Origin: Mycoavidus sp. HKI
GTDB taxonomy: Bacteria > Pseudomonadota > Gammaproteobacteria > Burkholderiales > Burkholderiaceae
Length of the DNA: 64,000 nt
Reading direction: 5' to 3'
Assembly (NCBI RefSeq): GCF_020023735.2
Contig: NZ_CP076444.2
Location: 1,131,501-1,195,500 of the forward strand
The position numbers were made by a program, and so were the translations under genes. Shown piece after piece: positions 1 to 64,000 of this stretch. Below the pieces are notes generated by a model. The model worked only from the letters and a program-made list of their open reading frames with translations, did not search any database and was not told where the DNA came from. Within the stretch, counting starts at the first letter, position 1; every line of letters begins with the position of its first letter.

Positions 1-1
1 G

Positions 2-175
2 GCCCGCGCGATCCAAGCCGGCCAGCAGCCCTATATCGAGCAATTGAGGCAAAAATTCTTACAGATTGAGCAAAAGCTAGGCGCAGAAGTCTTCGCGCAA
101 TACCTCGACGATGAACTGGAAGAAAATATCGTGCGGCCGCAAGAATATATCGCGACACCAAGGACGATACATTAG
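2..175 (+). CDS. C-terminal end of an unidentified protein (partial)
   Basis: An open frame enters from the left edge and ends at TAG 173-175, giving 57 residues. The tail is charged and helical-looking, with stretches such as QLRQKFLQIEQKLGAE. No motif is recognisable. It points the same way as the acyltransferase gene 171 nt downstream and probably belongs to the same biosynthetic locus, but that is inference from position only. The start lies outside the window. Confidence 0.45.
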   Translation, partial: ARAIQAGQQPYIEQLRQKFLQIEQKLGAEVFAQYLDDELEENIVRPQEYIATPRTIH

Positions 176-335
176 GATTCAATCTACGCAACTTTTACTA
201 GAATTGAACCGGCGGCGGTGAGTTTTCTTCGGGTCTGGATCTGAGGTAATATGGCGAAGTTCCGAGCACCGCCCGGTCCCGCATCACGTCTTGTTTTTAT
301 AGTAGTTTTTTAACAGTCTGTAAGAAGTTTTATTT

Positions 336-340
336 GGAGG
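336..340 (+). promoter_or_regulatory. Strong Shine-Dalgarno of the trans-acting acyltransferase
   Basis: GGAGG lies 6 nt before the ATG at 347. This fixes the start and shows the gene is translated on its own rather than coupled to the frame ending at 175. Confidence 0.7.
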
Positions 341-346
341 ATTGTC

Positions 347-1510
347 ATGAGCGTCTATATGTTTCCAGGCCAGGGTTCCCAAACAAAGGGAATGGGCGAC
401 ACGCTATTTAGTCTGTTCCCAGAACTCACCGCCACCGCCAGCAAGATTCTCGGTTACTCAATTCAGGATTTATGCGTCAAAGATTCAAGTAAGCAACTTA
501 ACGACACTCGTTATACACAGCCAGCTTTGTATGTCGTGAATGCTCTTTCTTATCGACAACGCAGCAAAGAGACAGGTACTACTGCCAACTATCTGGTTGG
601 CCACAGTCTCGGTGAATACAATGCACTAGAAGCCTCCGGCGCAATCAGTTTTGAAGACGGCCTAAAGCTGGTCAAAAAACGCGGAGAATTGATGAGTGCG
701 GCCCCCAAAGGCGCCATGGCTGCGGTTATTGGATTAACCCAAATGGCGATTCAAGAAATTCTGCAAGCCAATGGCCTCACGGCGATTGATATCGCCAATC
801 TGAATTCGCCCACGCAAACCATCCTCTCTGGCTTGAAAGAAGATATCATCCGCGCAGCCTCATTCTTTGAAATTGACGGCGTTCGTTACACACCACTGAA
901 CACCAGCGGCGCCTTTCACTCCCGCTATATGGAAGCAGCCAAGAAGGAATTCGAAGCTTACCTGCAGGAGTTTACTTTCTCGGCGCTTTCAATCCCAGTC
1001 ATTGCAAACGTCGATGCCAGCCCTTACCAAGCTGATCGCATTGCTGCTAACTTAGCGACCCAGATTACACATCCGGTCCAATGGGTAAAGAGTATTCAAT
1101 ACCTGCTGGCCGAGGGAGAGGCCGACTTCGAAGAACTCGGCGTAGGACAGGTCTTGACCAAGCTGCTTGCCGACATCAAAAAGCATCCCCTACCCAGTGC
1201 ACATCCTGCGCCGGCCTCACCGGCTCCGGCTATGCAACAGCAGGCGATTCCGACTCCCGCTTCCGCTATGCAACAGCAGGCGGCAGCGCGCAGTGACCGT
1301 GAGCGGGAGCTTGCCGCGCTGCAACAAAAAATCAATGAATGGAACCGCTGCTATCCGATCGGCACCCAAGTCAAGACCGCTGCCCATGAAGGTCCGGTGG
1401 CCACGAAAACTAAGGCCATGATGCTGTTTGGCCACCGGGCCGCGATCTATCTGGAAGGCTATAACGGATATTTCGAGTTGAATAGTGTCCAGCCCGTCGA
1501 AGCAAGCTAA
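347..1510 (+). CDS. Trans-acting malonyl-CoA acyltransferase (trans-AT PKS type)
   Basis: Discrete acyltransferase that would load malonyl units onto acyl carrier proteins of AT-less polyketide synthase modules in the cytoplasm. Visible: FPGQGSQ at residues 6-12, nucleophile motif GHSLGE with Ser87, substrate arginine in KRGELM (about 112), and catalytic His191 in GAFHSR. After the AT core (about 1-275) comes an Ala/Pro linker with a repeated MQQQA unit. A small C-terminal domain (about 312-387, YPIGTQVK...) follows, as is common on stand-alone trans-ATs. At 387 aa it is longer than housekeeping FabD (about 310). Together with the AT-like gene facing it, it indicates a trans-AT PKS locus mostly to the left of the window. 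FabD is the alternative, but the C-terminal extension and context argue against it. Confidence 0.85.
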   Translation: MSVYMFPGQGSQTKGMGDTLFSLFPELTATASKILGYSIQDLCVKDSSKQLNDTRYTQPALYVVNALSYRQRSKETGTTANYLVGHSLGEYNALEASGAISFEDGLKLVKKRGELMSAAPKGAMAAVIGLTQMAIQEILQANGLTAIDIANLNSPTQTILSGLKEDIIRAASFFEIDGVRYTPLNTSGAFHSRYMEAAKKEFEAYLQEFTFSALSIPVIANVDASPYQADRIAANLATQITHPVQWVKSIQYLLAEGEADFEELGVGQVLTKLLADIKKHPLPSAHPAPASPAPAMQQQAIPTPASAMQQQAAARSDRERELAALQQKINEWNRCYPIGTQVKTAAHEGPVATKTKAMMLFGHRAAIYLEGYNGYFELNSVQPVEAS

Positions 1511-1518
1511 AAAAGCAT

Positions 1519-1545
1519 GAGCAGCGATGGCGCACGCCGCTGCTC
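1519..1545 (-). terminator. Hairpin between the two convergent AT genes
   Basis: An 8-bp perfect stem (GAGCAGCG at 1519-1526 with CGCTGCTC at 1538-1545) lies between two convergent stop codons. An A run at 1508-1514 would be the U tract for the minus-strand transcript, separated by 4 nt. It fits better as the terminator of the minus-strand gene; bidirectional use is possible. Confidence 0.45.
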
Positions 1546-1567
1546 AATTCTAAATGTATCCATGTCC

Positions 1568-2593
1568 TTACGGTATCGCTAGTTCCTGCAACAACGTGGA
1601 GAGGCTAGCCACGTCCTTGCCAAACTGATTGATCGCGTGGCAATAGCGCTTGGTATCGAGTGACATGTACTTAATGAAATTGGCCAGGGAACCGGTCGCG
1701 CTCAGGTCCACGAAGAAGTTGGCTGATGCAGCCGACGCCAGCGTCCGCATCAGCGCATAAAAATCCACCTTCTGCCGGACGATGTTCCAGATATATTCAC
1801 CTGGATTGACCAGATCGCTCGCTTCGATCATGCGGCCATAGGCGGGCGAGTAACACGGTATGCGAGGGGGACGCATTGCTACACCATCGGCGGTTGCCAT
1901 GATCGGGTCCCTCGTGGACTCAATATAGCTCGAATGAAATGGGTACTGGACTGGCAGGTCCTGCGACAGGACGCCCATCTCAGTCAAATGGGCTTTCACG
2001 CGCATCAGCGCAGTTCTAGGACCGGCCACGCAGAAGTTTTTGGCGAAGTTGACACCCGCCAGTTCAACGCCCTGATAGATGTCCGGATACTGGTCGAAGT
2101 GAGCAAGCGGCGCCAGCACACTCATCATGCCGCCTGGCGGGCAATCGTTGGCGAAGATTTGCGCCTGCCGCATGACTAGACGTAATCCGTCCTCCCATGA
2201 CAGGCATCCAGCCACCGTCAGCCCGATGTACTCGCCAAGGCTGTAGCCTAGCACCGCCCCCGGTTCGATGCCTGCGGCGCGCATCACCGCCGTCAGACTA
2301 TAGCCGATACTGAATAAGGCCGGGTGCGTGTGAAGAATTGCATTGAATGGCTCGTGGCTTTGGCGACGGTCGTCGTAGAGGATCTGCGCAAGCGATTGGC
2401 CGAGTTCCGGCTCGACGATTGCGCTGCATGCGTCCAGTTGTCGACGGAAGACAGGGTTCTCGTCGTACAGTTGCCGTCCCATCTGGAAGTACTGAGTTCC
2501 CTGCCCGCCATACATGAAAATCGTGCCGTTCGCACCGCCTGTTTTGAGCGGTGCTGCCATGAGATCGTTGGCGATCGACATCGGTGCCGTCAT
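1568..2593 (-). CDS. AT-like acyl hydrolase (PedC/PksD-type proofreading enzyme)
   Basis: Second discrete AT-fold protein, 341 aa. Motifs: GGQGTQYFQMG at about 29-39, nucleophile elbow GYSLGE with Ser118, and PFHSSY holding the catalytic His. The 'GGQGTQYFQMG' block is the hallmark I associate with the acyl-hydrolase branch of trans-AT PKS enzymes (PedC, PksD), which clear stalled acyl chains from carrier proteins. The usual His of GHSxG is Tyr here. The ATG at 2593 has GGAG about 8 nt upstream on its strand. It converges on the acyltransferase gene. A malonyl transferase role is the alternative, but pairing a canonical AT with this form is the classical trans-AT arrangement. Confidence 0.75.
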   Translation of the reverse strand: MTAPMSIANDLMAAPLKTGGANGTIFMYGGQGTQYFQMGRQLYDENPVFRRQLDACSAIVEPELGQSLAQILYDDRRQSHEPFNAILHTHPALFSIGYSLTAVMRAAGIEPGAVLGYSLGEYIGLTVAGCLSWEDGLRLVMRQAQIFANDCPPGGMMSVLAPLAHFDQYPDIYQGVELAGVNFAKNFCVAGPRTALMRVKAHLTEMGVLSQDLPVQYPFHSSYIESTRDPIMATADGVAMRPPRIPCYSPAYGRMIEASDLVNPGEYIWNIVRQKVDFYALMRTLASAASANFFVDLSATGSLANFIKYMSLDTKRYCHAINQFGKDVASLSTLLQELAIP

Positions 2594-3004
2594 GATCGAC
2601 TCCAGGGTGCCAACAAAACACGTCGGTCGATTGTGGTTCCGGCGGAAGGCCTACCTAAACTCTTGCGTAAATTTTTGTCTTGGTCATTTTCCATTTTGGT
2701 CCTTTCGACGCATTTCTTCTTCATTCATGGCGTCTATATGAGCGCCCCCGTTTGAGCAAGCTTTCCTTGAGTTCAGACAGGTAGGTTAAGGCTGCAGCTC
2801 TATACAGATAATTCCTCCTCCTGTGAAACAGAAACTCAAGCGACCTTCAGGTCGCACGAGCACATTTTTTGCAATATCGATTTATTGACGACCTAGCTCA
2901 CTTCTGCAATTCAAGCCTCCTCATAGAAAGACTTACATCCTAAACTTACTTCACAGTTTTATCGTGAGGTAGCCCTGCCCTTAGCATACATCCAGCCATG
3001 GCGA
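2594..3004. other. Gene-free stretch between acyl hydrolase and NRPS 3' end
   Basis: No supported gene. It holds a 6-bp GC-rich hairpin (GCGACC-TTCA-GGTCGC, 2840-2855) followed 9 nt later by a T6 run on the plus strand. This could be a relic terminator, but no plus-strand gene precedes it. The NRPS stop is at 3005-3007 and no minus-strand U-tract hairpin is obvious after it. Confidence 0.4.
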
Positions 3005-6000
3005 CTAACCTTTTTGTAATTTTTCCAACCTATTAGCCAACACTCGGCCAATTTTGGCCATCGGCTCCGACTGATCCATGTACTTATGTTCGCAATGGAT
3101 ATCATGAGTTTCAATATCTCCAAGCACATAAGGCTTCCACCGATCAGGGGAGTTGGCGAATCGATCTTCTACTACTGTGGCACAGAAAAAGAGTACGTCG
3201 CCACGGTAAATAAGTGGTGCAAAGTCTTCTGAAATGCGCTCGTTGTTTCTGATGACATCTCCAGCTTTTTCCCATAAATATTTCCCTGCATCAGCCATTC
3301 CTTCAACGCTGTAGCGATTAAGAATAGTGATGAAATCATCATCCTGATCGACTACATCACTTAAGCGGGAGAGGTCTGGATAGCTATCCATTAAAGCAAG
3401 CAGTGCGACTTTCTCACCCTGTTGCTCAAGTTGAGTTGCCATGCTGTACGCAATATTGCCGCCCAAGGACCATCCGAGTAGGTTGTAAGGCCCATCAGGC
3501 TGCACGCGACGAATCTGCTCGATATAATCTGCCGCCATCGCATCAATGCTTGGTGGCAGTGGTGCCGAGCCATTCATACCGCGTGCCTGTAGACCATAGA
3601 TCGGTTGGTCTTTACCTAAATGTTGAGACAGACCGATATAACTCCAACTGATACCGAGAACGGGGTGGATGCAAAAAAGAGGCGGTCGTGTGCCTGATGG
3701 CTGAATGGGAAGCAAAACATCAAATGAATCTTCCTGAGCGCTATTTGGCTGCATTAAACGCTGCGCCAAGTCGGCTACGGTTGGAGCCTCAAATAATGTA
3801 CGTAATGTTATCTCGATGCCTAACATCGAATTAACACGGCTCATCATCCTCACAGCAAGAAGCGAGTGTCCGCCAAGCGCAAAGAAGTTGTCGTGACGGC
3901 TAACTTGTGTAAGGCCCAACAATTCACTCCAGATTTTTGCCAGCGCTATTTCAATCTCCCCCTGTGGTGCTTCGTATATCTGGCGTGCAAAGTCTTCGTC
4001 AGACGGCACCGGCAATGCTCTTCGATCTAGCTTACCATTTGGTGTTAGCGGCAACGCATCTAAGCGTATAAAAGCACTGGGCATCATATATTCAGGCAGC
4101 TTAGCAGCTAGGTGGGTGCGTAATGTAATAGCAAGCGGCTCATCAGCCTCAGCCACCATATATGCAACTAGGCGTTTATCACTTCCTTCACCCAGGGCAA
4201 GTACCACTGCTTCACTTACCTGCGAATGTTCAGTCAGGCGCGCTTCGATTTCACTCAGCTCAATACGAAAGCCGCGGATCTTGACTTGATGATCGTTACG
4301 GCCTAGGAACTCCAGATTACCGTTGGGTAGATAGCGGACCAAATCGCCCGTCTTATACATCCGAGCGTTGACTTGATCACTGAATGGATCAAGCAAGAAG
4401 CGCTCTTTTGTCAATTCAGGACGATTCAAATAACCACGCGCGACGCCAGCCCCACCGATATACAACTCTCCTACCATCCCAAGTGGAACGGGCTGCATCA
4501 ATGAATCCAAAATATATAGTCGTGTATTGGCAAGTGGACGACCAATCGTGCGCCAGTGACTATCGTCAGCGGTTACGTCATGAGCCGTATTAGTAATCGA
4601 AGTTTCGGTGAGGCCATAGCCATTCAATAAGCGTGGACGATGGCCTGTCCCAGTAAACCACGCCTGATGAGCTGCTGCCGCGCTGAAGGCATCTCCGCCA
4701 GCATAAATCGTACGCACGCACCCCGGGATAGCTACCTGCTCTTGAACCAGTTGCGCCCAAAATGGGGTTGGTAAATCAACCACGCTAATTTGGTTAGCTT
4801 CGCACAAAGCCCAGAATTGCGTGGCTCCTGCCACCCAGGCATCGGTACGCAACACAAGGGTTGCACCACGAGTCAAAGTAAGAAAAATTTCTTCGACAGA
4901 GACATCAAAAGAGAGGGAAGCAAATTGCAGCATGCGATCCTGCGAACTAAAGTCCAGTAATTTAGCTGCCGCGGTCACATCATTGACTACGTTTCGGTGC
5001 TCAACCATCACGCCTTTCGGTCGACCTGTAGAACCCGAGGTATAAATCACATAGGCTAAATGCTCTGCATTTAGTCCAAATTTATATGGATCAGGATTGA
5101 GGCTACTATAACGTTCCCATTGCGTTGCATCAGCTTGTAAGTCTAAGACCGGAACCTCAGCGCCTAAGCATTGCACAACGGCGGCATGCGGCACACCAAT
5201 ACTCAGTAAAGCCACCGGCGCACAGTCTGTCACCATATCCACTAAACGTTCGGGCGGATAGTCTGGATCTAACGGCACGTAGGCCCCACCTGCCTTGATC
5301 ACCGCCAACATAGCTATTACAGCCTCTATGCTGGACTGTGCAAGTAATGCTACGCGGCTATCGGGCTGCACCCCTAAGTCTCTCAGGTAGCGGGCAAGGC
5401 GATTCGCTTGCGCGTTGAGTTCTGCATAGCTGACAATCTGGTTATCTCGTACTAATGCAACAGCGTCCGGCGTCCGCTCAACTTGCTCCTCAAATAGCCA
5501 ATGAAGACATTGGTGCTCGGGATAAGGTATTGCCGTCGTATTCCATGTATTCAGTAACAATTCTTGCTCGGAGGGTGGCAACACTTCCAACTGGTAAACC
5601 GGCTTGTCTGGCGTATGTTCTAGTGCGTCGGCCAAACTTTGCATTGCCTGATGCATATAACCACAGACTCGTTTTGCATCAAATGGCTGTGCGATGCTAG
5701 CCGTTAACCCTAACGCTTGCCCAAAGTCTTCTATGGATAGCCCGATCGGATAGTTATCACGCTCCTCTGTTCCTAGCAATTCAGCGTCGACACTGATTTG
5801 CCCTTCATTTTGCATTCTCTGATGCCGATAGTTCAGTAATGCGCTAAACAGTGGGGTACCAGCTGGCACCCCACTGCAACGTTGGGCTAGCGCGAGAGAT
5901 GCGTGCTCATGTTCCAACAAGGCAGCCAATCGTGTTTGGGTGTCACGCACACCCTCCTGAACACTGCAACGGTCTACATCGATGCGGAATGGCAATGTAT

Positions 6001-7276
6001 TGATGAACAGCCCCAGTGCACGGTCGACCCCTTCTCCTGCCTGCATGCGCCCGAACAACACCGTGCCAAATACCACCCGCTGTTGACCACTGGTGCGTGC
6101 CAGAACCTGTGCCCAAGCCAAATGACATAGACTGGCTAAACTTACATTTAACCGCCTAGCCTGAGCACGCAGGCGATCATTTAGCTCCTGCGGCAGCATC
6201 CGTTGCGACTCGGTTACTTGGGTGCCATCACGATAGACCTCTGATAATCCAAAAGGCAGCATAGGCTCATCCACCTCTGCCAGCATCTCCTTGAAGAAAC
6301 GATCATGTGCCTCCTGGCTTACCCCTAAACGAGCCTGGGCAACTAAATTACGGAAAGGCTGTGGTACGGACAACGTGTCGCCCTGCCCCTCGAGGAATGC
6401 TTGAATTTCACGCTGCATTTCCTCTAGCGTTGAATGATCGCCAGTTAAATGGTGCAGCAACTGCACCATTTGCCAACGTCCATCGCTATCCTGCGCAATG
6501 ATGAATTGAAACAACGGTGCTTGTGTCAGATTAAGACGATGATGACGTGGATCAAAGCGTTGACTAAGTTGCTCGGCAATCGGCCCATCGGCTATATCCA
6601 ATGAAAGCTCAGTAATGGAGAGTGGGGCATGACGCCAAACCACTTGGGCGGGGGTAGACAACTTGTCCCAAACAAAGGCCGTACGCAAAATGTCATGTCG
6701 ATTAATGACCTGCTGGACTGCATATAAATAGCGATTCAATGATTCTCGATTCGCAAAAATCATCTGCGCTATCAATAAATAAGGATCGCCTTCTGTCGCC
6801 AATACGTGATGGAACAAAATACCGTCTTGCAATGGCGATAACGCATAAATGTCCTGAATATTCGCGACTCCACCAGGCGTCTGTTCAATAATCTGATCAA
6901 TTTCAGCTTGGCTAAGATCGATGAGTGGCAGCATTGCTGGTGTCAAAGCAATGGTATTGGTCGTGATCAAATTCGGTGGGATGACGATTTCTTGGTGCTG
7001 ACCTAACGATTGCGCCAATGCCTTTAATGTTGGCTTATCAAATAGTGCTCGCACGGAAACGGCAAGTCCTAAGCGACGCAAACTCTCGATCATCTGTACG
7101 GCGAGTAGCGAGTGTCCACCCAACACGAAGAAACTATCATGACGGCTAATTCGTTCGACCTTAAGTAACTTAGACCAGATGTTAGCCAACGCCGTTTCAA
7201 TTTCTCCTTGCGGTGCCCTGACGAGCAAAGGCCTCACCATCCGGTGTCGGCAACGCACGTCGATCCAACTTGCCAT
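3005..7276 (-). CDS. NRPS 3' fragment: T4 - dual C/E - A5 - T5 - thioesterase
   Basis: 1,423-aa frame. T4 carries LGGHSLL (Ser56). The dual C/E domain starts at about 105 with [11 protein letters not shown] and HHVLATEGD, with catalytic HHLTGD at 275-280. A5 spans about 555-1060 ([17 protein letters not shown] instead of GYGPTE); its by-eye specificity residues are D-V-E-D-Y-G-G-I-T. T5 is [10 protein letters not shown]. The type I thioesterase has nucleophile GWSLGG (Ser about 1270), Asp in LMDSYPD (about 1297) and His in HCEHKYM (about 1397), and would release or cyclise the finished peptide. The listed ATG-like start is an artefact of the frameshift near 7218: true NRPS sequence begins at about APQGEIE (residue 21). 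Confidence 0.85.
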
Positions 7277-7790
7277 TCGATGTCAACGGCAATGCATCCA
7301 GTCGCACGAAGGCAGCAGGCACCATATACTCAGGCAGCTTCTCCATCAGGTGCGTATGCAACGTGGCAGCTAGTTGCTCATCAGTTTCAGCCACCACATA
7401 CGCAATTAGGCGCTTATGACTTCCCTCTCCCACAGCGAGCACTGCTGCTTCACGCACCTTGGAATGCTCGACAAGGCGCGCCTCAATCTCGCCCGGCTCG
7501 ATCCGTAGGCCCCGCATCTTAATTTGGTAATCATTACGCCCAATAAATTCCAGATTGCCATCAGGCAAATAGCGCGCGCGATCGCCCGTCTTATACATCC
7601 GCGCATCTTCCTCTGTGCTAAACGGGTCTTGTAGGAAACGCTCAGCCGTCAGTTCGGGACGATTTAAATAACCGCGTGCCACCGCAACCCCACCAATGTA
7701 TAACTCTCCTATAGTACCCACTGGCACAGGTTGATGATGGGCATCCAATAGGTAGAGGCGGATGTTCGCCATCGGTCGATGGGAACGATT
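7197..7790 (-). pseudogene. Frame-shifted C-terminal part of adenylation domain A4
   Basis: This segment reads in a different frame (to 7197) from the NRPS sequence on either side. It encodes the A4 tail: [38 protein letters not shown] and NGKLDRR. Compared with sister modules, about 4 nt are missing at 7785-7792 (GGTCGATGGG where GGTCGACCGATGGG is expected, consistent with slippage between CGA repeats). About 8 nt are missing near 7218-7222, where the TYEAPQGE junction should be. The two losses sum to 12 nt, so the outer frames match and only this stretch is shifted. Assembly error in repetitive NRPS DNA is the alternative. Confidence 0.75.
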
Positions 7791-10700
7791 TCACTGTTAA
7801 AGTCAGATGGGGAAGGCCATACTGTGGCACCAATCGTGGCTTCTGTTGGACCATAGCCATTAAAAACAAGGCCGTGATGGCGCACAGATCGCAATAATGT
7901 TGCATTAAGCGCCTCACCGATCAAGAACAACGTCACAGGTGTGCTCAGATTAGGTAAGTCTTTGCCGTCTTGAAGTAGCGCTGGTGGTATCGTCGCGTGA
8001 GTGATCGCATGGCGCTCCAGGTAATCCCACAGTCTATGCCGATCAAGGCGAACCGCAGCAGGTGGCAGATATAAGGAGGCCCCACAACCTAAGGCCATGG
8101 TGATTTCCCACATGCTCGCATCGAAACCGGGAGAGACAAACTGCAAAATCCGACTGGAAACATCAACGCCAAAATTCGTCATTTGCACATGAGCGAGATT
8201 CACAACGCCCCTATGTTCCACCATAACCCCTTTGGGAGTACCAGTGGAACCGGAGGTATAAACCACATAGGCCAGGTGGTGGGGAGCCAAACTAGACACG
8301 GACGGATTCGTATCCGCCAGCGTTGGTGGGGAATTGGGGTCGAGCACGGTACGTAACGCAAGCACAGCCTCACCTAGCACGCTACGTCCAGTGGCATCAG
8401 CTAGCAGAATGGTCGGCGCGGCATCTGCAAGGATCTGCGTCAGACGCTCACTTGGATACGCCGGATCAAGTGGCACATAGGCACCGCCCGCTTTTAAAAT
8501 CGCCAGCAGCCCCACTACCCACGCTGAACTACGTTCCATACAAATCGCAACGCGCCTATCCGGTCCAACCCCTAACTCAATCAGCCTATGCGCAAGTCGA
8601 TTCGCTCGCGCATTCAGCTCGGCATAACTGAGCTCTTGATTTTCATACACGATCGCAGTCGCCTCTGGCGTACGTTCCACCTGTGTTTCAAACAACTGGT
8701 GAATACACTGATGAGTCGGATAATCCCGCTGCGTGGCGCTCCAGGTTTCAAGTAAGAGTTTACGTTCAGCAGGTGCCAGAATATTCACCTGAGCAAGGCT
8801 TTGCTTTGCATCGCTCACCATCGCTCGTAATATCGCATAGAGATAACCCACGTGCCGATCTATTGTCTGCCAATCGAACAAGGCCGTCGCATAACCCAAC
8901 TCACCAATGATCTCATCACCCACCTCTCGTAATTCCAATTCAAGATCAAACTTGACGGCGTCGTAATTCGAGTCAACGGGTGTCACTTTCAGACCAGGCA
9001 AATGCCACTTACTCTCTTCGTTATTCTGCCAGGCGAACATCACTTGAAATAATGGCGTATGGTCCAGCCTGCGTGGTGGTTGAACAATCTCTATCACCTG
9101 TTCAAAAGGTAAGTCTTGATGCGCTTGGGCGGCCAATGTACTGTGTCGGAGGCGCTCAAACAGTTCAACGGTATTCGGTTCACCAGACAGATCAAGACGC
9201 AACGCCAAGGTATTCACGAAACAACCGATCAAAGGCTCAATCTCAGGATGGTTGCGATTGGCGCTGGGGGTGCCAATAACAATATCGTCTTGGCCGGAGA
9301 GGCGTGACAGGACAGCACCCCAGCCAGCTAGCAAACTCATAAACAGGGTTACACCATGTTTTTGGCTGAGTTGTTTAAGCGCGCTTGTCATTTGCGCATC
9401 TAATTGAATCGGCACACGATTCCCAGAAAAAGATTGCTGTGCAGGACGCGGCCGATCGGTAGGAAGATTCAACAGTACCGGTGCATCGTCTAAGGTGGCG
9501 CGCCAGTACTCACTTTGCGTTTTGAGTCGGTCATCCGAAAGCCACTGTCGTTGCCAAGCTGCGTAATCTGGGTATTGAATATCCATCGGCGGGAGCGGAC
9601 TAACGCCTCCCGCACGATAGGCAGCATAGAGGGCTTCCAATTCTCGCTGCAGCAAGTTTAAAGACCAACCATCTGAAACAATATGGTGTTGAGTGAGCAA
9701 AAACACATGCTCCTCGTCAGTGAGTTGGATCAAACACGCTCGAATCAGCGGGCCTTGGGCTAAGTCGAAAGGTGCGCGGGCCTCTTCAATACCTAAGTGC
9801 TCCACTTGTTCAGTAGCGTTTGGATATTGGCGCAAGTCATGGTAACGCATCGGCAGGCCCGACTTGGTGGCAAGTAGCTGAACCTGAGGTTGGCCTTCCA
9901 CCATCACGAATACCGAGCGCAGTGCTTCGTGGCGTGCAAATACCGTATCCAATGCTCGCTGCCACGCGCCTCTATCCAAAACGCCAAGCAAGCGGATAGC
10001 TAAAGGAATGTGATACGTCTCGTTGACGCCCTCGAGCTGGGCCAAGAACCATAGCCGTTGCTGGGCAAATGATAGAGGTAAAGCACCCTCGCGAGACACC
10101 GAAGCGATAGTGGGAGAAAAAGTGTTTGCTTGAGTCAAACGTTCGTTCACCGCTGCTGCAAATGCTGAAAGGGTGGGTAAAGCAAACAGCGTCGCCAACG
10201 GTAACTCGACGCCCAACACCGTAATCCGGTTCATTAAACGCACCGCAAGCAGCGAGTGACCGCCTAGTGCGAAGAAACTATCATGACGGCTGATCTGCTC
10301 TACCTTAAGTAATTCGGACCAGATAGCTGCTAGCATAGTTTCGATCTTCCCCTGTGGCGCTTCGTATACCTCACGAGCAACCGCCTCATCAGATGGGGCA
10401 GGCAACGCACGTCGATCCAGCTTACCATTTGGGGTCAGCGGCAGCGCATCCACGCACACAAAGGCCGCTGGCATCATATAGTCAGGCAGCCTTCCCGTCA
10501 GATACGCACGTAATGTAGCGGCGATCTGTTCATTAGCCTCAGCCACCACATACGCGACCAGACGTTTATCCCCACCTTCACCCAGCGCAAGCACTATGGC
10601 TTCTCGCACCTGCGGATGCTCGATCAGGTGTGCCTCGATCTCACCTGGTTCAATCCTAAATCCACGGATCTTGATCTGATGATCGTTACGACCTAAAAAC

Positions 10701-13700
10701 TCTAGATTGCCATCAGGCAAGTAACGGGCTAGATCACCCGTCTTGTACATGCGAGCGCCTTTATCCTCGTTAAACGGATCGGGTAGGAAGCGCTCAGCGG
10801 TGAGTTCAGGACGATTAAGATAACCATGCGCAACGCCAGCTCCGCCTATATACAGCTCACCCACTGCGCCGATTGGCACCGGCTGACCATGTTCATCGAG
10901 TAGATAAAATCTGGTATTGGCAATCGGCCGACCAATAGGGGCCGCTTTACTACTAAAATCATGCGGACGATGCCAAATAGAAGCCCAAACGGTTATTTCT
11001 GTTGGCCCGTAAGCATTGAATACGGTAATTTGTTGGGCCAAGTTATGAAGTAATAATGCACTAGGCGCTTCACCCGTGAGGATCAGCGTAAGAGGTTTAT
11101 TTAGACTGGGTAAACCTTTGCCATCCTGAAGCAGTGCGGGTGGCAAGATAGCGTGAGTGATCGCATATTTTTCTACATAATTCCACAAACTATCTCGATC
11201 ACGCCGTATGTTATCAGAGGGTAGATATAAGCTGGCACCCTGATTGAGGGCCATAATTTCTGGCACACTGACATCGAAGCTGATAGAAGTAAACTGAAGA
11301 ACTCTACTAGATGAATTAGGCACCAGATAAGCTTGTTGAGCCTGAGCTAGGTTAACAACGCTTTGATGTGCCACCATTACCCCTTTGGGGGTGCCGGTAG
11401 AGCCGGAAGTGTAAATGACATAAGCTATATGATCCGAATGAAATTCAGCAATCTTTGGATTAGTAATGGCTGATTCCGGTAGTTGATTCGGGTCAAGCAC
11501 AGTCAATGAAGCGCAGGCTGCCTCACCTAATACCGTGCGGCCAGTGGCATCAGCTAGCAGCATTGTCGGCGCTGCATCGATAAGGATGTGGGTTAGACGC
11601 TCGCTCGGATACACCGGATCAAGCGGTACATAGGCACCACCCGTTTTTAAAATCGCCAGCAGTCCCACCATCATTGCAGGACTGCGCTCCACACAGATCG
11701 CTACACGCTTATCCGGTCCAACACCCAACTCAATCAGCCGATGCGCAAGTTGATTCGCTTGCGCATTCAGCTCGGCATAACTAAGCACCTGGTCCTCGTA
11801 AACAAGCGCAATCGCCTCTGGCGCACGTTCAACCTGTGCTTCAAATAACTGGTGAACACCCAGATGGCTCGGATAATCCTGCTGGGTCGCGTTCCAGGTA
11901 TTCAGTAATAATTCTCGCTCAGTTCTCGGCAACGCCTCAAGCTGATAAACCGGCATGTCTGGTGTACGCTCCAGCGCCTCCACTAAGCTTTGCAGCGTCT
12001 GCTGCATATAGCCGCATATCCGTACCGGATCGTACGGCTCTACAACCTGAGCCGTTAAACCCAAGGTATGGCCACCATCCTCCACCGACAAGGTGAACGG
12101 ATAATTGGTGCGCTCTTGTGCACCTAAAAATTCGATGCCAGGCTCGGTTAAGCCATCATTTAATGGCGCGGTATTGTGCCGGTAGTTCAATAACGCACTA
12201 AACAGAGGGGTGCCAGCTGGTACATTACTGCAGCGCTGTGCTAATGCCAACGACGCGTGTTCATATTCCAGCAGCGAAGCCAGTCGCGCATGGGTATTGC
12301 GTACGCTATCTTCAACCCCCATGTCATTCAGATTAACGCATAATGGCAACGTATTGATGAATAGGCCCATCGCACGGTCTGCTCCTTCGCCTCCTTGCAT
12401 TCGCCCCAATAGTACCGTGCCAAACACAACCCGCTGCTGACCGCTGGTACGTGCCAGGACCTGTGCCCACGCCAGATGGCATAGACTGGCCAAGCTTACG
12501 CCGAGTCGCCTTGCCTGAGCGCGGAGACGATCATTTAAATCCTGTGGCAACATCCGGTGTGACTCAGTCACTTGAGCGCCATCTCGATGGACTTCAGCCA
12601 ACCCAAAGGGCAGCGTAGGTTCATCCACCTCTGCGAGCATCTCCCTAAAGAAGCGCTCGTACGCCTCTTGGCTTACTCCTAAGCGAGCCTGTGCGATGAG
12701 ATTGCGAAAAGGCTGTGGCGGGGCCAACATATCACCTTGGTCATCAAGGAACGCCTGTATCTCACTCTGTAGCACTTCCAACGTCGAGTGATCGCCGATC
12801 AGATGATGAAGTAATTCAACCAGTTGCCAGTGACCATTCCCATCTTGCGCAATCGCAAAGTGCAACAACGGCGCTTGTGTCAAATCAATACGATGCTGAC
12901 TAGGATCAAAGCGGTGCAGGAGTTGCTCGTTAATGGGTCCAGCGGCTGGATCCAAAGAAAGCTCTTCGATTGACAGCGGCGCATGACGCCAGACCACCTG
13001 TGCAGGCGTGGACAGCCCTTCCCAGATAAACGCCGTGCGCAGTATGTGATGACGATTCACCACCTGCTGGAGCGCCTCCAGATAACGATCGAGCAAGGCT
13101 CGGTTGTCAAACGACATCTGCGCAATTAGCAGATAAGGATCCCCTTTCGTTGCCAGCAAATGATGGAACAAAATACCGTCCTGCAAAGGCGATAGCGCAT
13201 AAATGTCTTGAATATTCGCCACACCACCGGGCGTCTGCTCAACGATCCGATCGATGTCAGCTTGGCTGAGATCAATCAGCGGCAACATAGCTGGCGTTAA
13301 GGTAGTGGTATCGATCGTAATCAGATTGGGGGGGATGTCCACTTCTCGATGCTGGCCTAGCGATTGCGCCAACGCTTTGAGCGTAGGTTTATCGAATAGC
13401 ACTCGCACGGAAACAGTCAGACCTAAGCGACGCAAACGTCCGATCATCTGCACAGCAAGCAGGGAATGCCCTCCCAGTGCGAAGAAACTATCATAGCGAC
13501 TGATTCGTTCGACCTTAAGCAACTCAGTCCAGATGGCCGCGAGCGCTTTTTCGACCTCTCCCTGCGGCGCTTCATATGCCTGGCGAGCAACGGCCTCATC
13601 AGATGGGGCGGGTAATGCACGTCGATCCAGCTTACCATTCGTGGTCAGCGGCAACGCATCCAGCCGCACAAAAGCAGCGGGCAGCATATATTCAGGTAGC

Positions 13701-16700
13701 CTAGTCGCAAGGTTCGCGCGCAAGGTAAAGGCCAGTTGCTCATCAGCTTCAGCGACCACATACGCAATTAGGCGCTTATCGCTTTCTTCACCCAGCGCAA
13801 GCACTACGGCTTCACGCACCTGCGGATGTTCGATCAGGCACGCCTCGATCTCGCCTGGCTCAACTCGGAATCCGCGGATCTTGATCTGATTGTCATTGCG
13901 GCCTAAATACTCCAGATTTCCATCGGGCAAGTAGCACACTAGATCACCTGTTTTGTACATCCGCGCATCTTCATCTTCTCTGAACGGATCAGGCAAAAAG
14001 CACTCAGCGGTTAATTCAGGACGGTTCAGATAACCACGCGCCACGCCAGCTCCGCCTATGTACAGCTCTCCCACGGCCCCCATTGGCGCCAGCTGACCAT
14101 TTGCATCAAGCACATAGAGCTGGGTGTTCGCGAGTGGTCGCCCAATAGGGACGACAACCTCTTTATTAAAATCAGATGGGCAACACCACGCAGTCGTGCA
14201 CACTGTTGCTTCTGTTGGACCATAAGCATTAAAAATAACACCTTGGCTGGACAAGGCTTTAAGCAATGCTGGACTGGGTTTTTCACCCCCCAAAATCAAC
14301 GTCAGAGGTGTCTTCAGATTGGGGAAATCCTCGTCCCCCTGAAGCAGCGCAGGGGGGAATGCAGCATGAGTGATCGCATGTTTTGCAAAATAATCCCACA
14401 ATTCATTTCGGTCACGACGGACACCATCGAGTGGCAAATATAAGCTTGCGCCGCTCCCTAATGCTGTAAAGATTTCGCCAATACTGGCATCAAAACCAAA
14501 GGAGATAAATTGCAAGACCCGACTGGATGAACCTATCTCAAAATAAGCCTGTTGCGCCCGAGCAAGATTGACAATACTTCGATGTTCTACCATTACCCCT
14601 TTAGGCGTACCGGTGGAGCCGGAGGTGTAGATCACATAAGCCAGACGATTTGAACTCAGTTCAGGAATATGTGGATTGGTAATAGCCAATGTCGGCAATT
14701 CATTAGGATCGAGTGCGGTTATTGAGGATAAGGTTGCTTCACCTAATGCAGCGCGCCCAGCCGCATCAGCTAGCAGCATTGTCGGCGCTGCGTCAGTAAG
14801 GATGTAGGAAAGGCGCTCACTCGAATAGGCTGGATCAAGCGGTACATAAACACCGCCCGCTTTTAAAATCGCTAGCAGTCCCACCATCATTGCAGGACTG
14901 CGTTTCACACAGATCGCTACACGCTTATCCGGTCCAACACCCAACTCAATCAGTCGATGCGCAAGACGATTCGCGCGCACGTTGAGTTCGGCATAACTGA
15001 ATACCTGATCCTCGTAAACAAGCGCAACCGCCTTTGGCGCACGTTCAACCTGTGCTTCAAATAACTGGTGAACACACTGATGGGTTGGATAATCCTGCTT
15101 TGTCGCATTCCAGGTATTCAGTAGCAATTCTCGCTCAGTTCTCGGCAACACCTCAAGCTGATAAACCGGCATGTCTGGTGTACGCTCCAGTGCCTTCACT
15201 AAGCTTTGCAGCGTCTGCTGCATATAGCCGCATATCCGTACCGGATCGTACGGCTCTACAACCTGCGCCGTTAAACCCAAGGTATGGCCACCATCCTCCA
15301 CCGACAAGGTGAACGGATAATTGGTGCGCTCTTGTGCACCTAAAAATTCGATGCCAGGCTCGGTTAAGCCATCATTCAATAGCGCGGTATTGTGCCGGTA
15401 GTTCAATAACGCACTAAACAGAGGTGTGCCAGCTGGTACATTACTGCAGCGCTGTACTAGTGCCAACGATGCATGTTCATATTCCAGCAGCGAAGCCAGT
15501 CGCGTATGGGTATGGCGTACACTATCTTCAACCCCCATATCATTCAGATGAACGCATAAAGGCAAGGTATTGATGAATAGGCCCATTGCACGGTCTGCTC
15601 CTTCACCTCCTTGCATTCGCCCCAATAGTACCGTGCCAAACACAACCCGCCGCTGAGAGCTGGTACGTGCCAAGACCTGCGCCCACGCCAAATGACATAG
15701 ACTAGCCAAGCTTACGCCAAGTCGCCTTGCCTGAGCGCGCAGACGATCATTTAGCTCCTGGGACAACATCCGGTGTGACTCAGCCACTTGAGCACCATCT
15801 CGATGGATTTCAGTTAAGCCAAAGGGCAGCGTAGGTTCATCCACCTCTGCGAGCATCTCTCTAAAGAAGCCCTCGTACGCCTCTTGGCTGACTCCTGAGC
15901 GAGCCTGTGCCACCAAATTGCGGAAAGGTTGTGGTGGGAGTAACGTGTTACTTTGGCCTTTCATCAAAGCCTGTACTTCGCTATCCATCAATTCAACGGT
16001 TACCTGGTCGCCAATTAGATGATGTATTAATTTAACAAGCAGCCAGCGTCCATTTTCATCTTGTGCAATCGCCAAACGCAATAATGGCGCTTGCATCAGG
16101 TCAATCCGATACTGACGAGGATTAAAGTGGTGCAGGAGTTGCTCGGAAATAGATCCAGTAGCCGAATCTAAAGAAAGCTCTTTGATTAGCAGCGGCGCAT
16201 GACGCCAGACCACCTGCGCAGACGTGGACAGCCCTTCCCAGATAAACGCCGTGCGCAGAATGTCATGGCGATTCACCACCTGTTGGAGTGCATCCAGATA
16301 ACGATCGAGCAAGGCTCGGTTGTCAAACGCTATCTGTGCAATTAGCAGATAAGGATCCCCTTTCGTTGCCAGCAAGTGATGGAACAAAATACCATCTTGC
16401 AAAGGCGATGGCGCATAAATATCTTGAATATTCGCCACGCCACCGGGTGTCTGCTCAACGATCCGATCGATGTCAGCTTGACTGAGATCAATCAGCGGCA
16501 ACATCGCTGGCGTTAAGGTAGTGGTATCGACCGTAATCAGATTGGGTGGGGCAGCCACTGTACGACGTTGGCCTATCGATTGAGCAAGGATGCTAAGGGT
16601 GGGTACATCGAATAGTGCGCGTATAGAGACGGTAAGACCATGGTGATGCAAGCGCTCAATCATCTGTATCGCGAGCAGCGAGTGTCCACCCAGTGCGAAG

Positions 16701-17896
16701 AAACTGTCGTAGCGACTAATTTGTTTAACATTGAGCAGCTCAGCCCAAATCGCAGCTAATAATTTTTCGATTTCGCCTTGAGGAGCTTCATATGTCTGAC
16801 GAGCAAAAGCTTCGTCAGACGGTGCTGGCAACGCGCGCCGATCCAGTTTACGATTCGAGGTCAACGGCAATGCGTCTAGCCGCACAAAGGCAGCCGGTAT
16901 CATAAAGTCAGGTAGTTTAGCCGCAAGGTGCGTGTGTAGCGTAGAGGCCAATTGCTCATCAGCTTCAGCTACCACATAAGCAACCAGGCGCTTGTTATTT
17001 CCTTCACCTAGCGCAAGTACCGCTGCTTCGCGCACTCGCGGATGTTCGATCAAGCGCGCCTCAATTTCACCAGGCTCCACCCTAAACCCACGGATCTTGA
17101 TCTGATGATCATTTCGACCTAAAAACTCTAGGTTGCCATCAGGCAGGTAACGTGCCAGGTCGCCCGTTTTGTACATGCGCGCACTTCCTTGCTCGCTGAA
17201 TGGATCAGGGAGGAAACGCTCAGTGGTCAATTCTGAACGGTTCAAATAACCACGCGCAACACCAGCTCCACCAATGTACAGTTCACCAAACGCGCCCAAT
17301 GGTACAGGTTGACCATGCGCATCTAACAGATAAAGTCTGGTATTGGCTATGGGTCGACCAATAGAGACTGTTCCACTACTAAGACGATGCAATTCAGTAG
17401 GCCAAACGGTTACCGCATGAGTTTCTGTCGGCCCATAAGCATTAAAAACGACCCCGTGGTGCGTTAAGTTTTGGAGTAACGTTGCACAGGATGCTTCACC
17501 TGTTAAAACAAAGGTAAGAGGTATGTCTAGATTGGGTAGGTTTTCACCATTTTGCAGTAGTGCTGGCGGTAAGATAGCATGCGTAATCGCATGCCTTGCC
17601 AAGTAACTCCACAGCTCATTTCGATCATAGCGAACAATATCAGGCGGTAAATATAAACTTGCACCGCAATTTAAGGCGATGAGTATTTCCCAAATACTTA
17701 CATCAAAATTAAGCGAAGCGACTTGCAAGATCCGACTCGATGAGTGGGCTCCAAAACAAGCGACTGGCGACTCAACGAGATTGACGATGGCGCGATGCTC
17801 CATCATCACGCCCTTGGGCATGCCGGTAGAGCCAGAAGTGTAGATAATATAGGCCAGGTGATCTGAACGGAGTTTAGAGCATGTCCTTACACACAA
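7709..17896 (-). CDS. NRPS central fragment: A1(end)-T1-C/E-A2-T2-C/E-A3-T3-C-A4(start)
   Basis: 3,395-aa frame; the first residues (to 17880) are transposon-derived. Approximate plus coordinates: A1 rest 17870-16800, T1 16790-16580, dual C/E 16550-15130, A2 15090-13590, T2 13560-13370, dual C/E 13330-11910, A3 11870-10360, T3 10340-10140, LCL C 10090-8790, A4 8740-7790. Each T has LGGHSLLA and each A domain has YTSGSTGxPKG. By-eye specificity residues (235,236,239,278,299,301,322,330,331): A1 D-V-W-I-V-T-A-A-V; A2 D-A-G-A-I-G-A-V-C; A3 D-V-P-I-I-T-A-V-W; A4 D-A-W-T-F-I-G-I-G. None maps confidently to an amino acid. A3 lacks one residue just after its FDVSVPEI motif. DNA of the first two dual C/E domains is nearly identical at an offset of 3,216 nt. 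Confidence 0.85.
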
Positions 17897-19302
17897 CTAT
17901 AAACAGCCAAGTACAATAAACCTTTAAAAGAAAGAGATGACAGGCAGAGATGAGCTGGGCAGCGAAAGAATTTAAGACAGTAGATTTAGGTGACAAGCGG
18001 TTAAACAAGAGGCTGATGTTGCTTGCAGAGCGTCTTGGGGAAAAGCCGACGGCGAGTCTGCCTGGGGCATGTAAAGGGTGGGCGGAAACCCAGGGGGCGT
18101 ATCGATTTTTATCTCAAGAGGATATAGGTTGGGAGTCTATTTTAGAGCCGCACTGGTCCTGTTCGCGTGCGCGCTTACAAGAGCAGCGTACCGTTTTGTG
18201 CATCCAAGACACCACGGAACTGAACTTCAACGGACAATCGATAGAAGGCTTGGGTCCCCTGTGTTACGAAGCGCAACGAGGTATGTACCTGCACCCGACG
18301 TATGCGGTATCGTTGGAGCGTGAACCGTTAGGCGTATTAGATGCGTGGATGTGGGCACGTGCATCCAAAGAAGACGTAGAGAATCGGTCTGGGATCAAGG
18401 AAAGTATACGCTGGATCGAAGGGTATAGCCGACTGGCAGAACTCTCAGCCGAGTTACCCGAGACACGTTTGGTGTATATGGCAGACCGTGAATCCGACAT
18501 GCTAGAACTGATATGCAAAGCCTCCGAACTGGGGAATCCGGTGGATTGGTTAATTCGCTCGTGTCACAACCGGGTGCTACCAGATGGTGCTCGCCTGTGG
18601 GAGGCAGTCGGTGCGCAGGCAGCGGTAGGCGAATTGCATTTTATGATGCCCTCACGGCATGGCCAAAAGGCTCGAGCGGTACGTCAGCAAGTCAGAATGA
18701 AACGCGTTGTCCTTGATGATAGAAAGGGCTCCCCGTTAGAAGTGACCTGCGTAATAGCCCAAGAAGTGGAGGTACCGTCTGGCTGTAAGCCTGTGGAGTG
18801 GCGCTTGCTCACTAATCGCGTGGTACTTGATTTCGACGCAGCAGTGGAGTTGATTGACTGGTATCGGGCTCGCTGGGAGATTGAGATGTTCTTCCACGTT
18901 CTCAAAAACGGCTGTCGCGTCGAGGCGCTGCAACTAGGGGCTATCGAAAAGTTAGAGAGGGCGCTGGCGGTCTATATGGTGGTGGCTTGGCGAATCGCTC
19001 GCTTGATGAGACTAGGCCGTACTTGCCCTGATCTGGAAGCAGAACTGCTGTTTGAGCCAGAGGAATGGCAAGCCGCGTATCTTCTCATGAAAAAACCTGT
19101 GCCAAAAAAGACGCCTCGACTCAATGAAGTAGTGCGGCTTATTGCGATGTTGGGTGGATTCTTAGGCCGAAAAGGGGATGGCGAGCCCGGCGTAAAAACC
19201 ATCTGGCAAGGATTACAGCAGGTTACTGCCTTTGCTCAGGGTCTACGCTGGGCGCGCCAAAACCAGATATTTTGAGTTGTGTATAAGGATATGAGTTTAG
19301 AG
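17871..19302 (+). mobile_element. IS4-family (IS50/Tn5-like) insertion sequence with 9-bp target duplication
   Basis: The element occupies 17880-19293 (1,414 bp). Its 19-bp terminal inverted repeats match at 17 of 19 positions (CATGTCCTTACACACAACT at the left) and resemble the Tn5 outer end (CTGACTCTTATACACAAGT). AGTTTAGAG at 17871-17879 is repeated at 19294-19302, a 9-bp target duplication as expected for IS50. Excision joins the NRPS codons ...[12 protein letters not shown] in frame, proving insertion into an intact A1 domain. Confidence 0.93.
17950..19275 (+). CDS. IS4-family transposase (Tn5-like)
   Basis: 441-aa DDE transposase that cuts and pastes its element by hairpin chemistry as Tn5 does. 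Catalytic triad: Asp87 in CIQDTTEL, Asp179 in MADRESD, Glu312 in the Y-R-E-K signature (Tyr305, Arg308, Glu312, Lys319). N-terminal WAAKEF...LGDKRLNKRL and GAYRF match the DNA-binding start of Tn5 transposases. Length is close to Tn5 Tnp (476). It runs opposite to the NRPS it interrupts. The frame is intact, so the element may still be active. Confidence 0.93.
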   Translation: MSWAAKEFKTVDLGDKRLNKRLMLLAERLGEKPTASLPGACKGWAETQGAYRFLSQEDIGWESILEPHWSCSRARLQEQRTVLCIQDTTELNFNGQSIEGLGPLCYEAQRGMYLHPTYAVSLEREPLGVLDAWMWARASKEDVENRSGIKESIRWIEGYSRLAELSAELPETRLVYMADRESDMLELICKASELGNPVDWLIRSCHNRVLPDGARLWEAVGAQAAVGELHFMMPSRHGQKARAVRQQVRMKRVVLDDRKGSPLEVTCVIAQEVEVPSGCKPVEWRLLTNRVVLDFDAAVELIDWYRARWEIEMFFHVLKNGCRVEALQLGAIEKLERALAVYMVVAWRIARLMRLGRTCPDLEAELLFEPEEWQAAYLLMKKPVPKKTPRLNEVVRLIAMLGGFLGRKGDGEPGVKTIWQGLQQVTAFAQGLRWARQNQIF

Positions 19303-20348
19303 ACCTTAGGGTTGATGATAGCTGACTCCGGCAGCTCATTCGGATCAAGCACCATTATTGAGGATGAGATTGCCTTGCCTAATGCCGTGCGCCCCGCCAT
19401 ATCAGCTAGCAGAATCGTCGGCACGGCATCGGCAAAAATATGGGTCAGGCGCTCACTTGGATACGCCGGATCCAGTGGCACATAAGCGCCCCCCGCTTTT
19501 AAAATCGCCAGCAGTCCCACTACCATCGCCGGACTGCGCTTTACACAAATTGCAACGCGCTTATCCGGTCCAACCCCCAACTCTATCAGGCGATGCGCAA
19601 GACGATTCGCTCGCACATTCAGTTCCGCATAACTAAGTTCTTGATCTTCATACACAAGCGCAATCGCATCTGGCATGCGTTTCACCTGTTTTTCAAACAG
19701 CTGATGAATGCATATCTTGTCCGGATACGGCACCTTAGTCGCGTTCAATGTCTTTAGCAGCAACTCTTTTTCAGCCTTCGGCAGCAAATTAAGTTGCTTC
19801 ACAGGCTTTTGATGATCGCTTTCAGCTGCCTGGACAACCTCCCGTAAATGCGCACTCATCCGATCAACCACTTCCGCATCCAAGCACTGTCTGTCGTACA
19901 ACCACCTGAACCGCCCACGCGCATCAATCTGGAGCGTTAAAAATGCGCCAATCGTTTGCTCATCCGTCGCATCGTCCACTATCGATATGCCAATGCGCCA
20001 TGGCTTTGTTACTTGGAGCTCAGGTATTTCCCGCAGCACTGGATCATGACTCGCCAAATCCTGCGCAAAAACTCTGTATTCGGCGAGTTGTTGCAGTTCT
20101 CCTTTGACTTGCTCCAGCACACCTGAAAAAGACATATCCCATTCAACGTTGAGTTCCATCGGGACCATCGATGCACGTATCGACGAAGAGGTAGCGGTAG
20201 TTTGTTTATTGGAGAGCGGATAACCAATCTGCAATCGAGTCTGTCCTGTTAGACGTACTAAATAAATAGCAAATGCAGTAAGAACGGTCCGCCGCCGATC
20301 ATTCTCCCCATATGAGGGCGAGCTGTACCAAGCACGTAAGCACTCCAC
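19236..20348 (-). CDS. NRPS fragment: C-domain C-terminal lobe and start of A1
   Basis: Host NRPS sequence is 20335 down to 19303; the ends of this frame are IS-derived at both sides (GTG 20348 lies in the IS66 end, the last codons in the IS50-like end). It encodes the C-terminal lobe of a condensation-like domain (AFAIYLVRLTGQTRLQIGYP). The A1 N-terminal part follows ([26 protein letters not shown]), stopping just before the core YTSGSTG motif that lies on the other side of the insertion. It continues in frame from the 24181-24540 fragment across IS66. Confidence 0.85.
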   Translation of the reverse strand: MECLRAWYSSPSYGENDRRRTVLTAFAIYLVRLTGQTRLQIGYPLSNKQTTATSSSIRASMVPMELNVEWDMSFSGVLEQVKGELQQLAEYRVFAQDLASHDPVLREIPELQVTKPWRIGISIVDDATDEQTIGAFLTLQIDARGRFRWLYDRQCLDAEVVDRMSAHLREVVQAAESDHQKPVKQLNLLPKAEKELLLKTLNATKVPYPDKICIHQLFEKQVKRMPDAIALVYEDQELSYAELNVRANRLAHRLIELGVGPDKRVAICVKRSPAMVVGLLAILKAGGAYVPLDPAYPSERLTHIFADAVPTILLADMAGRTALGKAISSSIMVLDPNELPESAIINPKVSKLISLYTTQNIWFWRAQRRP

Positions 20349-20497
20349 GATCCCCAGACTTGGCGCTTGGGAGAGAAGAAGGCATACTGAATTCCTCTAG
20401 ATAAAACAGAAGCGATGGAGCAGAGTTAAGGATGGGAGCGGAATTTTGTCCAGAGCAGCATGTGGGAGTAGCCAAATTAGATAGGGATAAGGGACCG

Positions 20498-22189
20498 CTA
20501 ACTGATATTGGTCAGGGGGTTAAAATTCCATGGCAACAGCGCCTCGACATCCTCGACAGTCTTTGCTGCTGGCAACTCATGCAGGACATAGCGCAGCCAG
20601 AGATAGGGTTCCAGGCCATTGGCCTTGGCCGTTTCGACCAGCGAATAGATGACGGCACTAGCATGGGCACCCGCTGTCGTATTACTGAACAGCCAGGCCT
20701 TGCGACCTACCACGAACGGGCGGATCGCATTCTCACAGCGGTTGTTATCGATCGGCAGATCGCCGCGCTCGGTATAGCGCTTGAGCATGCTCCAGTTATC
20801 GTGCATATACTTCAGTGCTCCACCAAGAGCGCTTTTCGGCGTAACGCCAGGCCGCAACTTTTCCATCCAAGCGTACAGTTTATCCAGGATCGGTATGCTC
20901 AGCTTCTTGCGCGCCTTCAGGCGTGCTTCGTCGTCGGCGTCTTTATGATCACGTTCGATGCGGTATAACTGTCTTATCATCTTGATAGCCTCGTCGGCAT
21001 GCCCACTCTTGCCTTTGGGCTGAACATTGACCGCCTCGATGTAGCGCCGTCTCACGTGTGCCCAGCACATGAGATGCTCGATGCCCTCGATCTCAGTTAA
21101 TTTGTTATATGCATCATATCCGTCGGTCATCAGATAACCGCGATAGTCGTGCAATAAGCGCACGGGCACCTCCCTGCCACGGCTAGGATCATAGTCGTAA
21201 ATGACAACCGGTTTGCCTGGCGGTCCGCCGGTTTGTACCCACATATACGAATTGGAGGTAGGCGTTTTGTTCGGCTCTTTAAGCACTTGCACCACCGTTT
21301 CATCGATATGCAGCACAGAGCTCTCAAGCAAGGTGTCGCGTATCAGATTGTGCAAGGGCTGCAACACAGAACCACAGCTGATTACCCAGCGCGCCAATGT
21401 CTGGGTGGGCACGGACATGCCGTGGCGATCCAGTACCTTGGCGAAACGGGTGAGAGGCAAGCCATCGACGAACTTAACCGTCAACAGCATGGCCAGGAAG
21501 TTGGCGCTCGCGTTACTCTTAGGCAGAGGCTGCGGCGGCAATGGTGCTGTGACTGGAGCATGAACACTGCTGGGGCAGCCATAGCGCATACGAATGTGGC
21601 GTAGTACACGTATCTGCATGGGCACGATGTCGAGTTGCTCGCTCACATCCTGTCCGATGACCACCATCGGTGTCCCACAGGCACAGGTGCGTTCGGCTTC
21701 GGGAACATCGTACACGATCTCAACTCGTTTCAACTCTGCTGGTAATGGGCTCCGCTTGCCGCGCGCAGGTTTCTCTTGGCCTTCCGACTTGGGGGCCAGT
21801 GGTGCGATATCCTCTACCTCGGTTGTGGCTTCGGCCAATACTTCCGCTTCATCGAACAAACGGCCCTGGCCACTCATCTGCTCTGAACTCGGGCCAAACT
21901 GGCGCCGCCGCGCCAGTATAATTTGTTCGATCAGGCGCCTAATCTCATCGCGTGCTTGGCTGATCTCATTGTGTGCTTGGCTAATCTCGTTGTGTGCCTG
22001 ACTGATCTCGTCGCGTGCCTGACTGATCACATTGCGTGCTGCCATCTGGGACGCCTCATACGCTTGCTGTTGCGTATGCAACAGCGCTGTGAGCGCAGCC
22101 ACATCGGTTGACAAAACGGCCGGTAGCGTGACCTCTGGCAGAGCGAAGTCTATGGGTAAAATGAATTCTTTTTCGGCACTTTCAAACAT
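20498..22189 (-). CDS. tnpC: IS66 transposase TnpC
   Basis: About 563 aa from the ATG at 22189; a TTG at 22204 is an alternative start. Order: an N-terminal coiled coil built on four 7-residue repeats (ARDEISQ, AHNEISQ and variants). Then RRRQFGPSSEQ, a zinc-finger-like CACG with downstream Cys, and the DDE transposase core with HIDETVVQVL, MTDGYDAYN and NNRCENAIRPF. The C-terminal WLFSNTTAGA...YLWLRYVLHELP tail is typical. This is the catalytic subunit of IS66 transposition. It appears intact, but TnpA is broken, so autonomous movement is doubtful. Confidence 0.93.
   Translation of the reverse strand: MFESAEKEFILPIDFALPEVTLPAVLSTDVAALTALLHTQQQAYEASQMAARNVISQARDEISQAHNEISQAHNEISQARDEIRRLIEQIILARRRQFGPSSEQMSGQGRLFDEAEVLAEATTEVEDIAPLAPKSEGQEKPARGKRSPLPAELKRVEIVYDVPEAERTCACGTPMVVIGQDVSEQLDIVPMQIRVLRHIRMRYGCPSSVHAPVTAPLPPQPLPKSNASANFLAMLLTVKFVDGLPLTRFAKVLDRHGMSVPTQTLARWVISCGSVLQPLHNLIRDTLLESSVLHIDETVVQVLKEPNKTPTSNSYMWVQTGGPPGKPVVIYDYDPSRGREVPVRLLHDYRGYLMTDGYDAYNKLTEIEGIEHLMCWAHVRRRYIEAVNVQPKGKSGHADEAIKMIRQLYRIERDHKDADDEARLKARKKLSIPILDKLYAWMEKLRPGVTPKSALGGALKYMHDNWSMLKRYTERGDLPIDNNRCENAIRPFVVGRKAWLFSNTTAGAHASAVIYSLVETAKANGLEPYLWLRYVLHELPAAKTVEDVEALLPWNFNPLTNIS
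21950..22035 (-). repeat. Four 21-bp tandem repeats inside tnpC
   Basis: Four imperfect 21-bp units encode the heptads ISQARDE / ISQAHNE of the TnpC N-terminal coiled coil. The copies differ at a few positions (cattgtgtgcttggct, cgttgtgtgcctgact). Copy number could vary by slippage without frameshift. Confidence 0.85.
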
Positions 22190-22210
22190 GCCATATTTTA
22201 TCAAATCTCT

Positions 22211-22567
22211 CTATGAAACAGTATTAAAATACAGTGTTTTATGCGGTTTGTTTCTCCATAAATCAAACCCTTCCAGAAGCCATTCAAATTCCTGTAAGCT
22301 CAACGTCTGCGTGGCCTCTTGGGCACCCTTAGGCCAGGCAAATTTCTCCGATTCAAGGCGCTTGAGCCACAGGCAAAAACCATTGCGATGCCAGTACAAT
22401 ACCTTGAGCTTATTGCGCTGGCGATTGATAAAAACATACAGTGCACTGCCGAACGGGTTTAGTCCCAATTCTTGCTCGACCAGCGCACTCAAGCCGTTGA
22501 TCGCTTTCCTAAAATCAACTGGCTCCTGGCACAAGTAAACCTGCTCAATCTCACAGCCCGGATGCAT
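22211..22567 (-). CDS. tnpB: IS66 accessory protein TnpB
   Basis: 118 aa from the ATG at 22567, whose A is the last base of the tnpA stop (TGATG overlap). Family motifs: VYLCQEPVDFRKAINGLSALV, FGSALYVFINRQRNKLKVLYW and GFCLWLKRLE. It is required with TnpA for IS66 transposition in characterised members; its exact role is unclear. It is coupled to tnpC 7 nt downstream. Confidence 0.9.
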   Translation of the reverse strand: MHPGCEIEQVYLCQEPVDFRKAINGLSALVEQELGLNPFGSALYVFINRQRNKLKVLYWHRNGFCLWLKRLESEKFAWPKGAQEATQTLSLQEFEWLLEGFDLWRNKPHKTLYFNTVS

Positions 22568-22800
22568 CAGTGCTCTCCTTGCGCCGCACGACCAAGGGCC
22601 ACCAGCCATTCTGGCGACGGCAGGTCAGATAGCTCTAGCCGCATTCCTGAGGGCAATACTAAGCTGCAACCGCAAGCGCGTGGCTCGTCAACCGCCTCCC
22701 TCACCCGCAGCGCTACAAATTTGCTTGCCTGCCTCGATTCGACACTTTCATCTGTCGCCTTTAATTTGTTCTGCCAATAATATAGGCCTTGTATCTTTCT

Positions 22801-22970
22801 TTCTGTGATGGTTAGCTACCATCACCTGAGATGAAGAGAGTTTTTTATAGGCCTTAAGGCTTAGACCTTGTGTGAAAGATTAAACCCTTCATCTCACCCC
22901 CTCACCAGCAAAAACACTGGACGGTAGCCAAGGGCTAGACCCTGCATGCACAAGGCGAGTGAGTGAGTTG
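22801..22970 (+). ncRNA. Bridge RNA of the IS110 element, with readable target and donor guides
   Basis: Left-end non-coding region. A leading hairpin is 22805-22812/22818-22825 (8 bp). Target-binding stem-loop: 10-bp stem 22827-22836/22887-22896. Its 5' side carries TATAGGCCTT (22846-22855), identical to the left target flank 22781-22790. Its 3' side carries TGTGAAAG (22871-22878), the reverse complement of the right flank 24002-24009. An AAGG/CCTT cap (22856-22859/22866-22869) separates them. Donor-binding loop: GACGGTA (22920-22926) equals the element's right end (23994-24000); ACAAG (22950-22954) is the reverse complement of the left junction CTTGT (22788-22792); AGGG/CCCT cap 22931-22934/22940-22943. 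Order and geometry match IS621-type bridge RNA. Exact RNA ends are not determined. Confidence 0.82.
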
Positions 22971-22999
22971 GTCTTCATATTTTAAATTGAAAATACAAA

Positions 23000-23986
23000 A
23001 TGTTTTACTTAGGTATCGATGTTGCTAAAGCGAAGCTAGATTGTTCATTACTATTAAATGAAACTAGCCTAAAACGTAAATCTAAAAAAGTCACCAATAG
23101 CCAAACGGGGTTCACCGAGCTATTAACATGGCTTGTTAAACAAGACATTAAACTGACCGATCTTCACGTCACAATGGAAGCGACGGGAATTTATCATGAA
23201 CAAGCAGCGCAAGCTCTACACGACGCTGGCGCCAGGGTCTCTATCGTCAATCCAGTCAAAGTCAAATCTCTAGGTAGTACCTTAGCTATCAGGACCAAGA
23301 CGGATGGTGTTGACAGTTTTTTGATTGCGCGTTTTGGTTTGCTATGCAAGCCTGATGCTTGGGTTCCGCCCGCTCCAGAGGTGAGAGTTCTTAAAGCTTT
23401 TCTAGCTCGTCAGGAAGCTATCTCTGAAGACTTACAGCGTGAGCGTAATCGCCAAGAAAAAATTCAGATTGTATCTGCTCCTGAGCGTGTTCATAAATCG
23501 CTTAGTGACAGTATTAATTTCTTGCAGATGCAGTTAAAACAGCTTCAGCAAGAAATCGATGAGCATATTGATCGGCACTCCGCTTTGAAGGAAGACTTGG
23601 ATCTTTTAAAGAGCATTCGTGCCATTGGTCCGCAAGTAGGCAAAGCTATGCTGTCTGTGATGCAGACCCATTCCTTTAAGAGTGCTGAGCAGCTCGCCGC
23701 TTATCTTGGCCTAGTGCCTGTAGAACGACAATCCGGTTCCTCAGTATTTGGGCGGGCTCGACTTTCTAAGGCCGGCCCTCCAGAAATCCGCGCCAAGCTT
23801 TATATGGCCGCTATCGTTGCTATACGCTATAACACCCACGTCAAGGCATTATATGAACGATTACGTAACCGCGGTAAATCTTCTATGTCTGCTCTTGGGG
23901 CATGTATGCGCAAACTCGTCCATCTCTGTTTCGGCGTACTCAAATCACGTATGCCATATGATGAAAATTATGCAAATATCGCTTGA
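23000..23986 (+). CDS. IS110-family transposase (bridge-RNA-guided recombinase)
   Basis: 328 aa. N-terminal RuvC-like DEDD domain with Asp7 (GIDVAK), Glu60 (TMEATGIYHE), and Asp102 and Asp105 (TKTDGVDSFLIARFG). A coiled-coil linker spans about 165-200. The C-terminal Transposase_20 domain follows (LKSIRAIGPQVGKAM; YLGLVPVERQSGSSVFG with the candidate nucleophilic serine among 245-248; LSKAGPPEIRAKLYMAA). It recombines donor and target DNA at a CT core using the RNA encoded just upstream. The frame is complete and the element appears functional. Confidence 0.93.
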   Translation: MFYLGIDVAKAKLDCSLLLNETSLKRKSKKVTNSQTGFTELLTWLVKQDIKLTDLHVTMEATGIYHEQAAQALHDAGARVSIVNPVKVKSLGSTLAIRTKTDGVDSFLIARFGLLCKPDAWVPPAPEVRVLKAFLARQEAISEDLQRERNRQEKIQIVSAPERVHKSLSDSINFLQMQLKQLQQEIDEHIDRHSALKEDLDLLKSIRAIGPQVGKAMLSVMQTHSFKSAEQLAAYLGLVPVERQSGSSVFGRARLSKAGPPEIRAKLYMAAIVAIRYNTHVKALYERLRNRGKSSMSALGACMRKLVHLCFGVLKSRMPYDENYANIA

Positions 23987-24180
23987 CTTGAAAGACGGTA
24001 TCTTTCACAGATACACCATGCCGCTTCGCATAGCTACTCAATGAGCTACCTTTGTGTTTGGCTGCCTCCAAATGGGCTGACCAAAATTTTTCTCCCAATC
24101 TCATCTTTGTTCTATTGCTCCATCTGAATTTAGATGTGAGAAAGTATGAGGACTCCAACTTCAAGCCACAAGTCTGGGGT

Positions 24181-24540
24181 TCATGGCGTTCTTACCCAAG
24201 CACTGGTGGTCCATTGCGCCAAAGCTTGTGTTGGCCTCGTTTCATATGGCAGCTGAATCGACTGATAGGCTCGTAACCGGTTACGCCAGAACGTCTCGTG
24301 CTGCGTAACTATCTTAAGTATTTCTCTGATTTTAGGGGCTTGATTGGCTATCAGCTCTGGGAGAAATTTTCCGGGCTGAAACTTGGCTTGCAAAGCTGGC
24401 TCTTTAGGGTCTATTGGAGAATTATCAAGAATCGTCCGCTCTTTGCTTAAAGCCTCATTCGCATCCTCTTGCTGCGCTTGAGTTTTACCCTGAGCTTGCT
24501 GATTGATAGTCAACTGACCAGTTACACGAATGCCCAACAT
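24181..24540 (-). CDS. NRPS N-terminal fragment (start of the synthetase)
   Basis: 119-aa frame; the last four residues and stop (24195-24181) come from the IS66 end. The true start of the NRPS is ATG 24540 with AGGAGGAGGT about 5 nt upstream. The segment ends ETFWRNRLRAYQ...AQWTTSAW and, after IS66 removal, continues YSSPSYGEND. FWRxRL is the linker before the C-terminal lobe of condensation domains. The NRPS therefore starts with a half C domain that never contained HHxxxDG, not with one truncated by the transposon. Confidence 0.75.
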   Translation of the reverse strand: MLGIRVTGQLTINQQAQGKTQAQQEDANEALSKERTILDNSPIDPKEPALQAKFQPGKFLPELIANQAPKIREILKIVTQHETFWRNRLRAYQSIQLPYETRPTQALAQWTTSAWVRTP

Positions 24541-24592
24541 TCTGACCTCCTCCTAAGAAACAAATCATAAATTATTGATATATAAAGGCTTT

Positions 24593-24765
24593 CTAGGCTA
24601 TTTGTGAAATAGGCGTAAGTTGAAAGCCCAGTTTTTCAGCGCGCTGAGCAAGATTATGAAGTACCCGCTGCCGATAGCGCTCTTCATAATAATCCTGGCT
24701 TTGATCCACATATAGTGACTTGCCTAGCCAATGTCGATGTCGGCTAGGGATAATTCAGGCTTGCG
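24593..24765 (-). pseudogene. C-terminal remnant of an insertion-sequence transposase
   Basis: The minus frame ending TAG 24593-24595 reads HWLGKSLYVDQSQDYYEERY, then RQRVLHNLAQRAEKLGFQL. The YYEERYRQRVLxNLxxRAxxLGF tail is typical of transposase C-termini. An in-frame stop precedes it, so only about 55 codons survive. Family assignment is not secure. Confidence 0.5.
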
Positions 24766-25402
24766 TGCAGTCATATTTTGCTCCATCACAAATAGTGGAG
24801 TCCTGCACGGGTTCGGGCTTGCGTTTCGATGAATGAGTCGTGAACTTCATAAGGATTTTCATTTTGCCACTGGGTACAAGCCCACCCTAAATACGCTTTG
24901 TCCTTTTGGATATCGGTGGTCTGATCGCAGTTGAAACTTATGGACTTATTAGAATTTCCAGCTCCAGATACTGTTGGTAGCATAGCAGTACATATAGGCC
25001 CCTCCCGGTTTACCAAGCTAAGTCTTAGATTTTAGGCCGATGCGCTTGCGTTTTGACCCACCTTGCCACCTCATCGCCACTTGCTTGAGCAACCCTATCT
25101 CGAACCCACATCCTATTCAAAATGAATGAACTCTATGCAAACTTAAAGTTCACATAGCCCCCCTTTAACACATATTGATGGACTAGAAGCGACTGCTCTT
25201 TTAGTTCACAATTTCTTATATTTACGATTTTAGATAAACAACTGAACCAGATGTTAGTTATGTTAAACGAATTCGTCAAGCAAAAATATGGCCTATGTCA
25301 GTGTGGGGAGCAAATGAATTGTCCGGCGTTTAGAGGGTGTCGCGAAAGCCTTTTGCTGGGTAGAATCTGGGTTCAGACCTGAAGGAGATAATGCACCAAT
25401 GA

Positions 25403-25546
25403 GCACGGTTTGCACAGGACACAACGCTAACGGCAGCGTTGCTCGATCGCTTATTGCATCACGGTGTCGACCGCGATCACCGGCGATGTGCACAGATTCA
25501 GGGCCGACTTATTAACCGACTACCTCACCCCACAGGCATGAATTGA
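25403..25546 (+). pseudogene. Possible IstB (IS21 helper ATPase) C-terminal remnant
   Basis: The frame contains FAQDTTLTAALLDRLLHHG, similar to the TTALLDRLTHHC ending of IS21 IstB proteins. It starts after a stop and runs into unrelated sequence. Short, so tentative. Confidence 0.35.
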
Positions 25547-25643
25547 AAACTTTGCAAATTGGGAGAATCCATATATAACTAAACAAATAAATTTGTGAAA
25601 AATGCTGATTTCGGCATTAGTTAAATTCCAATCGAGGGAATAA

Positions 25644-27818
25644 ATGCTTTTGTCAAGACTCCAGCCAATTGGCTTTGCGCTCGGTACACTCTCCTTTTTA
25701 GCCAATGCACACAGAGGCGAGATAGAGGACGGTCTAAACAATCCAACTGCCGTTCTCTCCACTAAGACTATCTCGCCTTTTGGGGTAGCCAATATATCCA
25801 ACACTGCAGCTGATTCTCTTCACGGAATTGTTTACGGTACGCCAGACACGAGCGTCCCGGTGGGCGCAGGCGTACCCATTACCATGATGGGGCATATGAG
25901 GGCGCTCTTTGATCTTATTAAGGAAGCGCCTGATTTCACACAAGTGGTGATGGACCTCGGCGACGGTAGCCCGGTACATGTGTTAGATACGAATACGGGG
26001 GATAAATTTTTGCCTGGTAAGTTGGCGCTCGGTCTGTCGTATATATTGATTGATATGAAAATGAAAGACGATCCGAATTACGCGGACTACCTTGCGACTT
26101 ATCAAAAAATAACTACCGTAATGATGACACAGATGAGCGGCGCCAACTACATGTATGCAAATAATTCCTGGGGTGAATATTACTACCTCCTCGCGCTCAA
26201 TAATTTTAAAGTGCACGGTATGCTCAATGAAGTCTTCAGTGATGCAATGCTAGATCGTCTGGCCTTCTGCGATATGTTTGGCGTAGGTGCAAGCAGCAAT
26301 TTGAATACATGCCCTGCAGCAGGCATGCCGATCGATATTGCGTCGCTTAATTCTGCTCAAAATTACTATGCGGTTGCTTACGGAATTGCCGGCTTGAGAC
26401 AAAAATTAGGGTGGAGCAATCCGACCTTCTCCTCCCCTACCAACCCGGCTGTGGCATCAATGGATGCGCCCGAGGCACTTTTATATGCAATTACTAATCA
26501 TATTAGAAACGATTCTTCGGATGGGTTTTCTGACGAAGCCTCGAATGTTAATACCACCTATTATGATCAGGCGCGCTTTGATCGATACAGCGCTTTGCTC
26601 ATTGCTGAAGTCGTCGAACGAACTCTAGAAATAGGCAATGAGGCTAATTTGACGCAAGAATTAAAAGGTTATCTGAGGAAATCAGTCGACCTCATTCTTC
26701 CTCAGCTCAATACCGATGGTCAGGGTTTCAACTATGGCCGATCTATTGGCCCATATGGGGATTCGGCTTTTGCGGAAATCTTAACTGCGGCGGCAAATAC
26801 AGGCGTGTTGTCCAAGCAAGAAATGCAGATAGCCTATTCATTTATCTATAAATCGGCTTATCGCTTTAACACTTTCTGGTACGACCCAACCTTGCCCACG
26901 CCATCGGTGAATCTGTGGGTTAAAGGCCGTGGCACTGATGCATATCGCGGCAAGCCTCGTGTCATGGGTGAGAATTTCAGCCTCTTACACCAATACATGT
27001 ATATGAATGCTTGGTGGAACAAGCTAAATTTTGGCGGTAAAGCATCAATGCCTGATCCTGACTTTCAAGCCTGGCTGGATATGATGCCGCATTACACTCT
27101 CACCTGGTACAACCTGCCTACCGATAAGGCTCACCCGTATAGCGCAGCGCTAATCACGGTGCGCGATGAAAAGCGCATAATTAATCTGAACCTGAACCAA
27201 GCGCCTGATTTTGACTTGCAGACTCCGTACTATCCAATACCTTTTTCCGACAAACTGATCTATGGAACAGCGGATCTGAGCTACGCATTGTTGATCCCTC
27301 AGATTTCTTATAACGGGAAAACTTACATTCCGGTCACATATTATCAAAATCTGAGTGTGCAGGAATGCAACGGCCAGGTTATGGTGTCCTTCGACATGGC
27401 CAATTTCAGGCAAACCGTAAAAAACGCAAAATATGCCACAGATATCGACCTGCAAACCCATACGGTTTTGACGTTTGGTCGAGGCGCTATAACGCGAACT
27501 GATACGCTAAGTTCTAGAACGCTAACTGGAAATATCTCCGTCGAGACAGATTTCACGTCTTTTGCCGATTTTCAGAGCGCCGCAACCAATGATGATGGTT
27601 TTTCGGCTACCTATGCAAATAGTGATGTCACTAATTATGGCACCATGGGATTTGATCACTGCGCACTGTCTAATTTTGAGATGACAGGCGGGGTAATCAA
27701 TCCGTTTTCAACAACCGTGATTGGGCAGCTACATTCGAATTTTGCTTGTACGACGCGTCCCTTCGAGTTGAAGGCGGGCAGTACTCGTGCATTTACTTGG
27801 ATTCTGAAGTACGCTTGA
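25644..27818 (+). CDS. Predicted exported 724-aa protein, possibly polysaccharide-lyase-like
   Basis: Function not recognised with certainty. The start has GAGGG 9 nt upstream of the ATG and a signal-peptide-like N-terminus (LLSRLQPIGFALGTLSFLANA). The first half (about 80-450) is rich in evenly spaced helices with aromatic clusters (WGEYYYLLAL, QGFNYGRSIGPYGD, YMYMNAWWNKL). That pattern resembles alpha/alpha-toroid domains of polysaccharide lyases and heparinase-like enzymes. The second half (about 490-724) looks beta-rich, like the beta-sandwich that follows such toroids. It stands alone, flanked by transposase debris and a duplicated gene fragment. An exported carbohydrate-active or surface protein is the best guess. 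Confidence 0.55.
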   Translation: MLLSRLQPIGFALGTLSFLANAHRGEIEDGLNNPTAVLSTKTISPFGVANISNTAADSLHGIVYGTPDTSVPVGAGVPITMMGHMRALFDLIKEAPDFTQVVMDLGDGSPVHVLDTNTGDKFLPGKLALGLSYILIDMKMKDDPNYADYLATYQKITTVMMTQMSGANYMYANNSWGEYYYLLALNNFKVHGMLNEVFSDAMLDRLAFCDMFGVGASSNLNTCPAAGMPIDIASLNSAQNYYAVAYGIAGLRQKLGWSNPTFSSPTNPAVASMDAPEALLYAITNHIRNDSSDGFSDEASNVNTTYYDQARFDRYSALLIAEVVERTLEIGNEANLTQELKGYLRKSVDLILPQLNTDGQGFNYGRSIGPYGDSAFAEILTAAANTGVLSKQEMQIAYSFIYKSAYRFNTFWYDPTLPTPSVNLWVKGRGTDAYRGKPRVMGENFSLLHQYMYMNAWWNKLNFGGKASMPDPDFQAWLDMMPHYTLTWYNLPTDKAHPYSAALITVRDEKRIINLNLNQAPDFDLQTPYYPIPFSDKLIYGTADLSYALLIPQISYNGKTYIPVTYYQNLSVQECNGQVMVSFDMANFRQTVKNAKYATDIDLQTHTVLTFGRGAITRTDTLSSRTLTGNISVETDFTSFADFQSAATNDDGFSATYANSDVTNYGTMGFDHCALSNFEMTGGVINPFSTTVIGQLHSNFACTTRPFELKAGSTRAFTWILKYA

Positions 27819-27940
27819 CTTGTGCCTTCTAAGAACCTATCCACAAATTAGGGGTAATATGCACATAGCTGCCCCAAGTGCCATCTTTGTCTGCATAGGT
27901 TGTGCCGGCTCGACTCGGTCTTAAATGTCTAGACCGCTGA

Positions 27941-28189
27941 TACGTTAAGTGCTTCAATCCCAAAAAGCTTAAAGAAATTATCACTCGTCGCGCGGGCGAC
28001 TAAAGTCTCAGTTTCACCACGCAATTGCGCCACAAAACGGCCCACATGGCTTACAAAAGCCGATTCATTTGTCTGGCCACGGTGTGGCACTGGTGCTAAA
28101 TAAGGAGAATCGGTCTCAATCAGTAGGCGCTCCAATGGCACGCGCCGAGCAAGCTCTTGCAGATCGCGCGCATTTTTAAAAGTGACAAT
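27941..28189 (-). pseudogene. Relic second copy of the tatD 3' end (long direct duplication)
   Basis: 249 bp matching 29263-29511 without indels at about 95% identity (13 differences, nearly all transitions). It encodes the tatD C-terminus (ARDLQELARRVPLERLLIE...) with a changed tail (NFFKLFGIEALNVSAV). It begins 7 bp beyond the rpn stop, in the same orientation as the intact tatD on the far side of rpn. It marks an insertion of rpn between two copies of the target gene end. Confidence 0.85.
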
Positions 28190-28195
28190 TACGAT

Positions 28196-29071
28196 TCAAT
28201 GACATGTAAGCTCTTTGATTTTATCGTCAGAAAGTTTAGTGACTTGCTTGATCAAATCTAGCGCGGCACCTTCTGCTAGCAGATTTTTAGCAATTTCAAG
28301 CGTAGCTTTTTGCCAGCCCTCTTCAATTAAATATTGTGCAGCAGACATAATATCCTCCCGGTAATGTGGTGCGATGTTAATCATAGATTGGACAAATTGC
28401 TTGTCGATTCCTCGGCCTTCCTTTGCTAGATAATATAGTAATGCTTGTCTTTTTTCAATCGAAATTGGATAACGCTCAAATAGCTCAACTATTTTTGGTG
28501 CAAGCTCCATCAATTCCCGATCATGAATGTATTTTTGCGCCAATTCCATTACTGCACAACGTTTATGTGTCATCAACACTTCGTCTGGTATAGTCGATAA
28601 CGCAATCAGTTGAATGGGTTCTGTTAATGCAAATATTTTTTGTGCTATTGGCTTGTGTCTGAAACACTCTAAAAGACAGAGTGAGCCTTTATATGGATCT
28701 GTACCCCGATAAAAAATTAATGGCAATACCACCGGTAGCAATGTATCGCCTTGATTAAGGTGTTGTTTCATGATGGCACTTTGATAACGCCACAGCTTAA
28801 AAGGCGTTAACTTACCTACCGCACTTTCATGTTCTAGCAGGATATACGCTAAGCCTTGGTTTTTCATTATGTGGACTGAATAAACAATATCGCTGTAATG
28901 CTGGCTTAAATTGGACTCAACGAATGCGCCCGGAGCAAGGGATAGAGTATTGAAATCAAATTCTTGTTGCCAAGAGTCAGGCAAATGGATTTGTAGAAAT
29001 TCTTTAGCAATCTCGACATCCATAAGAAATAATTTAAATAAGGCATCGTGCGGCATTGATAAGTTGTTCAT
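28196..29071 (-). CDS. Rpn-family recombination-promoting nuclease / putative transposase
   Basis: 291 aa, PF04754-like PD-(D/E)XK nuclease family known in E. coli (RpnA-E) to promote RecA-independent recombination. N-terminal HDALFKLFLMD, Asp61 in HYSDIVYSV and Glu80 in ILLEHES are the catalytic core; the usual Glu-x-Gln is Glu82 here. LWRYQSAIM and VVLPLIFYRG follow as in the family. The C-terminal AKNLLAEGAALDLIKQVTKLS repeat-like tail is conserved in the pseudogene copy at 40520. It is inserted between the tatD 3' duplication and intact tatD. The frame is intact. Confidence 0.85.
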   Translation of the reverse strand: MNNLSMPHDALFKLFLMDVEIAKEFLQIHLPDSWQQEFDFNTLSLAPGAFVESNLSQHYSDIVYSVHIMKNQGLAYILLEHESAVGKLTPFKLWRYQSAIMKQHLNQGDTLLPVVLPLIFYRGTDPYKGSLCLLECFRHKPIAQKIFALTEPIQLIALSTIPDEVLMTHKRCAVMELAQKYIHDRELMELAPKIVELFERYPISIEKRQALLYYLAKEGRGIDKQFVQSMINIAPHYREDIMSAAQYLIEEGWQKATLEIAKNLLAEGAALDLIKQVTKLSDDKIKELTCH

Positions 29072-29247
29072 CTAGCATTTATCTTGTTTGTTGACTTACC
29101 GCCAACAGGTTGAGAATGCTAAATATTCTGGCACGATGCCCCAATAATAAATACTAGGCTGAATGGCTAATTTGTTTTCCCTGATCTAGGAGCTCTGAGC
29201 ACAATCGGATGGCCTCGTTGTCTTTCATCAATCTGGACAATCAATGT

Positions 29248-30048
29248 CTATTCAACTTCTGCTACGTTAGGGGCTTCGATCTTAAAAAGCTTAAAGAAAT
29301 TATCACTCGTCGCGCGGGCGACTAAGGTTTCAGTTTCGCCACGCAATTGCGCCACAAAACGGCCCACATGGCTTACAAAAGCCGGTTCATTTGTCTGGCC
29401 ACGGTGTGGCACTGGTGCTAAATAAGGGGAATCGGTCTCAATCAGTAGGCGCTCTAATGGCACGCGCCGAGCAAGATCTTGCAGATCGCGCGCATTTTTA
29501 AAGGTGACAATCCCAGATATGGAGATATAAAAATTCAGCGCTATCGCTGCCTCAGCGACTTGCCAACTCTCGGTGAAGCAATGCATCACCCCCCCCACTT
29601 GATCGGCACCCTCTTCGCGCATCAACCTCAGGGTGTCATCGGCGGCTGCGCGGGTATGAATAATTAACGGTTTGCCGACTGCACACGCGGCCCGAATGTG
29701 CGTGCGAAACCGTGCGCGCTGCCATTCCATCTCAGCGGGTGTTCGGCCTTCTAGCCGGTAATAGTCGAGCCCGGTTTCGCCAATCGCCACCACTTTGGGG
29801 TGCGCAGCAAGCTCGATGAGCTGCGCAACGCTCGGCTCTTGCACATTTTCGTAGTCTGGATGCACGCCCACTGAAGCAAATAGATTGTCATGGGCTTGCG
29901 CAACGGCCAGCACCTCTGAAACAGTTTCAAGGTTAACGCTCACACAGAGTGCATGGCTAACTGAATGAGCGCGCATGTTTTCAAGCAATTGCGGCAGCCG
30001 CTCGATCAACCCCTTAAAGTTGAGGTGACAATGTGAATCAACAAACAT
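29248..30048 (-). CDS. ycfH: TatD-family metal-dependent deoxyribonuclease (YcfH type)
   Basis: 266 aa TIM-barrel amidohydrolase-like DNase. Metal-binding motifs: DSHCHL (4-9), GETGLDYYR (about 91-99), HTRAA, MHCFTES, and ETDSPYLAPVPHRG near the C-terminus. It is the last gene of a run mltG-tmk-holB-GNAT-tatD in the order common in gammaproteobacteria and Burkholderia. Its 3' 250 bp exist again at 27941. The intact copy's last residues (KIEAPNVAEVE) differ from the relic, so its 3' end may be the incoming sequence. Confidence 0.93.
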   Translation of the reverse strand: MFVDSHCHLNFKGLIERLPQLLENMRAHSVSHALCVSVNLETVSEVLAVAQAHDNLFASVGVHPDYENVQEPSVAQLIELAAHPKVVAIGETGLDYYRLEGRTPAEMEWQRARFRTHIRAACAVGKPLIIHTRAAADDTLRLMREEGADQVGGVMHCFTESWQVAEAAIALNFYISISGIVTFKNARDLQDLARRVPLERLLIETDSPYLAPVPHRGQTNEPAFVSHVGRFVAQLRGETETLVARATSDNFFKLFKIEAPNVAEVE

Positions 30049-30071
30049 GGATATCCCGTTAACAATAATAA

Positions 30072-30587
30072 TTAGACTCTGCGGCCAACAATAATCAGAT
30101 CATGCTCGGTCTCGTTTAGTTTGGCAACACGCGGCAACACGCCCCAATCGGAGAAGCCAAAACTACGAAAAAGCTTAAGGCTTGCTATATTCTGCGCAAA
30201 GACAAAACCGAGCACAGTACTAATCCCAAGTGACGGCGCATATTCAAGAGCGCATTCCAACATGAATTTGCCACACCCCTGTTGGCGCCAGCGTTCATCA
30301 ATATAAATGCTGAGTTCCGCGGTCGCGCTATAGGCTGGCCGGCCGTAAAAATCGGAGAAACTTAGCCAGCCCACAATACATTCAGGTACTGTTTCGCTTT
30401 CAATCACCCAAACTGGCCTCGTCTTGGTTTCGCGCCCCTTCAGCCATGTCTCGAGGCTTTCGACCGTGATCGGCTCGGCATCTGCCGATACCTGCTGCGA
30501 TGGTACAGTTGAATTATAAATGGCCACAATAGCCGGCAAATCATCGAGCGTTGCATCTCTAATTTGGATATTGATTGGCATAGGCAT
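30072..30587 (-). CDS. GNAT N-acetyltransferase (phosphinothricin-acetyltransferase-like)
   Basis: About 171 aa. Begins IQIRDATLDDLPAIVAIYNSTV, with a middle YGRPAYSATAELSIYIDERW and acetyl-CoA motif RQQGCGKFML. The C-terminal half reads GFVFAQNIASLKLFRSFGF. This is the PAT/bar-type layout of acetyltransferases acting on small amino-acid-like amines. ATG 30587 is preferred; an upstream TTG overlaps holB. It is inserted into the holB-tatD operon with 23 nt to tatD and near-overlap with holB, so likely co-transcribed. The substrate is unknown. Confidence 0.82.
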   Translation of the reverse strand: MPMPINIQIRDATLDDLPAIVAIYNSTVPSQQVSADAEPITVESLETWLKGRETKTRPVWVIESETVPECIVGWLSFSDFYGRPAYSATAELSIYIDERWRQQGCGKFMLECALEYAPSLGISTVLGFVFAQNIASLKLFRSFGFSDWGVLPRVAKLNETEHDLIIVGRRV

Positions 30588-30601
30588 CGCGCATACCGGC
30601 G

Positions 30602-31660
30602 TCAATGAGTGGTAAAAATAGACCGATAGTCTGCAAATAACTCCTCAAATACCAAGCGGGCATTCAAGGGGTGGTTTTCAACTGCGCGCCGCAGGCTCAC
30701 GGTACGGGCATAACGGACTAGCCGTAGCGGATTAAGATGTTGGGCGCAGCGGGCTAATGCCGGCTTATCCGCTGGGTAGTAACGGGTCTGGTTTGCTAGA
30801 TGCAATAAAGTGAGGTCATATAACCAACATTGCAACCAGCTCAGTACGAGCGGAATCGGTAGTTTATGCAAGTTTGCGCCACAGGCAAAGGGGTCACATG
30901 CCGCGCCGGCGGCGAGTTGGTCTAGCGTAAAACGCCTTAAAGCGGCATGTTCATCATGCGCGTAAGCCAGCGCTGCCAGCGGCGAGCCAGCCGCTTGCGC
31001 CAGGGCGCCCGCAGCATCCTCTAAGCCTTGCTGAGTTAACCAAGGCAATGCATGAGTTGCTGTGGGCACATGCATTGGCCAGCGCCGGCAACGGCTTACG
31101 ATGGTCGGCAATAATTGAGCAAGCTGGGTACAAACCAGTAGAAAAACCACATTGGCCGGTGGTTCTTCTAAGGTTTTTAATAAAGCATTGGCGGCGGCGG
31201 TGTTAAGCGCCTCAACCGGATGCAGTAAAACGACACGCCGGCCGTTGCGGTGCGAACCCAACGCACAAAAATCCAACAGCGCCCTCACCTGTTCGATTTT
31301 AATTTCTTTACTGGGGGCCCGGGTTTTTTTCTCGGATTCCTGGGCTTCGCTATTGGTTTGAGCGGCCACGGCATCGTGGCTTAAAGCGGCGATATTTTCC
31401 GGGCATAGCACGCGGTAGTCAGGATGATTGCCCTGTACAAACCAATGACAAGCAGAACACTCATGACAGGGCTGCCCATCAGTGGTGGGGGTTTCACATA
31501 GCAGCCCCTGCGCCAGATAGCGCGCAAAGTCAACTTTACCGATGCCTGCTTGACCATGTAATAGGAGTGCGGACGGCCACTGTGCACGTAATGCATAGAG
31601 GCGCTGCCAGTCTTCAAGTTGCCAAGGATAAATACTATTTTTCACGCTTAAATAAGCCAT
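30602..31660 (-). CDS. holB: DNA polymerase III subunit delta-prime
   Basis: 352 aa clamp-loader subunit. Walker-A-like GQAGIGKVDFA (about 37-47), four-Cys zinc module CETP...CHECSACHWF (about 54-73), VVLLHPVEALNTAAANALLKTLEEPP (sensor region) and SRCRRW. A Ser/Glu-rich insertion (about 110-125) precedes IEQVRAL. It follows tmk by 196 nt without a gene, wider than usual for this operon. Confidence 0.93.
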   Translation of the reverse strand: MAYLSVKNSIYPWQLEDWQRLYALRAQWPSALLLHGQAGIGKVDFARYLAQGLLCETPTTDGQPCHECSACHWFVQGNHPDYRVLCPENIAALSHDAVAAQTNSEAQESEKKTRAPSKEIKIEQVRALLDFCALGSHRNGRRVVLLHPVEALNTAAANALLKTLEEPPANVVFLLVCTQLAQLLPTIVSRCRRWPMHVPTATHALPWLTQQGLEDAAGALAQAAGSPLAALAYAHDEHAALRRFTLDQLAAGAACDPFACGANLHKLPIPLVLSWLQCWLYDLTLLHLANQTRYYPADKPALARCAQHLNPLRLVRYARTVSLRRAVENHPLNARLVFEELFADYRSIFTTH

Positions 31661-31856
31661 TAAACAAATTAGTTAAAGTCATTTATAACTTTAAGAATTA
31701 TAAAACAAAGAGGTTTCATCGCTTTCGCCTCTACTTTTTAAGCAGGTGGGCAAGAGACCGCTCATAGCAAGCTTAGAGACCGTAATTAAAGCAATTGCTT
31801 AAGTAGTTAATAGAGATCACAAGCAAAGCGATTTATTAAGTAAAAAACCTTAAAAT

Positions 31857-32480
31857 TCATAAAGATACAATCACTTTCTCTAGTTCTTGTTGAATTTCTG
31901 CAATGCTGCGCGCCGCATCCATCAGCACAAAACGATCCGGGGTTTCATCTGCCCGGCGCAGATACTCAGCCCGCACGCGAGTAAAGAAGGCGTCAGATTC
32001 GCTCTCGAATTTATCCGGCGTGCGCGCCAAGCCGCGCCGTTGATTGGCAATTTCAGTGGGAAGATCAAACAGTACGGTGAGATCAGGTTGAAAATCGCCT
32101 TGTACCCAGGTTTCTAACGCAGCTAGCCGAGTCAACCCCAGCCCGCGCCCGCCGCCTTGATAGGCAAAGCTGGCATCGGTGAAACGGTCGGACAACACCC
32201 AATCGCCTCGCTTCAGCGCCGGCTCAATGACGGTTGCCAAATGCTCGTAGCGCGCAGCAAACATTAAGAGCGCTTCGGTCTCGAGCTGCATCGGTTGATG
32301 CAACAACAACTCGCGCAGGGCTTCGCCAAGCGCCGTGCCGCCTGGCTCGCGAGTGACAATAACCGCGGCTCCAGCAGGCTTTAATTTGAGTTCAAGCCGC
32401 TCGCGAAACCACCTTAGATGAGTCGATTTGCCTGCGCCATCGATGCCTTCAAAGGTAATCAATTTGCCACGTGCCGTCAT
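31857..32480 (-). CDS. tmk: Thymidylate kinase
   Basis: 207 aa; phosphorylates dTMP to dTDP. P-loop [11 protein letters not shown] (9-19), DR motif in [19 protein letters not shown] with the LID, and VTREPGGT. Start overlaps the mltG stop by 4 nt, indicating translational coupling. Confidence 0.96.
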
Positions 32481-33487
32481 TGCATACCTCGGATAAATTT
32501 ATCGACAGCACGATTATGATCGGCCAAGTTGTTCGAGAATTCACTCGTGCCATCGCCCCGTGACACGAAATACAGAGCAGCGCTCAACCCTGGCCGCGTC
32601 GCGGCATCCAGTGCGGCTTGGCCTGGCAAGGCAATGGGGGTCGGCGGCAAACCCGCCCGGGTATACGTATTATAGGGTCCATCTGCCTTTAAATCCTGTT
32701 TGCGCAAACGGCCTGTATAGTTAGTTGCTAAGCCGTAAATAATGCTTGGATCGGTCTGCAACGCCATGCCGATGCGCAGCCGGTTTGCAAAAACAGCAGC
32801 AATAAACGGCCGATCTGCTTGCCGGCCGGTTTCTTTTTCGATGAGAGAAGCCACAATCAATACTTGATAAGGTGTTTTATAGGGCAAATTCGGGGCCCGC
32901 GTAGCCCAAGCGAGGGTTAAACGTTCTTGCGCAAGTTCATAGGCACGCCGATAAATACCGAGCTCGCTCGCCCCTTTTTCAAAGAAATAAGTGTCTGGAA
33001 AGAACAGGCCTTCGGGCTGGGTTTCTTGGGCGCCAATGGCTTTCATTAATTGTGCATCGCTCAGATCGGCTGTGTCGTGCGTTAAAGCAGGATGGAGCGC
33101 CAACTCGGCACGCATTTGCGCGAAGGTTGAGCCTTCTACAATCGTTGCAGCATATTGACTCACATCGCCTTGGGCAATCTTTTGCAAGACTTGATAGGAG
33201 GTAACGCCGCGATGAAACTCATAGTTACCGGCTTTTAAGTGAGTCGTCATTTTAAGCAGACGCGCCAACAGTTCAAATGGCATCGCCTGGACGGGTACCC
33301 CTTCGCTTTGCAACTGCGCGACTACCCCTCTAAAACCACTGCCTGGCTTGATGGTGACATCGAGCGTGTCATGCGCAAGCCGTAGCGGTGTGTTGGCCCA
33401 GAGATAAACGCCGCCCGCTATCAGCAAGGCAAAGATCGTCATGGCGCGCAAAAATTTTATGGCACAGAGCCGTAACCGTCTTTTCAT
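32477..33487 (-). CDS. mltG: Endolytic murein transglycosylase MltG
   Basis: About 336 aa from ATG 33487; upstream in-frame starts (33508, 33517) exist. A single membrane anchor ([19 protein letters not shown]) lies near the N-terminus. The YceG domain follows: [30 protein letters not shown] with the catalytic Glu, [29 protein letters not shown] and [11 protein letters not shown]. It cleaves nascent peptidoglycan strands to end glycan elongation. Divergent from ygfZ. Confidence 0.93.
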
Positions 33488-33591
33488 CTGCTGTTTAATC
33501 ACAAGCATCTCGTGCATCGTGTTGAAAAGCCCATATAATACTTGCTTGTTTAGATTGAGCGAAGTCTCAAGCGTAATCTTAAGGCAAAAAA

Positions 33592-34674
33592 ATGAAGCAA
33601 ATAGCAACTTCTACTGGCTGGGGTGAGATGTCTTCTATTCTATCAAGTAGCGTTCAGGACCTGACAACTGGCGCCTTTACGGTGTTGGATCAATTTTCTA
33701 TTTTGGCAGCGAGCGGCCCGGATGCGGCGGTTTTTTTGCATGGCCAATTGACGAATAATATTGAAAAGCTTGCCGCAGAAAAAGCACAATTTGCTGGTTT
33801 ATGCTCCATCAAGGGCCGTTTACTCGCGACTTTCCTGGTTTGGCGTGCGGCCAAACACAATGATGAGTCGAATGCTGAGACCATTCAACTGATGTTGTCG
33901 CGTGATCTGCAAGCGGCGATACAAAAGCGCTTGTCGATGTTTATTTTGCGCAGCAAGGTCAAGCTCAATGATGTGGGCGCTGATAATGTGCTGATTGGTT
34001 TGACCGGCAATGCGATGCGGCTGTTAGCGCCACTTTTTCCAAACTTGCCAGAGCTAGCGCACAGCAAAGTTGAGAGTGAAGCAGGCACACTAATACGCCT
34101 GTCAGATGCGCCAATTGCCGTGTCGCCTGTCGCCACTGAGACGGTTGCCACCGCCCACTGCGCGCGCTATCTATGGATTGCGCCCCCTGCCATCTTCAAC
34201 GCACAGCTCACGACCCTAAGCACCTGCCTGACAGCTATCACGCCAGCGGTTTGGGATTGGTTGGAGATACGCGCCGGCGAGCCGCGCATTATGGAGGCCA
34301 CGCAAGATAAATTCGTCCCACAGATGGTCAATTTTGAGGTGATTGGCGGGGTTGATTTTCATAAAGGGTGCTACCCTGGCCAAGAAATCGTCGCGCGCAG
34401 CCAGTATCGTGGCACGATTAAGCGCCGTATGATGTTAGCGCATACAGATAAGGCCCAGCCCGGCACGGAAGTCTTTCACTCTACCGATCCGCGGCAACCC
34501 TGCGGGATGGTGGTGAATGCGGCGTCAGCCCCTGGTGGCGGGGTGGATTGCTTGGTTGAGCTCAAACTTGCAGCACTTGATCAGGAAGCGGCTAGCACCA
34601 TCCATGTGGAAACACCTGCTGGGTCCGTCCTCACGTTACTGACGCAGCCCTATGCGTTACCTGCTATTGCCTAG
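33592..34674 (+). CDS. ygfZ: Folate-binding Fe-S/tRNA-modification protein YgfZ (GcvT-like)
   Basis: 360 aa. The defining motif KGCYPGQEIVARSQYRG lies at about 258-274, with GVDFH just before it, and HGQLTNNIE near the N-terminus. YgfZ binds tetrahydrofolate and supports certain Fe-S enzymes such as MiaB. ATG 33592 has AAGG upstream; ATG 33628 with GGGGTGAG is an equally plausible start. It is divergent from mltG, so the 33488-33628 interval must hold both promoters. Confidence 0.9.
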   Translation: MKQIATSTGWGEMSSILSSSVQDLTTGAFTVLDQFSILAASGPDAAVFLHGQLTNNIEKLAAEKAQFAGLCSIKGRLLATFLVWRAAKHNDESNAETIQLMLSRDLQAAIQKRLSMFILRSKVKLNDVGADNVLIGLTGNAMRLLAPLFPNLPELAHSKVESEAGTLIRLSDAPIAVSPVATETVATAHCARYLWIAPPAIFNAQLTTLSTCLTAITPAVWDWLEIRAGEPRIMEATQDKFVPQMVNFEVIGGVDFHKGCYPGQEIVARSQYRGTIKRRMMLAHTDKAQPGTEVFHSTDPRQPCGMVVNAASAPGGGVDCLVELKLAALDQEAASTIHVETPAGSVLTLLTQPYALPAIA

Positions 34675-34693
34675 CCGTTTTAAGCAAGATTAG

Positions 34694-34747
34694 ATCAACG
34701 ATTCAGAGAACGTTCATTGAATCAACGATTCAACGGACGTTCCCGCA
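34694..34747. repeat. Two 27-bp tandem units covering the 3' end of the PaaI-like gene
   Basis: ATCAACGATTCA...CGTTC occurs at 34694-34720 and again at 34721-34747 (period 27). The second copy contains the last codons and stop of the thioesterase gene; the first is a downstream duplicate. Confidence 0.7.
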
Positions 34748-35126
34748 AATATTTGAAAGTACCCAAGGCTTTAGCGACAAAAGTATCGCGATTGTCGCGC
34801 ACTTCGCCTTCACAATACGCCATCGTGCTGGATCGATGAAGAACGCGCCCGAAGGCGCGCAAACACCCCAACCCAGGTTGCATGAAATTAGTCTTCATTT
34901 CTACCGTGACAACCCCTGTGTTGGCCGCCGCGATGCTACGCGCAGCTAAAGCCAGAGCACTATCCAAGAGCGTCATGGTGACGCCGCCGTGGGCAATATT
35001 CCAGGCATTCAGATGAAACGGCTCGAGTGGCAACAGCAGCTCACTCTCACCGTTTTCAGCCCGGATTTGCTGGATCCGCAGCAGATCAATAAATGGGCTG
35101 CTAGGAGATTCGGCCGGTGATTTCAT
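34722..35126 (-). CDS. PaaI-family hotdog thioesterase
   Basis: 134 aa. Hotdog-fold signature NAWNIAHGGVTMTLLDSALALAAR at about 51-73, then VTVEMKTNFMQPG. It would hydrolyse acyl-CoA thioesters; the substrate is not predictable. It follows rpoD by 7 nt and may be read through from the sigma operon. Confidence 0.88.
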   Translation of the reverse strand: MKSPAESPSSPFIDLLRIQQIRAENGESELLLPLEPFHLNAWNIAHGGVTMTLLDSALALAARSIAAANTGVVTVEMKTNFMQPGLGCLRAFGRVLHRSSTMAYCEGEVRDNRDTFVAKALGTFKYLRERPLNR

Positions 35127-35133
35127 CGGCGCT

Positions 35134-37266
35134 TTAATTGCTCACCAAATACGGCCTTAACTTCTCGGAACGGCTTGGGTGACGTGCTTTACGCATGCCT
35201 TTGGCTTCGATTTGACGAATCCGCTCACGCGTGACATCAAATTGCTTACCGACTTCTTCCAGGGTGTAATCCGAGCTCATATCAATCCCGAAACGCATCC
35301 GCAATACTTTAGCCTCACGCGGAGTCAGAGTATCGAGTAGATCCTTAACGGAATCGCGCAAGCCTGAATACAACGCTGCATTTTCCGGGGTAACGGTGTT
35401 GTTATCTTCAATAAAATCGCCCAGATGAGAGTCATCATCTTCACCAATGCGGGTTTCCATCGAGATCGGCTCTTTCGCAATTTTTAAGATCTTCCTGATT
35501 TTGTCTTCCGGCATTGCCATTTCTTTGGCTAGCATGGCAGGGTCAGGTTCACGCCCGGTTTTTTGCAAAATTTGCCGCACAATCCGGTTCAATTTGTTGA
35601 TGGTTTCAATCATATGCACAGGAATCCGGATGGTCCGGGCTTGATCTGCAATTGAACGGGTAATCGCCTGGCGAATCCACCACGTAGCATAAGTCGAAAA
35701 CTTATAACCGCGGCGGTATTCAAATTTATCCACCGCCTTCATTAAGCCAATATTGCCTTCTTGAATTAAATCAAGAAACTGTAGGCCGCGATTGGTGTAT
35801 TTCTTAGCAATCGAAATCACCAGCCGCAAATTGGCTTCGGTCATCTCGCGTTTAGCCTGACGAGCGCCTAACTCGCCCCTGGCCATCTGCCGATTGGTTT
35901 CTTTTAGCTCTTTCAGAGGCAAGACGACACGCGCTTGCAAGTCGATCAGCTTTTGTTGCAACTCATGAATTGCAGGCAGGCTGCGTTCAAGCACCGCACT
36001 ATAAGAGCGCCCTTCAGCGATGATTTTTTTCGCCCATTCAAGATCCGTCTCATGGCCCGGAAAAGTCGAGATAAACTCAGTACGTGGCATGCCGCAGCGA
36101 TCTACCACAATCTGCAAAAGTTGGCGCTCAACAATTCGTACTTCTTCTACTTGCGCGCGCAATGTGCTACATAAGCGCTCAACTGTGCGGGCCGTAAAGC
36201 GAATCGAGACGAGCTCAGTTTGAATCGTTTTTTGCGCTTTTAGATACGCTTTTGATTGATATCCTTCTTTCTCAAAAGCACGGCGCATTTTGTCGAACCA
36301 GTCGCCGATGGAGGCAAATTTCTCCAGCGACTTTTGTTTCAATTCCGCTAACTGTGCAGCATTTGCCCGCTCGGCGGCTGCGCCCTCGTCATCCTCATCT
36401 TCTTCGGCATCTGCGTCGTCCGCTTCATCGTCTTCCACCTCAGCTTGCTCAGCTTCAGTGCCAGCCTGTTCATCCCCATCTTGGGAGCTCTCTTCGATTA
36501 AGCCATCGACCAGCTCATCAATGCGGATTTCATCGTTAGCCACGCGCTCGGCCATGGCTAAGATATCCGCAATCGTGGTTGGACACGCAGAGATGGCCTG
36601 GACCATATTCTTCAGGCCCTGTTCAATGCGCTTGGCGATTTCAATTTCACCTTCGCGCGTGAGCAGCTCGATGGTTCCCATTTCACGCATATACATGCGC
36701 ACGGGATCGGTCGTGCGGCCAAATTCAGAGTCAACGCTTGATAAGGCAACTTCAGCCTCTTCGTCAGCTTCATCATCACTGGTCACAGTGGGGGCATTAT
36801 CGCTGAGCAACAGCGTCTCCGCATCGGGCGCTTGCTCGTAAACAGAAATGCCCATATCACCAAAAGTGCTGATAATATTATCTAGCGCTTCGGTTTCAAC
36901 TAAATCGTCAGGTAAATGATCGTTGATTTCAGCGTAAGTAAGAAAGCCTCGTTCCTTACCTAATTTAATCAGCGTGCGTAATTTTCCCCGTCGCTCTTCG
37001 AGCTCTTCATTCGTGCCGGGTTGATGTGACGCAAACGCATCTTTTAATAGCGCTTTTTCTTTGGCGCGACGATCGCGCGCTTTTACTTTTTCACCTTTGC
37101 CGGCACTTTCTTCTGGCTGCTGCGCATCAGTGTCGGCGCCAGTAACCGGCTGGGCTAGCGTGCTTTCAACCGCGATTTTGCTAGATTTAGCTTTACCGAT
37201 AGCAGATTTTTTCCGCTCTTCGGTTACTTTACTGCCCGCCGTTTTTCCGCTTACTGTCTTTGCCAT
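35134..37266 (-). CDS. rpoD: RNA polymerase primary sigma factor RpoD (sigma-70)
   Basis: 710 aa. An N-terminal Lys/Ala-rich extension (about 1-95) precedes region 1.1 ([20 protein letters not shown]). An acidic stretch (about 265-300) lies in the non-conserved region. Region 1.2 is [11 protein letters not shown], regions 2.1-2.4 read [29 protein letters not shown] and [13 protein letters not shown], and region 4.2 reads [20 protein letters not shown]. The end [20 protein letters not shown] differs slightly from the usual KALRKLRHP. Last essential gene of the macromolecular-synthesis run rpsU-yqeY-dnaG-rpoD. Confidence 0.97.
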
Positions 37267-37346
37267 TACAATCTACCTTTGCTTAAAAATAGCCGGCTAA
37301 AACCCACTATTTTAACATGTGAAGTTATATCTAATTAAAACTTTAA

Positions 37347-37382
37347 ATCTAAATACTCTAATACTTTATATCTAAATACTCT
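37347..37382. repeat. Short tandem repeat abutting the dnaG stop codon
   Basis: ATCTAAATACTCT at 37347-37359 and 37370-37382 (period 23), directly downstream of the dnaG stop on the minus strand. Part of a recurring pattern of repeats at gene 3' ends in this window. Confidence 0.55.
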
Positions 37383-39242
37383 CTAACTCGCTAAACGCTG
37401 CTTGAGTTCTGCCGTTTGGCGTAGCAATGTTGCAAATTCTGCCGTTTCTTCGGCGGATAATTTCAATTGCCTGGCTAAATGCTCACGGCGCTCACACAAC
37501 TCGCTATAACGTAGCTTAATAATAGCCGCCTTCAATTCCGCGCCGGCTAAGCGCTCTTGCTCTTGATATCGATCCGTATCGACACTCGACATCTCCAGCG
37601 TGCTTTGCATCAAGTCACGTACATTTTCATCATAGACAAGAATTTCACGAAAGATCTCCTCATATGCTGGCGCATAGCGAGAATTTCTCAATAAATCCGA
37701 AAGCAAGCTAAAATTTGCTGTGTTACCGAGTGCCTGGGCGTGCGTGAGCACCTCCTCAAAAAATGCTGTATTACGCGTAATATGAAGCAGTGTGTGTCGC
37801 TCGTCCTGATCTAAAGTATCTGCAATGCGCGGCCAAGAAATGAGGTTACGTAACGCGCGTTGCTCATTGTCCGTCACCCGCCTGCGCTCACTACGCACAG
37901 GTGCTTGGCGAATTGCCTGAGCCGGTGCTTGCTTGACTTCGCATAAGCGGGTCACTTCGGCCAGCGGCAACTCAAACTGAGTCGCTAAGCGGTGCAAAAT
38001 TTGCGCGCGCAACGCATTGGCCGGCAAACTTTGCACTAACGGCTTAGCGTCAAATAAAGCTTGCGCGCGTCCTTCCGGCTGCTCCAAGGGCTTGTTAGCC
38101 AGTATTTCGTTCAACAAAAATTGCGACAACGGCAGTGCGCCTGCAATCTCGCGCGCTAATGCGGCCGCGCCATATTCGCGCAAATAGCTGTCTGGATCAT
38201 GTTCTGTCGGTAAAAACAAAAAACGGATAGTGCGGTTATCCGCCGCATGCGGCAAAGACGCTTCAAGCGCACGCCGCGCCGCGCGCTGGCCAGCCGGGTC
38301 CCCATCAAAACTAAAGACCACTTGATCGGTTTGCCGAAAGAGCTTATGCACATGATTCGCCGTACACGCCGTGCCAAGCGTGGCCACGACGTTCGGAAAA
38401 CCAAGCTGCGCTAGGGCGACGACATCCATATAACCTTCCACCACCAACACATAACCTTTTTCACGGATTGCCGCGCGTGCTTCAAACAATCCGTATAATT
38501 CGTTGCCCTTATTAAATAGGGGCGTTTCCGGGGAATTCAAATACTTTGGCTCACCTTGTTCAAGTACCCGCCCGCCAAAGCCAATCACATGCCCGCGCAT
38601 ATTACGGATAGGAAACATAATGCGGTCACGAAAGCGATCATAGCGGCGCGGCTGACCCTGCGCATCCGTTTTCTGGCTGTCAATTACAAGGCCTGCCTCG
38701 CTCAACTCAGGCGCCCGGTAGGCAGAAAATACTGCGCTTAAATTTTGCCAGTTATCAGGAGCATAACCGAGCCCAAAACGAGCGGCGATTTCTCCGCTTA
38801 AGCCGCGCTTTTTTAGATAGGTCACGGCGTTCGTCGCGCCCCGCAATTGTTTACGATAGTAATCGCACGCCTGCCGCATGGTGTCGACCAAGCTGCTGGC
38901 TAGATTGCGCGGGCTAGCCGCGACATTATTGCCAGCGGAGTTAAATTGAGGCTCACGCGGCACAGTCAGGCCAGCGGATTGAGCCAATTCAGTCACGGCC
39001 TCGACAAATGCCAGGCCCGTATGCTCCATCAAAAAACCAATGGCACTGCCATGTGCGCCGCAGCCAAAGCAATGATAGAACTGCTTGCTCGGACTCACCG
39101 TAAAAGATGGGCTTTTTTCCGTATGAAATGGGCATAAGCCCATAAAATTCGCCCCACCCTTCTTTAACTGCACGTACTTACCCACCACCTCAACAATATC
39201 AATGCGGTTCAGTAAATCCTGCAAAAAAGTGTGGGGAATCAT
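37383..39242 (-). CDS. dnaG: DNA primase
   Basis: 619 aa. N-terminal CHC2 zinc finger CPFHTEKSPSFTVSP...FYHCFGCGAHG (about 37-64). TOPRIM core with EGYMDVVALAQLG and FSFDGDPAGQRAARRA. The C-terminal helicase-binding domain is Gln/Ala-rich and diverged. Synthesises RNA primers at the fork. Confidence 0.97.
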   Translation of the reverse strand: MIPHTFLQDLLNRIDIVEVVGKYVQLKKGGANFMGLCPFHTEKSPSFTVSPSKQFYHCFGCGAHGSAIGFLMEHTGLAFVEAVTELAQSAGLTVPREPQFNSAGNNVAASPRNLASSLVDTMRQACDYYRKQLRGATNAVTYLKKRGLSGEIAARFGLGYAPDNWQNLSAVFSAYRAPELSEAGLVIDSQKTDAQGQPRRYDRFRDRIMFPIRNMRGHVIGFGGRVLEQGEPKYLNSPETPLFNKGNELYGLFEARAAIREKGYVLVVEGYMDVVALAQLGFPNVVATLGTACTANHVHKLFRQTDQVVFSFDGDPAGQRAARRALEASLPHAADNRTIRFLFLPTEHDPDSYLREYGAAALAREIAGALPLSQFLLNEILANKPLEQPEGRAQALFDAKPLVQSLPANALRAQILHRLATQFELPLAEVTRLCEVKQAPAQAIRQAPVRSERRRVTDNEQRALRNLISWPRIADTLDQDERHTLLHITRNTAFFEEVLTHAQALGNTANFSLLSDLLRNSRYAPAYEEIFREILVYDENVRDLMQSTLEMSSVDTDRYQEQERLAGAELKAAIIKLRYSELCERREHLARQLKLSAEETAEFATLLRQTAELKQRLAS

Positions 39243-39380
39243 GATAGAACTGACTCCGATTTGAAACCGCCCTTCTTCCCAGAGCAGTGGGTTATCGGTG
39301 GGTTATGGATTAAGTGCTGAGCGTGCACTTTGATAGACACACCAGTAAGGTGCTCGCTTAGAGCAGATACAATAAGCTCA

Positions 39381-39833
39381 TTAACGTGCTGCTGACAATG
39401 CCGCTTTAACCTGCATTGAAACCGCTGTCATATCGGCGCGGCCAAGCAGGCTGCTTTTAAGCAACGCCATCACTTTCCCCATATCTTGAGGGCCAACCGC
39501 ACTTACCTGCGTCATTGCAGCTTGGATTGCGGCGGCAATTTCTTGCTCAGTCAAGGGCTGCGGCATATACACTTGCAATATGACAAGTTCGGCCTCTTCC
39601 TTCGCTACCAAATCAAGCCGGCTAGCATTTTGGAATTGAACGATTGAATCTTTTCTTTGCTTAATCAGCTTGTCAATAACACCAAAAATGGCCGTATCAT
39701 CAAGCTCGATGCGCTCATCAATTTCACGTTGCTTAATCGCGGCCAGCAATAAACGGATCGTCCCTAGTCGATCCGCCTCGCGGGCGCGCATGGCGGCCTT
39801 CATGTCCTCGGTAATGCGATTTTTGAGAGTCAT
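39381..39833 (-). CDS. yqeY: GatB/YqeY domain protein
   Basis: 150 aa from the ATG at 39833 (GGAAAG 7 nt upstream); a longer frame begins at 39851. MTLKNRITEDMKAAMRARE...LAAIKQREIDERIEL is the family start, with MPQPLTEQEI and DMGKVMALL toward the end. Related to the tRNA-binding tail of GatB. It sits between rpsU and dnaG as in other Burkholderiales. Confidence 0.92.
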   Translation of the reverse strand: MTLKNRITEDMKAAMRAREADRLGTIRLLLAAIKQREIDERIELDDTAIFGVIDKLIKQRKDSIVQFQNASRLDLVAKEEAELVILQVYMPQPLTEQEIAAAIQAAMTQVSAVGPQDMGKVMALLKSSLLGRADMTAVSMQVKAALSAAR

Positions 39834-39911
39834 GATGTGCTTTCCATCCAATGTTTGCTACTCAGAAGTTTGCTTACTCAGAAAAGCAGCAGGCCAGCAA
39901 CAGTTAAAAAA

Positions 39912-40124
39912 TTAATAGAGTTTTTTAGGCAGCATCTGACCACGCAAACGCTTGAAATGACGCTTGACTGCGGCTGCTTTTTTACGTTTACGCTTAGCTG
40001 TTGGCTTTTCGCGAAACTCGCGTGCGCGCAACTCAGTTAAAAGTGCATTTTTTTCAATTGTGCGCTTAAAGCGCCGCATTGCTACTTCGAACGGTTCGTT
40101 CTCTTTAACGCGAATAGTGGTCAT
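39912..40124 (-). CDS. rpsU: 30S ribosomal protein S21
   Basis: 70 aa, basic. [21 protein letters not shown], then [21 protein letters not shown], the standard bS21 sequence. First gene of the rpsU-yqeY-dnaG-rpoD run. The divergent neighbour would normally be tsaD; here a tsaD relic lies 75 nt away and the intact gene 4 kb away. Confidence 0.97.
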
Positions 40125-40199
40125 GTGTTCAGAGTGAGTTTATAAAATTTAGGGCAATTCAAAGGTCGACATTATAGCATAGGGAAAGAAATTAACTTA

Positions 40200-40415
40200 T
40201 GTCATCTATATGATTTTTCAGGATGCTGCGATATGTATTGCTGAATACGCGGTGCGGTGCGTGCCTTGCATTCACAAATTGACATGCATCGCGCCTATGG
40301 CGGTATCGTGCCTGAACTGGCTTCGTGCGATAGTATTCGGCGCGCGCTCCCCTTACTCTAACAGACCTTGGAGCAACCGCCATTACGCCCGCGGCGATTG
40401 ACGCAATTGCGTTTA
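40200..40415 (+). pseudogene. Relic 5' end of tsaD at its ancestral place beside rpsU
   Basis: 40262-40415 matches tsaD codons about 28-79 (44220-44374) at about 90% with one 1-nt deletion and a stop-creating change (TCTAACAG for CTGCAACAG). Weaker similarity reaches back to the position of the tsaD start near 40210. rpsU and tsaD are divergent neighbours in many proteobacteria, so this is where tsaD began before the rpn insertion. Confidence 0.85.
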
Positions 40416-40745
40416 GAAGATTGAATCCGTTGAGGAAAACGACCTACCGGTGACAAGCTGGATACACGTATCTTTTGTCGCGCTCACTGGACGCCATCCA
40501 TATATCTAACGATGAGATATTACATAAGTGCTAAAATTTTATCTTCAGAAAGCTTGGTCACTTGCTTGATAAAATCAAGCGCCACACCTTCCGCCAACAT
40601 ATTTCTAGCTATTTCAAGCTTAGCTTCTTGCAAGCCTTTTTGATGTCCCTTCTCAATCCAATCTACATTCCGCTACCCCTCATTTAAAAACTTGAATTTC
40701 GAACGGTTAGATCAGATCATACATATTAACCTCTAGGATAAAGTA

Positions 40746-41354
40746 ATGTTAGTAAGCAAAATTGTTTTGTTCGCATCGATATTATTTGCTGCAGCAAATA
40801 TCCCGGGTCCCAATATTGTCTTTTTAGTGGCACATGTATTATCTAAAGGAAACAAAGGAATAGCGTATTATATTTTTGCCATGTTGCTTGGGGAAGCTCT
40901 CTGGCTGTCTGTTGCTTACCTAAGTTTAAGTGCTTTACCCGGACATGCCGATTATATTATTACTATTATCAAATGGTTAGGCGCAACATATCTGATGTAT
41001 ATTGCTTTTAATTTATGGAAAGCGGATTCTAGTATTGAAGCTTCCAGACAAGAAATGACTTCAAAAAATATGTTTGCCGCTGGAATATTCCTGAGTATCG
41101 GGAACCCAAAGATAATGATATTTTATGTTTCGGTCTTGCCATTTTTCGTTAGCGGTGCTGATCGAAAGTTTACTTTACTGCTTATCCTAGTAGCAACCAT
41201 GGCGGTTGTGGTGGGATTCGTCTATGCAATCTGGTTAATCTTTGCAACAAAGCTCAGAAACCTTTTTGGGTCACCGAGATTCATCGGGCTATTGAATAAA
41301 GGATGTGCCTTGCTGATGATCGTGTGTGCTACTTTTATTGCATTGAGCAAGTAA
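40746..41354 (+). CDS. LysE-family amino-acid/metabolite exporter
   Basis: 202 aa, about six hydrophobic segments. Family start VLFASILFAAANIPGPNIVFLVAHVLSKG (the PGPN motif), then AMLLGEALWLSVAYL, IIKWLGATYLMYIAFNLW, and FLSIGNPKIMIFYVSVLPFF with the conserved NPK. Inner-membrane efflux of amino acids or related compounds; RhtB-like. TAGGATAAAG lies just upstream of the ATG. It converges on the radical SAM gene and shares a terminator with it; both travel in the inverted-repeat cassette. Confidence 0.88.
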   Translation: MLVSKIVLFASILFAAANIPGPNIVFLVAHVLSKGNKGIAYYIFAMLLGEALWLSVAYLSLSALPGHADYIITIIKWLGATYLMYIAFNLWKADSSIEASRQEMTSKNMFAAGIFLSIGNPKIMIFYVSVLPFFVSGADRKFTLLLILVATMAVVVGFVYAIWLIFATKLRNLFGSPRFIGLLNKGCALLMIVCATFIALSK

Positions 41355-41367
41355 CGCAAAAATATCT

Positions 41368-41413
41368 AAGAGAGGCGAGAGCTTTCAGGAACAAAGAATA
41401 TCTCGCCTCTCTT
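41368..41413. terminator. Bidirectional terminator between lysE-like and radical SAM genes
   Basis: Perfect 13-bp stem (AAGAGAGGCGAGA at 41368-41380 with its complement at 41401-41413) lies between two convergent stops (41354 and 41418). On the minus strand it is followed by ATTTTT; on the plus strand by a weaker CCTTTAAT. Confidence 0.85.
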
Positions 41414-41417
41414 GCCT

Positions 41418-43031
41418 TTAATATCTAAGCTTTTCCATAAAATTATTGCTCATAGAAACTTCATATTTTTCGAAGCGGAGCCGATCTTCTCGCCGCACAG
41501 TGACGGCATAATGCTGATTGATCAGCCATTTGTAGTTTTCGTCCCGCGTATCCGGAATTTCATCGCATTTATCTTTAGCAAATTTGCTATAGAAATAGTA
41601 GGTAATCTCTTCAAGTCGAGCTAATCCCTGGTCCGTAAACCGGATGCCATGTATCGATTTGTCTAGCTCAATCAGATCAAGCGAGTGCAAGGCATTGAGT
41701 GTTTTGCCCATTATCTTGTCAATGCTTACATTATAGTTTTTCTCTATTGCAAGTAGATTCTCTGTTTTGACATTTGCAAGGCCGAATATTATTTTTCGCC
41801 TGGCGCGTTCCTCATTGTCATATTGACCAATCCGCCATATCGCTGGGTATCCTTCATTAATCCTCTTTCGGTGTTCTTCTGTAGAGCAAAAGTTGAAATA
41901 TTGTCCAGCCCAATCATTATGAGGCCCATTGAGATAGCCGAAGGATGACGGACCAAACCCGATCAGGTTAACGCATTCAAATTTGTCTGCTTGCTGTTCT
42001 GGACGTATAGCAGGGCGATGCAGATACGAAATTGGCCCATCAATAAATCCTTTGTCATGAAGAGCCATTCGAGCCATCAGCCACATATTGGCGCGTGTGC
42101 TAGAGTCATTGAACGCTTCCGGGTTCAGTTCTAATTTTTTGGAAATTGGGTCGCTCTCCCTCATAATAGTGGGAAAGACATTTATAACACTCAGTTCTTT
42201 TATCTCAGATAGCGTTTCCACAGTAGAGTACATGGAGTCATACGTTTCATACGGGAGTCCTGCCATGAGCGCAGTAATAAATGATGTAAATCCTTCTTCG
42301 ATACAAATTTCTACAAGTCTCAAATAATCATCGAGTGATGAGTTTTTTCTTTGGATAAAATCAAGCGTTTTTTGGTTTCCGCTTTCCAAATCAATTACCA
42401 GGTCAGTGAATCCAAAGCTTTTGAGGATCCTTAGCTTTTCCCTAAGATAATTCTCATCATAATGCTTCGGATAGATTTCAGTTTTTATTTCAGCATCGCT
42501 CTGAATGTCTAAATATTTTTCGCATGCTTTCAGTAGCCGAACAAGGCCCTGATTGGTCATCAACGAGGGAGTCCCTCCACCGAGTTGTAGTGACCGTGCC
42601 TTGATACGCTGTCCCATGATCTGGGTATTTAGTTGCAGTTCGGCTATAAGTGTATCAATGACTTCTGTCTCACGTCTCTCCACGTTGTCTAAACTGGTTA
42701 TCTTCTTGTGAAAATGACAAAATGAGCATAGTTGCTCACAGAAAGGGTAATGGAGATATACTTCAAATGTACTACCCGCCATCTCCGACAATATCTCTTT
42801 AGCTCTCTGGCCACTGATTTCTGACATGGCTCGAAGAGGATAATAATGGGATATGTAATAGAAGCCGTGAAAGGTTCGCCTTATTCCGAATTCATCAAGG
42901 CGTTGTAAGCCCGTTTCAAATACCTTTGCCTTCTCTTTATAATGAGCCGCTGCAGCATTCATTATCGGGTGCAATTCGGCGTAACTGTCAATGGGGTACT
43001 GAGCTTCAGTTAGGGATAAAATTTGTTTCAT
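41418..43031 (-). CDS. HemN-like radical SAM protein
   Basis: 537 aa. Fe-S motif CEQLCSFC (CxxxCxxC, about residues 103-110) preceded by EVYLHYPF as in HemN/HemW. LQLGGGTPSLM is the SAM-binding glycine motif, followed by KTEIYPKH, DLVIDLESGNQ and a HemN C-terminal-like segment (NLIGFGPSSFGYLNG; IFGLANV). The N-terminal about 80 residues are unlike HemN, and it pairs with a LysE exporter in a mobile cassette. A specialised HemN-like role (methylation, cyclopropanation or another radical step on a small molecule) is more likely than haem synthesis. That is inference. The start has GAGGA 5 nt before the ATG. Confidence 0.8.
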   Translation of the reverse strand: MKQILSLTEAQYPIDSYAELHPIMNAAAAHYKEKAKVFETGLQRLDEFGIRRTFHGFYYISHYYPLRAMSEISGQRAKEILSEMAGSTFEVYLHYPFCEQLCSFCHFHKKITSLDNVERRETEVIDTLIAELQLNTQIMGQRIKARSLQLGGGTPSLMTNQGLVRLLKACEKYLDIQSDAEIKTEIYPKHYDENYLREKLRILKSFGFTDLVIDLESGNQKTLDFIQRKNSSLDDYLRLVEICIEEGFTSFITALMAGLPYETYDSMYSTVETLSEIKELSVINVFPTIMRESDPISKKLELNPEAFNDSSTRANMWLMARMALHDKGFIDGPISYLHRPAIRPEQQADKFECVNLIGFGPSSFGYLNGPHNDWAGQYFNFCSTEEHRKRINEGYPAIWRIGQYDNEERARRKIIFGLANVKTENLLAIEKNYNVSIDKIMGKTLNALHSLDLIELDKSIHGIRFTDQGLARLEEITYYFYSKFAKDKCDEIPDTRDENYKWLINQHYAVTVRREDRLRFEKYEVSMSNNFMEKLRY

Positions 43032-43080
43032 TTAGTTCCTCACAATTTTCTATGCTCACTATGTCCTGTATTTCTTATAA

Positions 43081-43321
43081 CCTACATTCCACTACCCCCG
43101 CTTTCAACGAACAGTATTTAAAGTTATTGATTTATAATAACTATTTATATTTTCTTTGACGGCCGTTCGGCTAGCGAGCCGCTTACTATGCTTCTAAAAG
43201 CTTGATTTTCGGGCTGGATCCTACGTATTGCTATTGCCACCTTTTTAAGAAAAAAATGTAACTTATTGATATATAAGAATTATTTTTTCTTAAAAAATGA
43301 GGGGAGGTAGCGACATGTAGG
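43081..43321. repeat. MITE-like block with CCTACAT ends
   Basis: About 241 bp, no coding capacity, starting CCTACATTCCACTACCCCC and ending with the inverted GGGGAGGTAGCGACATGTAGG-like end. The interior is AT-rich with an AAGAAAAAA/TTTTTTCTTA pairing. It could be a non-autonomous element or the right arm of the larger cassette. Confidence 0.5.
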
Positions 43322-43905
43322 ATCCAATATTGTGCAATCGACGTAATGTCCTCCTGATAATGTGGTGCATGGCTAATCACAAATTGGACAAACTACTGTT
43401 GATCCATTCCTCAATCTTCTTTTGCTAGATAATATAGCAATATTCTTATTTTTTCAATCGCTAATGGATAGCGCTTAAAGAGTTCGAATACCTTAGGCAC
43501 GAGTTGCGAAAAATCCAAACTGCAGATGCATTTTTACGCTAATTTCATTACTGCACAAAACTTATGCGTCATCAATACATCATCCGGTATGGCTGATAGC
43601 GCAATCAGTTGGATGGATTTTGTCAGCGCAAATATTTCTTGTGCTATCGCTTTGTGCCTGAAGCATTCCAACAGACTGAGCGGGCCTCTATAAGGGGCTG
43701 CTCAGTGATAAAAAATCAGCGGCAGGACCACGGGTAGCAAGGTATCACCTTGATTCAGGTGCTGCTTCATAATGGCGCTTTGATAGCGCCATAACTTAAA
43801 TGGATCAGTTTGCCCACAGCACTCTCGTGTTTGAGCAAAATATACGCCGAGCTTGGTCTTTTGCTACGCGAATTGAGTAGACTAGATCGCAATCGCTTAA
43901 TCGTT

Positions 43906-44139
43906 GTTAGTCATGTGCTACACATTCTGTCACGGCGTCCAAACGATGATGGGAGTTGAACCTAATCCGGAGAGCAGGGCATTCGCAATATGAGACAATG
44001 CTTCAGGCTGCCAAAAATTTGTTTGGCGAACATCAAGAGGGTGAGCATCCATCGCAAGCCGCATTTATCTCTGTTTGACGAAAATAGACTTCGGTAGCAG
44101 CTAAACCTTAAACAAAACTCTCGTTAACTTATTATCTTT
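43906..44139. other. Right flank of the rpn unit, upstream of tsaD
   Basis: No gene supported. Separates the rpn pseudogene 5' end from the intact tsaD and must supply its present promoter. A frame reading QYETMLQAAKNLFGEHQEGE may be a scrap of another gene but is too short to name. Confidence 0.4.
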
Positions 44140-45159
44140 ATGCTCGTTTTCGGTATCGAAAGTTCTTGCGACGAAACCGGACTCGCGTTTTATGAAACAG
44201 AACGCGGTCTATTGGCGCATGCCTTGCATTCACAAATTGACATGCATCGCGCCTATGGCGGTGTCGTGCCTGAACTGGCTTCGCGCGATCATATTCGGCG
44301 CGCGCTGCCCCTCCTGCAACAGATCTTGGAGCAAGCTGCCATTACGCCCGCGGCGATTGACGCGATTGCGTTTACGCAAGGCCCCGGACTCGCCGGCGCG
44401 TTACTGGTAGGCGCGAGCATTGCCAATGGCCTTGGCCTAGCGTGGGATAAGCCGGTGATTGGCATCCATCATTTGGAAGGACATTTGCTCTCGCCATTAC
44501 TGGCCAACGATCCACCCTCATTTCCGTTTGTTGCCTTATTGGTCTCGGGCGGCCATACGCAGTTAATGCGCGTGACCGATATCGGCGACTACGAAATGTT
44601 AGGTGAAACGCTCGATGATGCGGCGGGTGAGGCATTTGATAAGACCGCGAAATTGCTTGGGCTAGATTATCCGGGCGGCCCGGCTGTGTCACAGTTAGCG
44701 ACCACCGGTACGCCAGGAGCGGTTGTTCTGCCACGGCCAATGCTCCACTCAAAAGATCTCGACTTCAGTTTTAGCGGTCTTAAAACAGCAGTGCTCACGC
44801 AGGTAAAGCAATACGGCCAGCCACTTGACGAACAGGCCAAGGCAAATCTTGCCCGCGGTTTTGTCGATGCCGCAGTTGATGTCCTCACCGCAAAATCCGT
44901 GCAGGCCCTTAAACAAACGGGCCTAAGCAGGCTGGTCGTGGCCGGCGGAGTGGGCGCTAATCAGCAGTTGCGCGCCGCGCTTAAAGTCGCGGCACAAAAG
45001 TATGCCTTTGATGTGCATTATCCAGACCCAGAATTATGTACCGATAATGGCGCAATGATTGCGCTGGCTGGTGCGCTCAGGTTGCAGCGTTGGCCGGAAC
45101 AAGCCAATAAGCATTACGCTTTTACGGTGCGGCCACGCTGGGATTTGGCTGCGATTTAA
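44140..45159 (+). CDS. tsaD: tRNA N6-adenosine threonylcarbamoyltransferase
   Basis: 339 aa. [16 protein letters not shown] start, metal ligands in [67 protein letters not shown], and [10 protein letters not shown] near the C-terminus. Completes t6A37 of ANN-decoding tRNAs with TsaB/C/E; essential in most bacteria. Its 5' third is duplicated beside rpsU. Confidence 0.97.
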
Positions 45160-45243
45160 ATGCTGCTCGGCCTCAGTACCTCAATTTAAGCACGCTTTGA
45201 GGTGCTTTGCTGCTTGTCGCATTCATTGCGGCTTGGTTCCCAC

Positions 45244-46077
45244 TCATTGCCGCTTGTCGCACTCAATCAGCGCATAAGCGCTGTGATTGTGAATAGACTC
45301 GAAATTTTCAGCTTCAAGCATATAGGCGACCACCCGATCATCTTGATTAAGCCGGCTCGCCACATCGCGCACCAAATCTTCGACAAATTTTGGATTGTCA
45401 TACGCGCGTTCGGTCACAAATTTTTCATCTGGCCGCTTTAATAGCCCCCATAACTCACAAGAGGCGGACTCTTCGGCAATTCGTATGAGTTCCTCAACCG
45501 GGAGTTGATGATCATTTAACTCAGCTTTGATGATCAGGTGCGAACGCTGATTATGCGCGCCGTATAAAGAAATTTCTTTTGAGCATGGGCATAAGCTCAT
45601 CACCGGTACCAGCACTTTCAAAAAAATCCGACTGCTATCGTCACGCGCTTCGCCAATAAAGCTGACTTCATAATCAAGCAAGCTTTGGGCGCCGGATACC
45701 GGCGCGGTTTTATTGATAAAGTAGGGAAAAGTGGCCTCAATTCGACCTGCTGTGGTCTCTAATTTAGCCAGCATCTTCATCAGCATTGCCTGAAATCCGG
45801 CTAGGTCAAGCGGTATTGCCTCCCCCGTCACCGCGTCTATCGTGCTTGCTTGGAGTAACTCGATAAAGCGCGACATATGCGTGCCTTTTTGCTCACTTGG
45901 CAAATACACATCCAGGTCAAAAAGGCCAATGGTTGGCTGGCTAGCGCCCGTGGCGCTGCGCACCGTGAGCGGATGGCGCACGGCTTTGATACCCACCCGC
46001 TGAATCGGGATTTGGCGGGTATCAATACTGCCCTGCACATCGGACATAACAAAAACGGGGTTCAATACATTACTCAT
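45244..46077 (-). CDS. folE2: GTP cyclohydrolase FolE2 (type IB)
   Basis: 277 aa. [25 protein letters not shown] start, QKGTHMSRF (about 83-91), and [23 protein letters not shown] with the Cys/His active-site region. First step of folate synthesis, metal-promiscuous relative of FolE. Follows dxs by 30 nt. A 17-nt echo of its 3' end (GCxGCTTGTCGCAxTCA) lies 40 nt downstream. Confidence 0.95.
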
Positions 46078-46107
46078 AGCAACACATTCCTGCGCTTTTT
46101 ATATAAC

Positions 46108-48006
46108 TCATTCTGGCGCGTTAGCGCCTAAATTTGGGTTTGTATGGGTGGGAAAACGCTGACGAATGGCTTGCACAATACCAGCGCTATCCAAGCCACA
46201 ATTTGCCAGCAGCCGCGCTGGGTCACCTTGAGCAATAAAATCATCAGGCAAGCCCAATTGTAAAACAGGCCGCTGAATGCCTGCGGCTAATAGGCTTTCA
46301 ATACAGGCTGAACCCGCCCCACCCATCACGCACCCTTCTTCAACAGTGACCAACACGTCATGCGATTGGGCGAGTTGCTGCACGAGGGCGTCATCCAGCG
46401 GCTTGATGAAGCGCATATTTGCTACGCTGGCATTCAGTATATTCGCTGCCGCCAAGCTTGGCGCAACCATCGCGCCAAAGGCCAGAATCGCAATGCGCTG
46501 GCCAGCGGGTTGACTAGAGGTGCGTCGCACCTCACCTTTGCCAAGCGGTAATGCGCTCATCTGTTTCTCTACGGTGACGCCAGGGCCTACGCCACGTGGA
46601 TACCGCACTGCGGTCGGGCCTGGCTGTTGTAGTGCTGTGTAAAGCATTTGCCGGCACTCGTTTTCATCCGATGCCGCCATCACCGTCATATTTGGCAGAC
46701 AGCGCAAAAACGCAATATCATAAGCGCCGGCATGTGTTGCGCCATCTGCGCCGACGAGGCCAGCACGGTCAATGGCAAACAATACCGGGAGATTTTGTAG
46801 CGCGATATCATGAATCAATTGATCATAAGCACGCTGCAAAAAAGTAGAGTAAATCGCCACCACGGGTTTTAACCCTTCAACCGCCAAGCCGCCGGCAAAA
46901 GTCACGGCATGTTGCTCAGCAATACCAACATCGTAATAACGATCAGGGAAACGTTGCTCAAATTCAATCAGGCCCGAACCTTCGCGCATGGCAGGTGTAA
47001 TGCCAACCACTCGCTCATCTTGCTCAGCGATATCGCACAGCCACTCACCAAACACCTGTGTATAGGTTTTGCGAGCCGCAGCAGCACTCTTAATGCCCTC
47101 GGCCGGGTTGAATTTTCCGGGGCCATGATAGAGCACTGGATCAGCTTCAGCCAGGCTGTAACCCTGCCCTTTTTTAGTGATGACATGCAGAAATTGCGGC
47201 CCTTTCAGTTCTTTGAGATTTTGGAGCGTTGGAATCAGGGATTTCAAATCGTGACCATCAATTGGGCCAATGTAGTTGAAACCAAATTCCTCAAAGAGCG
47301 TAGCAGGCGCCACCATGCCTTTCGCGTGTCCCTCTATCCGGCGCAAAAATTCGAGCACTGGCGGAGCACCGCTTAAGAGTTGTTCGATGCCTTTTTTAGC
47401 CGTCGCATAAAAGCGACCAGAGATCAGCCGCGCGAGGTAGCGATTTAACGCTCCCACGGGCGGAGAAATCGACATCTCGTTATCGTTTAAGATTACGATC
47501 AAGGGCACATCGTCATAAATACCGGCATTATTCATTGCTTCAAAAGCCATGCCAGCAGTCATCGCCCCATCGCCAATCACGGCAATCGCAAAACGCTCCT
47601 CGCCTTTTAATTGACTGGCGCGCGCCATTCCAAGCGCGGCTGAAATCGAGGTGCTTGAATGCGCTGTGCCGAACGTATCATATGCAGATTCGCGGCGGCA
47701 TGGAAAGCCAGAAAGCCCACCTAACTGACGCAGCGTTGACATGGCTTCGCGCCGGCCAGTCAGAATTTTATGAGGATAGGCTTGGTGCCCCACATCCCAC
47801 ACAATCCGGTCATCAGGTGTATTGAAGACATAGTGCAGCGCAATCGTAAGTTCAACCGTGCCCAGATTAGAGGACAAGTGCCCCCCCGTACGCGATACGC
47901 TATCGAGTATAAAAGCACGCAATTCATCGGCTAAGCGCTCTAACTGGCTATGCTTAAGTCGACGTAGCTCAGCTGGCTCATTAATCGTATTTAACAACTT
48001 ATACAT
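46108..48006 (-). CDS. dxs: 1-deoxy-D-xylulose-5-phosphate synthase
   Basis: 632 aa thiamine-diphosphate enzyme. [48 protein letters not shown] (ThDP motif), [26 protein letters not shown] and [18 protein letters not shown]. Commits pyruvate and glyceraldehyde phosphate to isoprenoid synthesis (MEP pathway). It sits with ispA and xseB; the thi genes downstream in the window supply pathway cofactor precursors. Confidence 0.97.
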
Positions 48007-48117
48007 GTGACTCCATTCTCATTGTGGCTCCACTCTAATAGGGAAGTTTTAACCCTTTTTTAGCTAGGGCGGCTCTGGCTAGCACTAAAAAAGCGCAACG
48101 AAGATACATCATAGATA

Positions 48118-48209
48118 GGTTTAACCTACACGCTCAACCATTAAGATAGGCTTAACATAGCGTTCAACCATTAAAGGCGGGTTAACATACACGTTCAACC
48201 ATTAAATCA
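48118..48209. repeat. Three tandem copies of the ispA 3' end
   Basis: Units 48118-48148, 48149-48178 and 48179-48209 (30-31 bp) share TTAAC(A/C)TA...GTTCAACCATTAA with a few changes. The rightmost unit holds the last ispA codons (LMVERVC) and stop; the other two are downstream duplicates. Confidence 0.8.
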
Positions 48210-49060
48210 GCTAAGCGGGCGAGCCAACCCGCTTGCTCTCCAAGTGGCGCAAGCGCTACTTGCGCTTGCTGATGCAATTGGCTAACCAAACGCTGCGAGG
48301 CGTCTAGTCCAAGTACGGAGACATAGGTTGGCTTGCCGTTTTGGCTATCTTTGCCCGCTGTTTTGCCAAGCGTTGCCGAATTTGCACTCACATCAAGAAT
48401 ATCGTCCACCACCTGAAAGGCAAGTCCAATCGCAGTAGCATAGTGATCCAGCGCCTGTTTAACGGCGCCCGTCTCTTGGCCACAGGCAGCGCCCATGCGC
48501 ACTGCGGCGGCCAATAAAGCCCCGGTTTTCATCCGGTGCATGGTTTCCAGCGCGGTTAGCGAAAGCGGGCCACCGACGCTTTGCAAATCAATCATTTGCC
48601 CCCCAGCCATGCCTAGCGAACCGCTCGCCGTGGCTAACTCGCGCACCAGCACGGCCTGCAGCGAGCCCGCCAGCGAGTTTTGGGTCAAACTAATAAAAGC
48701 CTGTGCCTGCAACGCATCGCCGACCAATAACGCAGTCGCTTCACCATACGCGATATGGACTGCGGGTTTGCCATGCCGCAAATCATCGTTATCCATCGCC
48801 GGCAGATCATCATGGACCAGCGAATACGCATGAATCATCTCCAGCGCAGTTGCCGCGACATCAAGCGTCGCAGAGGGCGCTCCCGTGATACTGCCCGCCG
48901 CATGACAGAGCAACGGCCGGATGCGCTTGCCATGACCCAACAACGCATAGCGCATCGCCTGATGCAACCGGCTCGGTTGCTGGGCAACGGTAGGTAAATA
49001 AGTATCCAGCGCTTGTTCAGTGCGGGCCACAATAGCCTGCCGCCATGTCTCAAAATTCAT
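48182..49060 (-). CDS. ispA: Farnesyl diphosphate synthase
   Basis: 292 aa all-alpha prenyltransferase. GHGKRIRPLL, first aspartate-rich motif DDLPAMDNDDLRHG (about 86-99), KTGALL, and second DDILD followed by GKTAGKDSQNGKPTYV. Condenses IPP with DMAPP/GPP to C15. Downstream of xseB by 6 nt, upstream of dxs, the standard operon order. Confidence 0.96.
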   Translation of the reverse strand: MNFETWRQAIVARTEQALDTYLPTVAQQPSRLHQAMRYALLGHGKRIRPLLCHAAGSITGAPSATLDVAATALEMIHAYSLVHDDLPAMDNDDLRHGKPAVHIAYGEATALLVGDALQAQAFISLTQNSLAGSLQAVLVRELATASGSLGMAGGQMIDLQSVGGPLSLTALETMHRMKTGALLAAAVRMGAACGQETGAVKQALDHYATAIGLAFQVVDDILDVSANSATLGKTAGKDSQNGKPTYVSVLGLDASQRLVSQLHQQAQVALAPLGEQAGWLARLADLMVERVC

Positions 49061-49066
49061 ACAAAT

Positions 49067-49357
49067 TTACGTACCGAGCGGCGCATTGCCAGTTTCAAGC
49101 GGTTTGAGCATTTCACCATCGAGCACGCGGACTTGCTGTTCTACCTTTTCAAGTTGCAGCCGGCAATATATCATTAAGCTGACCCCGCGCCGATAAGCAT
49201 TGAGCGATGCCTCAAGGCTCAAACCGCCCTCTTCCATCTGTCTAATGAGGGCCTCAAGCTCAACCAGAGCCGCTTCATAGTTGCTCGGTAGCGAGTCGGC
49301 AGCGAGTTCCCCCACACCGTCTTTAAGTTCGAGTTGAGCGGACTGAGCTTTAACCAT
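49067..49357 (-). CDS. xseB: Exodeoxyribonuclease VII small subunit
   Basis: 96 aa. NYEAALVELEALIRQMEEGGLSLEASLNAYRRGVSLMIYCRLQLEKVEQQV is the whole family signature. Acts with XseA in single-strand DNA degradation. First gene of xseB-ispA-dxs. Confidence 0.95.
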   Translation of the reverse strand: MVKAQSAQLELKDGVGELAADSLPSNYEAALVELEALIRQMEEGGLSLEASLNAYRRGVSLMIYCRLQLEKVEQQVRVLDGEMLKPLETGNAPLGT

Positions 49358-49462
49358 GGGTTTTCAAATTGGACCAAATTCCATATTATATGCTGATGTT
49401 TAGGTTAAATTAATGGCCTAATCGTGTTCGGTATGCTTTCTTTTCGGTTTAATGCTTAAATT

Positions 49463-50635
49463 TTGAAAACTATTCCTCAAACAGATCCGGCTCGTGCCGC
49501 TCTGAGCGCAGTTGCCACCTCGCCTGAGATTGCCATTATCGGCGGTGGGCTGGTGGGCCGCTTAATCGGCTGGCAGTTGGCCCGTAGCGGGCGCCGAGTG
49601 GCGCTTTATGAACGGGGAGATGCGGCTGGCAGCCAGGCCGCCGCCTGGGTCGCAGCCGGTATGTTAGCGCCGCTGGCGGAAGCTGCGCTCTCTGAAGCCT
49701 TGATTGCCGAGCTCGGCATGGAGTCGCTTGAACTCTGGCCGACTATCTTGGCTAAATTGCCAGAGCCGGTATTTTTTCAGCGCCATGGCACCCTGGTCAT
49801 CTGGCATACGGCAGATCGTACCCAAGCCCAGTTATTTGAACAGGGCATGCGCGCTCATCTGTCCGCTGACCTGCAACAACACGGTATTATTAAGCTGCAA
49901 GGTGCAGCGATGCAAGCCACTGAGCCGGCGCTGGGCGCGCGCTTTTCGCAAGCCCTGCTGCTGCCGCACGAAGGTCAACTCGACAACCGACAACTGCTCA
50001 CCGCTTTAGCCGCAGGACTGGCCCAGCATCAGGCCGAGTTGCACTGGGGGACGACGATTGACGATCGCGCGTTACCTAGCGCTGGCCTGGTGATAGACTG
50101 CCGCGGACTGGGCGCCCAACAAAGCTGGCCCGCCTTACGTGGGGTGCGCGGCGAAGTCATCCGGATCCATGCTCCAGGCATTGGCCTGAGCCGACCGATA
50201 CGGCTTCTGCATCCACGTTACCCGCTGTATATTGCCCCGAAAGAAAACGATGTATACGTGATTGGCGCCACTGAAATTGAAAGCGAAGATCAATCAGCTG
50301 TCAGTGTGCGCAGTGCGCTTGAATTACTAAGCGCCGCTTTTTCGGTACACCCAGCATTTGGTGAAGCACGGATTCTTGAGTTCAATACACAATGCCGCCC
50401 AACTTTGCCGGATCACCTGCCCGCCATTACCTGGGATGGAGCACGTATACTACGCATTAACGGCTTATCTCGGCATGGCTATTTAATTGCGCCGGCCATC
50501 TGCCAGCAAGCGCTCGCTATGATTGAGCGGCTGCTTGACGGCACCATCGTCAATGCCGATACATTTAACATATGGCGCCAGCAGACACGCTGGCCCAGCT
50601 TATTTCAAACAACTCATCTGCCCGCTATAGGTTAA
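49463..50635 (+). CDS. thiO: Glycine oxidase ThiO
   Basis: 390 aa FAD-dependent oxidase making the imino-glycine used to form the thiazole of thiamine. Dinucleotide motif IAIIGGGLVGRLIGWQLARSGRRVALYERG (about 24-52), AAAWVAAGMLAPLAE, and C-terminal INGLSRHGYLIAPAI. The most likely start is TTG 49463, since the first ATG in frame would remove the FAD motif. Upstream 105 nt show no TPP-riboswitch motif. 3 nt before thiS. Confidence 0.93.
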   Translation: MKTIPQTDPARAALSAVATSPEIAIIGGGLVGRLIGWQLARSGRRVALYERGDAAGSQAAAWVAAGMLAPLAEAALSEALIAELGMESLELWPTILAKLPEPVFFQRHGTLVIWHTADRTQAQLFEQGMRAHLSADLQQHGIIKLQGAAMQATEPALGARFSQALLLPHEGQLDNRQLLTALAAGLAQHQAELHWGTTIDDRALPSAGLVIDCRGLGAQQSWPALRGVRGEVIRIHAPGIGLSRPIRLLHPRYPLYIAPKENDVYVIGATEIESEDQSAVSVRSALELLSAAFSVHPAFGEARILEFNTQCRPTLPDHLPAITWDGARILRINGLSRHGYLIAPAICQQALAMIERLLDGTIVNADTFNIWRQQTRWPSLFQTTHLPAIG

Positions 50636-50638
50636 TTT

Positions 50639-50836
50639 ATGCAAGTTCTACTTAATCAACGCTCTTTCGAGCTACTCCCCAGCGCCAGCTTGGCCGATGC
50701 CCTGGCGGCGTTCGGTGCGCATCCGCCGTTTGCAGCAGCGGTTAATGGGGTCTTTGTGGCCCAGGTAGATTATTTTCAGCATCTGCTCAAAGATGGCGAT
50801 TGCATCGATGTTGTGCAGCCAGTTATGGGCGGATAA
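50639..50836 (+). CDS. thiS: Sulfur carrier protein ThiS
   Basis: 65 aa ubiquitin-like protein ending in the required Gly-Gly (VVQPVMGG). Thiocarboxylated to deliver sulfur to the thiazole made by ThiG. Sandwiched between thiO and thiG. Confidence 0.96.
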   Translation: MQVLLNQRSFELLPSASLADALAAFGAHPPFAAAVNGVFVAQVDYFQHLLKDGDCIDVVQPVMGG

Positions 50837-50892
50837 AAAATTAAAAAAGTTGATAACAATCATTTATTTACAACATATATCTTGAGTATTCA

Positions 50893-51708
50893 ATGAACTT
50901 GATCACACCTCCTGACGACACCTTAACGCTCTACGGCCAAACCTTTTGCAGCCGTGTATTGCTCGGCACCGCCCGTTATCCATCATTACAAATTCTCAGT
51001 GATTCCATTGAAGCCGCGCAGCCGGCGTTATTGACGGTTGCCTTACGCCGCCAGATGAGTGCAGCAGCATCGGACACCGGTTTTTTCACCACACTTAAAA
51101 ACCATGCGATCCCTTTTTTACCTAACACCGCGGGCTGCCATACCGTGCCAGAAGTGCTCGCCACGGCTGAGATGGCGCGCGAAGTGTTTGGCACGGACTG
51201 GATCAAGCTCGAACTGATTGGTGATGACTACACCTTACAACCCGATACCATCGGCTTAGTCGAGGCCGCAGCCAAGCTCGTACAAGCAGGCTTTAAAGTG
51301 CTGCCCTATTGCACCGAGGATCTGGTGGTTGGACAACGCTTGCTGGATGCGGGTTGCGAGGTGCTGATGCCATGGGGCGCACCGATTGGCACCGGCAAAG
51401 GCATCGTTAATCCTTATGGTTTACGTTTATTACGCGAACGACTGCCCGACGTGCCGTTAATCGTCGATGCGGGCCTTGGCGTCCCCTCCCATGCGTGTCA
51501 AGTGATGGAATGGGGCTTTGATGCCGTGCTATTAAATACTGCCGTCTCGCAAGCCACTTACCCGGTACAAATGGCACGCGCGTTTACTGAAGCAGTCCAG
51601 GCCGGTCGTCGCGCTTATTTAGCTGGACCGATGCCGGTACGCGATAGCGCGCAGGCCAGCACCCCGGTAGTCGGCATGCCGTTTTGGCATCAAGCTCCAA
51701 CGCCATAA
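50893..51708 (+). CDS. thiG: Thiazole synthase ThiG
   Basis: 271 aa TIM barrel. SRVLLGTARYPS, FLPNTAGCHTVPEVLATAEMAREV, DWIKLELIGDDYTLQPD with the catalytic Lys, and MPWGAPIGTGKG with GLGVPSHACQVMEWGFDAVLLNTAV. Condenses ThiS-thiocarboxylate, DXP and iminoglycine. DXP is the product of the Dxs encoded nearby. Confidence 0.97.
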   Translation: MNLITPPDDTLTLYGQTFCSRVLLGTARYPSLQILSDSIEAAQPALLTVALRRQMSAAASDTGFFTTLKNHAIPFLPNTAGCHTVPEVLATAEMAREVFGTDWIKLELIGDDYTLQPDTIGLVEAAAKLVQAGFKVLPYCTEDLVVGQRLLDAGCEVLMPWGAPIGTGKGIVNPYGLRLLRERLPDVPLIVDAGLGVPSHACQVMEWGFDAVLLNTAVSQATYPVQMARAFTEAVQAGRRAYLAGPMPVRDSAQASTPVVGMPFWHQAPTP

Positions 51709-51722
51709 GAACAACCTAAAAT

Positions 51723-52859
51723 ATGAACGGGCAAACCTCTGCACACGCGTTATCGAGCCACATAACATTTTGGCCGCCTGCGGCCCCGCTGCTAGCCGCA
51801 ACCATGCGTATTCGCGCTCATTTAGGCCAGTGGCCATCGCCTGCTGTACGGTGGCGTTTATGCAGCGCTCCGCCCCAGTCTATTGACGCGAATGATTTAA
51901 TCATTCTGCATAGCGACACGCTTACGAAGGATGCCGATCAGCATGAGCCCAGCCATTTTGCTGCAGCCGCTGGCGTACTCACCGTAACAGCTGAAACCAT
52001 CACGCTGCGACTTGGCGGCACAGTCTATCCATTAGCCGGTGAACGATCAGACGATTGGCTCGCAGCGCTGGCTGCATTTCTTGATTGTGGTTTTGTGCCG
52101 CCTGATGCGCTGGTCCTGGCCCATGCCTGGCGTGAACCTCATCGGGCGGAGGGCAATGCCTGGCCGCTTGACTATACTGACTTTCCGCGCGTGCTGGGGC
52201 TCGCTGCAGTGCGCCCCAGCATACCCTTTGCCGCCTGCCCTTGGCAACTTGGGCTCTATCCCGTTGTAGCCAGTGCCGATTGGGTCGAACGCTTACTTGA
52301 GTTAGGCGTCAAGACGATTCAATTGCGCGCCAAAACCCTCGAGCACGCAGCGCTCCAAGCAGAAATCAAACGGGCCGTACAGGCAGCCCGCCACCATCAT
52401 GCGCAGCTGTTTATTAACGACCACTGGCAGTTGGCGATTGAGACAGGTGCTTATGGGGTTCATCTGGGCCAAGAGGATCTACAGACAGCGCAGTTGCAAA
52501 CGATTGCCAACGCAGGCTTGCGGCTTGGGCTATCGACCCATGGCTATTATGAAATGCTGGTTGCGTGCCACCTCCAACCCAGCTATATTGCATTAGGCGC
52601 CGTATTTGCCACCACCACCAAATCCATGCCAACCGCGCCGCAAGGGTTAACTCGGCTTGCGCACTATGTGCAGTTACTTAAAAAACAGATACCCTTGGTG
52701 GCCATTGGCGGGATTGATGGGGCTGTACTCGCTGACGTATTAGCCACCGGCGTGGGCAGCGCAGCCGTCGTGCGGGCGATCACTGAAGCCGGTGACTTGC
52801 GAAAAGCGGTTGCGACTTTGCAACACGCTTTTGTGCGAAACCATGATTTGGACGAATAA
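51723..52859 (+). CDS. thiE: Thiamine-phosphate synthase ThiE with extra N-terminal domain
   Basis: 378 aa, about 170 longer than a minimal ThiE. The catalytic part (about 175-370) has GLYPVVASADWVERLLELGVKTIQLRAK, LFINDHWQLAIETGAYGVHLGQED, GLSTHGYYE, and VAIGGIDGAVLADVLATGVGSAAVVRAI. The N-terminal 165 residues are of uncertain function; similar extensions occur in Burkholderia ThiE. No thiC or thiD in the window. 14 nt after thiG. Confidence 0.93.
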   Translation: MNGQTSAHALSSHITFWPPAAPLLAATMRIRAHLGQWPSPAVRWRLCSAPPQSIDANDLIILHSDTLTKDADQHEPSHFAAAAGVLTVTAETITLRLGGTVYPLAGERSDDWLAALAAFLDCGFVPPDALVLAHAWREPHRAEGNAWPLDYTDFPRVLGLAAVRPSIPFAACPWQLGLYPVVASADWVERLLELGVKTIQLRAKTLEHAALQAEIKRAVQAARHHHAQLFINDHWQLAIETGAYGVHLGQEDLQTAQLQTIANAGLRLGLSTHGYYEMLVACHLQPSYIALGAVFATTTKSMPTAPQGLTRLAHYVQLLKKQIPLVAIGGIDGAVLADVLATGVGSAAVVRAITEAGDLRKAVATLQHAFVRNHDLDE

Positions 52860-52973
52860 ACTCCTAGCGCCAAGCCAAAATCTACCTCAGAGCGCTGCGC
52901 TATAACGCTGCCAACCATCCATTACATGCCGCCAGGCAAGCTGCTTAACTTCGAATTTTAAGGGTTTTAAAGA

Positions 52974-54368
52974 ATGTCGTTTGAATTCAGAAAAATCGAT
53001 GCAAACGATATAGGGGATTTTTACGATATCCGTTTTTCTGTATCGGAAAATAAAATTTGTTCGCATCAAGTTCATTTACTCGATAGAGATCGAATTCTGC
53101 AGATTTTTCAGGAGGAAGGTAGCTGGATTTGCCTGGATGGAGCGAAAAAGGTTGGAGTTTGCTGCGGGACGCTGAACCCTTATCCCCATATTTTCGGGCT
53201 CTTTATCCGGCCTGAATACGAAGGGAAAGGCATCGGCGAACGCTTATTGTCTAACTGTCTGGCGTGGTTTCATGCAAAAGGGGTCAATGAGGCCATGTCG
53301 CCCGCTAATGCGCCCGCACCGCTGCAGGCGATTGCCGTCGCGGTCACAGTCGGCGGGAAAATCGGCATTCCTGCGCAGACCATCCTGGCCAATAGCGGGG
53401 TGACGCTAGATGATCTGCAAAATCCAGATAAAATGAAGATGGTGACTCATCAGCAAGAACTCTCGGTATTTGGCAATATATTAACTGCTAGCCAAGACTC
53501 ATCCGTTGGCTTACTGATTGGCAAATCGCTTGATCTCTATACGTATGGCATTCTCGGCGCAACCATGATGGCAGCACCGACGCTAGGCGATGCGTTGCAG
53601 TGCTTATTCGATTTTCCATTACTGCCCGTGTGCTACTTCAAACAAAGCTTACGGATTGAAGGCGAAATGGCCGTCGCAATTGCTAGCGACTATCGTTATC
53701 GACCAGACTTAATGGTCGTCAATACAGATATGTGCCTGGCGTCATGGCATATGCAAATGAGCGATGTTTTAGGTCAGCCACTCGCCATTGAGCGGCTCAC
53801 TTTTGCCTATAAAGAATGCCCTACACACGCATCCCTTTATCCTAAACTATTTGGTTGCGAGGCCCAATTTGGGGCGCCGGAAAATGCCATGTACTTTCCG
53901 GCTAAGCTGCTCACCATGCCACTCCCTCGAGCGAACCCCATCCAATATCATATGATGAGGGAGTACTGTGAACATTTGCATAAGGATTGGGCCACCAAAC
54001 AGGTTCATGACATTACCACGCAAGTATTATTACTATTGCGCTCTAGTCCGAGTCGCTATGGTTCTTTAAATCTAGTTGCCGAAACCTTACATATGTCCCC
54101 CAAAACGCTCAGCCGGCGGCTTGAGCAGTCGAATAGTGCATTTCAACACCTATTGGATCGTGCTCGACACGATTTAGCATTAGACTATCTGGCACATACT
54201 GTCTTGCCCATCAGTGAAATTGCTGAAGCGCTTGGTTATGCCGAGACCTCCAGCTTCCGGCGCGCATTTTTACGCTGGACGGGCCAATCTCCTGCCGGCT
54301 GCCGCGCGGCTATCGTTGGTGCAGAGCTAGGCCAAGCTCAATTGCCGACAGCCCTTTTTCACCACTGA
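52974..54368 (+). CDS. GNAT acetyltransferase fragment fused to an AraC-family regulator
   Basis: 464 aa, two unrelated parts. Residues 1-105 are a GNAT domain with acetyl-CoA motif FIRPEYEGKGIGERLLSNCL, cut off before the usual final strands. From about 108 (SPANAPAPLQAIAVAVTVGG) it is an AraC regulator with an OruR/ArgR-like N-terminal domain (GIPAQTILANSGVTLDDL; YGILGATMMAAPTLGDAL). Two helix-turn-helix motifs close it (LNLVAETLHMSPKTLSRRL; ISEIAEALGYAETSSFRRAF). Probably a deletion fusion. As a regulator it may control the polyamine operon downstream, by position only. Whether the GNAT part is active is doubtful. Confidence 0.8.
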   Translation: MSFEFRKIDANDIGDFYDIRFSVSENKICSHQVHLLDRDRILQIFQEEGSWICLDGAKKVGVCCGTLNPYPHIFGLFIRPEYEGKGIGERLLSNCLAWFHAKGVNEAMSPANAPAPLQAIAVAVTVGGKIGIPAQTILANSGVTLDDLQNPDKMKMVTHQQELSVFGNILTASQDSSVGLLIGKSLDLYTYGILGATMMAAPTLGDALQCLFDFPLLPVCYFKQSLRIEGEMAVAIASDYRYRPDLMVVNTDMCLASWHMQMSDVLGQPLAIERLTFAYKECPTHASLYPKLFGCEAQFGAPENAMYFPAKLLTMPLPRANPIQYHMMREYCEHLHKDWATKQVHDITTQVLLLLRSSPSRYGSLNLVAETLHMSPKTLSRRLEQSNSAFQHLLDRARHDLALDYLAHTVLPISEIAEALGYAETSSFRRAFLRWTGQSPAGCRAAIVGAELGQAQLPTALFHH

Positions 54369-54725
54369 TCGCTTGAGATCAATACGCCAATTTTGTAACG
54401 ACGCCAACCATACACTGCCACCAAGAAGAAACAAAACACCGGTAGCCAAAAAGACCGTGCCGTACTGTGCTAATCTATATGTCAAGGATTCTTCAACTTT
54501 GCATGGTATTATAAAAATATTTAAGCCTTTTTGTGGATGCTTTTTTTACTCACTTTGTCTAAAATTACCGCATGAATGTCCATTTATGATTCCCCTTCCC
54601 TGGCGATCAACTGATAGCATTTCCGCTGTATCTGAGAGGGGCTATACTTACCTGTATTAAAAGTGAGTAACCCAATGGAAGTGTTTGATTTTTACGAAAT
54701 TTCATAGAAGTCTTTATTACATCAT
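54369..54725. other. Intergenic region ahead of the pot operon
   Basis: No intact gene. On the minus strand, about 54345-54560 stays open and includes a hydrophobic segment TVFLATGVLFLLGGSVWLAS, which may be the vestige of a membrane protein. It lacks a start and ribosome site. Promoter and operator of potA presumably lie in 54600-54725. Confidence 0.4.
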
Positions 54726-55859
54726 ATGAGACAGGTCACACAGATTAAATTGACAAAAACATCCGAAATAGCTTCTATCAAGAAAGAAGAGGGTAGCTTG
54801 CTTGCTACCCAACCCGTTTGTCTTACCATTAATGAATTAAGTTTTTCTTATTTTGGACAAATGGGTAGCACGTTACTCGATAACATTTCATTAAAAATAT
54901 ATAAGAACGAGTTTTTTACTTTACTGGGCCCCTCTGGTTGCGGCAAAACGACCCTGTTGCGTCTGATTGCAGGTTTCCAACAACAAATTTCTGGCCAAAT
55001 TTTGCTTGGCAGCCAGTCTTTGAGTGAAAAACCTCCGTTTCAACGCCCAGTCAATACGGTTTTTCAAAATTACGCCTTGTTTCCACACTTGACCGTTGCC
55101 CAGAACGTAGCCTTCGGTCTGGAAATGAAAAAGTTCTCTGCCGCGGCAATTAAGACAACAGTTAGCGATATGTTGTCATTAGTTAAACTAAAAAGTGAAG
55201 CGCACCACTACCCTCGAGAGTTGTCCGGCGGCCAGCAGCAGCGCGCGGCGCTTGCCAGAGCCCTCGCCGCGCGTCCAGAGTTATTACTGCTTGATGAGCC
55301 TCTGTCTGCGCTTGATTTAAAACTGCGCAAAGAAATGCAAAGAGAACTTAAGCGTCTACAGCATGAAACTGGCATTACTTTTCTGTTTGTGACCCATAAC
55401 CAGGACGAAGCGCTCTCCATGTCGGATCGTATCGGGGTGATGGTAGATGGGCAAATCCAGCAAATCGGCACTCCAGCAGAAATCTATAACCGCCCCGTCA
55501 ATCGCTGCGTTGCCGAATTTATCGGCGATATCAATTTTCTGGATGGCGTAGCCGGCCAAGGTCACGTTACCCTGGCAGGTGGCCATTCGCTGCCGGTTCA
55601 AACCAATCAAGACGGATTTGTTACGCTCGCCTTTCGTCCCGAGCACGCCACCTTAAATCAACAATCCGGTCTGTTTTCTGGTCGTCTCAAAGAAATTCTT
55701 TATTTTGGTACAAGTACAGTCTATTACGTAGAATGTGAAGGGCAACCGTTAATTCGAGTAAGGTCGCAAAATATAGCAGAGGGACACGCACCGTTTGTGA
55801 TAGGTGAAAAAGTCTATGTGCAAATTCCGCGACATGCTTTCCGGGTACTTGCGCCATGA
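54726..55859 (+). CDS. potA: Spermidine/putrescine ABC transporter ATP-binding protein
   Basis: 377 aa. Walker [10 protein letters not shown] (about 73-81), Q-loop [12 protein letters not shown], signature [15 protein letters not shown], Walker [14 protein letters not shown]-loop VTHNQDEA. The C-terminal TOBE domain is at about 280-377. The C-terminal regulatory part marks the PotA/CysA group. Stop overlaps potB start by 4 nt. Confidence 0.93.
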
Positions 55860-56773
55860 ATCTTTGGGCTAATTTAAATCAATATCGACGACGGCTATTG
55901 TTACTGAGTCCAGTACTTCTGCTGCTATTTGGTGGCATGGTATTGCCGATGACGATTATGGCCGTTGCCTCATTATCAGGCGCGGCAGATTATGGCGGCG
56001 TATCATGGGGAAAATTCTCCGCAGCAGCCTATGGTCAATTCCTATTTGAACGAAATTTTGATGACCAATTAGTCTTTAACTCAGGGTACTTGCTGATTTT
56101 TTTACGTTCATTCGAACTCGCTACCCTGACCACATTAGGCTGCCTCATTTTAGGCTTTCCCACCGCCCTGTTCATTGCCTTACAACCTATACAGCGGCGC
56201 AATACCCTGTTGATTCTAGTCAGTATTCCATTTTGGACAAATTTACTGGTCCGCATCTACGCCTGGATTGTATTGCTGCGCGATGGCGGTAATATTGAGC
56301 AGGTATTACATCGGCTGAATCTCACTACTGGCCCACTTGGCTTAATGTACACCGATACAGCAACCGCGATTGGCTTGCTCTATGCCTTTTTACCCTTCAT
56401 GATTTTGCCAATCTATGCGAGCTTGGAAAGACTAGACTGGCGTTTAGTCGATGCTGCGCGCGATTTAGGCGCAAATAGTTGGCACGTGTTGCGGCGCATC
56501 ATTATACCGTTAGCTCTACCGGGCATTATCTCGGGCTGTACACTCGTTTTTGTCCCTGCCTTAGGAATGTACATCATCCCTAACCTGTTAGGCGGGAGCA
56601 AATTTTTGATGATTGGTAATTTGATTCACTTGCAGTTTACTAACGCACACAATTGGCCGTTGGGTGCAGCCCTGAGCTTCGTTTTATTGGGACTCGTTCT
56701 ATTAGGCATGCTAGTGCGTAAAGTGCGCTTTATAAAAACTAAAACCCGAGGGCAAACGCATGAATACGTCTAA
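55856..56773 (+). CDS. potB: Polyamine ABC transporter permease PotB
   Basis: 305 aa with about six membrane helices. The EAA coupling motif [26 protein letters not shown] lies at about 200-225. PotB-like [14 protein letters not shown] equivalent ([20 protein letters not shown]). Pairs with PotC; overlaps it by 14 nt. Confidence 0.93.
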
Positions 56774-57548
56774 ATGGCATTCTTTCCCTGGCATTCAGAC
56801 AATCGCTGTTTTTGTCTTTTTATTTTTATATATCCCAATCATCGTCATCGTCCTATTGAGTTTCAATCAAGGCGATCTGGCAACCATTTGGCAAGGTTTT
56901 GGTTTCAACGGATATGCCGAAATTTGGCGAGACCCTTACCTCATCCGCGCAGCCCAAAATTCATTTATAGTGGCATTAATCGCGATGTTGTGTTCAACGT
57001 TAGCCGCCACGCTTGCCGCCCTTGCCTTGCGGGGACGTAATTTTATCGGCAAATCAGCGATCGTCGCCTTGATTGGTTTACCTTTGCTGGTGCCAGGTAT
57101 CGTGATTGCCGTCGCAACCCTGATGTTTTTTTCTTTTGCTGGCTTAGAGCTCAGTCTGGCAACCATTCTTATCGCCCATATCGTTTTTTGTATCCCGTTT
57201 GCTTATTTGCCTATTCACGCACGTTTATCCAGAATTGATGCTAATTTGATCGAAGCGGCAGGAGACCTTTACGCTAATCCCTGGCAGGCTTTTTGGCGGA
57301 TTACCTGGCCGCAATTGTTGCCCGGCGTAGCGGCAGGCGCCCTACTCGCCTTCATTACGTCAATGGATGACTTTATTATTACTTATTTTGTTGCGGGCCC
57401 CGGCGCGACAACTTTACCAGTTTACATTTTCGGGGCGATCAGGCGTGGCATCTCACCTAAAATTAATGCGGTTTCAACCCTTATTTTAGGAATCTCGGTA
57501 CTGTTTGTGACCCTGTCGTATTTTATTGGGCGGCAAACTCAAAAGTGA
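56760..57548 (+). CDS. potC: Polyamine ABC transporter permease PotC
   Basis: 262 aa. N-terminal PIIVIVLLSFNQG, EAA-loop EAAGDLYANPWQAFWRITWPQLLPG (about 160-184), then SMDDFIITYFVAGPGATTLPVYIFG, the characteristic PotC segment. Second inner-membrane subunit of the importer. Confidence 0.93.
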   Translation: MNTSKWHSFPGIQTIAVFVFLFLYIPIIVIVLLSFNQGDLATIWQGFGFNGYAEIWRDPYLIRAAQNSFIVALIAMLCSTLAATLAALALRGRNFIGKSAIVALIGLPLLVPGIVIAVATLMFFSFAGLELSLATILIAHIVFCIPFAYLPIHARLSRIDANLIEAAGDLYANPWQAFWRITWPQLLPGVAAGALLAFITSMDDFIITYFVAGPGATTLPVYIFGAIRRGISPKINAVSTLILGISVLFVTLSYFIGRQTQK

Positions 57549-57574
57549 AATTTTTTTCGGGGGATTTTGAAATC

Positions 57575-58642
57575 ATGAAGATACTAAAATGGTCAATTGT
57601 AAGTCTCTTGCTCGGCTTATATAGTGTGACGAACGCAGCAGAAGCTAAGGTTAAAAATTCAGCCCGTAAACTCCATTTTGCTAGCGCCCAGAATTATTAT
57701 CCACCCGAACTCCTGCAAAAATTCGAGCAAGAAACAGGCATAAAAACCACCTTCAGCACCTATGATAGCGATGGGACTTTGGCCGCTAAATTGAATGCCG
57801 GGGGCAAAGTATACGATGTTATCATCGTCAATGAAGCGTATGTACCTACCCTAGTTAACAGCGGGTCAATTGGGAAGTTAGACAAGACAAAACTGCCGAA
57901 TTTCAAAAATGTCCAGGCCGAATACCGCGCTCCATCGTTTGACCCGAAGCGGGAATACACGATGCCCTATACCGCGATTTTGACTAGCTTCGCCTATGAT
58001 TCTAGCCGCGTTCCTGGCGGTAAGCTGGAAGATAGCTGGGGCGCTTTTTTTCATCCAGATAAAGCCTTATGGGGAAAAATTGCTAATTTAGATGAACGAG
58101 ATGATCTGTATATTGCTGCCGCTTGGTATCTTGGCCTAGACGAATGCACCGAGAACGCGAAAGATGCCGAGAAGGTGCTTACATTACTACGCGAACAGAA
58201 ACCCTACGTGATGACTTATAGCAATGATGGGACAACGGCTCGGATGGCGAATCAAGAAGTCATTATGCAGCAAATATGGAATGGCGTTGCGGTCCGAGTG
58301 CGGTCAAAACTACCGACTACTGTATTTGTTTATCCCAAAGAAGGCGTGATTCTTTCGCGGGATAATTTTGCGATACCAGACAAAGCCAAAAATATGGATG
58401 CAGCGCATCAATTTATTAATTGGATGCTACAGCCAGAAAACATCGCTCAAGTTTCTAATAAATACAGATATAGCAATGCCATCATAGGAGCTGATAAATT
58501 CATCGACCCTGACTTAGCCAATGACCCGGCATTTACGCCTCCGGCAAAATTTCGTGACCGCATTAGGCCGTTTAAGCTTTGTTCACCTAAAGGATTGGCT
58601 TTGCGCAACAAGGTTTGGGTTAAATTAAAGATGAAGAGCTAA
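57575..58642 (+). CDS. potD: Polyamine-binding periplasmic protein PotD, copy 1
   Basis: About 355 aa from ATG 57575 (GGGGGA upstream); an upstream in-frame ATG-like start at 57545 overlaps potC. Signal peptide MKILKWSIVSLLLGLYSVTNA. Mature protein begins near LHFASAQNYYPPELLQKFEQE, with FSTYDSDGTLAAKL, YDVIIVNEAYV, YTMPYTAILTSFAYD and NWMLQPENIAQVSNKYRYSNA. Delivers polyamine to PotBC. Close paralogue of copy 2. Confidence 0.92.
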   Translation: MKILKWSIVSLLLGLYSVTNAAEAKVKNSARKLHFASAQNYYPPELLQKFEQETGIKTTFSTYDSDGTLAAKLNAGGKVYDVIIVNEAYVPTLVNSGSIGKLDKTKLPNFKNVQAEYRAPSFDPKREYTMPYTAILTSFAYDSSRVPGGKLEDSWGAFFHPDKALWGKIANLDERDDLYIAAAWYLGLDECTENAKDAEKVLTLLREQKPYVMTYSNDGTTARMANQEVIMQQIWNGVAVRVRSKLPTTVFVYPKEGVILSRDNFAIPDKAKNMDAAHQFINWMLQPENIAQVSNKYRYSNAIIGADKFIDPDLANDPAFTPPAKFRDRIRPFKLCSPKGLALRNKVWVKLKMKS

Positions 58643-58809
58643 GGTCACCTAGGTCAGATACTTCAGTCACCTCAATCAGAACAGCATCCGATCACGATGC
58701 TTACCAGCAAAGGTCAAACTATATGAATAGTCTTATCCGTCTATCTGTTCTGAATGCTAGACCCGCATTGATTGGGGCAAGTATCCGTGACTTTGCATTC
58801 ATCTAAACT

Positions 58810-59868
58810 ATGAAAATACTTAAACATTGCTTGCTGGCCAGCTTACTCTTTGGCTTACATGGCATCGGCCATCAAGTCGCCGTGGCCGGCACGCTGCAAA
58901 TTGCTAGCTGGCCAGATTATTACCCCCCTGAACTGCTCAAAAAATTTGAGCGGGAAACAGGAATCAAAGCGGTACTAGATAGCTATGACAGTGACGCTAC
59001 GTTAACCACCAAGCTAAAATCGGGGGGGTGGTATGATGTCGTCATAGTGGCGGACATTTATGTCTCCATTCTTAAGCGAGATGGTTTGCTGATGAAATTA
59101 GATAAAAGCAGACTACCCAACCTCGAGAATGTTAAACCTGAATACCGCTCGCCATCATTCGATCCAAACCGCGATTTTGCACTACCTTATACCCTGGTTT
59201 TGACCAGCTTTGTTTATGACTCAGCGCGCGTTCCTGGTGGCAAGCTAGAAGAGAGTTGGGCATCTTTTTTCAGACCAGATAAAATGCTACATGGCAAAAT
59301 TGCCAACTTGGATGAGCGAGATGATCTGTATAAGGCTGCCTCTTGGTACATTGGACAGGATGAGTGTTCCGAAAGTCGTGAGGATGCAAAACGCGTGCTT
59401 GAAGTTTTGCAAAAACAAAAGCCCTATGTGTTGACGTACAGTAACGATGGACCCATTGAGCGCATGTTAAGCAAGGAAGTGATTATTCAACAAATCTGGA
59501 ATGGCGCTGCCGTAAGAGTTAGGCCTAAGCTAGCCAGCGCAGTATTCGCCTACCCCAAAGAAGGGGTGGCTCTGTCAATGGACAATTTTGTAGTACCCGC
59601 TAAGGCTAAAAATGTGAATGAAGCCTATCGATTTGTTAATTGGATGCTACTACCAGAAAACATTGCTGAAGTTTCCAATAAATATAAATACGATAATGCG
59701 ATTATTGGCGCGGAGAGGTATATGGATCCTAAATTAACCGATGATCCCGCATTTCGTATCCCGGAAGAGTTTCAAAGCCGAATTAAACCATTCAAGCTTT
59801 GCTCGCCTAAAGCATTAGCTTTACGCAATAAAGTTTGGATGCAATTGAAAAAATCTGGAGGCCATTAA
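58810..59868 (+). CDS. Polyamine-binding periplasmic protein PotD, copy 2
   Basis: 352 aa, signal peptide MKILKHCLLASLLFGLHGIG. Aligned with copy 1 throughout: ASWPDYYPPELLKKFERETG, YDSDATLTTKLKSGG, YDVVIVADIYV, ALPYTLVLTSFVYDSARVPGG, ANLDERDDLYKAASWYIGQDEC. Differences concentrate in ligand-contact regions (for example NEAYVP against ADIYVS), so it may bind a different polyamine. 167 nt after copy 1, possibly with its own promoter. Confidence 0.9.
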   Translation: MKILKHCLLASLLFGLHGIGHQVAVAGTLQIASWPDYYPPELLKKFERETGIKAVLDSYDSDATLTTKLKSGGWYDVVIVADIYVSILKRDGLLMKLDKSRLPNLENVKPEYRSPSFDPNRDFALPYTLVLTSFVYDSARVPGGKLEESWASFFRPDKMLHGKIANLDERDDLYKAASWYIGQDECSESREDAKRVLEVLQKQKPYVLTYSNDGPIERMLSKEVIIQQIWNGAAVRVRPKLASAVFAYPKEGVALSMDNFVVPAKAKNVNEAYRFVNWMLLPENIAEVSNKYKYDNAIIGAERYMDPKLTDDPAFRIPEEFQSRIKPFKLCSPKALALRNKVWMQLKKSGGH

Positions 59869-59967
59869 ACAATTAATGGCCATTGAATTTGCTCTGGCCA
59901 GGTGCTTGGCGGCTATATCGACCAGGGCTACACTTAATTCCTATTGATAGGCAAAAGGATAAGAAAA

Positions 59968-61389
59968 TTGCATCACAGCATAAACAAAAGTGATTTACTC
60001 GATCTAAGCTCTCCGTCATCGAGCGGGGCTCTCGAGGCTCTAGGACTGTATACGACACTTTTAGTCCCCGCCTCACATAGATCCAGGCAAACACCATCGA
60101 CTCCCGTAAACCGCTGGTGGCAATTAATGGATACTGGCGTCGGCATCATCCCGCTACCGATTTATTGCGTGCTTTTTGCTGTCTTAGGTATTCTCTTCGC
60201 CATCGACGCATTCTCCAGCGAAATCTCGCTCATCTTTGCGCTGCTGGCGGTGTTGGGTTTTAGCTGTGCTGAATTAGGCGCGCGCATACCAGGCTTGCGG
60301 AAAATTGGCGGGGCGGTCATCGTCACCACTTTGCTGCCGTCATGCCTGGTGCATTACTCGCTCCTGCCAAGCAAATTGGTGCAGTCCATTACCGAATTCT
60401 GGTATGCGACCAATATTCTCTATTTGTTTACCGCGGCCGTTATTGTCGGCGGTATTCTGAGCATGGACCGGCGCCTGTTGATTAAAGGTTTTGCTAAGCT
60501 CTTTATCCCGCTGGCCGCCGGCTCAATTGCCGCCGCTATCGTCGGTACCCTAACGGGTATGGCGCTTGGGCTGAACGCACACCATGCCTTTTTTTATCTG
60601 GTTATGCCCATCATGGCCGGCGGCCTCGGTGAAGGCGGCATTCCACTGACGCTGGGGTATGCGGCGATCTTACAGGTCTCACAACCCGAGTTGCTGGCGC
60701 AGATCGTGCCGCCCGTTGTACTCGGCAATCTAACCGCAATTGTCTGCGCATCAGTCCTTCATCAACTCGGCAAACGCTATCCCCAGTATAGCGGAAATGG
60801 CCATTTACTCACGCTCCCTATTACCGAATCATCTGACGAGAAAAGCCCGTTTTCCTTTACGATCGAAAAACTCGCGGCGGCGGGGATGATTGCCCTCAGC
60901 TTGTATTTGGCCGGCGTTGTGATCTATCAATTCACCGGCTTGCCCGCCCCGCTAGGCATGCTATTACTCACGGTCATAATTAAATTAGCGCGTATTGTCT
61001 CGCCTGAATTTGAACAGGGCGCGCATGCCATGTATCGTTTTTTTGCGGTATCCTCAGCCTATCCAATTTTGTTTGGGATTGGTTTGATTCTCACGCCTTG
61101 GGATGTGTTTTTAACCGCCCTAACACCGGCGCATTTTGTTACGATCTTCGCTACGGTCGTCACCTTAACCACCGTTGGCTTTTTCGTTGGACGCTGGGCG
61201 GGTTTGCATCCAATTGAAAGCGCGATCGTGAATGCCTGTCATAGCGGCATGGGTAGCGTCGGAGATATGGCGATTTTGACTTCGGCCCATCGTATGCAAC
61301 TCATGCCTTTTGCACAGCTTGCGACTCGCATTGGTGGCGCCTTGACGGTGGTCGTCGCTCTGCTTATCTTTAGTCAATGGACCGGGTGA
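59968..61389 (+). CDS. 2-hydroxycarboxylate transporter family symporter
   Basis: About 473 aa from TTG 59968 (AGGATAAG upstream); no ATG precedes the first membrane segments sensibly, and a TTG at 59944 is also possible. Around eleven hydrophobic segments. Two re-entrant loop motifs define 2HCT carriers: MAGGLGEGGIPL (about 220) and NACHSGMGSVGDMAIL (about 425). These import citrate, malate or related acids with Na+ or H+ (CitS, CimH, MaeN). A carbon-uptake role fits a host-dependent lifestyle, by inference. Confidence 0.9.
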   Translation: MHHSINKSDLLDLSSPSSSGALEALGLYTTLLVPASHRSRQTPSTPVNRWWQLMDTGVGIIPLPIYCVLFAVLGILFAIDAFSSEISLIFALLAVLGFSCAELGARIPGLRKIGGAVIVTTLLPSCLVHYSLLPSKLVQSITEFWYATNILYLFTAAVIVGGILSMDRRLLIKGFAKLFIPLAAGSIAAAIVGTLTGMALGLNAHHAFFYLVMPIMAGGLGEGGIPLTLGYAAILQVSQPELLAQIVPPVVLGNLTAIVCASVLHQLGKRYPQYSGNGHLLTLPITESSDEKSPFSFTIEKLAAAGMIALSLYLAGVVIYQFTGLPAPLGMLLLTVIIKLARIVSPEFEQGAHAMYRFFAVSSAYPILFGIGLILTPWDVFLTALTPAHFVTIFATVVTLTTVGFFVGRWAGLHPIESAIVNACHSGMGSVGDMAILTSAHRMQLMPFAQLATRIGGALTVVVALLIFSQWTG

Positions 61390-61474
61390 CGAAGAGCGCA
61401 TTATTATTTCCGCATGGCTGAGCATCATTCGATTAAGAGAGAGGTATAATCGCTGGCTTTTAATCGAAAAGTAG

Positions 61475-62593
61475 ATGTCTGATCTAAGCTGCGCCTGGCT
61501 CCAGTTATCTGATGGGCAACTCCCTGTTAGCGCTTATTTTGACGAGAAGTTCTACCAGCACGAACTTCAAACGCTGTTTAAATGCGGCCCGCGCTATATG
61601 GGCCACGAATTAATGGTGCCTGGGGTTGGCGATTACTTTTCGCTGCCAAACGAACGCAATGCGCGCGTGCTGGTGCGCCAAAAAAACCGGACCGTCGAGC
61701 TTTTATCGAATGTGTGTCGTCATCGCCAAGCCATCTTGTTAGATGGCCAAGGCCAAACAGAAAACATCGTATGCCCGCTCCATCGTTGGACTTACGCGTT
61801 AAATGGCGAGCTACTGGGCGCGCCACACTTTGCTGAAAATCCCTGCTTAAATCTTGACCGCACCCCTCTGCATAACTGGCGTGGCTTGTTATTTGATGCC
61901 AATGGACGTGATCCACAGCATGATTTGGCCACGCTCTCCAATGCCTACTTCGATTTTTCGGAGTATCGCTTCGATCATGTTGAAGTCCACGAATGCAATT
62001 ACAATTGGAAAACCTTCGTCGAAGTTTACCTAGAAGATTACCATGTGGCGCCGTTTCATCCTGGCTTGAGCCACTTTGTCTCCTGTGACCAGTTAGAATG
62101 GCAATTCGGCGATTGGTATAACGTGCAAACAGTCGGCGTGCATCAAGCACTGGCGCAAGCTGGCAGCCCAGCCTATCGCAAATGGCAAAACGCCCTGCTA
62201 CGTTTTGGCGCAGGTCAAGCACCAAAGCATGGCGCAATTTGGATGATGTACTACCCGAATTTGATGATTGAATGGTATCCCTATGCGCTGGTGGTCTCAA
62301 CGCTGGTACCGCGCGGCCCTCGTCATACAACCAATATCATTGAATTCTATTACCCAGAAGAAATCGCCCTGTTTGAGCCCGAATTAATTGCGGCCGAACG
62401 CGCAGCGTATATGGAAACCGTCGCCGAAGATGATGAGATCGCCAGACGCATGGATGCAGGGCGTGAAGCCCTGCTGGAGCGCGGTATGTCTCAGGTTGGT
62501 CCATATCAAAGTCCATTAGAAGATGGCATGCGACATTTTCATCAGTTCTTACAATGCAAATTAGGTAATATAGAAGAGAATTTAGCTGCGTAA
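61475..62593 (+). CDS. Rieske-type oxygenase alpha subunit
   Basis: 372 aa. Rieske cluster ligands CRH (VCRHRQAILL) and CPLH (IVCPLHRWTY) at about 80-103. Catalytic mononuclear iron motif NWKTFVEVYLEDYHVAPFHPGL (about 178-198). Resembles choline/carnitine-type monooxygenases and other quaternary-amine or aromatic-ring oxygenases. No reductase partner is nearby. Substrate unknown. 13 nt before the sulfurtransferase, so likely one transcript. Confidence 0.88.
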   Translation: MSDLSCAWLQLSDGQLPVSAYFDEKFYQHELQTLFKCGPRYMGHELMVPGVGDYFSLPNERNARVLVRQKNRTVELLSNVCRHRQAILLDGQGQTENIVCPLHRWTYALNGELLGAPHFAENPCLNLDRTPLHNWRGLLFDANGRDPQHDLATLSNAYFDFSEYRFDHVEVHECNYNWKTFVEVYLEDYHVAPFHPGLSHFVSCDQLEWQFGDWYNVQTVGVHQALAQAGSPAYRKWQNALLRFGAGQAPKHGAIWMMYYPNLMIEWYPYALVVSTLVPRGPRHTTNIIEFYYPEEIALFEPELIAAERAAYMETVAEDDEIARRMDAGREALLERGMSQVGPYQSPLEDGMRHFHQFLQCKLGNIEENLAA

Positions 62594-62606
62594 GGGAGCA
62601 TTCTCT

Positions 62607-63467
62607 ATGTCTATTCATCGCTATACAACGTTAATCAGTGCCGCCAATCTTGCCGCATTGATCGCCAGCGGATCCGAAACCATGACTCTTTTTGATTGTC
62701 GTTTCGATCTGACCGACGAAAATGCCGGCAAGCTTGCTTATCAGGCTCATCATCTGCCCGGCGCGCACTATGTACATCTTGCCAACGTGCTGTCTGGACC
62801 TTGCACAGGGCAAAATGGCCGTCACCCACTGCCCGAACGCGCAACGCTTGCCCAACAGCTAGCCGCTTGCGGCCTACACCATAACCATCAAGTGATTGCT
62901 TATGATGCGCAGGGCGGGATCTTTGCAGCACGCTTATGGTGGCTATTACGTTGGCTGGGCCATGAAGCCGTTGCTGTGCTTGATGGCGGTTTGCAAGCAT
63001 GGCAAAAAGCCAATCTGCCTCTTTCTAGTACACGGCCCATAGCACGATCAGGTGACTTTGAACCTACGGCACCGCTTGCAGTCACTACCGATGTCACCAC
63101 CGTGATGCGTAATCTGAGTACGCATAAATATACCCTCATCGATGCGCGTTCCGCCGATCGTTACCGCGGTCAGAATGAAACGCTTGATGCCGTTGGCGGG
63201 CATATTCCAGGGGCCATCAATCGATTTTATAGAGATAATCTGACGGCAGATGGCCACTTTAAACCAGCGCACGTTTTACGCGACGAATTCAATTCACTGC
63301 TGGATGAAAAGCCAGCACAACGGGTTATCTTACAATGCGGATCAGGCGTTTCTGCATGCTTAAATGCGTTAGCCATGGAAATTGCCGGTTTGCATGGGGC
63401 CGCGCTTTACGCGGGTTCGTGGAGTGAGTGGTGTGCTGATCCTAAGCGACCCGTTGCGACTGGGTAA
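62607..63467 (+). CDS. sseA: 3-mercaptopyruvate/thiosulfate sulfurtransferase (two rhodanese domains)
   Basis: 286 aa. Inactive first rhodanese domain (DCRFDLTDENAGKLAYQAHHLPGAHYV) and second domain with active-site loop CGSGVSACLNAL (Cys about 243). The CGSGVTA-type loop favours mercaptopyruvate over thiosulfate. C-terminal YAGSWSEWCADPKRPVATG is conserved. Moves sulfane sulfur to thiophilic acceptors. Confidence 0.9.
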   Translation: MSIHRYTTLISAANLAALIASGSETMTLFDCRFDLTDENAGKLAYQAHHLPGAHYVHLANVLSGPCTGQNGRHPLPERATLAQQLAACGLHHNHQVIAYDAQGGIFAARLWWLLRWLGHEAVAVLDGGLQAWQKANLPLSSTRPIARSGDFEPTAPLAVTTDVTTVMRNLSTHKYTLIDARSADRYRGQNETLDAVGGHIPGAINRFYRDNLTADGHFKPAHVLRDEFNSLLDEKPAQRVILQCGSGVSACLNALAMEIAGLHGAALYAGSWSEWCADPKRPVATG

Positions 63468-63493
63468 TTTCTGTCCTAGCCAATACATTGATT

Positions 63494-64000
63494 TCAATAC
63501 CCATTCAAAAGTCGCTCCATGATCAAGTCTCCCACTGGGGAACACTCATATGCGTGATCTAGCGCCTGGTCCAAGCATGAGCGGTCAAACTGCCACTCTA
63601 TTTCTAAATGGGGGGCTATATTTTCAAAGGCCTTGGCCACTTGCTGTTCCAAGATGGTTTCTGGTGAGCCATAAGAAACCATGACACCGAAAAAACGACC
63701 TATAAAGGAAACGATCTCAGCGGTACTTTTCCCTAGCCCATTGGAACAATGGAAGATCTCGAACATACGCGATACGCCTTGCCGCTCCGATAACGCGATC
63801 GCCTGATCAACCAGCCTGTTCACTGGGATAAAATCGAGCCGCGCTGAATAATTCAATGGGAGCCTGATCGTTTGCACACCAGCCTCCTGTAGAGTCTTTA
63901 TAACTTTGACAAACATATAGAAGCCAAAATCACTCTTAACCCATCCAGTCTTTTCATGGCCAACAATCACTGTCGGGCGAAAAATCGTTACTGGTAAAAC
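63494..64000 (-). CDS. C-terminal part of a thioester-reductase / extended SDR protein (partial)
   Basis: The frame runs off the right edge: sequence before the first Met reads VLPVTIFRPTVIVGHEKTGW, so the gene starts beyond 64000. FRPTVIVG and SDFGFYMFVKVIKTLQE, followed by RLDFIPVNRLVDQAI, are typical of NAD-binding 'male sterility'/thioester-reductase domains. Such domains end carboxylic acid reductases and some NRPSs by releasing an aldehyde. Whether this is free-standing or the end of a multidomain enzyme cannot be seen. Confidence 0.75.
   Translation of the reverse strand, partial: VLPVTIFRPTVIVGHEKTGWVKSDFGFYMFVKVIKTLQEAGVQTIRLPLNYSARLDFIPVNRLVDQAIALSERQGVSRMFEIFHCSNGLGKSTAEIVSFIGRFFGVMVSYGSPETILEQQVAKAFENIAPHLEIEWQFDRSCLDQALDHAYECSPVGDLIMERLLNGY

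Follow-up and report, generated by a model that had tools for sequence, protein, structure and literature searches.

How did an rpn gene come to lie between a decayed partial copy of tsaD and the intact tsaD gene, and does a similar arrangement at tatD have the same kind of origin? The window, that is the whole stretch of DNA analysed, comprises 64,000 nt (positions 1131501-1195500 of the 2,254,889-base genome, here G000, of a fungal-symbiont bacterium), and all coordinates below are window positions. We call the segment of the intact gene that is present twice T and its decayed copy T'. The tsaD locus is composed of the following features.

39912..40124, minus strand: rpsU (name read from the sequence, putative), an ORF and the left neighbour of the locus
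40192..40415, plus strand: T', decayed copy of the 5' part of tsaD; BLAST covers 40256-40415, the extension to 40192 is weaker
40416..40516, minus strand: rpn 3' flank inside the unit, matching the 3' flank of the same-genome rpn copy L064 (75%)
40517..40653, minus strand: 3' part of the rpn pseudogene, about 91% identical to rpn copy L061
40654..43321: later cassette splitting rpn, 2,668 nt, edges read by eye
43322..43949, minus strand: 5' part of the rpn pseudogene with a short upstream stretch; about 180 nt are absent compared with L061
43950..44123, plus strand: filler between rpn and intact tsaD, 174 nt, including a methyltransferase-like fragment
44140..45159, plus strand: intact tsaD (ORF); segment 44124/44214-44374 is T

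The alignments and ORFs bear out the order described in the earlier note, namely a decayed 5' copy of tsaD, an rpn pseudogene, which carries stops, and intact tsaD. BLAST aligns T' (40256-40415) with the intact gene (44214-44374) at 90.7% identity over 161 aligned nt. A weaker collinear similarity reaches back to about 40192 / 44124, with a score matched by 3 of 200 shuffles; the upstream 60 nt of T' taken alone are not significant (277 of 2000 shuffles reach the score). The distance between T' and rpsU, previously given as 75 nt, is about 67 nt by this extended reading but 131 nt by BLAST alone. T' has an internal loss of about 25 nt, and its upstream sequence has no match to the outgroup. 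The match to the L064 flank begins at 40416, so T' meets the rpn unit flush at 40415/40416. A continuation of the tsaD copy into 40416-40540 was rejected (26 of 200 shuffles), and this stretch is rpn flank. The fragment in the filler resembles the C-terminus of a SAM methyltransferase (putative, read from the ORF) and has a 60-nt match in the sister genome G002. The gap between T' and T (40416-44123) measures 3,708 nt. Subtraction of the 2,668-nt cassette leaves a unit of about 1.04 kb, the size originally estimated.

At tatD, the features are as follows.

27937..28189, minus strand: T', decayed copy of the 3' part of tatD (direct-repeat match)
28190..29184, minus strand: rpn-carrying unit, common to the paralogous same-genome loci L057 and L058
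29185..29247: stretch from the rpn unit to the tatD stop codon, with no match among the rpn loci compared
29248..30048, minus strand: intact tatD; segment 29259-29511 is T

Here T' and T are 94.5% identical over 253 nt. The rpn ORF (28196-29071, 291 aa, PF04754) is intact. Homology to the paralogous rpn loci begins at 28190, the base right after the end of the tatD copy at 28189. A continuation of the repeat past 29259 was rejected as not significant (66 of 200 shuffles), and 29185..29247 cannot be aligned with the sequence beyond the tatD copy. The proposed identity of architecture between the two loci holds: copies of 253 nt and 161 nt enclose rpn, one of the two copies is intact, and the order is T-unit-T' in both cases. 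Long direct target repeats are present on both sides of the insert at both loci. No microhomology is visible by eye at the rpn 3'-side junction of either locus. The 5' side is not flush, with 55-74 nt at tatD (the smaller figure by eye) and up to 174 nt at tsaD between rpn and T.

The inserted genes belong to rpn, a multicopy family of DNA-cutting defence genes, of which we examined 12 loci in G000, 7 in the sister genome G001 and 9 in G002, fragments included. The tatD rpn scores 182.4 bits and the tsaD rpn pseudogene 73.7 bits against PF04754 (Transposase_31; curated cut-off 21). The former also exceeds the cut-off of the general Rpn model TIGR01784 (92.9 versus 52.1 bits) and stays below that of the RpnA model (198 versus 583 bits). 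Asp61 and Glu80 (D61, E80) are invariant across 17 aligned Mycoavidus Rpn proteins. By position they resemble D63 and E82 of RpnA and are thus candidate PD-(D/E)XK catalytic residues. The tsaD unit is nearest to L061 (90-94% in three pieces), while the tatD unit is shared with L057 and L058. The L057 site is conserved in the genus, as both of its flanks match locus L075 of G002; in G001 the flanks fall at two different rpn loci. Judged by a dS of 1.37 between the tatD rpn and L061, the two units are of different rpn lineages. The nearly equal unit sizes (1.04 and 1.07 kb), earlier taken as evidence of a common mechanism, are a coincidence, because about 180 nt of rpn are missing from the tsaD unit, which has in addition some 100 nt of 3' flank and the methyltransferase-like fragment.

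Neither insertion looks like a transposon. Terminal sequence common to the two units, which had been proposed as a check, is absent: among 18 cross comparisons, the score of the best one (upstream of rpn in both units) was equalled or exceeded in 30 of 500 shuffles. Inverted repeats at the units' own ends do not rise above shuffled sequences (between 179 and 479 of 500 shuffles score as high). Furthermore, the unit ends differ between rpn copies, and the 3' limits vary. The family name Transposase_31 and the multicopy distribution are reminiscent of insertion sequences, but the rpn units have neither inverted repeats nor shared ends, and their 3' limits are variable.

The sister genomes G001 and G002 provide a comparison for both sites. 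Each has a single tatD and a single tsaD, apart from weak matches of about 30% to another protein. By this comparison, both duplications are specific to the present lineage. Together with the different rpn lineages, this agrees with the original proposal of two independent events. The tatD genes of G001 and G002 have no adjoining rpn and a different downstream gene. Their rpsU-tsaD intervals hold an rpn remnant of an L065/L066-like subfamily without a tsaD copy, so there is no true empty site at tsaD in these genomes. This remnant gives no blastn match to the tsaD unit of G000. Thus, either the rpsU-tsaD site received two insertions of different rpn genes, or one rpn replaced the other. The rpsU-side flank is homologous to G001 and G002 as far as 40191, and it ends where T' begins, in agreement with an original tsaD start on the rpsU side. 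Given the internal loss in T' and the upstream sequence without outgroup match, this does not amount to proof of the ancestral rpsU-tsaD junction.

Changes on the two branches were polarised against G001 and G002, with G010 added for tsaD. At tatD, the T' branch has 2 synonymous and 7 non-synonymous changes and the T branch 2 and 0, with 8 and 3 ambiguous, in a count that extends about 11 nt beyond the 253-nt repeat. At tsaD, the corresponding numbers are 1 and 7 for T', 1 and 1 for T, and 3 and 1 ambiguous. Since the T' changes are mostly non-synonymous, the partial copies decay without constraint, in a pseudogene-like manner. The T branches have few changes, and the intact copies bear no sign of a foreign origin, a point that was to be checked. 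The dS between T and T' is 0.140 ± 0.051 at tatD and 0.111 ± 0.057 at tsaD. Between the rpn genes it is 0.068 ± 0.020 (tatD versus L057) and 0.212 ± 0.047 (tsaD versus L061). These values fit a single event at each locus but are no proof of it, the comparisons being imprecise.

Three features speak for illegitimate repair with long target duplication, in which an rpn fragment was captured: the geometry, the 3'-side junctions, which are flush and show no visible microhomology, and the lack of element ends. We consider a one-step illegitimate insertion with long target duplication to be the best explanation of both loci, with a probability of roughly 55%. A likely route would begin with a staggered break or a pair of offset nicks, after which fill-in synthesis would copy the stretch twice. 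An rpn fragment would be captured at the joint. Selection would then keep the copy with the whole reading frame while the other copy decays. Tandem duplication with an inserted sequence at the joint is a class of repair product, and it has the same U-T-insert-T-D geometry. Several observations count against a single step. The 5' side is not flush, and only 2 of the 28 Mycoavidus rpn loci have the duplication. The L058 copy is similar in age to the tatD copy (dS 0.09-0.10 versus 0.07) and has no long direct repeats. In addition, the rpn of G001 and G002 lies at rpsU-tsaD without any duplication.

This last arrangement is the required starting state of the main rival, a stepwise history in which rpn first inserts without duplication, a gene piece and rpn are then duplicated in tandem, and one rpn copy is finally lost. 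There is precedent for segmental tandem duplication in the genus, where G001 has partial copies of the putative earP and uvrC around lipoprotein-like genes, and the available text of PMC10327210 attributes rpn arrays to tandem direct duplication. However, the rpn remnant of G001 and G002 belongs to another subfamily than the tsaD unit. Moreover, the stepwise history calls for an additional deletion at each locus that has one of its boundaries at the edge of the partial copy and leaves no trace of the lost rpn behind. We saw no trace of a second unit beside the partial copies at either locus, and a later deletion would need exact removal twice. We hold a stepwise origin to be less likely than the one-step insertion but a serious rival to it.

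The same T-unit-T' order would also arise by homology, if a circle or a transferred fragment in which rpn was fused to a piece of tatD or tsaD had recombined with the resident gene. In favour of this, rpn is common on plasmids (tblastn match in 4669 of 72,556 plasmid records). This explanation merely moves the question to the origin of the chimera, though, and it is at odds with the copies themselves, which differ by pseudogene-type changes and not by donor-type divergence. Close relatives of the rpn part are furthermore found within G000 itself. Such an integration is unlikely in our estimation.

Is the duplication tied to rpn at all? In a decaying symbiont genome, partial duplications and rpn insertions could each be frequent and fall together by chance, the more so with rpn present at 12 loci in G000. 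We scanned 369.5 kb of G000 for direct repeats of at least 80 nt and at least 78% identity with a gap of 0.3-6 kb, skipping pairs within one ORF. The tatD and tsaD loci are the only two partial-gene direct duplications found, and both hold rpn; two further loci listed in the scan are whole-gene tandem paralogues. A flanking direct repeat occurs at 1 of 264 control ORFs, and that ORF sits between whole-gene paralogues. Fisher's test gives p = 0.005 for 2/12 versus 1/264 and p = 0.025 for 2/28, values that are post hoc, since these loci were the reason for choosing the window, and that compare repeat criteria which are not identical. On the other side, partial-gene duplications with non-rpn cargo exist in G001, for which mapping covered 800 kb plus pieces. 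The 800 kb hold 8 repeat pairs, 3 of them inside one ORF. Among the remaining five, two represent the one segmental duplication with the earP and uvrC copies, and another two are located at very large ORFs. In the last, 257 nt of a regulator gene are copied (81%) next to an orphan gene. On balance, coincidence is very improbable. The earlier rejection of chance is upheld, since rpn occupies both partial duplications in 369.5 kb. A dedicated rpn mechanism is not supported, given the 2/28 loci, the lack of a clean case elsewhere in the survey, the similarly young L058 copy without the mark, the G001 duplications with other cargo and the different rpn that G001 and G002 have at the tsaD site with no duplication.

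The survey for flanking partial gene duplications at rpn, proposed earlier, did not extend the pattern to the other loci covered. Among the Mycoavidus rpn loci, the 26 others have none or only matches of 17-31 nt. Outside Mycoavidus, a first pass gave flanking direct repeats at 19 of 82 items, a number that counts rpn-derived repeats such as the rpn tail copies in L124. After filtering, 9 of 75 items remained, the 75 being a selection from a longer list of rpn matches. None of the 9 proved on inspection to be a clean pair of intact and partial gene; L174, with a 78-nt flanking repeat, is ambiguous. Five of the 9 are items within arrays of G119 (L165, L166). The repeat at L151 was read as a chemoreceptor domain, and that at L201 as a palindromic intergenic-type repeat. 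L198 (in G476) has a 5' copy of a putative antitoxin gene (read from sequence), rpn, a 3' remnant of the antitoxin gene and then an intact one; it is a complex, partial parallel and is excluded from the count. In a further set, 3 of 29 loci have repeats of 57-81 nt (L224, L244, L234). The L224 repeat looks like a dispersed repeat, and L224 has no match in Rfam; the repeat of L244 is 79% identical over 57 nt. Long repeats are found at none of the five rpnA-E loci of E. coli K-12 (longest 25 nt) and at none of seven plasmid rpn genes (six Arsenophonus, one Sodalis). One locus from the scan of genome contigs was left out of the survey.

The earlier note knew of no description of rpn genes moving in this manner, and our searches of the open-licence literature gave none; for restriction-modification genes, the pattern has been described. 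For the latter, 'insertion with long target duplication' is credited to Nobusato et al. 2000 (Gene 259:99) in the accessible text of PMC3031569, PMC1643837 and PMC4978471, and the same work appears in the reference list of PMC2654758. In both cases, direct copies of the target that are long and variable enclose a nuclease gene, as a lineage-specific polymorphism. The present cargo is a solo rpn and not a restriction-modification system, and the rpn loci have filler on the 5' side. The arrangement works like an insertion with long target duplication, but we do not file it under that family since the cargo is rpn. Such an insertion would be new for rpn.

In its available text, Zhong 2023 (PMC10327210) describes rpn genes as gained and lost singly, with varying ends and without inverted repeats or target-site duplications. 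Single-gene gain, variable ends and the lack of inverted repeats agree with our loci, whereas the two insertions here do carry long target duplications. Rpn genes behave like mobile genes without transposon hallmarks, and two independent insertions with long target duplications offer a concrete, checkable mode for this spread, which ties rpn to the mobility of restriction-modification genes. What to look for at rpn sites is not short repeats but incomplete copies of adjacent genes. The claim is limited by the survey, with the mark absent at 26 of the 28 Mycoavidus loci examined.

A more far-reaching version of the one-step insertion would assign the cut to Rpn itself. The nuclease would make the offset nicks or the break, repair would copy its gene into the gap, and rpn would spread as a selfish nuclease gene. 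Long target duplications that decay would then be missed by searches for short target-site duplications. An involvement of the nuclease is only suggested by reported phenotypes in E. coli, where the text consulted in PMC5350276 and PMC4498929 gives endonuclease and recombination phenotypes for Rpn, and we regard this version as improbable. A parallel for the repeated use of one site is rpnC in panC-panD, suggested in the text seen of Kingston 2017 (PMC5350276) to have been hit twice; rpsU-tsaD was perhaps also struck twice.

The later cassette in the tsaD-locus rpn pseudogene carries genes for a LysE-type translocator (40746-41354, plus strand) and a radical SAM protein (41418-43031, minus strand). 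It has inverted-repeat-like ends, and ATCCAAT is found by eye at each edge.

Remnants of rpn are found between rpsU and tsaD in the two other Mycoavidus genomes, G001 and G002:

L021 (rpsU-tsaD region of G001), 8084-8797: rpn remnant
L022 (rpsU-tsaD region of G002), about 5252-5750: rpn remnant

They occupy the same gap as the unit of the source genome (G000) but belong to a different subfamily, which would reflect either an independent hit on one site or a replacement. The rpn pseudogene of G000 is itself interrupted:

Window 40654-43321: cassette within the rpn pseudogene, with a LysE-type translocator gene and a radical SAM gene

The cassette looks like a transposon-type insertion. Its ends resemble inverted repeats (CTACATTCCGCTACCCCTCATTT and its partner), and ATCCAAT is present at each edge. 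Beside intact tsaD, window 43950-44123 contains a fragment similar to the C-terminus of a SAM methyltransferase, of which no further copy was detected in G000 or G001 (E 0.001).

Comparison of G001 with G002 places rpn copies (L068, L069, L074 and L075) at synteny break points. The flanks of L075 are divided, the left matching L068 and the right L069. This suggests that rpn copies have recombined with one another. Outside Mycoavidus, rpn arrays of G214 and G119 (L149, L165, L166) have repeated intergenic sequence between their members, and G476 carries rpn within a duplicated gene:

L198, 5138-7005: in order, a copy of the 5' part of an antitoxin-like gene, rpn, a remnant of the 3' part and the intact gene

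Partial gene duplications without rpn are observed in G001:

G001:C1 566282-572000 (L275): segmental tandem duplication; partial uvrC and earP copies (names are our reading) flank two lipoprotein-like paralogues
G001:C1 648554-650641 (L279): partial copy (257 nt, 81%) of a Trans_reg_C transcriptional regulator gene, separated from the intact gene by an orphan gene

The plan of L279 is similar to that of the tatD locus, although rpn is absent. Near tatD itself lies a long reading frame:

Window 25644-27818: 724-aa ORF, convergent with the tatD copy; no Pfam match

Downstream of tatD, G001 and G002 carry other genes than this ORF.
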